Of a stretch of DNA of 64,000 nt, positions 1 through 64,000 are shown piece after piece; position 1 is the first letter of the stretch; every line of letters starts with the position of its first letter. This DNA is from Polytrichum commune. Its lineage: Eukaryota > Streptophyta > Polytrichopsida > Polytrichales > Polytrichaceae. The notes below the pieces were generated by a model, which had not been told where the DNA came from, searched no databases, and was given only the letters and a program-made list of their open reading frames with translations. Where the stretch lies: the NCBI GenBank assembly GCA_950295325.1, contig OX485806.1:40176001-40240000 (forward strand), read 5' to 3'. The translations under genes were made by a program, and so were the position numbers.

Positions 1-51
1 GCACACTACAAAGAAGGGTGTCACATGATGAGACATGTCAAACTAACTTTA

Positions 52-277
52 AATTTTCTATGGACAAATCACTTGTCTAGAAATAATAAGATATGTGCAC
101 TTATGGCACAACAAAATTATCAAATGACAATAGTAAAAATAACAACACAACAACCACAACTCTTAATGTTTGTATTCCATGTTCTCCAACCATCATATTT
201 GTATAGTTTTGTGATCTAGTGTACGTCATGATGGCACTTAGAATTGTCCAAAATTCATGCATAAATCCAAATATACC
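52..277. repeat. MITE, GTATATTTGG-ended family, copy 1 (degenerate left end)
   Basis: About 225 bp closely matching the copies at 7600-7822 and 24757-24974 (the last inverted). The right end reads CCAAATATACC; the left TIR is eroded. The family is defined by the other copies, where TIRs of about 11 bp are flanked by TTA-type 3-bp duplications. Confidence 0.6.
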
Positions 278-1693
278 CAAATCCTAATTGTCATCATATC
301 ACCAAAAGGACCCGGGGGTTAAAAACTATGACAGTTGTGACCAAAAAACACATGTGTTATGACACAATTTGACTATATGCTCAGAACATAAGCATCAATT
401 TTACGTTTAATAGTTGACAAAACTAGGAGGGCCTAACTAATCACTTTGAGAGATCAAGGATCTTCACTTTGACCTCTTAAATTCTTCACACCTCAACTCC
501 AATCCTAGAAGTTGAAATGACAATCTTCATGATTCACATTTGCTAACCGGATGAGATGATGACCAAGCCAATCCGATGGCCAAAATTGTATTTGGAGGTG
601 GAAGTACCCCTAATATCACCACATTATTACATCAAGACAGAGCGTGCACAAATCAATGTGACCCCCATCCAACTTAAACCTACACCCTAAAATCTTGCAC
701 TATAAATACATGTCGACTTTTAAAATGTCCACCACCTTCACATCAATCCCATGTGTTGGTTTTGAATCATTTACCGATAAAATTTGCAACCCTTATAATT
801 TTGACGTATGGAACTCAAATAAGATATGTAATGATGCGTTAATGACAAACATCTAACATGTTAAGAATCTAATAATAGGAGATACACTAACCTCGCTTAA
901 AGTGATGGTTTGAGCACCATCCTCGCACTATCTGCCAAGTTGGTAATGTTTGAGTGCCGAAAGTTTCTCTTGACGGACAATTGCATGGGAAAAAGGGACA
1001 AGTGAGGATGAGAAAAAGGGGCCTGGAGGGGACTAATAAGTTGCAAGTCACTAGGCCTCCTCAGCTGGCCCAGTCAAGTAGACAAATGTTGTCCAGCTTT
1101 CCATCAACTACTAGCCGCAGATTGTCATTGCAGGACAATGAGTCTCTGATCATTGTCCTGGGACCTAGAGGCTAAGGTTATGCAGGTTCTTTGCTTGGAC
1201 GAAAGGGAAGTTTCAATGGTAAACTGATGGCTCTTCAAAGATGTGGAGAGGGATAAATCTAACTTTATTTTTAAGACAAAATTTGTCAGTGGACATCCCA
1301 GATTAATAGTGGACGATGTAGTCAAAAGTACACTCAAGCGAGTCAATAGGTGTTCCTGAAAGATCTCAATCGTTTTGGCAAAACCTCTTAAATTAGAATG
1401 TAACATTGTAATGGTTCTAGACAGTGCCTACACGGCTCGTAGGCAAACTCGACAGACAGAACACATGATAATTTGGCTAAAAACCAAACTTCCTTTTTAA
1501 ATGTTCAGTAATGTGTGTCAGTTTATTTGACCAAAGAGTCATATAGGTTGGAAAAAGGTCAAGCGTATAATCAACTTGCGAGTTGACTGCGTTTGTTCCG
1601 GAATCTGCAAAGTAGGTTCCTGTGTGGTACCTACACCTATAATCCTCCTTTTAAGCATTTTATGGCCCCTCCCCACTTGACCTTACAGTCTAA
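278..1693. other. Intergenic, no gene recognised
   Basis: AT-rich sequence with only short open frames (for example 954-1175 plus and 1125-1406 minus). None has recognisable motifs, credible splice sites or coding-like composition. Confidence 0.5.
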
Positions 1694-2115
1694 GAGCAAG
1701 CCCAGTCAATGCCTGCATCTGCATCCGCATCCGGAATGGGAAAGTGGCCTCTGTCTGGTTTGCATATGCAAATGCAGGAGAGACTGCCACTCATGCCGAA
1801 CTTTCTGGGCCTTCTGGAACTCAGTAGCAAGCGGAGAATTACGAAACCCTATCTACCCTGTAGCTACGAAAGGCTTGCAGCCTACCCTGACACCTTGTCT
1901 TATCTCGCCACTCAGCATAATGATTGTTAACTTATATAGATAACAACCTCCCTGCATAAGTTGATGTTATGTAGGGAGGACGTCCCACCCTGCTTCATTT
2001 TTCATCTGTTTGCTATGATATGCGGGACCACTGGGGCCTGCACCTGCACCTGCATCCGCATAACGGATGATAAAGTAAAGATGCAGATGCAGGTGCAGGG
2101 CGACTGGGCTTGCCC
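1694..2115. mobile_element. Non-autonomous TIR element with TAA target duplication
   Basis: Ends GAGCAAGCCCAGTC and (inverted) GGGCAAGCCCAGTC, followed inward on both sides by imperfect runs of GCATCTGCATCC-type hexamers in opposite orientation. TAA flanks both sides (1691-1693 and 2116-2118). Length 422 bp with no transposase. A 3-bp TAA duplication and GGGC-type ends fit the PIF/Harbinger superfamily; the assignment is by inference. Confidence 0.7.
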
Positions 2116-3201
2116 TAACCTCCTAAAAATGACACTCATTTATACGACACCCTTGATATTACAACACATTTTTGCGAGACCATACTTTTTAGTTCGAAAT
2201 TCCCTCTTGAATATGACTATGACATTCGATAATGTGATATTTAGAATCTCTGTTTTGCCACATCAAAGAGGTAGTTAATGCTAGAATTTCTTTTCATCTA
2301 TGTTATGTACATCTAGAATACATCTATTTTCACTTGGGAACTACTTGGGAACTTAATGATGATTAGGGTTACTAATGTACATGATTAGGGTTAGAGTGGC
2401 TTCTTGCCTAGTATGTTGACTTGTACATGGGTGATATAATATCACCAGTATCTTGATGTTAAACCTCATGCATCATTGTTGTCTAGTTTCTTATTAGAGA
2501 AGTCTTTATATTTTGGTGTTAATGAAATTATTACTTTTCAAAATTTAATAGGGAATTTAAACAAGATGACACTTGCTAACTTGGGTAGGCAACACTAGAG
2601 ATCTTTGGACTCCTATTTCAAGAGTTTTTGAGAATATTTATATTTGTTGGGAGTTATAAGTTATTATTTCATACCATCTATATTGCTTAAACTCGTTGTA
2701 CATACTTTTAAGCTCATATTACTTATGTTTTCATATTCCCTCAATAATACAACAACTTTACACCATTTCTCATATTAATGAGAAGACGATACCTCGATAA
2801 TACAACTTTTTTTTGTGTTTCCCAACGTGTCATACTAAAGAGGGAGAACAGTATATAATACCTGGCCATTAGTTAAAAATAAGCTGCAGAAGCAGGAAGG
2901 GTCCTGCTCACACAGCTGGGAGGCTCGGGAGAGATTTCCTGGGATTACTCAATAATCCGCCGGTTTCAGTTTTCTTACCTTCTTAACCCATAAAACATTT
3001 CAGCTGAAGGGCTGTCACCTGTGCACTCACCAGATGAGATTTACTTATCATCTTCAGATGCATTCCCTACCTCAAACCCTTGTCGTTGAGCTCACATGCC
3101 TTCCTTCTTCACCGAAATCTCAATCCTTCACTTGCAAGCTTCCGATCATCCGCCTGCATGCGCCCTTGATAGGTTAGCCATCTTGAAGAACAATTGCAAT
3201 C
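2116..3201. other. Intergenic, nothing recognised
   Basis: AT-rich non-coding sequence without repeats shared elsewhere in the window that I could see, apart from simple T and A runs. Confidence 0.45.
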
Positions 3202-3410
3202 CTATGATCAGGGAAAACCGGCTGTTAATTCCAGATGAACCGGTTGAGTTTGAGAAATAACCGGTTGAAGTTCAAGACTGCAGGAAAATTACCGATCATT
3301 TTAGAATAGAATTTCATAATGGAAAACCCAAGGATGTCAACATGTAACTGGCTGGACTTGCAAACACTAGGATCTGAACCGATTATGCCCAAAATTCTCG
3401 CCGATCACTG
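3202..3410. mobile_element. hAT-like MITE (ACCGGTT-rich family), copy 1
   Basis: About 209 bp with TIRs of the type CARTGATCGGGGAG (left end eroded, right end reads inverted CAGTGATCGGCGAG). It holds internal ACCGGTT motifs shared with four other copies. The flanks TTGCAATC (3194-3201) and TTGCAAAC (3411-3418) match 7 of 8, an 8-bp duplication expected for hAT elements. It is too short to encode a transposase. Confidence 0.75.
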
Positions 3411-5482
3411 TTGCAAACAACGCCTACACTCAAAGCATTCCAACACAGCCAGGTATGCATCCCCTCTGTACGTCACAACTTCCACAATTCCTACGCCCAT
3501 GTGCATGCTGTCCTCAGGATCGATACTGAATTCTTACATTCAAGTTTCACAGATAACTTCAAACCCCGTTTTTCGTAGTCTGAAGTGGGGATTCCAATGT
3601 ACCATGATTCACAATAGCTAAAATATGGCAGTTTGGGTCTTCATTTCGACCAGCCTAGAGTAACACAGAAGTTGATGAAATTTTGGTAATTCAAAGTAAA
3701 TGACCAGCATCTTGAAGACTGGGCCATAATCCTTTGCAATTGCGATGTGGGATTTACACTTACACCTACTCATAATCCCCTTCCAATCATTGAATGATCT
3801 TGCCCAAAATAACAATATCACGGGGAGAAAATGCCCACAGTCCTGTGCATGCTATTTGCTTAAGCTTCATAGCTCAAATTCTATTTCTGGTTGATCACCA
3901 TAGACATGTAGACGGAGGACGATATCCTACCCCCTGCGAGCCTTTCGGGGGAGGTAGATACGGGCAGGGGCAGGGGCAGGGGCAGGGGCAGCTGCCCCAC
4001 AAATAAACCGGGATTTTCTGGACCCGACCGAAAGCTTATTCCCGCCCCACCCGACTTCCAAAAAACCATTGTCCTTGCATTCTTGAAGGCCACTTCTCCA
4101 CAAATCTCATATTGAGTGCATTTCATCTCCAAGGTTCAAAATCCAATATATATGTTCATTTCCATTGAGTAGATAAGCAATTCATTTAGAGTTCATTTTT
4201 GAAGTGAAACCGACAATAAAGCATGTAAATAACTTGGAAGTAAAAAGTATTGCAAAACCTTTCTTAGCATTGAGGTTATAATTTTGTGTCTTACCATTGA
4301 AAGGGTCTTTGTCATTCTAAAGTGGAACTAAAATTAGGTTTAATTGTTTTTGTATGTTTATTTTATAATATTTTAGTTAATATCTTCTACTTTCTCAAAG
4401 TATCATACACACTCAAACTAATTGAGTGTGATTATGTGTACTTAAGTATAAAAATTCCTAATTAATCCTAATTTATCGGACTAACCCCCCGATAGTCCGA
4501 TGGTTTACCCAAGGGTAAACTGACACAGTGAACCCCCTGGTCAACTCCATAATAGTAGTTGACACAATAGTCGATTGCAAAAGATTAAAAAATTCCAAAC
4601 AAAATCTTGGACCATGAGATCTTGTTGGCTACAAGATCTAGAGGTCCAATTTTTTTTGGGAATTTATGAATTTTTGGTTTAGCTGTCAATGCTTCAAATT
4701 TGACTACCGCAGCCTACCAAAAGAAGTAGACTTCTAGGTAAACCCCCCACACCCCCCCCCAAAAAAAAATCAATGTTTTTGGACAATTAGATTTTGCGTC
4801 AAAAAAATCTAATGTTCCAATTTTTTTATAAAAATTGTATTGGAAGTTTTAATTTTTTAAGAAGTGGATTGCTGGTTGCAGTTGACTAGAGCAGTCGACC
4901 AAAAAATAATTTTTTAAAACAAAGAATAGTGCAATAAAAATATATACCACATCCAGGGGTTGCGTCACGTCCATGATTACCACTTGCACCATCTTCTAAA
5001 ATATGTAGATTTTTGTTAGATTGTTTTTGTCAACATAAATTGCTTGGCTTTATAGATCAATATGTTTTCAAAATGTTTATAACCTCTCTTTTTTAAACAA
5101 ATTCAAAGTTAGTATATTGTTTTGAATCACTTTCACTTAAACATTGGCAGGGAACGAGAGTTGTCAAATACCCCTAGGTAAGGAATTTCACTTTTTGTCC
5201 AATTTATAGAATAACTTAGAATTGCTAGCCTTGAAAGTGATAATAATGCAAAAACAACTCCAAAATAATGCTTCTTAAGAATGGTTTACCAACTCCAAAT
5301 CCAATTCTAAAGACGGTGATCCTTGCGAGTGCTACAGATAGTTGCAAACCCTAAGGGTGGTTATCCAAAAGGATGGTAATGCTAAGAGAATAGCTAATAC
5401 ATTTACAATCAGTTGTTCATTCCAAGCCGTTATGAATTTTTTTTTAAATAAAAATAAAAATAAAAATAAAAATAAAAATCCC
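3411..5482. other. Intergenic with simple repeats
   Basis: No gene recognised. It contains a G-rich hexamer microsatellite near 3962-3990, C/A runs near 4741-4770, and an AAATAA microsatellite at about 5446-5479. The open frames 3319-3621 and 3794-4006 have no recognisable features. Confidence 0.5.
3962..3991. repeat. GGGGCA microsatellite
   Basis: Four to five tandem copies of GGGGCA followed by GCTGCCCC. G-rich and capable of a small hairpin or quadruplex. Confidence 0.9.
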
Positions 5483-6137
5483 ACAACATTTCTCAGCTGA
5501 TGAGTGTTCAACTACCTTGACTTTAGATTCAGTCTGAAGCATTGAGATTCTAGCATCCAAATACTTTATTTTTGAATATACTGCGGGGCCCATGGACACA
5601 GCTCATCAGCTGATGCCCCCTCCCCACTTGACATTAGCTAAGCCTAAAAGTGGGTTCTTAAAATTGAGTGTTCACACCATCGACATTATCTAGTGCCGAG
5701 CCTAGTTGGCAAATGATGTGGCATGGCTTAAAAGTGGAGGTTTTAAGCTAAAACTACCGACCCTCCCATCGGTACCTAGACATGAGGCAAGAATGTAGGA
5801 CCTCTAAAAGTGTTGCCTCCCGCCCTTGTGATTGGTTGCTTTTAGTCTTAGCTATGAGGGCACGAGGAGCTCCATTAACAGAAACCGATGGTAAGTATTA
5901 AGGCATTTGGGGATGGGACAAAAACTATCCAGCATTCATTGGTTGGTAGATAAAGCAATGAACATGTGTGAAAGCTACTTAACTAAAACCTACTTGGAAA
6001 TCTCCGGAGCAAGTTCTTGTAAGTGCATTGGGATGGCCGGACGTGTCCGCTATAACCGAGGGAGCTTTACCCGGGTTTTAGGGAAGTCTTTGGTTATTTG
6101 CTAATGTCAAGTGGGGAGGGGGCATGAGTGATGTTGT
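5483..6137. mobile_element. Small MITE split by a PIF-like insertion
   Basis: Outer arms start ACAACATTTCTCAGCTGATG and end with the inverted equivalent CATCAGCTGA...GATGTTGT. An uninterrupted relative lies at 30955-31098 (about 144 bp). Here the same body is interrupted by the 511-bp element 5614-6124. Order of events: small MITE first, then the larger insertion at TGA inside its right TIR. Confidence 0.7.
5614..6124. mobile_element. Non-autonomous TIR element, PIF-like family B, copy 1
   Basis: Long TIRs start TGCCCCCTCCCCACTTGACA and mirror this at the right end. TGA flanks both sides (5611-5613, 6125-6127). The internal sequence is strongly similar to 44612-45142, where the flanks are TTA. 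The open frame 5907-6104 exists in both copies only because the DNA is repeated. No transposase. Confidence 0.8.
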
Positions 6138-6359
6138 GCTATTCATATGCATATCTCATATTATCAGGTTAAATCGAAGTCAAGCTCCATGACATCATTA
6201 TTTCAAGTGCTGGTAAGAAACTCCGAACATGCATATTCTGTTCTTATAGAAGTAGGATCCACTGCAGTAGCTGATTGCATGCAGAGAATCCTACCAAACA
6301 CAAAATTTGATGCCTCAACAATACAGGGTCAAGGCCTCGGCAGCAGTGCGCCCGAGCCT

Positions 6360-6650
6360 CGGAGCCTTCTTTGGTGAGCTCTAAACGGATCAAGTTTCTA
6401 CTCATCCAATGAAATTTGTTACAAATTACAGTACGAACGGCATCATCACCATTAATTACATCCATATCACAACTATTACCAAGCACCGCGAACTTCTGGA
6501 ATACTCACTTCGGAGCTCGTCAAAAGCTAAACCTATGGATCATGAGCAAACTCCGCACTGATCAATTGCGGTGCATATTTTACAGATTTCTCCATTTGTT
6601 CCTTCCATAACACCCACACAGCTGAGCTTGAGAACCACAGCTTGTATGTA
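6360..6650 (-). pseudogene. Peroxidase tail relic plus duplicated 3' flank
   Basis: On the minus strand about 6555-6650 translates to a segment ending GVMEGTNGEICKICTAID, which aligns with the last residues of POX1 ([18 protein letters not shown]). Homology extends a few residues upstream (VLKLSCVG against LIKLGNVG) and then fades. The flank 6376-6500 also resembles 6711-6850, downstream of POX1. This is a truncated tandem duplicate of the POX1 3' end; the Arg of GEIRKIC is Cys here. Nothing upstream of the tail is recoverable, so it is not functional. Confidence 0.7.
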
Positions 6651-7058
6651 TTATTGCGAGTAGAGAATCTGCATACAAAATCTGGTGCATCAAATCCTAG
6701 CTAGTTTGTCAAGCTCTAGACTATCAAGTCTGCAGTTATTGTCAAGTTTCTCTACTCTTCCAATGACATTAAGTTACAAATCAAAGCAGCAGATCACCAT
6801 AAGACTACATCCATCTTACATCAGCTATCAAACATGTTGAACTTCTAGACTACCATAGATCAGGGCTCTCTATTCTGACAATAAATAATAAGTTTTCTCT
6901 TCATATTGTGCCTCATGTCATTCCTACATTGGATGAGACCTTGCATTTCAAGTGGAAACTACATTCAGACATTGATGAAGATGAAATGGAGCACTCTCTA
7001 CAAGAAATCATTTCCCCATTCGTTCCTTCCTAAGTGACACCCACCCACACCGTCAAAC
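6651..7058. other. POX1 3' flank
   Basis: AT-rich sequence immediately downstream of the POX1 stop. It is partly duplicated in 6376-6500 and presumably includes the 3' UTR and polyadenylation site, which I could not pinpoint. Confidence 0.5.
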
Positions 7059-10008
7059 CTAATTGATTACACTACATATTTTGCGGATTTCTCCGTTTGC
7101 TCCTTCCTTGACGCCAACATTGCCCAGCTTGATAAGCGCAGCCACAAAGTCGGAAGTGAAAGGCGATTGTGTGCCTGCCAAGAGGGCCGTTCTTTGCGAG
7201 GTGGCTGGGTTGGTGGCAAGATCCTGATCTAGCTTCAAAATGCCCCGCTTGGACACCAACTGTTGGTAGAAGATCTTGTCAACCTTCGTTGGGGTGCCTT
7301 GGTCAAGTGACACAGCCTTCCCGAGCCCACCTCCGTTCTGTGGGCATGTCTTTTTCAGCTTCGTCACCAAGGCAGGGTCCATGGCTGGGTCGGCTTTGCC
7401 GGTGCCCTGAAAGTTCCAAAGCCGGTCATTGAAGAAGCTACAATGCGTTACTCCAACGGTATGCGCTCCTGCAATTACCAAATTTTTAGCATTGAATTCG
7501 TGCGACAAAATCGTAAGTCAAACCACAAATTATCAGAATCAACACATGAATAACCCAAAAAACTGCTCAACACCTGCTCAACATTATTAATGATATTTAA
7601 GTATATTTGGACAAATCACTTGTCCAAAAACAATAAGCTATGTGCATTTATGAAGACAATAATATCAAAAGATGACAACTGAAGCAACAATACAACAACC
7701 ACAACTTTGAATGTCTATATTTCATGTTCACCAACCATCATGTTTGTGTACTTTTGTGATCTAGTGTACATCAAATTGGCCATTGGAATTGTCCAAAATT
7801 CATGTATATATCCAAATATACTTCAATTCTAGTTTTAACCACTTTGTGCACACCTCGCTAATCTTCTCTTCAAGATTTCCTTACAATTTGACATTCTATC
7901 ATCGTCATCTCATTCTCATGGCATGGAATTCATTCAAAATTTGTCAATCAATTGCATTCAAGATCACAAAGCATGGATTTTGATAGCAATTTTTGGATGC
8001 CTGAGTTATGAAGATGGTCGACTGTGTACCTAGAAGGGTGACCATGTCATTTTGGGAGAGGCCTTTCGCTGTGAAGGCAGATGTGGCCTGGGCTACACTC
8101 ATAGTGGGACCTGGAAGGTTCACTTGAGAAGCCTGAGAGATGCGCCCATCCCTGCGTCCTGTTGGCATATTGAAGCTTGGACCTCCAGACTGCCGTTAGC
8201 CACTCCACAAATTAAACATTATCAATTTCAAGTCAAAAAATTAACCTTAAAAAACAACTAAATACTTTGCATAGAGAATACTCCTACAAAATGTGCGATT
8301 CTTAAGCACAAATCCATTATTTGGAACTTATCCTATATGACTTTAATTAAAGTGGCATTTAAAAGACTCTAACCCAACAAACGTTGAATTGGCACTTCGA
8401 AGTAAAATAGGACTCGTTCCAATTAATAAAGATGCACTTAAGAACCCCACATTTTATAATAGCAGCATCTTCTTCGCAATCAGTGAAGTTCTAGTGAGTA
8501 TCTAAATGCTTCAACCTACAAGAATTCCTTATAAGCAACATTGAAACTACGTCCAGCAACTCAATTTTGACACGCTGAAGATAAGAAACTTCTCATGTCA
8601 GGTCACTCTAAATGAAATAATGATCAATGAAAATGAAGTATTTCCAAGACATATCACAGGGCCTTTAAGTTTATCACCTGTGTCCCAATATCTAGGAAAC
8701 TGGTCGATGAACCCACTTTCTCCACAAGTGATGGCATCTACACTTACTCTAGATTCTAGAGAGACGTGGTGCACTTCACGGCCTTGTGTACATAAGCATA
8801 CTATGCAATGAAGAGACTCAGAGAGACAGTGTTTAATATAGTACGAGTTTGATTGCATCTCTGGTGGCCAGAGCTATGATATCGGCGCAAGAAACTTTTC
8901 CAGGGCAAATCTTCTCCACAGCAGCCTTGGCAGTGTCAATCAGGTCATAGCCATGGATTGTCAAGTTGGACCCTGCATCCTTCTCCGCAGTGTTGCCACT
9001 CTTGCTGTTTATCAAAATGGATGCATCACAACCCTACATAAATATATTAGCACACAATACATCAGTGTGTTCCCATTTCCGTATATTAATTCATACACTT
9101 AGCACTTCCATATCATTGTGTAAACCTCAATGCATAAACACATCACTATCAGTGGCAGAGTGGACTTAGTCTGACGTTACACTAAGTTGAATCCAGGTTA
9201 TTCTTCCAAGTTGACCTTGAAGCGGAGAAGTGCTCACTTAATTAAGCTCACTCTTCCTGGTATGTGTTCACTTAAAAGTCTAACTAAAATCCGCAGTTCT
9301 AGGATTTCTTGACAAGTCTAAGCCACTTTCTATTTGTGAGCTACAGCTTGACAAGGAATGTGAAAAGAGTGACAGTCCTGCAGCATTCCAACTTCTGTAG
9401 CTGAAAACGGATTCACAAGGGCCTTGAATTTCATCACCTCTGTCTGAACACCTCTACCTTGAATTTCATCACCTCTACCTTTATCCTAGATACTGGACAG
9501 AGGTGATGAACATCAGGACCCCCTTGATTCAACTAAAAAAGGTTCCCTGCAAGGTTAGCTAACCTTAAATTGGGTTCAACCCACACAATATATATGGAAT
9601 GTCAGGTTGATGGCAAGTTTCTAAAGGAAAGCAATGTAACTTGAAGATGATGAATTGACATCCTCTTTCTAGACTAGTAGAATTAAGTTGTACAGTTCAC
9701 AGTTCACATGGTTACAATGGATTAAGGCTGAGAAAAATGCTACTGCCAGTACATCTATTTTCAGATAAGCCTGGCAACATATATATTACCTGAACAAAGC
9801 AGTCGTGGAAGAACATCCTCAGGAGTCCAGGAGTGATGGTCTTGTCTTTGTTGAACTTGGCTTGCACTGCACTTCTGATGGTACCCTCCACATCTTTGCC
9901 AGGGCAAACTGAGGTATAGAACCCAACTTTCAACCCCTCTGCACTCTGGGAAGCACTAAATATTAAGGTGACAAGTACTAGTAACACCATCACAACTCGA
10001 ATTCTCAT
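7059..10008 (-). CDS. Class III secretory peroxidase POX1, four exons
   Basis: Heme peroxidase (donor:H2O2 oxidoreductase) of the secretory plant family, expected in cell wall or vacuole, oxidising phenolics and contributing to lignification and reactive-oxygen control. Minus-strand exons are 10008-9790, 9033-8845, 8189-8030 and 7468-7059. All junctions are GT-AG, phases 0, 0, 1, total 978 bp, 325 residues. Residues 1-24 form a hydrophobic signal peptide. The distal site is RMFFHDCF (Arg64, His68). GCDAS follows, then the NLT sequon and the CPGKVSCAD pair. GRRDG and LPGP lie in exon 3, and the proximal heme ligand is His192 in [10 protein letters not shown]. All eight conserved cysteines are present. 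An upstream in-frame Met at 10041 would add 11 charged residues; I prefer 10008 because the signal peptide then starts at once. Introns 1 and 2 carry the POX-associated repeat and intron 3 a MITE. Probably functional. Confidence 0.93.
7600..7822. mobile_element. MITE, GTATATTTGG-ended family, copy 2, in POX1 intron 3
   Basis: 223 bp, ends AGTATATTTGG and inverted CCAAATATACT, flanked by TTA (left) and TCA (right). Strong similarity to 52-277 and, inverted, to 24757-24974. It lies wholly inside POX1 intron 3 (7469-8029) and leaves both splice sites intact. Confidence 0.75.
8655..8700. repeat. POX-associated short repeat, in POX1 intron 2
   Basis: Matches the recurring block TATCACCTGTGTCCCAATAT followed by CTAGGA, preceded by GGGCCTTTAAG. 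Other copies are at 9417-9520, 10318-10590, 31525-31825, 33105-33170, 37690-38300 and 63765-63850. Confidence 0.6.
9417..9520. repeat. POX-associated short repeat, inverted pair in POX1 intron 1
   Basis: Two TTTCATCACCTCT blocks followed by the inverted form CTAGATACTGGACAGAGGTG and ATGAAC. The opposing orientations could fold into a hairpin. Inside POX1 intron 1 (9034-9789). Confidence 0.6.
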
Positions 10009-10244
10009 TGTCTCCAAATTATCTCTTTTCCGAGGTCGCAAAAGATGATCAAAATCAAAATTATCCTAACAAAACTAACAAACAGGTCCAACTGATCAGG
10101 TTATACAGTGCAGGCTGTCTCAGGTAGCTCCTAATCCCCTTAATCAAATACTAACAATATAATGGGACGTTCTAGACACTGATCAGAAGTCCAGGACTGA
10201 TGAATCCACTTAACTTATGCAGCACGTACAGGGTAGAGCTAAGC

Positions 10245-10255
10245 TTCATATACAC
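10245..10255 (-). promoter_or_regulatory. Possible POX1 TATA-like element
   Basis: On the minus strand the sequence reads TGTATATGAAG, about 240 bp upstream of the chosen start and about 65 bp below the nearest POX-associated repeat. The layout matches POX2 and the right window edge. Weak on its own. Confidence 0.3.
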
Positions 10256-10317
10256 ATGCGGGCCACCCTGTTGACTTCAACAAGATGCTGCATCTCAATG
10301 TCCAGCGAGGACACAAG

Positions 10318-10590
10318 GAGGGGTCTAAAGGTCATCACCTCTGTCCTAGTATCTAGGAATTATTGATGTGGGATTCAACCAGAGTTGTTAGCATCTATAC
10401 ATGTAATAGATACCATAAAATGACCAGATAATGGGTTCTATACACACAGAGAGCTTCCTATACCAATGCTGCATCTCAATGTCCAGCAAGGTCATCACCT
10501 CTGTTCCAGTATCTAGATAAACAATAGATGCAGTCCATAGCATCTATGTCTTTATTACATACTGGAAGGGGATGAAATTCAGGGACTTTA
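10318..10590. repeat. POX-associated repeat cluster upstream of POX1
   Basis: Two forward blocks (GGTCATCACCTCTGTCCTAG with TATCTAGGA at 10330-10361; GGTCATCACCTCTGTTCCAG with TATCTAG at 10487-10514) and a partial inverted one at 10558-10590. They lie 300-580 bp upstream of the POX1 start. Confidence 0.6.
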
Positions 10591-13500
10591 TAGAGCAGCT
10601 GCAACTGTAACCTAACTCTAAGGCTCCGTAGTCAACTACCTGGCCACCTCGACTGGGGCATTATCAAGGTCAACCCGGGCCCAGTTTTTCATGGCTAGCT
10701 ACCCATCTACCTAACCCACCACCCTGTCTGAAATTTTATCTGTAATCTTAATTAATTCCTACTTGCAGTAAATGCTTGAATTTTGACCAAGATTCTGGGT
10801 TCAATACATGATGTAATTGAGAGCGCCTATGTGCTCACCATTTTTATTTTTTTAAGGAAAATAAATAAGTGATGACATGAAAGAGAAAAATAATCTTAAA
10901 TTTGCCCTCTTAGAACTTTTCATCTCATCAACTCCAATTCTGAAACTCAAAACTACAATCTATGTGATTTGCAACTGCAAACCGAACAAGACAATTCTTC
11001 ATCCGACCCAATGGACATATATATATGTGGAGTAGGAAGTTTTGGGCACGATACATAAGGAGATACACATCATCTGTACAGACTCTCTGAATCCCTTCAA
11101 ACTTCAAAGATGCATGAGAGCATCACAAGCAGATATATTGAAGGCAGGTGTAACTTGATGTCTTGAACCAATTGTTGGTGCACAACATCCAAGGCTATGA
11201 ACATATTCATTGTTCAAACCTTTAACCCACCCAACACCCCGTGCTTTCACTTAGATTAGCCAAAAGATTAGACTTGATGATAATTATCTAAATGTCAAAT
11301 GACTGTGGCATGAATACATCTCCTTCACTAGTTTGGATCCTTCCAAGTTCCATCACCTACTTCGGAATCTGGAACTTGAGTGACAGCTTGAGCGGATGCA
11401 AAGGCAGGTGGAGTAAATCATGACACAATTCAAGAGTAGAGTAGTTGACTACCTAGTACACTCCATTTTGACATATTACACTGATGAGTTTCTGAACCTT
11501 TGACTTCATTCCTATTGTCAAGTAAAAAACTTTCAGAGTGTAGTTCGCTTTTGTCTCTGCTGGCACTAGCTCAGCAACTAGACATCCTGGGGATGCGGAA
11601 GCATATTCCTGCAACTGGGTGATACAGTGTGACTTTAGGCTCGTAGCCATGGCTCGAACAGTCTGATTTTGCATGCAATCCAGAATAACTTTGCTTCTGT
11701 GTGCAAGAGCATCTGCCAAGAAGTGACTCATGCATGCTACATAATCTCAAATCAATCAAACACTCAAAACACCAGACTAAGGTAGACAACTGCTGAGATA
11801 GATGAGGTTAATGTGGACACCTCCAGTTCTGTGGAAACATTCAGCTGATGGATTCAAGCATTGGGAGCTTGAGCATGTTAGCAATTGTCAATCATGACCA
11901 AAGAATTTGAAATCATTGAATTTAGAGTTGAGGAAGGTGTTGATCCAGGTTTCGGATTCAAAGATTCTCTACTTCCCAATGTGGTGTTATAAAGGGGGGG
12001 GGGGAGAACCTTTTATCTTTTAATGTTGCGTAAGTAGACAACATCATTAGCAGATTTTGTGTGGGTCATTTGCTAATGAAAACCAAGTTTAATACCAATA
12101 TTGGCTATGTCATGTCTCTAAAGTGGTCACATGCAAGATATAATGTTCCCGAATTCTTTTTTTTTCATTATAGAATACCCACAATACAAGTTGGCCAACA
12201 CCTCACAGCCACATGTCACCTCCTAATCTGCCCAAGTTACCGCCTCCTAAATTTTCCACCTTGGGCACAAAAATCAAGAGTGTCATAGCTTGGTGGATAT
12301 CACTCCTAATTATGAAGGATGGTGGGTGTAGTTTGACTTTTGTGAAGGTGACTAACCCAAATATCAACAACCTAGCAACCAAATCACCATGTATTACTCA
12401 ACCACCAAATTAAGGCAATTGTACCACTGATTAGGAGCCAAAAATAGGTGTCCAATAAAGGAAGCTAACCAAATTAGCCTCATTTGCTATTTCAAGGAAG
12501 TTCTATTCATTTCTTCAATAGTTAAAGTTGCCAAGTAATGCAACATAGGGAGACCACCCAAGAACAACACCCCAACTTCAGTTTTCAAGGAGCTGCCAAT
12601 AGTATGTGGTGGATTAGGCAAGTTCAAATGATACGTAGGAAATTTGGCACAAATGAGAATTATGTAGGCAACCCGTTGACCCTCCAAGAATGACAAGAAG
12701 TTACATTCGAAAAAGGAATTGCCATGCCGACATTTGGATTCATAATGTGTTATTTTTCTCCTACTCCACAACAATTCAAATTCCACTATAACCAAACAAA
12801 TTGTAAGTTGGTAGATGCATATTCAATTATGTCAAATGTGATAGTGGAGTATGATCCGGTTAGGAAAATTTATTCGCTTCATCCAGTAGATGCTGAGAGC
12901 TTAGATGAATTTGCAGGAAAATCATAGTGGTAAGAATTGCGTTGTTGTTAAGCAAGCTTGAACACCTGCCCCTTGTAGACAATATTGTTGGGCATTTGAT
13001 TCTTTGCATACAAAAATGTTGGATATTCTACTCATGTTGTAAGTTCATTCAATTGTGTTTTCAAACACATAACTTGAATGTGAGAATCATCTAATGCTTT
13101 CCTTTAGTCTACTTTTGTTCATGTTTTTGAAGGTAAGGGAACCAAATTACAACATTTTAGGCATTGAGCACAATTGTTATCATTTGAAAGTTCCACTAAT
13201 GTATTTTTGTTGTTTTCTTATGAATCAACGTCAATTTATATTAATATTCTAAGATTTTGATCAATGGTACAATTTACAGATAAAATAAAGTCTATAAAAT
13301 AAGCTCATGGTATGTATTATATTTACCTATAGGGTCTTGAAAAATACCGAAAAATACCATTTTATCTACTAATATGATGCCAATTATTTAAGAAATTTAG
13401 GTAAATGGCCATCTTTGAATAAACCCCGACTTCATGTAGTAAACAAAAGTATATAGATAGTGACCTCCTTGTGCATCTACCTTAATATGCATTGTGCATT

Positions 13501-14816
13501 GTGCAATAACATGTATGGAAATGGTTTTTGTATGTATGCAATGGTATGGAGAGGGTTTTATATATGGACAAGGATTACTTTTATTACTTAAAAAGAATAT
13601 AGACTACTATAGATTGCATTGGCATGGAAAATATAAGTAATAGTAGGGTGCGAACACATAGGTCATTTTAGAGAACTAAGTAATTATAGGGTTCCTATAA
13701 TTCATGCCATGGACTTAAATACCCTCTTAAACAAATACCCTCTTAAACAAATACCCCTCCGCCGAATATAGTGCATGAAAATTCTATAGAGTGCCCCACA
13801 TGTGGCTCATGCAACCATATGCCCATCGGCATGTTGGACCCATGCATATGAATTAATATCTTGGGCTACCACAATCCCTTCAAGCCACGCAAAGACATGC
13901 TCCCATGCTCATGTGAATCCGCTATGGTATGTCCATAGGCCCCACATAAACTCTCACCTTATCCCCACACATACCATGCATTCCACTTTGGCTCCATGCC
14001 CCCATGTTCCCTGCATCATACCCATCTTTTGCACTTGTAGTCTCCCCACCCTCCGCATTTAGGGTAGAAATATAGATAACGGTGAAAATAAGTTGATTAT
14101 GTTAGAAAGAGTGGCTTGAAATTTGTGCTATATTTTTCAAAGATGGAGTAGTAAAAATTAATGAGGAATACAAGTTGTTTTATAATTTTATTTTGTGTAA
14201 ATAATTGGTTACATTTTTCCAAAGAGCCAAGTAAGTCAAACCCCCTATTTGTACAATAGAGTCTCTCTAATTTGAGTATCAAAATAGCCTACTCTGCATA
14301 CAAATGCACACAAAATGGCGAACTCAACGGCACCCCAAAGTGATCCCAAGTGGTGTGAAATAGGACCTATATGGCCAATCACGACATCCAGCCTATGATT
14401 GCATCATTTTTGGGCCATCACTTTTATATTTAGCCATTTTGGGTCCACACAAGAATCATTCTACTCCCAGTCTAGTGCACTAATAGTGGTGAAACTCACC
14501 ATTTTTCACTTTCCTACCTTACATGTGGCAATGTTTCTTTGGGAAATTTTCAAGTTGTAGGCAAAAACAATGGGGAATGGTGGGGCGACATGGCATGTGC
14601 CATCCTGGCCCTTTGCACCCATGCATAGTAACACATCACTTTACCACTTGTTTTCCATTATCATCACATTTAGGGATCCAAGTTTTTAGCCAACCACTTA
14701 ACATGTCAATTGATTGGATCAAATATATATCTAAAGTATCAAAGAATTACTCTTAGAATTACTTTGTGAATATATGATAAAATTCATTATGATTCCAATT
14801 GTACATGTATTGTACA
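10591..14816. other. Long intergenic stretch, no confident gene
   Basis: Mostly AT-rich non-coding DNA. The best open frame is on the minus strand, 11453-11731 (92 codons), with fairly coding-like composition (a stretch reading LAHRSKVILDCMQNQTVRAM) but no family I recognise. Minus 12487-12795 and plus 12724-12927 are also open without recognisable motifs. There is a G run at about 11994-12004. From 13100 onward I see nothing. Confidence 0.4.
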
Positions 14817-15184
14817 AACTATACTAAATAATACTAATATTGTGGGGCTACAATAATTTTCTAGAGCCCACGCTAATTCTCATAATGAAAGTTAATGTTG
14901 GTCATATTAACTTTCAATCCACGTGAAATCTCTAGTGGAAAATTAGCGTGACCCACACTAGTTATTTTCCTAGAAAATTAATTTGGTTGATTATTTTATT
15001 TTGTATTACTTTTGTCATCTGACTAATATTCAATGTGTGGGTTGGAACTCTTCATGAAGACTCTAGGGAAGATCCTCGTCTTGAACTCACGTACATTCCA
15101 CCTTGATTAGAAAATTAGTGTGACCCACCATACTATTTCCACGCTAATTTTTCACCCACACTAATAGGACTATATAGTGTACCT
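14817..15184. mobile_element. CACTA-ended non-autonomous element, copy 1
   Basis: About 368 bp sharing extended similarity with 49222-49561. Comparing both ends of both copies gives a shared TIR of the type CACTACACTAAATA...CTATTA. In this copy the ends are eroded (AACTATACTAAATA left, TAGTGTACC right). No clear TSD and no coding capacity. Confidence 0.6.
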
Positions 15185-16235
15185 TTCACAACTCACTTTG
15201 GTCCACCCATGTCAACTCTGCATGAGGTCTTCAACACGTACTTTATACAATATTTTGACTTTAGGTTGAATCAACTCCTTTGTCCTTTACGGATTGATTG
15301 TAAAATTATCATATTTCACCAATAGTATCTATTATCTAACATGCCGACCCATGGACCATCTTTTAAATGCTAAGATGTTACATAGATCAAATGTGGGCAT
15401 GAGAACCGACTAATTTGGATGGTAGAGAGAGACGTTTGTACAATTCGTGGATGGTTGTCCATCAATGCACATGTGCATTACCTTTCACAACTATTTATAA
15501 GAAGTGTCCATGCATAAATTTTGCATGTTGCACTATCTCCATGTCGTGTCCCAAAAAAAGATGATGTACAAATTTGAATGGCCCACACTAATTATTACTA
15601 TAGTGGTCGGTGTTCTAGTGAAACTTAGATAGCAAGGTAACTTACTTGACACTAGGTTACCATCCGTTAATCATGATCATTGTGGACTTTTTAGTACCTA
15701 AGGTAGAAATATCATAACCCATTAACCACCCTGTAGCCGTGCACTAGACAGCCGTCATAATGGTGAAGTGCCATTTCTAAAACCGATCATGGCTCAGCGG
15801 TAACTTCAATGCATTTACACTTAGGGCCGGTTTACACTATGGACCATGAAGTCGGACCATGGAAGATGGCCTTTGTCAATGGTCCGAGTTCACGGTCCGA
15901 CTTCCATGGTCCGACTTCATAAAAAAATAGTTTTGAGAGCCTTGGGCCCCTCACTAGGTGTAAACCGAATGTGGACCAAGAAGAATGACCACACACCAAA
16001 AAGTGAAGGTGCTGCATTTTTTTAATACATGCCCAAAAACGGCAATTTTGGAAAAAAATTAAGTTTGATCATTCCTTGTCTTCTCTTGTGCTTCACTTGT
16101 CTTCACTTCTTGTTAAATGTGTTGAAGATGTGGCTTGCAAATCTTCTCACAACAATGTTTTTTAAATAAAATAAAATGAGAAATTTAATTTGTACATGCT
16201 CAATGTAATTTACATGTGACATGTACCTTGTGTTG

Positions 16236-16535
16236 TCACTACACTAAATAGGATATTTAGTGTTTGATTATATTTAATTTTGTTACCACTCTACGTTGCT
16301 CAACACTAATTTTCAATTCTTTGATAATTAATGTTAGAAGATTTCCCATTGCATTTCTTTTTACTACCCTGATCTACAGTCACTAAACCACTACAAATTT
16401 TTGTTTTTTGTTTTGCAACTGCATTTTGTAACCATATCGGGGTGTGTAATATACCGTTGGAAAGGTATTTTCAAGACCTTTCCAACGGTATATTACAAGC
16501 CCCAAAATTCCAAACATAGCATTTGGTAGACCAAA
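16236..16535. mobile_element. Probable nested insertion with CACTA-type left end
   Basis: This segment is absent from the sister element 52767-53712 apart from about 40 unrelated bases at the same place. It starts CACTACACTAAATAGG and continues ATATTTAGTG, like the ends of 39164-39874. It includes the perfect hairpin 16446-16496. The right boundary is uncertain. Confidence 0.5.
16446..16496. repeat. Perfect 21-bp inverted repeat, 9-base loop
   Basis: The left arm starts GTAATATACCGTTGG and the right arm is its exact reverse complement over 21 bases, with loop ATTTTCAAG. A stem without mismatch in otherwise decayed repeats suggests recent origin or selection as a hairpin. Confidence 0.9.
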
Positions 16536-16959
16536 AAAACAAATCTGCACTTTAATTCTTGAGTTCTAGATGTCCCACGTTGTTTGGTGAAACACGTGTG
16601 AGCCGGTTTAAGGGGTAGGGCAAGGTAGTGTTGGTATGTCTCATGGGCTGTGGTAAAATTAAGGCACATAAAAGGTAGATTCATTAAAAATTTATTGAAA
16701 TGGTATTTCTCTGACATGGGCCCTTGCCTTTTCCTACCAGACACCTCTCTTGTCTCTCTCACCGTAAAACCCGTTGGACCATGTCAATGCATTTATTAGG
16801 CCTTAAAATTTATATTTTGGGGACCTCGACCTTCATGGTCCCTCTGCCATTTTTTCCTTAGTGTAAACCGAAGTTGTCCCGGGAGAACTTCAACAGCCAA
16901 TCAGTTACCTTGCAGAGCCTTGGTCCAACTTCATGGTCCATAGTGTAAACCGGCCCTTA

Positions 16960-18466
16960 GTGTAGCCAATGGGAGTCAAGTGTTAATGTACTCATGAGGT
17001 AACCGATTTAATCGATGTTCTATATGGAAATGCGGATTACCGTGTTCGGTGTAGGGAGAATCTAGTGAACATGTAGGCGTTTGGACAACTTTCCACTTTG
17101 AAAAATTGTAGCATTTTTTGTATAGGACAGAAAAATATGAAACAACTGGCATTTTTCATGAATCCTTCTTGTCTATCTTGGAAAATTATCTCATGATTGT
17201 CAGACCAGATCTTCAATGCGAATCACCTTATTTTCACGGGTTATGGTATTTCTACCTTAATACTGAATTCTAGAAAGTGTATCAATGAAAGTTTGTACAA
17301 AGCACTAGGTATGATATACATTTATGCCAATATGCACAATTTAGGTATTGGGCATGTTAATGTAACAAAACAATCGTTTGGAATAGATGTGGAATCGAGT
17401 TGGTTGGGACCAAGTTTCCTACTAAGTGCCGTCGGGAATGAGTTGAATGATGTATTTCAATGATGTATTTCGTTTGTGTCGAGAGTTCAATGTTGAATAT
17501 TAGTGGGTGTCAAGGAGGAACAAAATTGACATATAGTTGTCATATTGCAAGTTGAAATATGAGAATCTTTTGTGAGAACATGGCATATCTAAAATAAAAA
17601 GTGTCAAGGCGAATTGATTCAAGTCACTAGAATAGGTGGACCACAATATTAGAATGAACATGCAACCAATGATGTCGGAGTTAATAATGGTTGCATTGAC
17701 TTCCTTTGGGTTTGGCGAGTTGGTTTTTCCTTGGGAGAGGTGAAACCCATGGGCCCACCACTTGCTATGTAGTCTCAAGGCGTTTACCCATGTCAGTCGG
17801 TGATGGATGATAGCATAAGGTTGAGATATAAATTTACCAGCACCTCTTACCACACTCTAGAGTAAAATTATCCATGAAAGTGGGAAATCTTTAGGTTATA
17901 TTTCATCGTGCAACCTTTGGGTTGCATAGTTTAACCATTGAGTTATAGCACACTCATAGGTCACCTATCTCTAGGGATTGGGATAGTTGACCACTGGCCA
18001 ATTTCAATCGCAAGTTGATGATTTGAGGTTTAGTAAGCAACAAATGAATTCTATGTTTGGATGGTTACAAAAGTTGATGCTAGCACTCTTCCTATTCCAA
18101 TAGTTGAGAAATATAGAATGTTTCATACCATACATATTTGTTTCAGCCTTGCATAGATCTTATTTAACGTTGAGTCCATTGGAGATATAGTGTTCAATAT
18201 AAGACTTATAAATCCTTAAGCACTTGACAAACCGATATTGGTCCCCCTCTACAAGAGGTCGGTCACAACACTCATCACTTATTGATTGTTTTCACAGATT
18301 ATTATCTTTGATGGGTTGGAGGGCGCATATTCTTTGTGATGTTTCCATATATTTTACTTGGTCTCATTCCAACATGTTCAGTTCTCTTTTTATATAGGGC
18401 ACTACTGTTACTAGGCATGTTCCCTTTGAGGAGGAAAATCACTTGTTGAATACCTAATGTAGAGGG
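16960..18466. other. Intergenic, nothing recognised
   Basis: Short open frames at 17197-17463 (plus) and 17500-17853 (minus) lack recognisable motifs and are probably chance. Confidence 0.4.
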
Positions 18467-18474
18467 TTTTAGTC

Positions 18475-18755
18475 GGGTGGGTCTAAAAACCCCCCATCGA
18501 GCGTGGCTCGGAGGCCAGGTTCGGTGGGGTTCATTTTTCTAGCCCTCCCCGTTTTGGCCCCTTGGGGACTTTTTTTGGTTTTTTTTGCTAAATTTGGGTC
18601 CGGCGGCCCCAAATTACTCTAGGAAGCCCCCTATGAGATCAAGTAAGGCCCCACCCAATTAAAAAAATAGGGGGGCATGTTTTATCCCAACCTTGCCACC
18701 CCCTCCTGAACCTGGCCTCCGAGCCACGCTCGATGGGGGTTTTTAGGCAGATCCG
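18475..18755. mobile_element. Small TIR element with perfect 8-bp target duplication
   Basis: 281 bp. Near-perfect inverted arms of about 40 bp (core CATCGAGCGTGGCTCGGAGG and its reverse) run almost to the ends. It is flanked by TTTTAGTC at 18467-18474 and again at 18756-18763. GC-rich relative to its surroundings. An 8-bp duplication fits hAT or a related cut-and-paste element; the terminal bases are not diagnostic. Confidence 0.82.
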
Positions 18756-18763
18756 TTTTAGTC

Positions 18764-19074
18764 CCGTCCTCGTCCTTTAAACCACACCCCATGCACACCC
18801 GCAAGAAAACATGGTTGATTATGTAGCTAGGGGCGGATTACATATATATATTATTTAAATCATGTTTGCAAAAGTTATACAAACTTAGATTTTTCATTGG
18901 GTAGAGTGTTGATCCCGGGTACACAACTCCCATATTATACACAGGGGACATCGGCATTAAAACGACTTAGGGGATGGCTTTCATAAAAATAACATCAAAT
19001 TAAACAAAAATAAAAGAACCAAAAATTTGGGTGAAGACCAAATTAAATTAAATGAGATGTACAAAAAGTTATGC

Positions 19075-19107
<33 letters not shown>

Positions 19108-20594
19108 CTCCATAACATATATAGAAAATTGAAACACTAATTTTTTAAACCTATTTTAATTGGAGTAGTTGCCTCCAATTAAAATTCAAAGTGATTGGCA
19201 ATGTTTTATTTATATAAAAAACCTTAAAATTTTATTAAAAATCCCAAAATTTGGATAGTTTGGCCTATGGTACATGTATTAAAGAAAATTCATGTAATTA
19301 GGTTTTCAATGCAATTATATGCTTCAGGGAATATTCATTTCATATATATATAATGGCATTGTTGGATTCATTATAAAAAGGGCTAAAAGAGTTTCCTACA
19401 TTAAAACTGATTAAATCACTCGAGATTGGACTAAAATGCATTATAAGTGATTATAATCAAGACCATATAATACGGGAGTCGAGTACCCGGGGTGTTGATT
19501 TTAGTGCAAGGGGCAGTCTTGAACTAAAGTGGGGTTGGCTCTGGGACAACAATTGGGGACGGTTTTGGGTGACTGGAGGGACGTTTTTGGGAGTCACTTG
19601 CAGTGGAACAAGTGTGAAGCTATGGAAGGATTTAAGCGGTTAGGGGTGGATTACTTCAAAAAAATTGTAGTATATAATCCAAATGATGTGGGTTATTATT
19701 TGATTCTTTTTGTTTCTACCATGTCTGAGCTAATCTGCTGAGCCACTTTTTCACACCACTAATCCAATGTGTGGACTCCAAGAACAAAATTGAAGTGCAA
19801 TAAGAGTTGGTTTAAGCACGCTACATTACTATTCTACTGAAGCCCCAATCTCAAATCTCAATTATGTGCTTGTATTGGCCAAGCCTCCTGCCCTTGGAAG
19901 AGCATGGCACCTACATGCTTAATTGAAAGCAACCCTCTTCTTTAAGGTGAAACAACTAATACTAGAAATTGAATATGTCATTTTCCATGGATGAAATTTC
20001 CAGAAAACACCCACACAAAATCACAAAACTCGGATGAGATCATCAAATATTGGATGAATGCACTCAATTTTGGATGGAAATATGAAAGATCATCCATATA
20101 AGGCTTCACCACTCGAACGATTGTCACCATTTTGGCTTTTTTGAAGATTAAAGATACAAAAGGCTGGTTGAAAGATGAAAGTTACTAAGATCAATATGAG
20201 TATTGTACTAAGCCATTGACATGTGGAGTACACTGATAATCCCAGTTAATGTGTGTTCCTATTGGGAGTTGTGCAGTGTTATAACTACACTAAATATGGT
20301 ATTTGGTGTCACCGGTTCTAATTGTCTTGCTCAATACGAATTGTAAGCTGCAGTGTAATGTCACCGACACTAAATGTTAACCCAACATTATTTGTCATTC
20401 CTTGTGAATTTTTTGAGGGATTATAGATTGAAAGTGTTGCAACTACTATCACTTTCCAAGTGATTTTTCATCCGAATTTCAACCATCCATGATAATATTT
20501 TATCACGAGTGGCCGACATTGTATATTATTAGTAGTAGTAGTAATACACACTACTTGGAATAATTGGTGTAGTTGTCCCTTGTCAAATAGAAAC
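18764..20594. other. Intergenic, AT-rich
   Basis: Contains an AT microsatellite at about 19078-19106. The open frame 19529-19741 is short and unrecognised. No gene supported. Confidence 0.4.
19078..19106. repeat. AT dinucleotide microsatellite
   Basis: About 14 uninterrupted AT units. Confidence 0.95.
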
Positions 20595-20597
20595 TTA

Positions 20598-21099
20598 GGG
20601 CCACTTCACACACGAGCCAAGAGCCGTGACCATGAGATTGTGAGAGCCCAAAAGAGAGTGTCCAAAGGCCGTCCCAAGGCACCTCTTGAAATCATGTAGT
20701 GTGGTCACGGACCCTCAAGTGTAGTGTGAAGTCATATGTTACTGGCCCTCAACCAAATGCTATTTCAATGAATTTCTATTCATGCAAGTCCTCACGCATG
20801 ATAAAATAGAATAAATCAATGATTGTGAGCGTTCGGAGTGCCATGGTCTCCTAGTTTTGTGTCAGGCCTATCTCCAAGAAGTGATTTTTGAAAATAGTCC
20901 AAGTGACCATGAAACATGATCCATTCGATGCCATGTAGGAATCCATGTAGACTTTACATCCATCTTGCATTCACATACTCCGCTGGTCCCTCAAGCACAG
21001 TGTGAAGCAGCGAACTTGGACCGGCTCCGCCCTTTCCACCAATGAGAGTGCTTGAAGTGTACTGGTAACAGGCTTGTAGTCTCGTGTGTGAAGTGGCCC
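20598..21099. mobile_element. Non-autonomous TIR element with CACTTCACACACGAG ends
   Basis: Left end GGGCCACTTCACACACGAG, right end its exact inverse over 19 bp. Flanks are TTA (20595-20597) and TCA (21100-21102), a 3-bp duplication with one change. GGGCC ends and TTA fit PIF/Harbinger. A solo right end of the same type occurs near 44549-44567. Confidence 0.75.
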
Positions 21100-21116
21100 T
21101 CAATGGCGATAGAAAC

Positions 21117-21349
21117 CAATGATCGGGGAGAACCGGCAGTTACTTACAAATGAACCGGTTGAGTTTGAGAAATAACCGGTGAAGCTCAAGACTGCAAAAA
21201 AAATTACCGATCATTTTAGAGGAATTTATAGAATATACCTGAATTCAATGAAGCAAAACCGGAGGATGTCAACATGTTAACCGGTTGGACTTGCAAACAC
21301 TAGCTAGGATCTCAACCGTTTATGTCCAAAAATCTCCCCGATCTCTATA
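21117..21349. mobile_element. hAT-like MITE, copy 2
   Basis: Starts CAATGATCGGGGAG and ends inverted CTCCCCGATC. Flanked by ATAGAAAC (21109-21116) and TTAGAAAC (21350-21357), 7 of 8 identical. It has the same internal ACCGGTT motifs and same orientation as copy 1. Confidence 0.8.
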
Positions 21350-21620
21350 TTAGAAACTCACTTGTACCTAACACCTATATGTACGTAGCTTGCCTTCTGT
21401 GCGTTGTTGACTTAGGTGACCGAGTGTAAATCACTGATTGTCTCTCAAGCATTTAAGTTTCGGGTACGGAAGTCAAAGCTTTATCAAATGACGTGTTGTG
21501 AGGCATGTCCTCCATCGATCATCAGCTGGCCGCCAACTAGAATTAGCATAAATATAGTATGATGTCGGGCATCCGGATCTAGTGTCTAGAGTCTACCGGA
21601 CCCAAAGATCTATGTATCTA

Positions 21621-22229
21621 CAGTCTACCCTCTATAAATGTTAACCCTCGGGAGTGGATCAAAGTTAACATTTATAGAGGTGTTAACAATTAATAATTAT
21701 AAAATTACTTTTTTGAGCAATATACAAATCTTAACATTTATAAATGTAAGCAATTGTGAAGAGTCCTTGTGAGAGAATACCATTCATAAAATTGCAAACC
21801 CAATCAAAACTTTATTCAATATCAAGTTTACAAATCATGGGTGAAGTATGAATCAATGGTTTTTTGGTGAGATTCATCTGCATGCACAAATTCCCTGCAT
21901 CCCTGTACTGTACATGCTTGCAAATTCAAGCTTTGGGAATCAATTCTCTGCCGCTCTGCAGCCACCCCACCTTCGCTGCCATGTGCCTCACCCTAACGCA
22001 TGGTGAGAGAGAGAGGAACGTAACTGGATGTGTAGTTTTTATCATCCATATTATGGTTGTATTTCATTCGTTAACATTTATAAAATCAAATTTACAAAGA
22101 AGGGAGTACCATTTTGTTAACAGTTAACACGTTTAACATTTATAGTGTGCAATATGTGGGGAGTAGAAGAAAGTTAACATTTAGAGAGGGTTAACACTTA
22201 TAGGTGTAACATTTATAGAGGGTGGACTG
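21621..22229. mobile_element. pogo/Emigrant-like Tc1-mariner MITE
   Basis: TIR CAGTCTACCCTCTATAAATG at the left and its near-exact inverse at the right, flanked by TA on both sides (21619-21620, 22230-22231). This end sequence and TA duplication are typical of plant pogo-like (Emigrant/Lemi) elements. Several internal GTTAACATTTATA motifs repeat in both orientations. 609 bp, no transposase. Confidence 0.85.
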
Positions 22230-22542
22230 TATATCTTACGAGTCTTGTGTGCACGAAACCCTAGATAACATGTTAGCTAGTCTAACTAAGTACGAGCGAG
22301 TGACCTCAAATTAACCTTAAGTTGGTTCATGTTGGAGCTTGTGCAAGCTTAATTACGATGACTATATTTAGCCCTCACGGGAAGTTTTGTGGGCCCGTGA
22401 ATATGCGAGGAGTAGTACTTGAGCTGGCGTGAATCCATCGAGATGGTCCGATGTGCTATATTTAGGTGGAATTTCATAGCGTCCTGCAATTAGCATGTCT
22501 CGGTGGACCAAGGGGTGGATCACATGGGGTCCCAAGTCCCAC

Positions 22543-22768
22543 AAGTGATCGGGGAGGATTTTTGGGCATAACCGGTCAAGATCCGAGTGTTTGAAAGTCC
22601 AACCGGTTACATGTTGACATCTTCCAGTTTTCTTTTATTAAATTGGGGTATTATTCTGTATTCTTCTTAACTAATTGATAATTTTCCTACAGTCTTGAAC
22701 TTCAACCGGTTATTTCTCAAACTCAACCGGTTCATTTGTAACAGACTGCCAGTTCTCCCCGATCATGG
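22543..22768. mobile_element. hAT-like MITE, copy 3 (inverted)
   Basis: Reverse orientation relative to copies 1 and 2. Ends AAGTGATCGGGGAG and inverted CCATGATCGGGGAG. Flanks AGTCCCAC (22535-22542) and AGTCCCCAC (from 22769) match with one extra base. Three internal ACCGGTT motifs are well preserved. Confidence 0.75.
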
Positions 22769-22902
22769 AGTCCCCACTCATGTCGACAACGTCCCAACAT
22801 GGAGGCAAAGTCCCGACTTTTGAGCTTCAACTTGAAACCCATTAAAACATGGTTAATTATCATTGAAGTTGGATCTTGATTATTTTATGAAAATTTGTTT
22901 GC

Positions 22903-22965
22903 GGGACTTGTGTTGAGAGTTGGGTCTGGTCTGTTTGTTCGACCCGACTCTCAACACAAAGTCCC
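22903..22965. repeat. Long near-perfect inverted repeat
   Basis: Arms of about 24 bases starting GGGACTTGTGTTGAGAG, with a 14-base spacer. It is part of the element 22516-23130. Confidence 0.85.
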
Positions 22966-23852
22966 AAGCCTCACCTCCAAAAAGTGTTGTCATGTAGACG
23001 TCCATGTCATGCTTGGGACTTAGAACTTGGGACCCATGTGAAGTGGTAAGTCCCAACTTCCATGCTCTCAACGGTTGAGATTGCATGGATTGACTTCTTG
23101 GGACTTAGGACTTGGGACTCCGTGTGAAGCGGTTCTTGGAATTGAGAGCGTATTGCCGTAATGACCTAATTATGAACTCTTATCAGTGTTTAGGTGTGTA
23201 TTCCTATCAATGCCCGACTAAGTTATGTGAGGATGTCAACGATCTAGAATTTGGATTGTGCACGTTTCTATTGATTTGGTGGTACAAGTACACAGAGTTT
23301 TTTTTTAGACAGAAGACTCAACTTCATATTAAAATAACGTTGCGAGAATTAATACTTATTTATGTGTGTATCAACGTAGAAACCTCCTAGAAACCTCAAA
23401 GTAAATGTTAGGTTAGTTCACTAGGATATGAAGGACCTTCCCAAAGTTTGAGGATTTGCAAATCTGAATATTACAATAAGATAACCGGGATTAATTTGTT
23501 TACCCATCCAGCTAGACATACACCCTTATTTGAATGGTGTGCAAGGTTAGGTATAGACTTAAGACAGGACAACTTTTAAATATTAACCCAGCCTTTGTTA
23601 AGCATGAAATTTTGTGTGACTTTGAACACCCAAATTTTTATGTCTTCCTTTTTGAGGAAGTAGGGCAACCCATAAACGAGAACCAAAATTGTCTCCTAGA
23701 TCACACTCAACGGCATATATCAATGGCTGCATTGTCACACTCCACCAACCTCTCCCACATCGGCCTTTGTGCGGCCACAAATTAAATATGCCACATTCCA
23801 CTCTGGCACACAATCTTTGGATTTATCATCCCATGTATCTTATACATACTTA

Positions 23853-24236
23853 AGGTTGGTTTAGACTATGGTGAAGAAGTGCAATGGTCAAGACTTTTAG
23901 GAAAACGAAGGAGCATTATGATTGGCTATGAAACATGTTCTTCACTAGTTGGTGTTTACACTATGGCAAAGACTTCTCTAGTGGTGAATTCCAAACATGG
24001 ATGAAAAAATGACAGCATGGCAACAATTTTTTTAAGGGAGTTCTCTCTAGAGGTCAAGTTTCTTGAGCAACTTCAAGTCCTTAGACAAGAAACTTGACCT
24101 CTAAAGAACTTGAACTTGAGGTAAAATTGTTTTTCAAATTTTTTCATTGTGTTTGTCATATCAACTTTTGCCTCGAACAACTTGGGGTTGAAATTCTTGA
24201 TTGACCGGTGCACTTCACCACAATGTAAATTGGCCC
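23853..24236. mobile_element. Degenerate PIF-like family A relative
   Basis: Left end AGGTTGGTTTAGACTATGG resembles family A GGGCCGGTTTACACTATGG, and the right end ATGTAAATTGGCCC mirrors it. TTA on the left, CTA on the right. The internal sequence differs from the two full copies and holds its own inverted arms (TAGAGGTCAAGTTTCTTGAG and its mirror near 24050-24110). Confidence 0.5.
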
Positions 24237-24756
24237 CTACAACCAACATTGAATTGATGCACCAATTGGTCTCCAATGAAAGATTTCGTGCCACCACAAA
24301 CTTTGTTGATGCACAAGATTAGTTGAGGTGGATTTTGTTGGAGCAACAAACCTTAGCATGTTCTTTACGAGTTGCCAAGATAATCTATTGCAAGGAACCC
24401 TCCCTCATTTTGAAATGTGAGCTTTACTCAAATAGAAATTTTCTTCCAATCTTCATATAAGGTTCACCTCTTGGAAATGTAAGCAAACTAGTTTAAACAT
24501 GTGCCATCCTAACCCGTTGCACTTGTGCATATGAATTGTGAGGGTGTATAGTTGATTTTTTATTTTTGTTTTTTCCTCTCCCTCTTGTTGCAACCCCTAA
24601 CCCCTACCCTCTTGAACATGTCTTCCTACTTCTAATTTATACTAAGTTATGTCAAAATGTTTACTTCCCACACAATTTTTCCTAATTCAAATTACACATC
24701 ATATTATTTTCTAAACCTCAAAATTTTTATAAGTCATATGCATGAGCTAGGATTTA

Positions 24757-24974
24757 GGTATATTTGGATTTATGCATGAATTTTGGGCAATTCTAACCAC
24801 CAATATGATGTACACTAGATCACCAAACTACACAAATATGATGGTTTGCAAACATAGGATACAAACATTTGAAGTTGTGGTTGTTATGTTCCTTATGTTG
24901 TTTTCATTTCATGTTTTTGTCCCCACAAGTGCACGTCCCTTATTACTTTGAACAAGTGGTTTGTCCAAATATAC
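24757..24974. mobile_element. MITE, GTATATTTGG-ended family, copy 3
   Basis: Inverted relative to copies 1 and 2. Ends GGTATATTTGG and inverted CCAAATATAC, with TTA on both sides (24754-24756, 24975-24977). 218 bp. Confidence 0.8.
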
Positions 24975-24977
24975 TTA

Positions 24978-27785
24978 GATGTTAGTTCACAGGTGCACTA
25001 GGCCAAAACAAATGCACGGGCTAAACTTATGTTGATTTACCAGATTATAGTCAAAGGCATTTTCAACATAATTTTGGGAGCTTATATGAATATCTTATTC
25101 GTTACCAAAATCAAGACTCTCTTTCTTATTTAAATAATCATATGGTCCCCCCTCCTCCCACCCCCACCCATCCCACCCAAAAATGTGACTATTGATCTCA
25201 GATCAATTACACATTTTGAACATGAAATCAATTAATTTTTTCAAAACACATGTCTTTTTTTGAATCCATTTTTAAGTCCAAGCCTAACCACATATCACAT
25301 CACTCAAATATATGACAATTGTCCCTTGATTAAGATACTAGTAACCATAACATTACTCAGTTACTTAGAAAGGTGAGTACTTGGAACCATGCTTTGTATT
25401 GAATAATATAACTTGAATGAAGAGATCATTTGCAAAGATAATTTTTATGAAGTTATTTAGGACTTCATTGTTGTATGCTAGTGGACATTTGAGAAGTCCT
25501 AAGCCTTCAAACGTGTTCTCAAAAATTACCCACAAACATCAATCGTATAATTTATACTATATTCATGAATTTAGAAGAGATTACTGTACATTTTTACTAC
25601 ACAAGTTGAAAATAATAAGTCCGTATACATGTTTCATATGGACTGTGACCTTGGATATGTAAATGGCACAAAAATCCCTTATATGATGAAAACATTTATT
25701 AAGCGAATATATTTTGCTCTAAAACTCTTGATATTATCATTATGCCATGTACATGAATCTTATTTCTATGATGTAAAGACCATTGAGCATAGGATATATT
25801 GCAACTTATCAATATGTTGTAAAATTGTAGTGTGACATCAAAGTAAGGACATTGTAGTTTGCTTACAACGCTCTTGCGTCCAATACTCACCATACAAAAT
25901 TTGCATTGTGTGACCTTTGAGTTTTTTGACCCCTCTCTTGTGACCGACATCCACCACCCATAACTTGCGTGTGCGACTCTTAAGTTCTTCCCACACTAAT
26001 GACCAAATGGAACAAGGCTCACATTCTTTATCATAATTTCATTGATGAGCTAATTTGACGTAAGGTAGGCAACTGTTCCATCAAGTAATTATACACCACA
26101 TTAAGTAATTTTCATCAAGTAGTTTTACATAGAATTAACTGATATCTACATTGGCTGTTTCTCATTAACAATTGTTTGTTTCATAATATTCAAAAACTCA
26201 ACACCAGAAAAACACACATCATCATTCAAATATGAATGTATATATATCTACATGGAAAACGACAACAATGGAAGTTTACAATGCCTCAACACTGTTCTCG
26301 TGCAAGCCCTTCATGGGGATATATAAAGGTACTTCAACATAGCCATCATTGTAATTTGTAGCCATCGCGAGCAAGGTAGGGCCAATGGGCTCAAATTTAC
26401 GTCGGATTGCCCGACGTTGGTTTTTCGTTTCTTTTCTTGCAGCCATGGTTGTACAACCATGGAACTCAATTAAGGAACTAGCCAGGGGAGTTTGTCAGCG
26501 ATTTACGTATAAACGACATGTGAAAAAATATAAGGTGGAATATATTTGTAGGACATAAGTTTTATATACTCTAAAGATCTACGTTAGGCTCTATGAAATA
26601 TTCACAAATAATTTTATACAACATACAATACCTTAAATTATTTTGATTTACATTTTTTTATTTTGTAAAATAACCTTCCAAAAATTAGAATGAAAATCAT
26701 CTAGATGCCAGTCTCTAAGGTAGCCAAGTAGCCCTTACGTTCCCACAATGTTCCCCGCATTCCCACGATGTTCCCTTGGAGAGATTTAGGGTTTAGGGTT
26801 TTTCATCTGTTTCGTTTGCTTGTTTTTGTTGTTTTTGCTCACATTGCATACATCTTTTATCATCATTTGAAACAACAAAAGAAATCAAAATTACAACTCC
26901 TAAACGATAGGCTGCATCATAAATTTGATGCTTGTTGTGTAGGTTTAGATTCGAAATTGAATTGGAAGTTGGAATTTGGAATTTTCCTTCTACTTGATTT
27001 TGCATGGACCAATTGACATTTGCAGACTTAGCTCAATTAAGACATGTGCTAACCACTATGAGCAACACCAATTTCTACTGCACAAACATGGCTTATATTT
27101 CTAGATATACAAGTATTGGGTGACCCCGAAGGATCACAATTTGAAGATGTCGGGGCATATCTAGAGTTGTTTTGGGGACATGTGGTTTTCTTATCGTTTT
27201 GATCCATGTTCAGTTGTTTTAACAAGTTTCATCATGTTTATAAAATGTAATTTTTTTGGATAGGGCCATCAAGACTTGGAGGTGTAAGTTGCTAATTGAA
27301 GCATATTTTTTGATTTGAATATATGTTTTAAAACCGAGTCGTTAATATAGTATTTATTTTCCATGGGGCTTTGTTTTTTTTCTTCATAGAACTACCTTAT
27401 CTATTGTAAGCCTCACATACATTAATTTTAAAAGAAACTCTTTGAACACAATGTAACTGACTACTATATTCCTTGAACTCTAAAAGCCAAATACCTTGCA
27501 TTTGCCCCAAGTTTGATGTCTTGTGGCTATTATGATGTGGTTAAATGTATGAATGTAATTGTTATTTTGATTCTTCCTAACTCTATGTTTCCTTACATGA
27601 CAATCATCAGCAAATGAGGAACTCCACTTTAATATCAAGAGAAAAGAAATTTAACTCATAATTTTCATAAATAATATAGGGTGCAATATATTGCAAAATT
27701 CTAGAAATTAAAAATGTCTATAGGGTGGAGGAAAATGGTGAAAGTAAAACTATTCATACTTATAGGGCTCAAAAAACTTGAAAGT
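24978..27785. other. Intergenic, no gene recognised
   Basis: AT-rich. Frames at 25417-25662, 25699-25950 and 26768-27016 carry no recognisable motifs. TTTAGGG repeats near 26787-26800 are only two units and not telomeric. A GTCGGATTGCCCGAC hairpin lies near 26402-26416. Confidence 0.4.
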
Positions 27786-28650
27786 CTAACGTGAATAGCT
27801 CATAAACAAATACTTGGTTCTTGCACGCGTATGCCAAATTTTAATAAAAGTGACTTCCCAGGGGGAATTGGAGGAGGCCACAGAAGCACCGCTACCAAAT
27901 GTCACACGAGTTACATTGTTGCCGATTGCTGCTTGATGGCACGGATCATCGTGATGGGAAAAAATCACCTTCGGCAACATTGGCATGCAAATCTTCCTGC
28001 ATATACAGCTCTTGCGAATCTCTCAAAATAGCACCAAAGCATCGTCTCTAGAATGAGCTTTCAATGCAACCTTGTCATCATCGTGCAATGTGGCATTGAT
28101 ATCTCTTTCCACCACCCTATGATCAAAATAATTTGTTAGACATTGAAGTATCTCATATTGTAGACCCTAGTGATAGTGTCAAAATACGCATTTGAATTAT
28201 TTTTCATTTTAAAGTCATGAGGATTCAACATGATCTTCTAAATGAAAGCAACCAATCTAAACAATCTCCTTGTGGACCTCAAAGGAATCACCCACGATGT
28301 GGATAAAATTGTCCACTTTTACACATATGAAACGATGTGCCAAGAAAACTCACACCCAAATGTTTCTTCATGCATAATTTTGCCCATTGATAAGCCCTTT
28401 GAATGTGGCTATGAGTTAAATTGACATGATTCTTGAAACCTACCTTGCCAAATTTTGCATATGCTGACTTTCCTTCAATCATATCATCAAAAGAAACATT
28501 GTGATGCGCAAACTCAAAGCAATCTTCCCCACTATCCTTCATACAATGTCCTACCATGCCTAAAAATGTGTGAAATCCCTCATCTCCCAATTTCCTACAA
28601 GAGACAACGTGCCTTGTAGAAGGGTTTTCATCCAATCCCAAATCCACCTT
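27786..28650 (-). pseudogene. Decayed protein-coding relic, family unknown
   Basis: The minus-strand open frame 28647-28288 (119 codons) is coding-like (for example HHNVSFDDMIEGKSAYAKFG and THSHIQRAYQWAKLCMKKHL). The same frame continues past TGA codons into readable sequence (FRRSC, GPQGDCLDWL), as if CGA had become TGA. A further frame-shifted open stretch, 27986-27786, follows. I do not recognise the family. Methylation-driven C-to-T decay of a repeated gene is the simplest reading. Confidence 0.35.
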
Positions 28651-29319
28651 AATTTTCTTTGTTCAAGATAAGTAAACTACTAAAATTGTCCTTCACCGTC
28701 AGCTAAAAATGCTTGTGGGCCAATGCACCTCCCCTTTCGACAAAGGACAATCCAACAATACAATGTTCTTCAATGAACCTCCTCAAATCCACCAGCATCA
28801 TAGATAGATAGATAGAAACTCCAACCCCTTTCAAGCAAGGGGCCGGCGTGAATAAAGTGTCCGTTCGTGACCAACATCATATATCAATGTCCCATCTCCC
28901 CCTCCCGCCCCTATTGCAATAGTCATAGAAGCTTCAAAATACTTCAAACAAGCACGACTCCATTCCTGTGTAGAGCACGAGCTGCTACTTGCATTCTGAG
29001 AGGCATCTCACAACAAAACAACAAACAGAATCAAAAGACCAGGTACAACCGAAATTGCTACAGAATTGAATGCCAAAGTTCACATAGGGCCACTCTGAAC
29101 AATTTCGCAAGTTGAAATGCTGAGAAACCCAACATAGGCAGAGTGTCGTCGACACACCGCAGGCTGTTCTATAGACGCTGCTGCCTTCCAACCACTTGTT
29201 ATCCTGCCACATAACCATTACTGGAAATTTTATGCCCGCTCTGATAGCCAGTGAGCTAATTCGTTTCTCATAAATTTACACCATGGCATTTTCAGCTAGT
29301 TGAGCTGAGAAAACACTAC
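28651..29319. other. Intergenic, nothing recognised
   Basis: Contains a short GATA microsatellite near 28800-28816. The overlapping open frames at 28867-29218 are unsupported. Confidence 0.4.
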
Positions 29320-29625
29320 TTATTTGGTTACAGTTTTTATAAGAACACCTATACTTGAGTGGTATGTGATTTGATGTAGCTCCAAGAACAAATACCAATA
29401 AGTCATGTGTTTGATAGAGATTGAAGTGTGTGTTCAAATATAATAACCATTTTAAGTGTAATATTCAACATAATTGGAAGGACATATATGATCATTGAAG
29501 GAGCACGAGAATGTTCACTTCGATAATGAATAAAATATTCATACATTGAACTGCACAAATTATTAGAAAAGTGGCTACGAAATCAATTTGGATCTGCTAA
29601 CCATCTTGTACTAATTGCATCTTTC
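29320..29625. repeat. Dispersed repeat, copy 1 (pair with 43960-44190)
   Basis: Shared blocks in the same order: an ACCTATAATTGAGTAATATG-like segment, GATTTGATGTAG, TGTGTTCAAA, then a block around GTTAATTATCTTGTACTA near the right end. Ends and class not determined. A third partial match to the left block lies at 44456-44515. Confidence 0.45.
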
Positions 29626-30051
29626 ATATCCTAGGAGAAATGGGCCAGTCGAAAAAAAATGACCATTTAAGACCTATGTACCTTATAGGTCATGAAAATT
29701 TGTTTGCAAAGTGTGATTATGATGATTATCTGCAGTACTATCTTCCTTTTCCAACTGTCTTACACTCCAAAACCTGACGAAGTTGGGCGAATTCCATGTG
29801 GTTTCGCTTGATAAGGTGTGACTGGACGAATTCTAATCAGCAAAGCTAAACAGATTGCATATTGGCCAAGTCCTGCACATGCAAAATGAGCCCTTTGCGA
29901 GTTATCAGTACCGAGTAGGGAGCCGCCCGGGCTCAAAGGTCCAATGCTTGTCTCTGACAAAGCTGCAGGAACAGATGTAACTTCGCTAAAGTAATATAAG
30001 GCATCTCAGTATGTACATGTCAATACACCATGCTGTCCACCAAACCCATGG
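29626..30051. other. Intergenic, nothing recognised
   Basis: The minus open frame 29760-29960 has no recognisable motif. Confidence 0.35.
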
Positions 30052-30059
30052 GCCAAGAG

Positions 30060-30451
30060 CAGTGTTCAAGATTGAAAACTTCAATGCTCTTCAAACACAA
30101 TTTGGCCCTTCAAAATATACCTCTCTCGAAACAACTTTTCAAACTGCAATCCTAAATTGAAAATGAAGACGTCCCTTGAAAGCTTCAATATAATCTACTT
30201 GCCACAAGAACCAACAAGCGTAGGGCATGGTCACTACCAGAAGTGAAGTTAGATGGTCGATTCTTAATTCTTCACATTGTATTGGAAACATGTACCATAT
30301 AATTCATGCACAAGTTTAATATGGGTTTGATATTTCATTTCTATATTCTTGGATTGACGTCTTGGATTTGAACCAACCCTTCAACTGAAAGGCTGAAATT
30401 TGAGAGCCCTTCAAAATGAAACTCATATGAGAGCTTCAATCTTGAACATTG
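30060..30451. mobile_element. hAT-type MITE, second family
   Basis: Ends CAGTGTTCAAGATTGAA and inverted CAATGTTCAAGATTGAA. Flanks are GCCAAGAG (30052-30059) and GACAAGAG (30452-30459), 7 of 8 identical. CARTG ends plus an 8-bp duplication support hAT. The body is unrelated to the ACCGGTT-rich family. 392 bp, no transposase. Confidence 0.7.
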
Positions 30452-30954
30452 GACAAGAGCATGAATCATCCTAGCTCCTCCTGTGGACTAAGTCTAGGTT
30501 TTGTGTTGTCATGGGATGGTTGGAGGTTTGTGGTGTCTAGTAGCATGCCCACACTTATTGGTGTGGGCAACCAATGAACGTAGCTCCAATTTAGCTAGTG
30601 AGAGCCAGTGGATGTAACTAGTGCTCATAGAACTTGTTCACTGTTCATTGTCAAGTAGACATAACCGGTCTATTATATTGTTTGATTGTGTTGATTTTAA
30701 TTTATTTGCTTTTATGTTTAATTTTATTTCTGGGGGGGTTTGCGATTGACATGCTGACCAATTCTCTAGCGTGGAGCAATAGGATTGGTCTATTTTCTTA
30801 TTAATTTAAAAAAAATCCAACCCCATCCAATTCCATCCCGGTGATAGACATGGACAACCTTGGCGTTGAGTCTGCGCCGAGACCTTACAAACGGCCTGCT
30901 ACTCTTGATAGTAACAAATATTGGACATAAAGACACTGATTGAATTGTTTGAAC

Positions 30955-31098
30955 ATAACATTACTCAGCTAATGAGTTGTGTTCACTTGCCCTAACTTCT
31001 AATTCAATTTGAAGCACTGGGATTCCAACATCCGGAGGCTTTATTCTCGAATTTATTGTAAGACCCATGAACATAGCTCATTAGCTGAGTAATGTTGT
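30955..31098. mobile_element. Small MITE with CAGCTAATGAG TIRs
   Basis: 144 bp. Starts ATAACATTACTCAGCTAATG and ends with the inverse CATTAGCTGAGTAATGTTGT. GAAC flanks both sides, possibly a short duplication. This is the uninterrupted relative of 5483-6137. Confidence 0.7.
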
Positions 31099-31524
31099 GA
31101 ACCAAGAAACCACTCAACATGATCCATGATGAGACTGAATACAATCCACATACCTACAATCCAGCAAAAATACACGAGGGATGTAGAACAACGAAGGTTG
31201 ATGTTAAGGCCAGTACTGTATTAAGCATGCTTTTAGCTTGTGGGAGTCTGCCATGTCGGTGAGCGAGGGCACTTTCAAAAATGGTTATTTTGATATAGCT
31301 GACATATTTGATGAAGCATATTCTCTAGGTTTGGAGTTACTGTACCAAAGTGACAGCAACTTTGTTGACAGGACTTATAAAATTCACCATTTCATCAGCT
31401 CTTGTACAGTAAACATACAAGAAGACAGGAATCATGCCGAAGTCCACTCTTATTAGGATCAGCTCGAAATCTTATGACAAAAGTATGGACAGAGGAAGGT
31501 TAGCCTGGTGGAGGGTTCAGGGCC

Positions 31525-31825
31525 CTAAAGTTTCACCACCTTTTTGTTACAATATCTAGGATAGTGGTAGATGTTCTACTTTTACAAGTAGTATCATCTA
31601 TGAAATTCCTAGCTACTGGACTGCAGAGATTACACACTGTCCATCTAGCCTAGTCTAAGTTAGTCTTATTAATTATTTCGTGTTTATGGCAATTTCATTT
31701 GATGAGGAAGCTCGAAGTGTGGCGGCGACACATTGACTTGCGCCAACTCTGCTTTCTGGCACCAGCTAGGATACACAAGGCCCTGAGGTTCATCACCTCT
31801 GTTAAGCATCAATATCCTGATATGA
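31525..31825. repeat. POX-associated repeat cluster upstream of POX2
   Basis: Two blocks: CACCACCTTTTTGTTACAAT then ATCTAGGA (31538-31565), and TTCATCACCTCTGTTAAGC (31789-31808), each preceded by an AAGGCCCT or GGGCCCT motif. The second ends about 35-50 bp before the POX2 TATA box. Confidence 0.6.
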
Positions 31826-31858
31826 ACCAAGGTCAACACACAGCAAGCTTCTTTACAA

Positions 31859-31868
31859 GTATAAATAT
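31859..31868 (+). promoter_or_regulatory. Probable POX2 TATA box
   Basis: GTATAAATATC lies about 330 bp upstream of the POX2 start and directly downstream of the POX-associated repeat. This implies a 5' UTR of roughly 300 bases if transcription starts about 30 bases downstream. Confidence 0.5.
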
Positions 31869-32189
31869 CGCCCAGTTCCTTACGAGAACCTGTATTCAAG
31901 TTGCAGAGCTGTAAGTTATAACTTAACCCAACGCTCTAGCCGCACCAGATCAAGGTTCAAAGAGTCTGTCGATCCTGCAAGGATTGGACTGCTAGTGTTA
32001 CAACTTGCAAGTGCTGGATTACCACCCTGCCAAGCTTTTGGAGGTTGTAACTAGCATTGTCCAGACCTGCACTGAGTGGTAGTTTAGTGCCAACCATGTT
32101 GATTAATTGATACCTGCATAGTCCTAAGATATATTTTATTGCAAATTCGCTAGTGTTCCAGTGAGTGAAGTAGAACTCAGAAGCTTTAT

Positions 32190-35100
32190 ATGATGATGAC
32201 AGCTGAGATCCTGAGAAGAAGAAGAGTGAGGTTAATGGCACAGTTGTTGTTGCTTGCTGCAACATTAATGGGATCATGTCTTCAAAGTGCAAGTGGGTTG
32301 ACAGTGGGCTTCTACAACTCAGTCTGCCCAGGCAAAAATGTGGAGGGCACAATCAAGAGCGCAATGCAAACCAAATTCAATTCAGACAAGACCATCGTTC
32401 CTGGGCTATTGCGCATGTACTTCCATGACAGCTTCGTTCAGGTACTACTTAATTAGTACTCGTCAGGGATAATAGTCAATTTTTGCAGGGATAGATATAT
32501 ATATGGACATTATATATCTTGCAATTATGATTTGGTTTTACTGGAACTCATGTATGATGAGCCCCAAGTTGCAAAGTTAATTTATCTCATGGATCGGAGT
32601 GAAGTACTTCAGAATGAGTTTGAAATCCATGTTGGGTTGCTAAATGTGCCAGGGTTTAGATGCATCAATCCTGATAAAGTCCACGGGAACCAACACTGCA
32701 GAGAGAGACGCCGGGCCGAACCTAACACTCCATGGCTTTGACCTGATTGACACGGCCAAAACTGCAGTGGAAAAGATTTGCCCTGGCAAAGTCTCTTGCG
32801 CAGACATCTTAGCGTTGGCCACCAGGGATGCAGTGGTTCTGGTACGAAAAACAGAAGATTTTCTCCACACTTCTGGGCTTCTAGATTATTTTGTTCAAAA
32901 ATGTTATCCCCCATAAGTTGATGATCTGCACTAGAAACAAGTCTAGCTCCACATATAAATTAGTGGATGTCACAAGTGTACTAATTAAATGATGTCAGAT
33001 ATCTGTGCCACATTCATAAGTATCAATGCTTTGGTTTGGTGACACAGATAGCCTTGAGCGATTGAGGCATGGACTTGATTGAGAATATGGTGGGATTATT
33101 TTGCATCACACAAGGACCTCTGTCCAATATCATATAGGAAAGAGGAGGATGGTACCACTGTTGAAAGTGGCACATCTTCCACAATCCTAGATATTAAGAC
33201 AGATCCTATGTATAAACTTGAGCCCCCCCCCCCTTCCCCTCAAACTTGATTCTACACTACGAAATTAGAGCAGCTCAGTTTAAATGAATTTTTATCACGA
33301 GAATTGTACTCGTACAGAATTCTTTTTGTGCCAGAAATTAGTATTAAATTTTCTTTGTGTTTGTTGACATTGATAGCCTAGAGAGACGTCATATTGGACA
33401 GTACAAAGGGTAATATTCACTCAGCATTACCACTGACTGAGGTAGAACTCTGTTATCAAATTCAACTCCGCTACAGTAGATTTAGTTACCCAAATCTATC
33501 CCCTAGTGGCAAAGAACCGGTGGCAAAGGTGTCTTCCACTGGTAAGCAATCAAGCAAAGCGTCCATTTATAAATCATATACCATTCAGGCAAAGTGTTCG
33601 TTTCAGTGGGCTGCAATTGCATCACATTATACACGGCCCACGGGGTTATTTTTCCGAAATCTGTGGTTATTTGATAGCTAGTGATGGAGAATGCTCCAGC
33701 ATAACCAGATTCAAGATTGAATTGAGTGCACTCGAAGGATGATATAAGTATATATTATAAGTTAATCCAGTTTTTGTTTCGGCCTCACAGAGTCGTGGAC
33801 GATGGCTGAGTTACAAAGGATTGACAGTTAATCAGCTGCAATTAACAATTTGTGGGCTGCCTGCAGGGTGGGGGAACAAGCTACCAAGTTCCATGTGGGC
33901 GCAGAGATAGCCGCGTCTCCAAAGCCTCCAATGTGAATCTTCCAGGTCCCACTGAAAGTGTGGCCACTGCAACATCTCAGTTCACGGCCAAGGGGCTTAC
34001 CCAAAACGAAATGGTCACCCTCCTCGGTACACACATAACCCAGTCACCTTCCAAATTAAAGCACCCAGTACTTCATGCACGGAGAATTCTGACTTGGCTG
34101 TACGAAAACATATCTAACTACTACAGTCACAGTTAATGCGATAATGAGAACTAGTTCCTCGATTCAGTATGATGTTGATTTGGTTCCAAAAAATATTCTA
34201 TAGCGTCCAAGTGAAAAAGTAGGTCACATTTTGAATATTTCTCTCTGAATCTTCATGCTCATTACCTGTACAAACAAGCATGCATGCAGATACAGTAGAG
34301 AGTAAGGTCCAAGTTTCTAAATTCTGGTCACCATTTCTATGTGCTGAGATCACCTGTTCGTGGTTTAATTTGACAACCCTGTGCCAATATTGACCCTTGA
34401 AATGCTTGGTTCACATTGGCTTGAGTTTCATGAAACCATCATCCAACTGAGGTGGAGTGGATGTGAAGTGAGACTCTTCAATGTGAAGAGGGAAGTCAGT
34501 CAGAAAAATACAGACTCAGGGTTTCTTTACACTGGAGAGGTTGAGAGCTTGAAGGTGGCGAGGTTTAAGGAAAGAGTCTTTCCATTGGTGGGGAGCCTCT
34601 TGTTCATGCTCGTTCACTCAAATCATTTTTACATTTGAGCGGATCACCTTGAGAGCTTCAACGTTCTAGTTCCGGTCCGGTCTACAATACTTAGATAGTG
34701 CTGTCGTGGATTCCATGTGGAATGAGTATGACAAGGTCTATATCATTTTTGACCAGCTCTTGTTCAAAATCCTAAGCTACCTCATGGAAGACGTTTAATG
34801 TTGTAGAGTTTGAATATTGCTTGGAACAATGGGCTTTCAAGGATTCTTAGGGTTGTCATGTATTCTCCTTTGTTTAGACGTGCCATTCCCTGTTGATATC
34901 TCACTTTGAGGATGCCATTGTACACTTTGCTCAAGCTAATGAGAGGTTAAGGATTGGTCAAGCTCTTAAAAATAGGTTTTCTTGGGATGAAAGCTTGCTA
35001 GATTTAAGCATCAAATCAGGCCCTTGAAATTGCAAGCTCTTAACTCAGTTAAGATCTAGTGCAATCAAGGGGCCCTTATACATATCCTATAAATATAAAA

Positions 35101-35867
35101 TGTAGTGGTGTCAATGTAGAGAATCTACAAATATATTTATTCATAGTCAAATCATGCCGTAATTTTGACTGAGATTGGGGGGTTGAATTTCACCCTAATA
35201 TTGTTCAGCCCCGTACCCGAAAGACCCACATCTTATGAATATTAGGTCACAAACACTAGCATAATGGATCATCCTAGCAGTTTTAAAGGATATTTATGAT
35301 GATATGATAAGAGGCGACTTCACTATGTGTTGTTTGTATTTGTTTGCTTACATAATGATTCCACAAATTATGTCAAAGGGTAAATATTACACTTCTTCAA
35401 ACAACAGCATTTGTGGCTTGGCACATGATTTTAAACCATGGAGATTTTGACATGTAGGAGCACACACAGTGGGAGTCACTCATTGCAGCTTCTTTAGCGA
35501 CCGCCTATGGAACTTCCAAGGCACTGGCAAAGCTGATCCGGCTATGGATGCTAATTTGGTGACAAAGCTGAAGAAGACATGTCCACAAAATGGAAGTGGG
35601 CTTGGAGCCCCTGTAAATTTGGACCAAGGCACCCCTACCAAGATTGACAAGGGTTTCTATGGGCAACTGCTAGCAAAAAAAGGTATTCTACAACTGGATC
35701 AAGCCTTAGCCACTGATTCAGCCACCTCCCAAAGAACTACCCTCTTGGCTGGCCCAAAATCAACTTTCAACAAAGACTTTGTGGTTGCTTTGATCAAGTT
35801 GGGCAATTTGGGTGTGTTGGAAGGCACTAATGGGGAGATTCGCAAAATTTGCAGTGCCATAAATTAA
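32190..35867 (+). CDS. Class III secretory peroxidase POX2 lacking one conserved disulfide
   Basis: Paralogue of POX1, very similar in exons 2-4. Exons 32190-32441, 32653-32841, 33867-34026 and 35458-35867; GT-AG throughout, phases 0, 0, 1; 1011 bp, 336 residues. The N-terminus has a basic stretch (RRRRVR) and then a hydrophobic signal; Met16 (32235) is an alternative start. Heme-pocket residues are present: Arg75, distal His79, proximal His203 in [10 protein letters not shown], and the NLT sequon. The family motif FHDCFVQGCDAS is FHDSFVQGLDAS here: Cys81 is Ser (AGC) and Cys86 is Leu (TTA). These two cysteines normally pair beside the distal calcium site. The other six conserved cysteines remain, and VPCGRRDS adds one that POX1 lacks. 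The frame is otherwise intact. It is either a functionally divergent enzyme or an early step of decay. Confidence 0.92.
33105..33175. repeat. POX-associated repeat in POX2 intron 2
   Basis: Contains AGGACCTCTGTCCAATATCA, a GTACCACTGTTGAAAGTGG block and ATCCTAGATATTAAGACAG. It is the longer form of the repeat, as seen at the right window edge. A poly-C run follows at about 33226-33235. Confidence 0.55.
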
Positions 35868-36815
35868 TTATCCAAGGTAGATTATGCCAATATCATTGCT
35901 TGAAGGCTTAAGTGTTGAGCTTATCTATTAATATTAGATTAGTATAGTTTTAGATGTTTCACATTAGTGAATGAAATGGGATGCCAAGTTCTAACACTTC
36001 ACAATATGTCTTCTTTGAATTTCAAATGCAAAGTTACAAGGGTTTGAGTTTTCTTGGTAAAATACTCAAAGTCAAGACAAAAAGTTTTATATTAAAGGAA
36101 TAGACATTCTCAATCAATGTATGCTTATAATGCAAGCTTTTAGGGTGTTGATTTTGAATGGGGTGTTGGTTTTAGCATGCTCTACCTTAGCTTAGTTTAT
36201 GGGTCAATATATAGGAAGATGCTTGTATATTCTCTAGTGGTAGCTGAGCTTGCAAATTTGCTACACTAAGTATACCAAGTACTAAGGAATTTCAAAAAAA
36301 TTAGAGCATGATCGTCATTAGTGCGCGCCACATGCTTGTCACTGAATAGTGCCAACCAAAACATTTGATGATTCATGCTAAGTGTCAAGATGAACAATGC
36401 GTCTTAGTCTTAGTCTTCGATCTAAGATCTTTTGGTGGCACTAATTGATAGCATTAAGAAATTTAATACTACCTTCACCAATTTCCCACCCTCACTAATT
36501 TTCCACACTCACTAATTGGTAGATTTAGTGTAGTTTCCTGCCTTCTAACCTTGCAAGACATGATGTTGAGAGTGAAACATTGCACATGACTAGTGGCATA
36601 TATTAACTTAGTGAAATCAGACACTTGCATGTTAACCATTGATTGAAATTGAAGTTGAGAGAAGTTTGCATTCAAAAAATGCAAGTGATTACTTATAGCA
36701 CAGAGATTCCATGGACAACACTTCCAGGTGCTTTACTAGTAATACGTAACAGTAGCTGCTGACAGTGTGTATGTTTGACAAATTTCATTTGACATTCAAC
36801 TTCAATTCCAAAGTG
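35868..36815. other. POX2 3' flank and intergenic
   Basis: AT-rich sequence downstream of the POX2 stop. Nothing else recognised. Confidence 0.4.
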
Positions 36816-37496
36816 TCACATGACGTTTTCAAGAACAAAAATGAAAGTCAATTGACATATACATTTTATTCTAAAATGCCACCTCAATTTTGGGTTACAA
36901 AATATTTTAGAAGATCTAATATTTTGATTACTCAAAATACAATCTTGATTTGTAACAAAATTACTATCAATTGAGTGAAAGTATCCTTTGGTCTCGCCAA
37001 AAGATCTTATATGATGATATTTGTTGAAGATGGTAGCCCAATCCATCGCATCCACTTCAAGCCCACAAAGCGAGACCCGCATAAGAGCATCAAGGGTCTT
37101 CAAGTTCAACTTATTACACAAGTGGCTTTTGATTGCATTTTGTTTGGAAAATCCTCTCTCACAAATAGCTACACTTGATGGAATGAGTATAATTTTCTAC
37201 CAAAGTTGTCTATGTTTAGGCCAATTTGTGTGTCATTCCAAATTGCTACCACATATGCGCCAAGCCTCAAATATTATTTTGTTCTCACACTCATGTCAAA
37301 GTGTTTCCGTACATTCCAGGAGTTCTCCCTTACACATGTCATTTTTTTCTTTAGTGTATTGAAACTTCAACAATATCCTTTCAAGCCGCAATTCAGTATT
37401 TGTGATTCGGTCACTATCATCGTTTGGATAATGACAAGGGCTAAAAAGTTTGGTTGCATTATTCTCTACAAAAACCTTAGAGGACACACTAATTGA
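36816..37496 (-). pseudogene. hAT transposase C-terminal relic
   Basis: The minus strand reads in one frame from 37487 to 36816 with three stops (TGA, TGA, TAG). It includes SSVAICERGFSKQNAIKS, then LKTLDALMRVSLCGLEVD and MDW, which is the hAT C-terminal dimerisation region pattern (xxxSERxFSxxxxIKS ... L...LxxLMRVSL). The N-terminal catalytic part and zinc finger are not seen upstream. It is dead as a gene. Two of the three stops could be C-to-T changes from CGA. Confidence 0.72.
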
Positions 37497-37649
37497 AATG
37501 TATGGTAAATGGGCATGTATTTATAAATTCAATATCACTTAGTAAAAAGTTCACCCCTAACTAATTTTCAGTATTGGCAAAATGATGCATGTTTTGGGAA
37601 TTAGTACCACACACTCTACATGGGATGATTAATGTAGTTGGGCATTGAC

Positions 37650-38455
37650 CAAACAAAGAATCTACCACAAGTGTAGAGGATAAAACTAGTGAGAGTGGAA
37701 TATCTCCCAACATCTTAGATATTGGGATATATCATGTGCCGAACTCAGGGCCTTGTGAACATTGATAAAAGTCCAATATCACACCCAAGTGCACAACGAT
37801 TGGTCTTCCCTTTCTGATAGGATCATACAGCTCCTCTTTCTCCATATCCTACGTGATCCCTTGAACTTCAATTCAAGCATTCTATTGAAGCATTATGATT
37901 CAGGGGATGAACTACAGGGCCTTGTGAACACTGATAGCATTCCACTCAGAGACTCAACAACACTATTGATTCCAATCTAACGTCAACTCAAGCATTGCAT
38001 TTAATCAATGAGAATTTCACATTTGTATATTATTAAACTCAATTGAAGGGGATCTCTACCCTATGCAAGACCTCAAAATTCAAATCATCCTAAGCTGAGA
38101 CGGCTATTTTTCCCCAATTTTCAATCAAACAAAGCACTCTAGATCTCCTCTCATTTTTAAAACTTTAATGCAAGTAACCTAGGCCATACAAAATAATCTA
38201 TCACAAATGTAGGTGGTGCCACTGGTGAGAGTGGATTATCTACCATTGGCCTAGAGTACGTGATGAACTCTAAGGACTTGTGAACGTTGATGGCATTCCA
38301 ATCATAGACCCAACAACAATACTACTTCCAATCTAGCTTCAATTTAGACATTGTGAATTGTACATTGTACATTAAACTCAATTTGAAGGGGATCTCTACA
38401 CTATGCAAAGTCTACCTCAAATCATTTCAATGTCACGCTGAGACACCTCAGAATT
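37650..38455. repeat. Imperfect direct repeats with POX-associated blocks
   Basis: Two units, about 37860-38105 and 38240-38455, share GGGGATGAACTACAGGGCCT-like, GGCATTCCA and ACTCAATTGAAGGGGATCTC blocks in order. A third partial unit is at 37660-37790. They include the CACTGGTGAGAGTGG and CTAGATATTGGGA motifs of the POX-associated repeat and run up to the POX exon relic at 38531. Confidence 0.6.
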
Positions 38456-38530
38456 AACCCAATATTTAACTAGCCAAAGCATCTAATTCACTCTTTGAGA
38501 TTTCTTGGGGTAAATTGTTCATTCACATAC

Positions 38531-38645
38531 CTGCACAAAACAATCATGGAAATACATCCGCAAGATACCAAGAACAATGGTCTTGTCGGTCTTGTATTTA
38601 ACCTCCACCACCTCTGTTATCACTATCTCAGGTGTAGAGCCTTCC
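38531..38645 (-). pseudogene. Peroxidase exon 1 relic (POX3-like)
   Basis: The minus strand translates to EIVITEVVEVKYKTDKTIV followed by LGILRMYFHDCFVQ and then GT, matching the end of POX3 exon 1 (RMYFHDCFVQ) including the position of the splice donor at 38530. Upstream, the signal peptide and the first Cys region (SSC in POX3) are degraded, and no exon 2-4 is found in 37500-38500. It is closer to POX3 than to POX1 or POX2, although it lies between POX2 and POX3. A dead fragment. Confidence 0.82.
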
Positions 38646-39163
38646 CGGTTACAAAGGAAATTACAAGAACAACTCTGAACTTAAGTATGTAAATGAGTGT
38701 AGGAAGTTCTACTATTATGAGTATGTCGTCCGGATACTTGAGCTACAATTTATAATACTTAAGCTGCCTAATAGTACGTGTCATTTCAATTTCTAGCATG
38801 TCAATTGACATGTGTTTATTTTCTTCACAGGTCACAATACATGTCAACTTCTAAAATGTGTGTGTCAATTGACATGCATTTTCTTTTTTGGTACAAGTTT
38901 TTGTGTGTCCAAAGTGAAAAACTTGCAAAAACTTTGTCAAACATACACACTGGCTGTCGATCTTGCCCTCTCCGAGTGTTTCCCAATTGTAAATGCCATT
39001 CCATCTAACAAGAAAGCCCTAATTTAAAATTTTATTCATTACTACTACTAGTACCCCTCTCCCTCGCCAAAAAATATTTACTCAAAAGAATACAAAGACA
39101 AGCAATCCAAAAATGACAAAAGTAATTTCATTGTCAGATGGTTGAAATGCAGACTTGTCATTG

Positions 39164-39874
39164 CACTAAACCATTTATGGTATTTAGTGTCACATGCATA
39201 ATAGTGTCACTTACCCTATTTTGAGGCATATGCTAGGTTACATTGATGATTAACAACTTCACTATATGTGTCACCTCATGACACTTGTCATTCAAGTGTG
39301 CTCACTAATATCTTGGTATGAGTAAGTTATGTTTAAGTGCGTCTATTCCTTTGCCCAGTGGGCTTAGGTCTAGGGGTGGAACGAACAGACACTTCATTCA
39401 CGTCGGCCTCCTAACGGAGACCAAAGTTTCTCTTCTTCTTCTTCTTCTTGTTTAAGTGCGCTTACTAATACCATGGCATGAGTAAGTTCAATAGTGTTAT
39501 GTGGAGGATGCCTATGTTACACAATGGTCTACAAGTTGAATAAAGTGTACACAAATGACACTTGCCATTACAATAGTATGCTCAAGAATATCTTCCTCTT
39601 GGGTACTAAAATACAAAAACATGACACTTGCCATTAGTATGCTCAAAAATATCTTCCCCCTGCATACTAAAAAGCAATACTATCATCTAAAGTATCCAAT
39701 ATGCTAAGCTAAATGTCATATTGTAGATATTTTTCCACTTGAAGAAGTTAGTTATGTTGACAAATAGAATCATATCAACAATTAGCAGGCGTGACACTTT
39801 GAGACCTCTAGGCATCTAGTTTAGGCCCTTTGCAAATAGTCTACGTGACACTAAATACCATGAACAGTGTAGTG
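39164..39874. mobile_element. CACTA-ended non-autonomous element
   Basis: Left end CACTAAACCATTTATGG then TATTTAGTGTCAC; the right end, inverted, reads CACTACACTGTTCATGG then TATTTAGTGTCAC. The TIRs are about 30 bp. No matching 3-bp TSD is seen. Internal ACACTTGCCATT and TAGTATGCTCA motifs recur. It contains the SINE-like insertion 39342-39449. No transposase. Confidence 0.65.
39342..39449. mobile_element. SINE-like insertion with 11-bp target duplication
   Basis: A 108-bp insert flanked by GTTTAAGTGCG on both sides (39331-39341 and 39450-39460). It ends in a CTT-repeat tail of about seven units. Near its start TTGCCCAGTGGGC resembles a tRNA A-box; GGAACGAACAG is a weak B-box candidate. The length, tail and long exact duplication point to retroposition. 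Confidence 0.7.
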
Positions 39875-41002
39875 TAAAGGAGAAATCCTCTTGAAGAACA
39901 TTGCTCCTTTATATAAGTGTACATAACCACCTTCTACTCTCAAACATTTAAGTGTTGGGGTGACCCAATTTAGGTTCATTTGTCTACTCGCTATGGACAA
40001 ATGTTTGTTAAGAAGTTGTGATTGTGGTTTAGGCCCTCCTTCAAGCACATCTACGATTTTTTGCATTTATACACACCGTGTAGAAGTTGTAGTTGAAGAG
40101 TGGACATGAGCTCAATTATCATCCCTCTCTACGAGTACCCGGAGGACCCTCTACTTGAAACACTTTGCATATAGGATTTCGGTGAAGATGAAATTTGGAA
40201 ATGTCCAATATTATATATTATATATAATTTTCATGCACCCACATGTTAAAATGATTGATAATTTACCCTAACTTTACATCTTATCCGCATTAGTTGTCAT
40301 AGTCATCATGCTATTCATGTATAGATTATTGAAACATAATATTTACACATGATGCTTTTGATACATGCAATGTCATTTATAGTTGTTGTCATGTCTAATA
40401 TTTGGTGATGCCACCAATGTATTTAGACATACCTTTTGAATTTCTAGTTGAAAGGAAATGTTCATTGTTGCTATTCTCTCATCACTGTCTCTCTTCTCTT
40501 TAGTAATCCTTTCTTGTGTCTCCAACTACAATTTCATCATTGCAAACTTCCTATTGGCCTGATATGCTTCAAGTTTAAGCATTGCTTGAGATCTAGTTTC
40601 TTCCATCTTCAAAAAAAATTATGCAATTCCGTCCAACTCTTTGAATAAATTCTCTTTAGCTTCATAATTTGTTCCTTTTATCTTTTGAGTTGCTTTCCGT
40701 CCCAATACATTAAGATAAATAACAACCTCTGTCCTTGGTGTTAGCTTTTGTAGAGGTGTTTGTTTAATATTATTCTTTCACCTTGGAGATTTTTTTGATG
40801 GAGTTTTGTATGTATGAACTTCAATTGGTTTGTTTAAATCCTAAGTAGATGGCCCACTAGGCCCTCTAATATCAACCACCTCAACATATCCTTCTAGATC
40901 TCTAACATCAATCATAACTTGCATTCCTTGACATTTGGGTGTTTGAACCCAAGTTTTGTCACATCTATCAAACCAAACCCATGTTGAAGGAGTGCCACTA
41001 GT

Positions 41003-41029
41003 TGTGTGTGTGTGTGTGTGTGTGTGTGT
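41003..41029. repeat. GT dinucleotide microsatellite
   Basis: About 13 uninterrupted GT units. Confidence 0.95.
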
Positions 41030-42607
41030 TTTTTATCAACTTTCCACTTTCTTTTTGAATTTTGATTTATTAAAATTAGATTGTTTCTAAAAAAGCACAT
41101 TTTCTCTTTCATTGAATACAAACACCATTACTTGCCATTGATGCTTTGCTACAAAATTATAGTTATGACCTATGTATTTGTCCTCATGCATAAATAATAT
41201 AATCCCTATCAATTGGGCCAGACCAAACTAATTTTGCGACCTAACCAAGCAACGGGGGTTGTTGGTATTGACCTGACCTTTACCTCGACCACCTCGACCT
41301 CTACCAACTTTAGCCATGTTTTGACAACAAAATTTTCCAACAACAATATTATTTTACATTGCTTTATATACATAAGCGTGAAGATAAAATTTTAACATTT
41401 CATCTAAAAATAAGAGTAATGAAAAAAATTTGTGAATAAATTAAAGGATACATATAAAAAATACAACTTTTACATAGTGCAAAAATTATCATAATTAGGC
41501 AATCCATAGAAAATTGATTACTATAAATCAATTTATATGCAAGTTTATGATATTTTTTTCTAGATTTTTACATTCGAACGATAAGAGCTAACTAAAATAA
41601 TGGACTTTAATAATCATGATTATCCACAATGCCAATGAAGTGTATCCAATATTATACATAATTTGGGTACTTGCATATGTCCAAAGTTTGAGACAAAGAC
41701 GTAGAAACCTACATCTGCCAAGGGAATGATGGGTTTTTCTAAGATTGTTGCATCGAGGTATTATCCTGCCTGACTGTGAGACTTACCAGTCGAACAGGTA
41801 CAAAAATCGGCCATAGTAATCATGGAGTCCTACGTGGAAGGGTGCATTATAATGTACAACGATGCTTAGGGTATGGTAGAAGGTACGAGGGTAGATTTTG
41901 AATTCGTGATTTTCGGATGAATTATTCTACATTCTAGGAGTTAGTCGAGCTTTAGAGGCCACATATTCAACGTCAACATACAAGATATAGAGAAGCATTT
42001 TTGTCACATAAGTTATAGCCATGGTATTACATATGTTGACAAAAGTCTTGATAATGTGGAGTAGGTGAAATCTTTGTGTTTGGGGCTATTATGTCTAAAT
42101 ATACTTTATTGATATGTCATGTTTTAAAAAATAGACCATGTGTCCAAATAGACTTTATTTCTTGATTTATTCAATATTTTGAATGTGTTCTCAATAAAAA
42201 AATCAATGGTCTATTTTTTAAAAATAAATGTGGGGGTCCAATATACACCTCTTATGATGATTGCTTATTATGTTTTACACAACTTTTGTCATATTAAAAA
42301 CGATACTACAGTTATTGAAAAAAAAAATCAAAGATGCAATATCTAACGACATTGATTTGAATAGCCCTAGACAACCAATAAATGATCAAATTACATGTAG
42401 AGCAGGCAATAAGGTAAGAAAAATCTTGTTTAGTTATTTGGAAGAAAATTTGAAACGAATCTAATCTTGCTTTTGTATAAAACATTGGCTAGATTATACA
42501 CACAAGTTTTATTATATCTTATATTTATGAACTCTTAAGCTATTGATAATATTATATGAAAAAATGATCGATGTTATTAGTAGCAGTTTATAGTTCTTTA
42601 TTTTAGC

Positions 42608-42694
42608 ACATCATTGACAACATTGACAACATCATTGACAACATCATTGACAACATTGACAACATCATTGACAACATCATTGACAACATTGACA
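42608..42694. repeat. ATTGACAAC minisatellite
   Basis: Alternating 9-bp (ATTGACAAC) and 12-bp (ATCATTGACAAC) units, about eight in all, in a higher-order pattern of one short and two long units repeated. Confidence 0.9.
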
Positions 42695-43959
42695 TATGTG
42701 GGAGAAATTAAACAATACTAAAAACAACTGTATGCAAATTTGCACCCACATCTATACACAAACGTAAACCCTAAACAAAGAGCTTGATATTCAACAAAGA
42801 AAATCCGAAATGGACTTGGGGGAGGGATGAGGCCCTAAGCCCTTTCGAAAATAGTGAGTGATGATGGCCATTGGATGGCAATCTAGAATCCATGGCCCAA
42901 GATCCACTTACGCAAGTTGCCAAGATAATCAGGTATTACAACAAGCTTTCAAAGAAACCCCTAAAACCTTACCTTGCAAAGGCATGACTCCTAGCGTGCC
43001 ACATGTCACCTTCATGGATTCTTGATCATACTACAAGAGTATGACATGACTTGTACACATGACATCACACATGAGCATCTAGGTTAAGAGAAAAGTATTT
43101 TCATTCTCCTTTGCAATTTATGAAGATTTTTGGGATAGTGCACCTAGGTACAGTTCAATAGAGCACAACAAAATATAGCTAGCCCCTTAGAAAAACTATG
43201 TTTTGGGCCGTTTCTATTCTTGCTATTTTCTTGCAAAAATCTTGAGAATATTGCTTGTTAAATTCACATACTCAAGTATTTTTTTTGCATTCTAATGTTT
43301 CTGGGCACTTCATAGGGGTTGATGGTATGACAAACCTAACAATGAAAAAAATAATTGAACATTCTCATAGTCCTTTTCTATTCTCAACGAAGAGCTACAG
43401 TCAACTTGTGACATAGTCTTGAAACATACTTCCCAATGTGCACAACGGATTTTTTTTATAATAAACCAATTTGGATTGCATAAACCACACCAACATATAT
43501 GTCTTTAATGTTCAACGACAATTAAAATATGTTTGTACATGACCTCAATACTCATCCAAAGTATGGACTAGCAAGTTCTAGACACATGTGACAATCTTGT
43601 TGGGTACCCCAATTGTGCCAAGACCCATATATGCGGTGATAGCACATCACACCTTATTTTAAAACACATGCCCTAAGCATGCGTTGCTAAAATGAGTTTG
43701 ACCCTCAATTCCCTCATATAGAATGTTATTGGTTCAAACCTCCACACGACCTCCGACGCATGCACCTCAAGCTTGCCAAACATGGAAGGTTTTGTAAGAA
43801 ACTCCCTACCAAACTCATTTGAATTAAAGGATAACTCTATTGACCCTAAAAACATTCACCTAAATCCAATGATCTTGTGCAAATGCTAACTATCAATAAC
43901 ATATGTGGGAATTCGTGCCATTCAAGGCTTGATCTACTTCAATTTGTTTGAAGGGCCCT

Positions 43960-44190
43960 ATAAGGTAAACATTTTTTTGGGTGTGACCTATAATTGAGTA
44001 ATATGTAATTTGGTGTAGATCTAAAAATGTACACCAAATAATATGTGTTCAAAAGAGATTGGACTATGGGCTCCTATATATAATATGACCACTTAATGGA
44101 GTGAGAATCAGGTTAATAATAAAGAAAACCATATGAGGTCTACGTCACCGTGGACATGGTTTGGATTTGTTAATTATCTTGTACTACACT
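43960..44190. repeat. Dispersed repeat, copy 2 (pair with 29320-29625)
   Basis: Matches the blocks listed for copy 1 in the same order. Ends undetermined. Confidence 0.45.
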
Positions 44191-44611
44191 AAAATAAAAT
44201 AAAATAATGGAATATGGCATTGAATGTCACTATGGTAACTTTTATGATGACACTTCTTATGAACAAGTGAACAAATATTGTCATGGATGATGGATGTGTT
44301 CATCCATTGGCCAAGACCCTACCTTCTGTTGTCAGCAACTTGTGCTGAAATATTTTCATGGATGATTCAAATTCCTAGATTTGAAGACTGAAGATTGAGC
44401 ACTTTAACTTAGACCACGAAGAATTTGTGTTGTCCCAAGGTAGACAACCCTTATTCAGTTACTTATCTTAATCAGACACCTATATTTGAGTACTATATGG
44501 TTAGGTGTGCTTCAAGTATGGTTCAATCTTCACTCTCCATCTTCAGTCTTGTGTGTGAAATGGCCCTAAGTTTATAACTCCCCTCTAAAATGCATCATGT
44601 TACCCGATTTA

Positions 44612-45142
44612 TGGGGCATTCCCACCTGACATTAGTTAGAAGTAGTTTTAGTCTAAAAGCGGTTTTAGTTATCTAGGGTTCACACATACGGCTCTTTTTA
44701 GTGCCGAGCCTAGGTGGCAAATGATGTGGCATGGCTTAAAAGTGGAGGTTTTAAGCCTCAACCACCGACCCTCCCATCGGTACCTAAACATGAGGCAAGA
44801 ATATAGGAACTTTAAAAGTGTCGCCTCCCACCCTTGTGATTGGTTGCTCTTTAGCCTTAGCTATGAGGGCACGAGGAGCCCCATTAACAAAAACCGATGG
44901 TAAGATAGATGAGTAGTAAGGCATTTGGGGATGGGACAAAAACTACCCAACATTCATTGCTTGGTAGATAAAACCATGAACATGTGTGAAAGCTACTTAA
45001 CTAAAACCTACTTGAAAATCTCCGGAGCAAGTTCTTGTAGGTGCATTGGGATAGTCAGATGCCTCCGCTATAACCGAGGGAGCTTTACCCGGTTTTTAGG
45101 AAATACTTTGGGTCTTAACTAAAGTCAGGTGGGAATGCCCCA
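44612..45142. mobile_element. Non-autonomous TIR element, PIF-like family B, copy 2
   Basis: TIR TGGGGCATTCCCACCTGACA and its inverse, flanked by TTA on both sides (44609-44611, 45143-45145). 531 bp. Over 44690-45110 it is highly similar to 5690-6090, including the frame starting MGMGQKL. Confidence 0.85.
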
Positions 45143-45852
45143 TTAGCACCCCTTTGTGTAATCACGCTCTTGCACTTCAAAGATTTTCAAAAGAATATCT
45201 TGATATTAAATTAGAATTTGATATCTATATATCTATATATATATACTGTATATACCCCCCCCCCCCCCGTATTGATGAAGAGAAATGAATATTGGCCAGA
45301 ATGCAAACAGCCACCGAACTATTGTTAGAAGAAGCCACTTCCCCGCGCACCAGAAACCACCAGGAATAGCTTCCGCCTTTCCCACACCTTGCATGAAAGT
45401 CCGCCAATAGTATGTCCCCACGTGGCCATCCACATCACCAATATCATGTGTTTAAGCTGTTCATAACTTCATATGCAAATTTTGGCTCAATCTGCCTAAC
45501 CTAAGCCTAGATCTAGAACCTCTTGTTTTGCACCTGGCACACAGTTGGATTTGCACCCTTGGCCAACTAGCTCCATGGAATTTTGTGGCAGTTTCTGTGG
45601 GTGGATCTGCAACATCCAGAGACACACAGCAGACTTAAATGAAGACTCTCCAAGATGATAGGTGTTCACTGTGCAAGTACTGATCATGTGATCAGTCATC
45701 TTCTTCGCAAGCCTTTCTGAGCACAACTCGTGCAATGTAGCTCAACGTCAAAGGTTACCAATGTATTCACCGTAAGTTGAATGCAAGGGTTTAGGATCAG
45801 ATTTCGTCGGGTTTCTGAGGGAATCGAAGGTTAGGGATTAAACTCTCGAGAA
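45143..45852. other. POX3 upstream region
   Basis: Contains a TATATC/AT microsatellite at about 45219-45254 directly followed by a run of about 15 C (45255-45269). No clear TATA box near the POX3 start. The POX-associated repeat found upstream of POX1 and POX2 is not seen here. Confidence 0.45.
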
Positions 45853-48482
45853 TTGGAGACTTTGATCAGCAAGATGGGGGTGGGAAGACTGACAATTTCG
45901 TGCTGGATTTTGATGTTCCTGACACTGATGAACATAACCCTACCCGTGAGCACACAGAGCTTAAAAGTGGGTTTCTACGAAAGTTCATGCTCTGAAGCTG
46001 AGACGGTGATCAGAGAGGTGGTGGAAGCTAAGTACAAGGCCGACAAGACCATTGTTCCTGGTCTCTTGCGAATGTATTTCCATGACTGTTTTGTGCAGGT
46101 ATGTGAATGAACAATTTGGCCAGCAGATCTTGAAGAGTGATGCTTTGGCTGGTTAACTTATGAGATCTTGCCACTTAATCGATTGACCTTGATTCTTGCA
46201 AATTTGTTATCCTTGATTCTAGAATTGAAATTCAGAAGCATCCTTACATGGCCCGAAAGTGTAATGTTATGTGTGTCAGGGGTGTGATGCGTCGTTGTTG
46301 CTGAACAGCAGCTCCTCTACAGAGGAGGAGAAGGATTCATTGCCCAATCAAACAATCCATGGGGTTGACGTGATTGAACTTGCCAAGTCCAACTTGGAGA
46401 ATGCTTGTCCAGGTGTAGTTTCATGTGCTGATATTATAGCTCTGGCCACACGGGATGCAGTTAAACTGGTATGCATATTACACCCATTCAATCTAAAACG
46501 GTCACTTTTAAGTGTTGAGCATATTAGATTTTGTTTTGAATGATTTACACTAGCAATTAAATGACACAGGGTTCCAAGCATGTTGTTCCTCTTCATGCAA
46601 CAACAAACCATCAACATGTGCATTAGAAGCATTGGCAATGGTTTAGAAACAGTTGTCCTGGAGGAGAGAGTTGTGCATTTGTGCATTCGAATTTGCAATA
46701 AATGTTATTTACTGATTTCTAATTTTTGTTTTAATAACTGAACTGCCAGGCTGGGGGTATGGATTATGCGGTACCGTGTGGCCGTTCGGATGGATTTATA
46801 TCCTCTAAAGAGATGGCTGATGCGGGCCTTCCAGGTCCACAATCCAGTGTGGCGTCAGCTGCAGCCTTATTTTCAGCTAGAGGGCTTAATGAATCCGACA
46901 TGGTGATCCTTTTAGGTGAGATTAAGATTCTCATACCCACGCTACTGGCCAAGTCATCCAATATGGGAGATGAATTAAATGTGAAATCGGGTCATGTAAA
47001 AATGGGGACACTAGAGTTCTCCTTGAGATTTGGTTGGGAGTTGGTGGTTTTGCATACAAAACATTCCATGATTGGTAAGATTTTGGTGCATGGTTGGAGT
47101 TGGTGTGGAAGTTTGAACAAAGAATATTGCTTAATTGGGGGTTGATTGCATTTTAACATCTTGGTGAGTCAATTTGAGATTACTAAATATGGAAAGTTTT
47201 GTACGCAAACCAATCAATTTCTGATCAAAACCCCGGCTGAATTGAAGGATTACTGCTATTGGTTGTTTATTTTCATCATGTGAACCATGGGGAAGAACTG
47301 TCAATTGCAGGCAAATTTGAGTATACTCCAAAATAGGTAATAATAGCTGCAACACTAGCTAGTCTGTATCCTTGAGAATGGAAGGTGGTGGCTACGAATG
47401 GGGAGATCTGACCAGTAGCTATAGATGAGCCGGTTGATTGTGAGTATTAACCATTTCAAGTTCAAGACGATCAAGCAAATGTTTTAAAAGATTCTATATC
47501 AGTGTCCAGGGAGATTTATGAGCATAATTGGTCGAGATCCTATTGTTTCCAATATCAACCGGTTACATGTTGGCATCTTTTAATTATCTTTATTAAGTTG
47601 AGGAATACTCTGTAAATTCCTCTTAATCGGTCGGTAATTTTCCTGAAGTCTTGGTTTTGAGCACGTTATTTCACAATCTCAACTGGTTCATCTGTAACTA
47701 GCTGTCGGTTCTCTCCGTTCATTGTTCTATAGAAAATGCCTTAAATTAATAAAGAAAAACCAAGAGGTACCAACATATAACTGGTTTGACTTGGAAACAC
47801 TTGGATCTTGATTGCTTTTGTCAAGAATCTCCCTGGACACAAGGTGGGTAGCAAAGTAGGTAAAATAAGTCAATGGAACACCAGTTGGTTGTCTAAATCT
47901 TTCTGGTACTTGCTAAACATTTTCGGGATGGAAGAGGGGTACTGAACTTGCAAATGGACCAAGTGTTAATCTGAAGGATGAATCCAACAAACATTCGTAT
48001 ACACAGACATTCCTATTGATGCAATTGTTTCCTTTTGTATCGACGCAGGTGCACATACAGTAGGAGTGGCTCACTGTGTCTTCTTCAGGGATCGGTTATA
48101 TAATAATGGGGGAACAGGGGGAGGCCCTGACCCCAACATGAACAAGACCACCCTTGATAGACTGAGCAAAATATGTCCCAATGACAATGCGCCACTTGGA
48201 CCCCCAGCTAACATGGACGGAGAGACCCCCCAGACAATCGACAATGTGTACTACAAAGAGTTGCAACTTCATAGCGGCGTCTTGCAGATCGATCAAGCCC
48301 TAACCTCCGACATGGCTACCAGTGCTGTAGTGAATTCCTTGGCCCAAGACTCGAACCAATTTAATGACCAATTTGTGGCAGCCCTCATCAAGCTTGGCAA
48401 CATTCTTGGGACACAACCACCCCCGTTAGTTAGGAACGTTCGGAAGCTCTGCAGAAATCCTGATGGGAGCACCGTGGGTTGA
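45853..48482 (+). CDS. Class III secretory peroxidase POX3, four exons
   Basis: Same enzyme family and intron positions as POX1 and POX2 but clearly more diverged. Exons 45853-46098, 46280-46468, 46750-46915 and 48049-48482; GT-AG, phases 0, 0, 1; 1035 bp, 344 residues. Signal peptide at residues 1 to about 35 (Met8 at 45874 is an alternative start). Distal site RMYFHDCF (Arg73, His77), GCDAS, sequon NQT, CPGVVSCAD pair, VPCGRSDG, LPGP, and proximal His203 in GAHTVGVAHC. All eight conserved cysteines are present. Exon 3 is two codons longer than in the paralogues, and about nine residues follow the last Cys. Intron 3 (1133 bp) holds nested hAT-like MITEs. The 38.5-kb relic derives from this lineage. 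Confidence 0.93.
47396..47843. mobile_element. hAT-like MITE, copy 4, split by copy 5, in POX3 intron 3
   Basis: Outer copy in forward orientation, ends GAATGGGGAG and inverted CTCCCTGGACAC. Flanks GTGGCTAC (47388-47395) and GTGGGTAG (47844-47851), 6 of 8. Its body stops near 47498 and resumes near 47726, exactly around copy 5. More diverged than copies 2 and 3. Confidence 0.7.
47500..47725. mobile_element. hAT-like MITE, copy 5, nested and inverted
   Basis: Starts CAGTGTCCAGGGAG, ends inverted CAATGAACGGAGAG. Flanked by TTCTATAT (47492-47499) and TTCTATAG (47726-47733), 7 of 8. Inserted into the middle of copy 4 in the opposite orientation. Confidence 0.78.
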
Positions 48483-49221
48483 TATTTGCTCAAATCTTTG
48501 GGGTGCTTAAATTGCTGGCAGCTTTTGAAGAAAATTTCTTCATGTGTGCCTTATTTTTTATGTAAATTAGTCAAGTCAAATGGGAAGGTTTTGCAGAGTC
48601 AGAAATGTGCATAACTTGCTGTCTTTGATTCCTTTATTGGCAGGGAGCTTCTCTGTGTTGACGTACTTTAATACATCTTCATATGGTTTTTGAGGTTATC
48701 TAGATTTTCAAGATATGTGGGTGTGTGCTTGTGGGTTTAAGCCCGTGTTAAATTGTGAAATGGAGACTCTTGTACATTACACTAATTTTTCTATTTTGGC
48801 AACTGATGATGTGTTTTGCGACTTACGTTAAATCAATATAACTACATTAGTGACAAAAGTTCTTCTAGTTACTGTTGAGGTGTAATTTAGTCTTTTGTTT
48901 TCGAATTATGTTCAAATCTGTGGCTCTTCAGGCTGCTTATACTGTAATTTCTGACTCAAATATAGGTGTCCGATTAAGGATAATTTGACCACACATGGCC
49001 TCCCACCATGCACGGAACATGATCATTGATCACTACAGTCCCATGTGCCTCGACCCATCAGTCAACGTGCATTTGTATTCACATAATTACAGGAGACCTC
49101 CTAAGTACCTTGCCACTACAGTGGTGTGTTTTGTCTACAATGCCAACTTGGTCAAATTCTAAAGTTCCTGCTCTACATATATGTGCCATTTACTTCTCTG
49201 CAATGAACAGGGAAAACCGAC
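48483..49221. other. POX3 3' flank and intergenic
   Basis: AT-rich. Nothing recognised beyond the presumed 3' UTR. Confidence 0.4.
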
Positions 49222-49561
49222 CACTACACTAGATAGTCCTATTCTTGTGAGCCAAGGTAAATATCTAGAGCTCATGCTAGTTCTCATAATGGGTCACATT
49301 AATTTCCAACCCATACTAAATTTTTAATAGAAGATTAGCATGGACCACATTGATTATTTTCATGAAAATTAGTGTAGATGATTATTTCATTTTATGTTGC
49401 TTTTGTCCTATAAAAAATATTAAATGTGTTGGTCGGAAGTCTTCTTGAAGACTTACGTGACGATCCTGAGTCTTGGACCCACATTAATTCCACCTTGACT
49501 AGAAAATTAGTGTGGCCCAAGTTAATTTTCCACCCACAATTATAAATATATTTAGTGTAGT
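49222..49561. mobile_element. CACTA-ended non-autonomous element, copy 2
   Basis: Starts CACTACACTAGATAGTCC and ends TTTAGTGTAGT. Similar over its whole length to 14817-15184 (shared AAAATTAGTGTG, CTTGAAGACT and TTCCACCTTGA blocks). No TSD or coding capacity recognised. Confidence 0.65.
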
Positions 49562-49693
49562 TATAGATGAACCTGTTGCATGTAAAGGTTTGGGCTCCCC
49601 ATTTGGTAACATTGCATTATTTTCTTTACCAACACGCCAAATAAGATACCCCTCCAATGAGCTCCAATCTCGCGTTGTACATAATAGTTTTTA

Positions 49694-52061
49694 CTACATG
49701 GCCAAAATACTATTATCACGCATGTAAAACCAAAATTGTTGAACCTTTGTGTACCCAATCAAATGGTGAGCTTCACTTTGAAAATATGGTACTAAAAATG
49801 CTTTGAAGTCTGACACCTTTTCAATCATATGTGGAATGATGAGAATGTTCAAATCCATGTACGACTTCATCAACAATGGGATTGTTGGGAAATCCTCGTC
49901 ACGCAACTTCATGCTTCACCGCCTAAAAGATGCATCAACATCATCGTGCGTGTGGTTCACCAATAGAAAAGATACAAACATCTTTTTGATAATGTCTTTC
50001 ACAATTGAAAAAAACCAAATAGGCAAACACAAATTTATTTTTATTATTTTGGGCACAATTATTTAGTTTAACCCGCATAGTGAGGGGTAATTATTTTGCA
50101 ATCACAAGCTTGTTAGGGGGTTCTAGCAATGAATCCAAGCTTGCATCTTTTCCACCCAACACCGCCTCATATAGAAGTGTCCATCTAACATTCTCAAATA
50201 ATAATTTTGAAGGGTATGCAAGCGGTTTTTCTAAATCATGCAAAAACCGTGCAAATTATCCAATGGTGTGGTTTAAATCCACCTAATATAAATCAAGAGC
50301 ATAATGGATAAACTTGACAGCACCGTGGCCATGAGCAATCATCCCTACAAAAACCACCCAAAGACTCATTGTTGAGTAAGCAATCCAAATCAATAACACC
50401 TATGATCCTAAGCACCACAACGAATAAATAAAGTTGTGGAACCCCACAAAACAAAGATTCACTAGCAATGAGATTTTGGAGAGAACAATATTACTTGTAA
50501 CCAAAATAGGTAGCTTAAAAAGTCCACATGTAGCCTTGATTCGATGCACAAAACATGGTGAGGTTATTTTGGCATGGTCCATTTCATTGTGGATGACCGT
50601 GAGAACCTCTAACAGCCTAGCAATGGACAACCCTCTATTTGTGTAGTAATCATTTGGATACGCGTCTTGCATGTTTACATGCTTGAAATAATTCAATTGA
50701 TCTGCAACGTATGACTTGGTCCTAATTGTATGTGCATTCTGAAGGCGCTTCAATGTCTCACATTTGGAACACCAAAAAAACTTGTTACCGCATCTTTTTG
50801 TGATGTAGTCGCTGAAGTTTTTTATTTGTTCATAATAATTTTTATTGTGTTGAGTTTGGACAACAAAATGGGCTCCAAACCAACATTTTCACCAACCACA
50901 TTCATATATACAAGAGGTATTTCCATTTCTTTCCCATGGCAAGAACCTTATCAACAACCTTCTTTCCTGTCGGGAGTGTACGTATTTTGTGGGGCATCGC
51001 GTTAGGAAGAGGCACAATGATGATGGCTAGAGAAGCATATGCTTGTCATGTTGCGTCCCTAGGTTATTTAAGCCCAAATTCCCATGGTTATAGGACCGGC
51101 GACCTTCTTTGGCATAAGTTGTTTGTCTATAAAAAATTTCTTTAGACACACCATTAATGATGTACCATGCTATACAACACACATCTATGCTTTCAAATGT
51201 GATCACCTTGCGTCTTGTCTCATTCACATGTATTCCCCTGTGAATATCAAGTTTTTTTTTACGATCTAAGGTGAAAATCTCCAAGCTACATTTCTTCCAG
51301 ATAACCTTCATTCTATCCTGTAGAAACAACTAACAGCAATGGTGACTACCACAATCCTTGGCGGTCACCTATCTGATGGACTCTTATGTAAGCATTTTTT
51401 GGCATTCACACTTATTTGTAGAGCAGAGAACACATGCCAATGAATCATACTTCCGTAGGCCTTTCTGTAGCCACATGTTGGCTTGGAGTTCCTCTTGGAT
51501 TTGCATATGATGTCGCTCACGGTCACGGAAGCTGACTCCCTCAAGCATGACACTCTAGAGTGGCCACCTACAGACCAAAAAACCTTTGAGAGGAATGCAC
51601 ATCGGAGTGAATGAGGGTCTCAAGGATGACAATACCAACATCCCCATTGTCAAATGGGTTTTGTCAACACAATAATGTGAGTGGGTATTACTACAAATAC
51701 CTTCCGCGACCGGAACTCCACTGTCATTAAGAAGGACCACCTCCAAATTAACCCATTCCAATCTTGAGAGCCCCAAACACTAGACAATGAGCTCCATTGG
51801 TACTAAAGGCAAAGGAATTTCCACATGTTCTTCCTCTTCACCATCATCAATCTCACCTTTCCCAACAATGTCGAGTTTTTCTTCAGACGAAGATGATATA
51901 CCACCCTCCTGCTTAGAGGAACGTGTGCACACCCATTGGCAAAAATTTGTGAACCAGATTGGTTTAATTTCATAATAAGAGTTGGGAGGCGAGGGTTTGG
52001 GGACTTGGTTGAATGGGAATAGATAGGTTGGTAATAGTGACATGGAGTTGGGTGCGAACAT
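49694..52061 (-). pseudogene. Broken transposase-like relic, possibly DUF7869 family
   Basis: The minus strand carries an ordered series of coding-like blocks broken by stops and frameshifts. They are an acidic/proline N-terminal part (52061-51780), WYIINGVSKEIFYRQTTYAK (about 51180), a 117-codon block with SIARLLEVLTVIHNEMDHAK (50753-50400), VKLNNCAQNNKNKFVFAYL (about 50015-50075), HTHDDVDASF (about 49925-49960) and a C-terminal block starting MKLRDEDFPTIPLLMKSYMD (49912-49694). From memory, the DNC..NKN and HTHxDxD motifs followed by a KL..FP segment resemble DUF7869 proteins, which look transposase-related. That name needs a profile search; the broken coding nature is visible directly. Confidence 0.55.
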
Positions 52062-52440
52062 GAGCCCTTGACCTCCTAATGTGGCACTCTAATTGGAAGT
52101 GAGGGAACCTATTAATAAAAAAAAAGGTTGTAAAAATTGGCATGGGAGTGTGTGATACACGTTTTGATATAATTCCATAGTTTCAATCCAATCAGACATG
52201 ATGAAGGTGCGCGCGCATCCAACAAGTAGCGTGTGCGGCACCCACTAGCAAAATTTATAAATCTTACTGTAGGATTGGTGTAATTTTGTAATTAGAGTCG
52301 AGAGGCAAGGGTTTAAGGACTTGGTTGAGTGGGAATGATATTAAAGTTTTTGGGTGGGTTGGTAATAGTGAAAGGGAGATGCATGGCGAGCAAACATGAG
52401 CCCTTGACCTACCAACTTGGCACCCTAATTGGAAGTGGTT
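51976..52440. repeat. Direct duplication at the 5' end of the relic
   Basis: 51976-52105 and 52286-52440 share GGGTTTGGGGACTTGGTTGA-like, GGTTGGTAATAGTGA, GAGCCCTTGACC and CTAATTGGAAGTG blocks in the same order. The upstream copy is probably a tandem duplicate of the relic's start region. Confidence 0.65.
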
Positions 52441-52766
52441 TATTGATGTCCAAATATGGATCACTTCTTGAACAAAGTGTTTATAAATGAACCTAGGATA
52501 TGCATTTAACTAAATGTATGGGTATACGGAAGTGCACAAATGGGGCATTAATTTGACGTTTGTTGTTCTATGTATATTACATATGCTACACATTGTTTAT
52601 GAGGGTGTAGTGATGTAGATGTATGGTAAAAATTATATGTATCACATGATTATGGGTTTTAATGAAAGATGCACCCTTGGGCACTTGAACACTAATTTAA
52701 AAAATTATAGAAGTTGAAAAACATAAAAAAGAATCAAATATCTCCAACCTACCTTACCATTATTAA

Positions 52767-53712
52767 CGGCTAGCTTACACTATGGACCATGAAGTCGGAC
52801 CATGGAAGAGGGCCTTTTTCAATGGTCTGAGTTCATGGTCCAACTTCCATGGTCCGACTTCTTAAAAATCAGTGTTGAAAGCCTTGGGCCCCTCACTAGG
52901 TGTAAACTGAATGTTGACCAAGAAGAATGACCATGCACCAAAAAGTGAATGTGCTAATTTTTTTAATATATTCCCCAAAAGGGCATTTTTGGGAAAAAAT
53001 CAAGTTTGCTCGATTTCTTGTCTTCTCTTGGGCTTTACTTGTGTTCACTTCTTGTTAAATGTGTTGAAGATGTGGCTTGCAAATCTTCTCACAATTTTTA
53101 CAAAAAAAATGAGCGATTTAATTTGTACATGTTCAATGCAATTTACATGTGACATGTACCTTGTGTTGTACATTGAGCATTATTTGCAACCCGCTTCACA
53201 ATGTGTACTCAAATTCTTGAGTTCTAGGTGTCCCACGTTGTTTGATGAGACATGTGGGAGCAAGTTTGAGGGGTAGGGCATGGAAGAAATGGTATGTCTC
53301 ATGGGCTATGATATGATCCAGGCACATAGAGTGCGGACTTGCTTCTCAAGATCCATTAAATCATAAATGTTGAAAAGTGTGCTTTGCGGGCCTTACCTAG
53401 TGGGAAGAGTTGTATGTAAAGCTCCCAAAAAATATTTCATGAAAAAATATTATAATGGCATATCTCTACCATGGGCCCTTGCCTTTTCCTACCAGACCAC
53501 CTCTCTTGCCTCGCTCACCACAAAACCCGTTGGACCATGTCAGTGTACTAATGAGGCTTTAAATTATGTCTTTTGGGGACCTCAACCTCCGTGGTCACTC
53601 TATCATTTTTTCCTTGGTGTAAACGGAAGTGGTCCCGGGACGAGTTCAACAACCAATCAATGATCTTACAGTGCCCTGGGATGTCTTCCTGGTCCATAGT
53701 GTAAACTGGCCC
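52767..53712. mobile_element. PIF/Harbinger-like non-autonomous element, family A, copy 2
   Basis: Left end CGGCTAGCTTACACTATGGA, right end inverted GGGCCAGTTTACACTATGGA. TAA flanks both sides (52764-52766, 53713-53715). Matches 15824-16956 over most of its 946 bp but lacks the nested segment of that copy. Confidence 0.85.
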
Positions 53713-54138
53713 TAAGGTGAGGTTGCTTATAAAAGGGAATACCTTTTAAAACCAAGGGGTGGCGCATGTTCATGTGGACCCCAATTTCCAAAGGTTCCTA
53801 TTCCCATGAGAAGCGTTTCATTGACCCAACCCAAACCCTAGTTCATTTTCTCTCCCTTTCTTCTCTCGCTCCCCTCCGCCTCCACAAAACGTTGGTCCAC
53901 TATGTCGCTTGAGGGAGGGTGAAATCGAGAGCAAGAGCAAGAGCATGAAAATGCAAGAGAGGGAAGAGAGTAAAAAATAAACATATTTGAGGGAGAAAAT
54001 GATATTGAGAGAACAAAGATTGGGAGAGAAAGAGGGTTTTGGGGTTGTTTGAGAGAGAGGTTTAATAAAGAGGGGTTTAAAGTGTATTGTTTGAGGTTTG
54101 TTGTTTAAGGTTGAGAGGTTTGGGAAAGACCATGGGGA

Positions 54139-54532
54139 GGTCACTTCATTGTCAAGTTGACACCACGTGCGGACAACGTTTGCTACCCCTATATTACATG
54201 CCACATATAATTTTCAAATTTATGATATTTTTCTACATATACATAATCATTGATAGTATCTTTTGTATAACTTTTTGAAATTTTTAGTCATCTTTATTTT
54301 TTTTAGTAATTGTTTTAGTTCAATTATGTGTCACTCTAGTTAGAAACGGTATGTTTTATGAAAAAAACAAATCATCGAATTTAGTTACCACTTTTAACTA
54401 TGTCATAGGTACTGTGTATATTTACTCATGAAAAAAATTTGATAAAATTTTGACCCATTTTGGTGGTGCAACTTACCAAAAGAAATTTTTTTTTGGTCGC
54501 ACGTGGTGTTCAACTTGACAATGGAGTGATCT
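54139..54532. mobile_element. TIR element with CACGTG-containing arms
   Basis: Left arm from GGTCACTTCATTGTCAAG through CACCACGTGCGG, right arm its inverse over about 37 bp with one indel. 394 bp, AT-rich interior, no coding capacity. The flanks are themselves similar to each other (GGTTGAGAGGTTTG on both sides), so the TSD is not clear. Confidence 0.65.
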
Positions 54533-55058
54533 ACCCGTGGGAAAGACATGTTTCATATTTGCTATTTGAGGTTGAGAGGTTTGAGAAAAAGGTTTCAAGT
54601 TTGAGGTTTGTTATATTTTTTATTATTATTTTGTAACTCTCTTCAAAGCACTCACACAAATTATATGCAATGTATATGCTCTATGTGAGCACTTTTAAAT
54701 GAAGAGAAAACTTCTTGGTTTGGGGAGGTGACCCAAACCTCCTAATGGTTTGGGTCAATCAACTCAAATTGACTCTAAAACACATAATGAAATAATTATT
54801 TTATGTGTTGTAGAGTCAATTTGGGTCGACCAAGTGAAAGGTGGTTCATGTTGGCTCTTGACATGATATGGCATGAGCAGGAGATTCCTTAAGACGACTC
54901 ATATGTGCCAAAATACAAGCTTGTTATGAAATGGTTTGTTCAAGTTGTAAGGGCGGCACAATTGAAGAACCTCTTCGTGGTCAAGGTTGGTACTATGAAG
55001 CAGTTAACATGGTCTTCTTTGACAGGTTGGGAGGTAGCTTCGGTGTAGGTGCAAGGGG

Positions 55059-55074
55059 GGGGGGGGGGGGGGAG
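55059..55074. repeat. Poly-G run
   Basis: About 16 consecutive G, inside the first coding-like block of the relic; its length is prone to sequencing error. Confidence 0.9.
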
Positions 55075-58000
55075 GGATTACCTTCATGTCGTCCTCAAGA
55101 ACACAACATTACAGAACGTGCACATGTTCATGCACCAACTTTCCAAGTTGTTTGGCTCAACGTTTGCTAAAGAGTAGTGCATGGACCCCAAGATTTTGAA
55201 ATCAGAGTCATTCTTTATTGATGACATTGTTGCAAACACCAAAGTGGCAAGTAGGTTTCAAAAATTGAAGTATGTTGTAAACGCCCTAAATAAGGTCAAA
55301 CAAGGCAAGAGCAAGAGCCAGTAGATGGTGCAAAGACAAGCCGCAAAGCAAGAAGCTTTGGGTTCTTTGAGAATACATGCTTGAAAAAACCTAAAACTAT
55401 CCTTGCAGAGTCTAGAAGAACCCATGCGACGAAGGTGCCCGCTAACAATGATGTGCATATGCCTACCAATAGCATAAATAACACCCTGTCAAAGTGGACG
55501 AGAGAGACTTCGGGAATGACTACCAAGCTCATTTTCTTCGAGTTACGTATACCCAAACCTGACCAAGAAGTTGATACATCAAAAATCCAGAAGGTTGAAA
55601 CTATTTCACAAGAAAGTGTTTGCACTGCTTCTTCATGAGAAGGGATTTCGAGTTTGACATCAACATCGGCCCATGCCATTTGGCGCCACTAGATAAAAGC
55701 ATACATGCCAAGGAAGATGCGTGACGTTGACTGGATGATCACTCAAATAGTGAGAAAACAATTCAAAGATGACATGCAAACCATTGTCGTCATGGTTCAG
55801 AGGCAAAAGAAGATGCCCTCACAAGATATGTGGACCAAACTCGAAAAAAAAGATTTATGGCTAATTGATGGCCATCACAACATGTAGGCAACCAAAAAAA
55901 ATCCAACTTGATGACTGACTAGGAGGATCCAAATGAATAGAAGGAGAACTCAAGGTTTGGAAGGCTCTTGCAATTTGGTCGGACAACATGACAAAATTAA
56001 GTGACACATTGAGATATTTTAACATGGGCAATAAAAAGAAGGTATACTAAACTTCTTGGATTTGCAATATCATGGCTTTTCAAGAGGTTTGGGAGTTTTA
56101 TTGAAGAATACCTAGGGAAAGAAAGAACGTCAAAGACAAAAACTGCAAGTGGGAGGTGAGTATTGTTACAGTTGACCAACCCAAACTACATTTCCTATAC
56201 ACAAAGCTCTATGAGCACAGTTTGGGTTGATCGTCCCAAATACTTCAATCAATTTTCACATGCCCTTCTTTTTCTAGTAGTAACCAAGCCATGTTGTGTG
56301 TTGCATGCAAGACTTTAGATATTGAATGGTCAACAAGTTCTCATCTATCGATAATTGCTAGAAGGGGAAGAAATACAATGAACTCAAAGGGGAGACCTAC
56401 CTAAGAACCCCTTTAGATACCATTTGGGGAAATGGAAGGAGGTGTTTAAGAAACACAAGATGGGAAATATCATTGGTCTAAAAAACAATCTATTTTTTAA
56501 TCTCAGCTAAAACCTCAAGCAGATAAAGCCTCTGGTGAGGGAGTTCTTTAGGATTCCATAGGGCTCCACAAAGATAGAGATGGGGAAGGCCGCATCCCAC
56601 ATCCTCCATATAGCATTGACCCCAAAGAGATGTTGGGTGCATCCCAAAATTGAGTTCTCTAAACCCTGAGTTTTCTTTATCTATTGCTATACAATGAAGG
56701 AATGGACTGAGAATAGTAAAAAAAAAAAAAAACCACGAGCATCCTGGAGCTCAACAAACTCATGTCGCGAATGAATCTTGTCGTTGATGGGGAAGTCAAC
56801 CAACTAAACTAGAGGGCATTCAAGGGTGAGTATAAGTTCACTAGCACATCCATGGCTGCTTTGATCCGGGAGGCAGGGGGCAATTACTTCAAGCTGAAGA
56901 TAGTCAAGGTGGGCAAGATTTGAGTGCTTCTAGACCACACAATGCAAGTTTTCTCCAACTTTGTCAAGGAGAAGAAGATTTTCCGGTTCGAGGAGGACAT
57001 GCACTTCAACCAAGTTACCCTAGAATCCTTGAATATCCAAGTGTGACTTGGTGTAAACCCACAGAAGCCATAAGGACGAAAGAAAATGACCATTTTTTAT
57101 TTATAATTATGGACTATAAGAACATTTTGGGTGTTTGTTTGGGGGCATAATGAACACCCCATCCTATGAGCCTTTCCTCTCCAAGTTCCTTGAGTACATA
57201 CCCAAGCTAAGGGAGCCAGAGGTGTGATTGTGGATATGGAGGACATGAGGGCTGAGAAAGTTTATGAAAGTGTGAGGAAATTGCAGATGAATTACGTTGT
57301 AATGAAATCTCACTATATTGAACTTGACCTTGAAAGAAAAAAAAACAAAGTCGTGAATGTTGTATGCCTTTACTTCATATACTAGACAAAGTTTTTGAAG
57401 TGCAGAGACAACCTGACATCCAAGATGGACAAACTCTTCTAGGTTCTAGAAGGGGTGGACACTCAAAAAACCCTCTATGATGAGGCAAAATATGAGAATT
57501 CTTCTATGGACGAGTTGATGATAGATTTCTATACAAAGATGATGAGGACCCTTACACACAGGGGGGACACGATCTTCAACATTTTTGGAAGGACAAAGCC
57601 CATATATGTTGTGCTAGTAAGTTAAACATTTAGGGGTTCAAGGGTTAGTACCTAGTTTTGGGCGGTCAATCCAAACATGCAATGTTGAGTTTCAGTTGAC
57701 TGCCCCAAAATATTTTGATACTTTCTCTTCTCCTTTGTAATTGGGCACTCATGTTTGTCTACTAAACTTACCAAACCTAGCAAGTGTGCATATGCTTGGG
57801 TTGAACATATATTCATATATCAAATACAACAATTTCCAATTTTACAAGACCTATAAGACAATAGCGAAGAAGATGGACGTCCTGAGGCTACTTAAGAGCC
57901 ACCAAGAGGAGATCGTCGAGGGGGAGAGAACCCACTAGACTTGATGACGCACCATACCCTTGTAGAATCTTTCCAAAGGCCCCATGTTGTCGACCTTGAG

Positions 58001-59546
58001 CCTCTTGTTGTAGTGCATCCCAACAACTTGTCTCGGCAGGTAGATGAGGAGGAGGTGGAGGACATGGAAAAGGACGATGAAGAGGAGGACAACACAAAGG
58101 TCAAAGGGGAGGATGAGGCTAGGGTCATTCACCACACCCAATAGTTGGAAGTGTCTTGCCAAACTAAAATAATGCGGGCCGCAACGGCTTGGAGCAAGTT
58201 GGTCCCCAACCTCACTGTGGATGACGCTAGGGACATGAACTTTAAGGATGCCATGGAAACATTTAAAGAGCAAAGGAAGTTGAAGGGGGGAAATTTGTAT
58301 AGCAAACATGCAATTTAGGAGACCATCACAATATCCAGTGAAGACAAGGATGACATGGAACTTGTGAAGAGACTGAGGCTCGACCCCCCGTCTCCTACAA
58401 CATTGGTTGGTATGGTGAAGGTGAAGTCTGAGGTGTTGATAGTGGAGGAGGGCCAACAAACAAAGGCTCAAGGATGGATGAGCAATGCATTCATCTCCAA
58501 AAAAATGGCAACCCAATAACCTTTAGTGTAGAACGAGGTCCCAAAATTGAGGGCTATATTCCTAGACTTTGATCGGCAGTGGGCCATGGCCCAACCACCA
58601 TCTAGTGCGGACATCGTCATGCAAGTGATACAAGGCATGTGGGCACAAAGCTTAATTGTGGCTCCGTCAAGCACTTTCTCTCACCTTCCTCCTAGGTTCC
58701 TAGCACAACACATCCCACAACAATCCTTCTCTTTCCCGCAGCCTATGCCCTAATCATTTCCCATATACCCCCATGTAGGAGATGGATGACCCCAACATGT
58801 GCGTGGGGGGGGGGCACCTAGGATCCCCTAACACCTTGCCCCTTTCCCCCTTCAAATGCCTACAACGTTGCCCCCCCTCTCACTAAGTAGATGACCCCAA
58901 CATTTTTAGGTTAGGTACCCCAATTTACCTTGCTTCTCAAGTCCCTCCTAGTGCCATTGATGCCGCTCCCATTGCTCTAAAGTTTGGGTTTGCCGGCCCA
59001 AACCTACCACCGTTTTTGGGCATCTAAGAGCAAAATGATAATGCCTCCAAAGCCTAGATGATAGATGTTGAACGCTGGCAAGGCCTGGTGATATTTCTAC
59101 TCCCAACCCAACTGATGATCCAATACATGATACGCATGTAGAAGCGGGTTTGGGACAATGGTTTGATACTCAGCGTGTGCTGGAGTAGGTTACTAAATCC
59201 ACTGGTGAAGGCGGTGGCACTATAGACCAAGCGGAGGGGGTGGAAGCTTCTGCGATTGACAAACATGACTGGGACAAGGTAATTCACTAAGTCCTCATAG
59301 TTTGGGTTGGCCGACCCAAACTTCTTTGGTCATGTCTGCTCGATGTGTGGTTGTTCCCTAGCTACACTCGCCCCACCTCCTCCACCTCTTACGTGCCCCG
59401 TCCGATGTCCACCCATGTGCGGCTAGGCTCAACCTTCACATTGCGATATTATTTTTATAGAGTGTGACTTAGGAAATGTTGAAATCCTTGTTCGCACTGG
59501 ATTGTAGACAAAGTATATATAGAGCTTTCAAAAATCATGTATGAAT

Positions 59547-59580
<34 letters not shown>
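59547..59580. repeat. AC dinucleotide microsatellite
   Basis: About 16 uninterrupted AC units followed by AT-rich repeats, in the intron-like gap before the FCP1-like block. Confidence 0.95.
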
Positions 59581-59585
<5 letters not shown>

Positions 59586-59752
59586 AATATATAAATAAAT
59601 ATATTTTATTTTATTTTTTGCCCCCTTGAATGGTTTGTGACGTGCATTTTAGTTTCTCTTCATCAACAATATTTCACATCTGAAGTCTAGTCTAAATAAT
59701 GCTTGAAATGGACTTAGCATAATGTAGCTATCCCCCTTGTTTGTCTCCACAG

Positions 59753-60545
59753 AGCATGGAACATAGTGTCGCAACTCTCCCTCACTTGTCTCCGCATCAC
59801 ATGAAGCATGGTGCGGCTGATTCCTTGATTTTGCCCACCCCTACAACAATGTTTAAGCAGTGGCTCCTAATTATAGACCTCAACGGAGCCCTAGTCCAAT
59901 GTGAGCATTGTCCTAGGGCTCCAACGGTCTCATTCTCTACACCCAAGAACATGGACTGCATGAAGCTCCTGAGGTACACGAAGAACAAACTCGTCTATGT
60001 TCAGCCCTAACTTTGTTGTTTCCTTCAGATTGCCCAATCCAAATGGTGGGTGACCCTCTGGAGCTCCATGAAATCAGAGAACACCCAATCCGTCATAGAG
60101 TTCATATTCAAGGGGATTGACCCTTGCATGGTGTTAGGCCTGGAGTCGTGCAGGGCGTTGTTGACCCCAAAAGGGAGGGTTATAGGAAGCTAGGGAACCC
60201 CACTGTCAACCAATACATGAAGATGTTGAACCCATATTATGGGACCAACACCCCACCATGATAAAGTGTCCCTATGATTTGCGGCCCACCTGTTACAAGA
60301 TCCTCATGGTGGACAATAGCCCCTCCAAGAACATCTTGAACCCCACCTCCAACTACATAGTTTGTCACATGTGGACAGTCGGGAAGGTCCAAGACCAATT
60401 TTTTTATCAACCTTGAGATATACTTCCATGCACTTGTAGGGAACAGGCTGCCCGTCCTCAATTTGTACGGAGTAATCCACTCGGCAATAAATAAATGGGT
60501 CCCAAGGATTACATGTATAGAGAAGTTGTATGCTCATGCAAAATA
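59753..60545 (+). pseudogene. FCP1/NIF-like HAD phosphatase domain relic (part of 54870-61437)
   Basis: A splice-acceptor-like TCTCCACAG precedes 59753. The three motif blocks lie in different frames (DLNG codon frame against VDNSPSK at about 60308), so at least one frameshift is present, plus a possible short intron before ATTGCCCAATCC at about 60029. Between them VTLWSSMKSENTQS matches motif II of the family (WSS/WTS). DLNG rather than DLDGT is the variant seen in many plant FCP1-like proteins. Dead in this copy. Confidence 0.6.
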
Positions 60546-61437
60546 TAATAAGCTTATTTGAGATAATTTTCTTGGTCGTGTGTAACTATGATTTGAATGT
60601 ATATTGGTTTTCACATATCCCCCCTTCTCCGCCTCCTCCCTGATTTTTGGGTTTTTTCTTGTCAACCAACTCTTTGAGGATTCAGTCCAAGTTGTTAGCG
60701 ACTCCAACTTGCAAAGCCTCTTCTATGACGCAATCTACAAACACAACGTCCACGATCAATTACTCCAAGGATCCCCTAGAAACTAGTGTTGTGGACAATC
60801 CCCCACTCAAGCAATTTCTATGTCCCTCGCCATCGCTATCACCACTCAAAAGGGGTCGCTTGTGCATGCGATTGTGGCCGGGACTCCCTCTCCTTAGTCC
60901 AACGGCGACATGGTGCCTCACCAGTGGCTTTGGATGGCCTTTTGACCGACATTGGATGCACCCATCCCCGTTCCTCCCCATGGCACATTGCTCGCATGTG
61001 CTAACACTGCCCCGACCCTCACACGTCTCAAGGTACACTATAGCCTATGCCAAGTTGTACTTCGTTTCATCCATTCCTTTTGACTATAATATGTTTGGGC
61101 CATGCTCCTCAAACTAACACCCCCTTGTTCCATCGGTTTGTAGGTTGCGTCCAATCGGGTACCAATTCGTTCCAAAAGCTCCTTATCCATTGAATCAGAG
61201 CATTTCTACACCTTACTTAGAAATGCGAGGCAATTGTCTTCCCAAATGACACCCCATTTGTATTCACCCTCCTATATGTATCACGGTGGGCCCTCATCCG
61301 GATCTTGGCTACAACCACATAGTAGAGATTTTCCGGAACGTGGAGGCCATGCAAGCAAAAGAAGTGGTGGCAAAGGAAAAAAAACGGCAACAAAAGTCAA
61401 AAAGGCCACCGTTAACATAGACATTGTACAAAAGTAG

Positions 61438-63246
61438 GTTTAGTTTAGGTTGTACTATCTAATAATAGTTATATAGAGCTCATTTGCTACTTGATTTCTT
61501 TGATCATACCTTGCACTTTTTATTTCTCGAATATGAATATCTCCTTTCTCGCCCAATATTATCTCATATTTGGGTTGTCCTACTGAAACCATCCTAATAC
61601 GAGTTCTTGATTGAGTTATGCCGAGAACAAGCATAATCAAGTATATGGAAAAAGGCTCCGGTACACTAAAACCATAATTGCTCAATCTCAAATTACCTAA
61701 TATAGTGTTGATTTGGCAAAGATTCATAAAGATTGTGTACATATGAATAGAGGGAATAATTGTATACGAACTTTCCTCTCATTTACCCAACATTAGAACT
61801 TGACCCTATGGATTCGCTGCTGATTCATCTCAAACGACCTCGAGTAAGTTAGACTGATTCCAGGTCTTGAAAGCTAATGATTTTGATAGGTAATTGTACT
61901 CTGAGCCCCTTAGAGTTAAGAATATTACTATGCTGCTCTCTTTGGGTGTAAGACTACGATATGGACATGATCATCACAAAAACCTTTACAATAATCTCCC
62001 ACTTAAGTATAAACATGTTTGAGTACGCCGCCGGTTAAGTGCGCAAATTTTTTGACAGAAATTAGGGTTCATACTTTATTGTTTGAGAATTTCATGCGTA
62101 ATTATTGTCACAAATGCATAATTTTTTACGCTTGACATTCAATGTCAATTTGTTAACATTTTGCTGAAACGTCTCAAACGATCATCATAGTTCATCGTAT
62201 ATTTGTTCAGCTTCCGTTTGAACATTGGAGCAAAGCAATTGATCGTCAATGTCGAGGATAGTGTTGTGTAGAGCTTTAAAGCCTTTGAAGTTGGTAGCAC
62301 TTTCAAATTTAGCAAATTTCTCGACACGCTAGATTTTCGGATGGTGCCTTCATTGACTTCATACTCCCATCCCAATACCCACTTGCTCAACGCGTTTGAC
62401 TTGCTCAACTCTGCAATGATTTCACATCATTGGGCTTCGGTCAAGCGGTTGCCTTATGTTTCATCCATTTCCTATTGCGATTCATTGAATCACAAAGTCT
62501 AGAAAGCGATATGAGTAAAGTACGCACCTACCATCTAAGGGCCAAGTTCCATGTGTTGGTGCCGGTTCATTTTTTAAGTGGGTGAGAAACATGTGACATC
62601 ATCCAAAAAAATGGGTGATGTCACCCATTTAATGGAGGGGTACTTCTATGTGGGGTGCCGGTTTATTTTGATTTCCTACTTTCTTACCAAATTTGGTGAA
62701 TAATAAGATGTCACACTTAGTGAAGGTGACCGGTTGTGAGGGTCATCATAACTTTTGATATTTGACTTGACAAGAATTCCCATACATTTATTGAATGAAT
62801 TCAAAATTATGTGTTCTTGGTGTCCATAGGTTGATACGGATGTCATCTATGGGAATATATAAATATTTTTATTTTTCACTTTTAGTTGAAATCATGACAA
62901 TACATTGTTCATAAGTGATTTTTTTATACATTTGAATTTTTTTATATTTTTTATATATATTTATTAAACCCAACATTTACAGTCAAATTGCATTTTTTTG
63001 TATGCATTTTTTGGTATTAAGATCGAAATTCTTGAAAATATCATGAGATACATGTTCCCATGACTTCACGATGAGAACTCCAACGATATAACATACAATC
63101 AATTTCTATCTCTTCTTTCCTTTTCATTTCTTCTCACAACAAGGCTTTGAGTGTACAAAGAGTGCATGATGCAAGAGCAAGGAGCTCTAAGAGTACCCCA
63201 ATAGAAAGGACTTGAAGAACAACATGGCCTTTAGTACCCAAGGTGA
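61438..63246. other. Intergenic, no gene recognised
   Basis: The minus open frame 61742-61455 (95 codons) reads coding-like (SNYGFSVPEPFSIYLIMLVL) but I cannot name it; minus 62408-62145 likewise. A tandem duplication of about 95 bp lies at about 62548-62730 (GTGCCGGTTCATTTT / GTGCCGGTTTATTTT). Confidence 0.4.
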
Positions 63247-63370
63247 CCGGCCGATCCGGTCACCAGAGCTCTCTAACCGGCACATGTCCTTCTTTTGACT
63301 ATAAGGACCGCCGATCCGGTCACCAGAGCTCTCTAACCGACACATGTCCTTCTTTTGACTATAAGGACCG
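63247..63370. repeat. 60-bp tandem repeat, two units
   Basis: Two nearly identical 60-bp units (CCGATCCGGTCACCAGAG ... TTTTGACTATAAGGACC). The first junction reads GGTGACCGG-CCGAT-CCGGTCACC, a 9-bp palindromic stem. Confidence 0.9.
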
Positions 63371-63764
63371 GCGGTCCTTTGGCACCGGTCCTTGCACAAC
63401 GTACAATGTGGGACACCCATCCATGGGGGGTACCGGTCCTTGGGTGAGGGGAGATGGGCACATGGAACCACCCTTTTCCCACCCGCCCACCCATTTATTT
63501 TTCAAAAAATGAACTGGAACATGTGCATGGAACCTCGCCCAACAACCAATACATGGAACCTCGCGCAAGAACGCCTCCGGTTCAAAGTGCGTACTTAAGC
63601 ACGAGATTACTGTAGTACGGAAGAATTGACTTGAAGATAGCTTTGGGCTCACTCCACTTTCCTGCAAAATCATTGGAAGAAGCATGACACACGGGGTAGT
63701 TCATGGAAAATGATTCCATGGAGGAAACATTGGGGGCAACTTCTTCCCTTTATCAGTCACAAAG

Positions 63765-63850
63765 GCCCTCCAGAATCTAGGAACACTGTAGATGTTACCA
63801 CTGGTGGTCAATATGACACATCTACCAGCACCCTAGATATTGGGACAGAG
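63765..63850. repeat. POX-associated repeat at right window edge
   Basis: Long form: AAAGGCCCT, GTAGATGTTACCACTGGTGG, then CACCCTAGATATTGGGACAG and AGGTCAC. Closest relatives are 33105-33175 and the 37650-38455 units. About 40 bp upstream of a TATA box. Confidence 0.65.
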
Positions 63851-63889
63851 GTCACAGACATTTAGTGCCACTCCGTGTCGTAACAGACA

Positions 63890-63900
63890 CTATATATAAC
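63890..63900 (+). promoter_or_regulatory. Probable TATA box of a gene starting beyond the window
   Basis: CTATATATAAC at 63890-63900 follows the POX-associated repeat, the same order and spacing as upstream of POX2. The last 100 bases read like a 5' UTR. No coding start before the window ends. Confidence 0.45.
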
Positions 63901-64000
63901 CCGACAGCTACATACCAGGATTCAAATCTGCTGCTCTCTTAGTGATCAATTTACCAGTGAGCAGATTGCAAAAACTTTGCAGATAGGGAAGAACGCTGTT

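What the first reader, a model, noticed from the sequence alone, without database searches (positions are those of the whole stretch)
32415..32670. POX2 has lost both halves of a conserved peroxidase disulfide
The motif FHDCF...GCDAS is FHDSF...GLDAS (AGC for Cys at residue 81, TTA for Cys at residue 86). In class III peroxidases these two cysteines pair and brace the distal heme pocket and calcium site. Loss of both, not one, with Arg, both His, the other six cysteines and all splice sites kept, looks like paired loss followed by tolerance or selection rather than random decay. Neighbours POX1 and POX3 keep the pair.
Basis: partly seen in the sequence, partly recalled or inferred. Interest (0 to 1): 0.75.

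Follow-up and report, generated by a model that had tools for sequence, protein, structure and literature searches.

The report
Plant peroxidases repeatedly dropping one disulfide
A secreted plant peroxidase in this window lacks both cysteines of one of its four stabilising bridges yet looks like a working gene, and two other lineages of the same gene family in this genome independently lack exactly the same pair.

Summary
POX2 (321 codons, four exons, GT-AG introns, no internal stop) reads FHDSF/GLDAS where POX1, POX3 and a further neighbour (L001) read FHDCF/GCDAS. These are HRP Cys44 and Cys49; the codons lie on either side of intron 1, and at least three base changes were needed. I modelled peroxidase genes of the same genome: of 39 rows, 4 lack both cysteines (POX2, one C1 gene, a near-identical pair on C5/C7) and 1 lacks only Cys44. 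A tree without that loop needs three separate origins; forcing any of them together is rejected. The other three bridges' cysteines are kept, bar two displaced ones and three truncated models. All four double-losers keep the distal calcium ligands. POX2-branch dN/dS is about 0.10, significantly below 1. A fungal class II peroxidase natively has alanine at both sites and still binds distal calcium. Best reading: a dispensable bridge, lost pairwise because a lone thiol is costly, leaving working, calcium-braced enzymes. Expression and activity are untested, and other plants could not be searched. New variant of a known kind.

The parts
32235..32441 (+). POX2 exon 1 (hydrophobic N-terminus to FHDSFVQ); alternative in-frame ATGs upstream, from 32190
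32430..32432 (+). AGC = Ser at HRP position 44 (Cys in POX1, POX3, L001)
32442..32652 (+). intron 1 (211 bp, GT-AG) separating the two lost-cysteine codons
32653..32841 (+). POX2 exon 2 (GLDAS to VVL)
32656..32658 (+). TTA = Leu at HRP position 49 (Cys in POX1, POX3, L001)
33867..34026 (+). POX2 exon 3 (GGGTS to LL); contains the extra Cys142
35458..35867 (+). POX2 exon 4 with proximal His and stop codon
31860..31865 (+). TATAAA, 375 bp upstream of the POX2 ATG: possible core promoter, untested
   Evidence: offset -375
7062..9996 (-). POX1, sister of POX2; keeps Cys44 and Cys49; exons about 9996-9790, 9033-8845, 8189-8030, 7468-7062 (start codon not settled)
45907..48452 (+). POX3, more distant relative; keeps Cys44 and Cys49; exons about 45907-46098, 46280-46468, 46750-46915, 48049-48452 (ends not settled)

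Best explanation
POX2 encodes a secreted class III peroxidase that most likely folds, binds heme and works without the small Cys44-Cys49 bridge. That bridge closes the loop carrying the distal calcium ligands; in POX2 the ligands remain, so calcium alone should hold the loop, as in fungal class II peroxidases. The bridge is the dispensable one of four. Losing one half leaves a free thiol beside the distal pocket, which selects for loss of the other half, so losses end up paired. The bridgeless state arose three times in this genome: POX2 and L032/L036 are nested losses; for L018 loss is the likeliest reading but the tree is unrooted. Shown: the sequence, the recurrence, retention of the calcium ligands, purifying selection averaged over the branch. 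Inferred: secretion, folding, calcium binding, activity, and the order Cys44 first then Cys49.
For: Intact four-exon gene; Pfam peroxidase at 263 bits. Census of 39 rows: both Cys absent in POX2, L018, L032, L036; only Cys44 absent in L030; Cys49 never lost alone. Three separate origins; AU tests of joint clades p = 1.4e-4, 4e-31, 3e-22 and 2e-52 (groups were chosen after seeing a first tree). Fisher test of pairing p = 4.7e-4 over 38 rows (rows are related, so indicative only). D43, G48, D50, S52 kept in all four double-losers. POX2-branch omega 0.10, p = 4.1e-6 against 1; 0.094, p = 2.3e-10 with POX3 as outgroup. Neutral drift gives the joint outcome in at most 3.8e-4 of runs. Versatile peroxidase has Ala49/Ala61 beside the distal Ca ligands Asp48, Gly60, Asp62, Ser64; engineering both to Cys formed an extra bridge (PMC4619715, passages). 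Ascomycete class II enzymes are said to miss most of their stabilising cysteines (PMC6937255, passages).
Against: No transcript, protein or orthologue evidence. dN/dS averages the whole branch (dS about 0.65), so a late loss followed by relaxation is not excluded. The tree-based independent-pairs test has too few events (3 of 4 pairs agree, 1 does not differ; p = 0.25). L018 has extra cysteines and a displaced C-terminal one, so it may be bridged differently, and its deep position is unresolved. Split HRP is reported inactive in a reducing environment because bridge and calcium become unstable (PMC10828542, passage), though that passage does not single out Cys44-Cys49.
Confidence: 0.72

Rival explanations
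1. POX2 is a young pseudogene: it was constrained for most of its branch and has lately drifted, and the cysteine losses are early lesions.
For: No expression data; dN/dS averages over the branch; 700 bp upstream shows no convincing conservation with POX1 (best match 19 bp, E = 0.046); one family member, L012, has an internal stop, so decay does occur in this family.
Against: No stop, frameshift or splice lesion, and 19 of 19 checked key residues intact; at least three changes concentrated in two codons; joint neutral outcome in at most 3.8e-4 of runs; the same pair absent in other lineages that keep the catalytic and calcium-ligand residues.
Confidence: 0.13
2. Adaptive change: the bridge-free loop was selected because it makes the distal calcium or heme pocket more labile, changing kinetics, pH range or calcium response.
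For: Three separate paired absences of the same bridge, with the calcium ligands kept; work on versatile peroxidase links this region to distal-histidine position and stability (PMC4619715, passages).
Against: No elevated omega on the POX2 branch (0.10 against 0.16 elsewhere, p = 0.22; with POX3 as outgroup 0.094 against 0.21, p = 0.011, in the direction of stronger constraint). A branch average cannot see selection at two codons. No functional data.
Confidence: 0.12
3. Assembly or base-calling error at the two codons.
For: None found; POX2 is a single locus.
Against: Two codons 226 bp apart in the DNA differ from Cys by at least one and two bases; a separate pair of loci (L032, L036) agree with each other on Ala/Ala.
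Confidence: 0.01
4. For L018 only: it is a primitive lineage that never had the bridge, not a loss; the genome would then hold two losses and one retained ancestral state.
For: Its position is unresolved and the tree is rooted only at its midpoint; class I has no bridges (PMC6937255, passage) and versatile peroxidase lacks this one.
Against: Its intron 1 splits the loop at the same place as in the other genes checked, and introns 2 and 3 resemble theirs; not decisive.
Confidence: 0.02

Closest known systems
Class III (secretory plant) peroxidases, e.g. HRP C1A, royal palm peroxidase
   Same: PF00141 domain, catalytic Arg/His/His, calcium ligands, three of the four bridges, three introns (three introns as classical layout is recalled)
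   Different: Cys44-Cys49 bridge absent (Ser/Leu); four conserved bridges are described as general for the class (PMC6213016, PMC8481831, passages)
Fungal class II peroxidases (versatile peroxidase)
   Same: Distal calcium site without a bridge at this place; Ala49/Ala61 in versatile peroxidase (PMC4619715, passages), the same residues as Ala/Ala in L032/L036
   Different: Not the closest by sequence: the matches listed for POX2 (46) and L032 (51) are plant peroxidases first, then ascorbate peroxidases, plus two at E above 0.2 for L032; none bears a class II name
POX1 and L001 (neighbouring relatives)
   Same: 78% and 70% amino-acid identity to POX2 over the compared codons; three introns each
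   Different: Both keep FHDCF...GCDAS

Membership tests
Class III peroxidase | PF00141 peroxidase domain | tested here: met
   263 bits against a cut-off of 27
Class III peroxidase | Nests among class III sequences | tested here: met
   Sister of POX1, 97/82 support, in a 99/96 clade of six; the 25 best solved-structure matches carry plant peroxidase names (their class III status is recalled)
Class III peroxidase | Distal Arg and His, proximal His | tested here: met
   R60, H64, H188
Class III peroxidase | Side-chain ligands of two calcium ions | tested here: met
   D43, D50, S52 with G48, and T171, D222, T225, D230 equivalents present (ligand numbering recalled)
Class III peroxidase | Eight cysteines in four bridges | tested here: not met
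   Six of eight present; positions 44 and 49 are Ser and Leu. Placed in class III by descent only, as a variant outside the eight-cysteine hallmark
Class III peroxidase | Secretion signal | tested here: inconclusive
   Hydrophobic N-terminus seen; no signal-peptide predictor available
Class III peroxidase | Heme binding and peroxidase activity | not testable with these tools
   Needs protein
Class II peroxidase | Sequence relationship to fungal class II enzymes | tested here: not met
   No class II name among 46 matches at E up to 0.001 for POX2 or 51 at E up to 1 for L032

The most novel reading that the evidence does not exclude
Class III peroxidases of this plant lineage have repeatedly and adaptively converted a bridge-locked distal calcium loop into one held by calcium alone, converging on the fungal class II state and giving calcium- or desiccation-sensitive wall peroxidases.
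Probability: 0.12. Interest if true: 0.75.

Novelty: new variant of a known kind. Interest (0 to 1): 0.5.

Why it matters
Four bridges are described as general for class III peroxidases and listed among the features that tell them from class I in annotation (PMC8481831, passage). A genome where one bridge is missing in three separate lineages, each time as a pair and with the calcium ligands kept, shows which bridge is dispensable and gives natural with/without comparisons (POX2 against POX1, L032 against L044) to measure what it does. Filters that demand eight cysteines would discard such genes as decayed.

Tried and rejected
Promoter comparison of POX2 and POX1 (700 bp each) found nothing useful (best match 19 bp, E = 0.046). 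Compensation by a new cysteine in POX2 was rejected: Cys142 is shared with L001, which keeps the Cys44/Cys49 pair. Dating the loss within the POX2 branch was not possible. Synonymous sites are saturated for some pairs (dS 8.6 for POX2-L037, 4.2 for POX2-POX3, no finite value for L022j-L044), so the outgroup branches of the codon models are poorly determined.

The organism was not identified: 408 Mb in 64 contigs, seven of which are 42-78 Mb. A light-harvesting protein has, after one 620-residue chain (9vfj), entries 8htu and 7xqp as its best solved-structure matches, which I recall to be from the moss Physcomitrium; seven chromosomes would fit Polytrichaceae, also recalled. (paper searches on moss genomes) did not name it.

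Literature: seven paper searches bore on the missing cysteines; none of the listings and passages I saw reports class III peroxidases lacking this pair. Listings were capped (for example 15 of 180, 15 of 49, where those listed were chance word matches). I saw passages of eleven papers and read none in full; those of PMC12454661, PMC11503002, PMC4232752, PMC9137787 and PMC8309402 did not decide anything here.

Rows left out of the 39-row census: FRAG38k, L038, L046 (fragments), L021 (looks like class I), L003, L018, L022, L025, L027 (replaced by longer joined stretches), L007, L008, L047, L048 (same proteins, by eye, as L005, L006, L037 where the models overlap). One gene-sized group of hits (C2:23298792-23301515, same scores as L006) and three lone fragments (C1:13944270, C2:15841578, C4:14312688) were not fetched. 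Three kept rows lack the C-terminal part (L004, L012, L017).

Full report
Observation. POX2 spans 32235-35867 (+) in four exons with GT-AG introns and an uninterrupted 321-codon frame. Codon 66 is AGC and codon 71 is TTA, in exon 1 and exon 2, with the 211-bp intron 1 between them. Aligned to its relatives these are the equivalents of HRP Cys44 and Cys49, one of the four HRP bridges (Cys11-Cys91, Cys44-Cys49, Cys97-Cys301, Cys177-Cys209; PMC10828542 and PMC9233188, passages). The other six cysteines, the distal Arg/His, the proximal His and the calcium ligands are present. Cys142 is an additional cysteine shared with L001 and POX3 but not POX1.

Family in the genome. A Pfam peroxidase search of G000 gave 134 exon-level matches (150 of 191 candidates scored, so the list may be incomplete). 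I fetched 48 stretches and built spliced models with an aligner written for this purpose, using POX2 or POX1 as query; 39 rows entered the census, the dropped rows being listed under Tried and rejected. Cys44 is absent in 5 of 39 (POX2, L018, L030, L032, L036) and Cys49 in 4 of 39 (the same without L030). L032 and L036 are near-identical copies on C5 and C7 (98.6% amino-acid identity). Replacements are Ser/Leu (POX2), Ala/Phe (L018), Ala/Ala (L032, L036) and Ser/Cys (L030). Of the other six cysteines, C11, C97, C177 and C209 are present in 39 of 39; C91 in 38 of 39, L026 having its cysteine next to that place; C301 in 36 of 39 as scored, the other 3 being truncated models. One of those 36, L018, was scored on a spurious last exon; read to its own stop it has cysteines at 316 and 318, displaced from the usual place.

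Calcium ligands. D43, G48, D50 and S52 are all present in the four double-losers. Departures at these places occur elsewhere: D50 is Glu in L024 (both cysteines kept) and in L030 (Cys44 lost), and G48 is Arg in L025j (both kept). So bridge loss and ligand loss do not go together.

Independence. In the protein tree POX2 is sister to POX1 (97/82), L032/L036 sister to L044 (98/94), L030 sister to L031 (100/100), and L018 stands alone in an unresolved fork. With the loop columns removed, the double absence needs three changes; the well supported branches alone force three, the 5-95% range over 200 bootstrap trees is 3-3, and none of them has one. Holding POX2 with L018, POX2 with L032/L036, L018 with L032/L036, or all four together was rejected (AU p = 1.4e-4, 4.2e-31, 2.8e-22, 2.2e-52), with the reservation that the groups were named after the first tree was seen. 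The tree is unrooted: POX2 and L032/L036 are nested losses, but L018 could in principle retain an ancestral state.

Pairing. C49 is absent only where C44 is (Fisher p = 4.7e-4 on 38 rows). Rows are related, and the stricter tree-based test has only four informative pairs (3 agree, 0 oppose, 1 does not differ; p = 0.25), so pairing is suggested rather than proven. Because intron 1 separates the two codons in all four double-losers (211, 1398, 895 and 892 bp), one local mutation is an unlikely cause of a double loss.

Selection. In a four-gene codon model (POX1, POX2, L001, L037) the POX2 branch has omega 0.10 against 0.16 elsewhere; the difference is not significant (p = 0.22) but omega = 1 is rejected (p = 4.1e-6). 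The same test on the POX1 branch, as a control, gives 0.15 (p = 0.82 for the difference, 1.1e-5 against 1). With POX3 in place of L037 POX2 has 0.094 against 0.21 (p = 0.011 for the difference; p = 2.3e-10 against 1). For L032 omega is 0.15 against 0.07 elsewhere (p = 0.14; p = 0.019 against 1) and for L030 0.14 against 0.09 (p = 0.54; p = 0.020 against 1) (all; outgroup branches are long or saturated). These averages show long constraint but not that constraint outlasted the cysteine loss. A neutral-drift simulation found both cysteines lost, no stop and 19 key residues kept in at most 3.8e-4 of 100,000 runs at any of six divergences.

Mechanism. In versatile peroxidase, a class II enzyme, residues 49 and 61 are alanines beside the distal calcium ligands Asp48, Gly60, Asp62 and Ser64. 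Changing both to cysteine, in a variant with other mutations, made an extra bridge that further stabilised the enzyme at pH 3.5 but not at pH 7 beyond the parent variant, and did not raise T50; the same paper cites a manganese peroxidase in which an engineered bridge at this place raised thermostability (PMC4619715, passages). So a peroxidase distal calcium loop can work without this bridge. The four double-losers keep the ligands, and the most economical reading is a calcium-held loop, perhaps of lower stability. A likely path is Cys44 first (L030 shows that stage, and Cys49 is never lost alone), then loss of the stranded Cys49; this order is inference from four lineages. Against easy tolerance, split HRP is reported inactive in a reducing environment owing to instability of the bridge and calcium (PMC10828542, passage), without singling out this bridge.

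Known or new. General descriptions give class III peroxidases four conserved bridges (PMC6213016; PMC8481831; passages). None of the seven relevant paper searches showed a report of this paired loss in what I saw, but only open-access papers are held, most hits were seen as capped listings, and sequence figures are not held. Redoxibase curators may well have such sequences. No plant collection was available, so losses in other species could not be counted. I therefore call it a new variant of a known kind, of moderate interest.

Noticed in passing
window 38250-38800 (-): An isolated POX3-like exon 1 lies inside a dispersed repeat: 40 near-full-length matches including itself (the 39 others at 82-86% identity, on all seven large contigs), with only 40 of 363 candidates scored; the region of POX3's own exon 1 (about 45989-46156) is 83% identical to it. 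A mobile element may have captured a peroxidase exon.
   Followed up: partly
C2:23.12-23.37 Mb: Cluster of eight peroxidase genes in both orientations, several giving the same protein model.
   Followed up: no
C5:3.93 Mb (L032) and C7:21.0 Mb (L036): Near-identical peroxidase genes on two contigs, dS about 0.02: a recent duplication between contigs.
   Followed up: partly
C5:50.92-50.94 Mb (L011, L012): Inverted neighbour pair; L012 has an internal stop, and the pair's omega is 0.74: L012 is a likely young pseudogene.
   Followed up: no
L018, C1:3.66 Mb: This gene, which lacks both cysteines, carries extra ones (CPC, DPC...FAC, DCGC) that might form other bridges.
   Followed up: no
C5:1.75-1.85 Mb: Fourteen light-harvesting genes with the same domain score within about 95 kb.
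   Followed up: no
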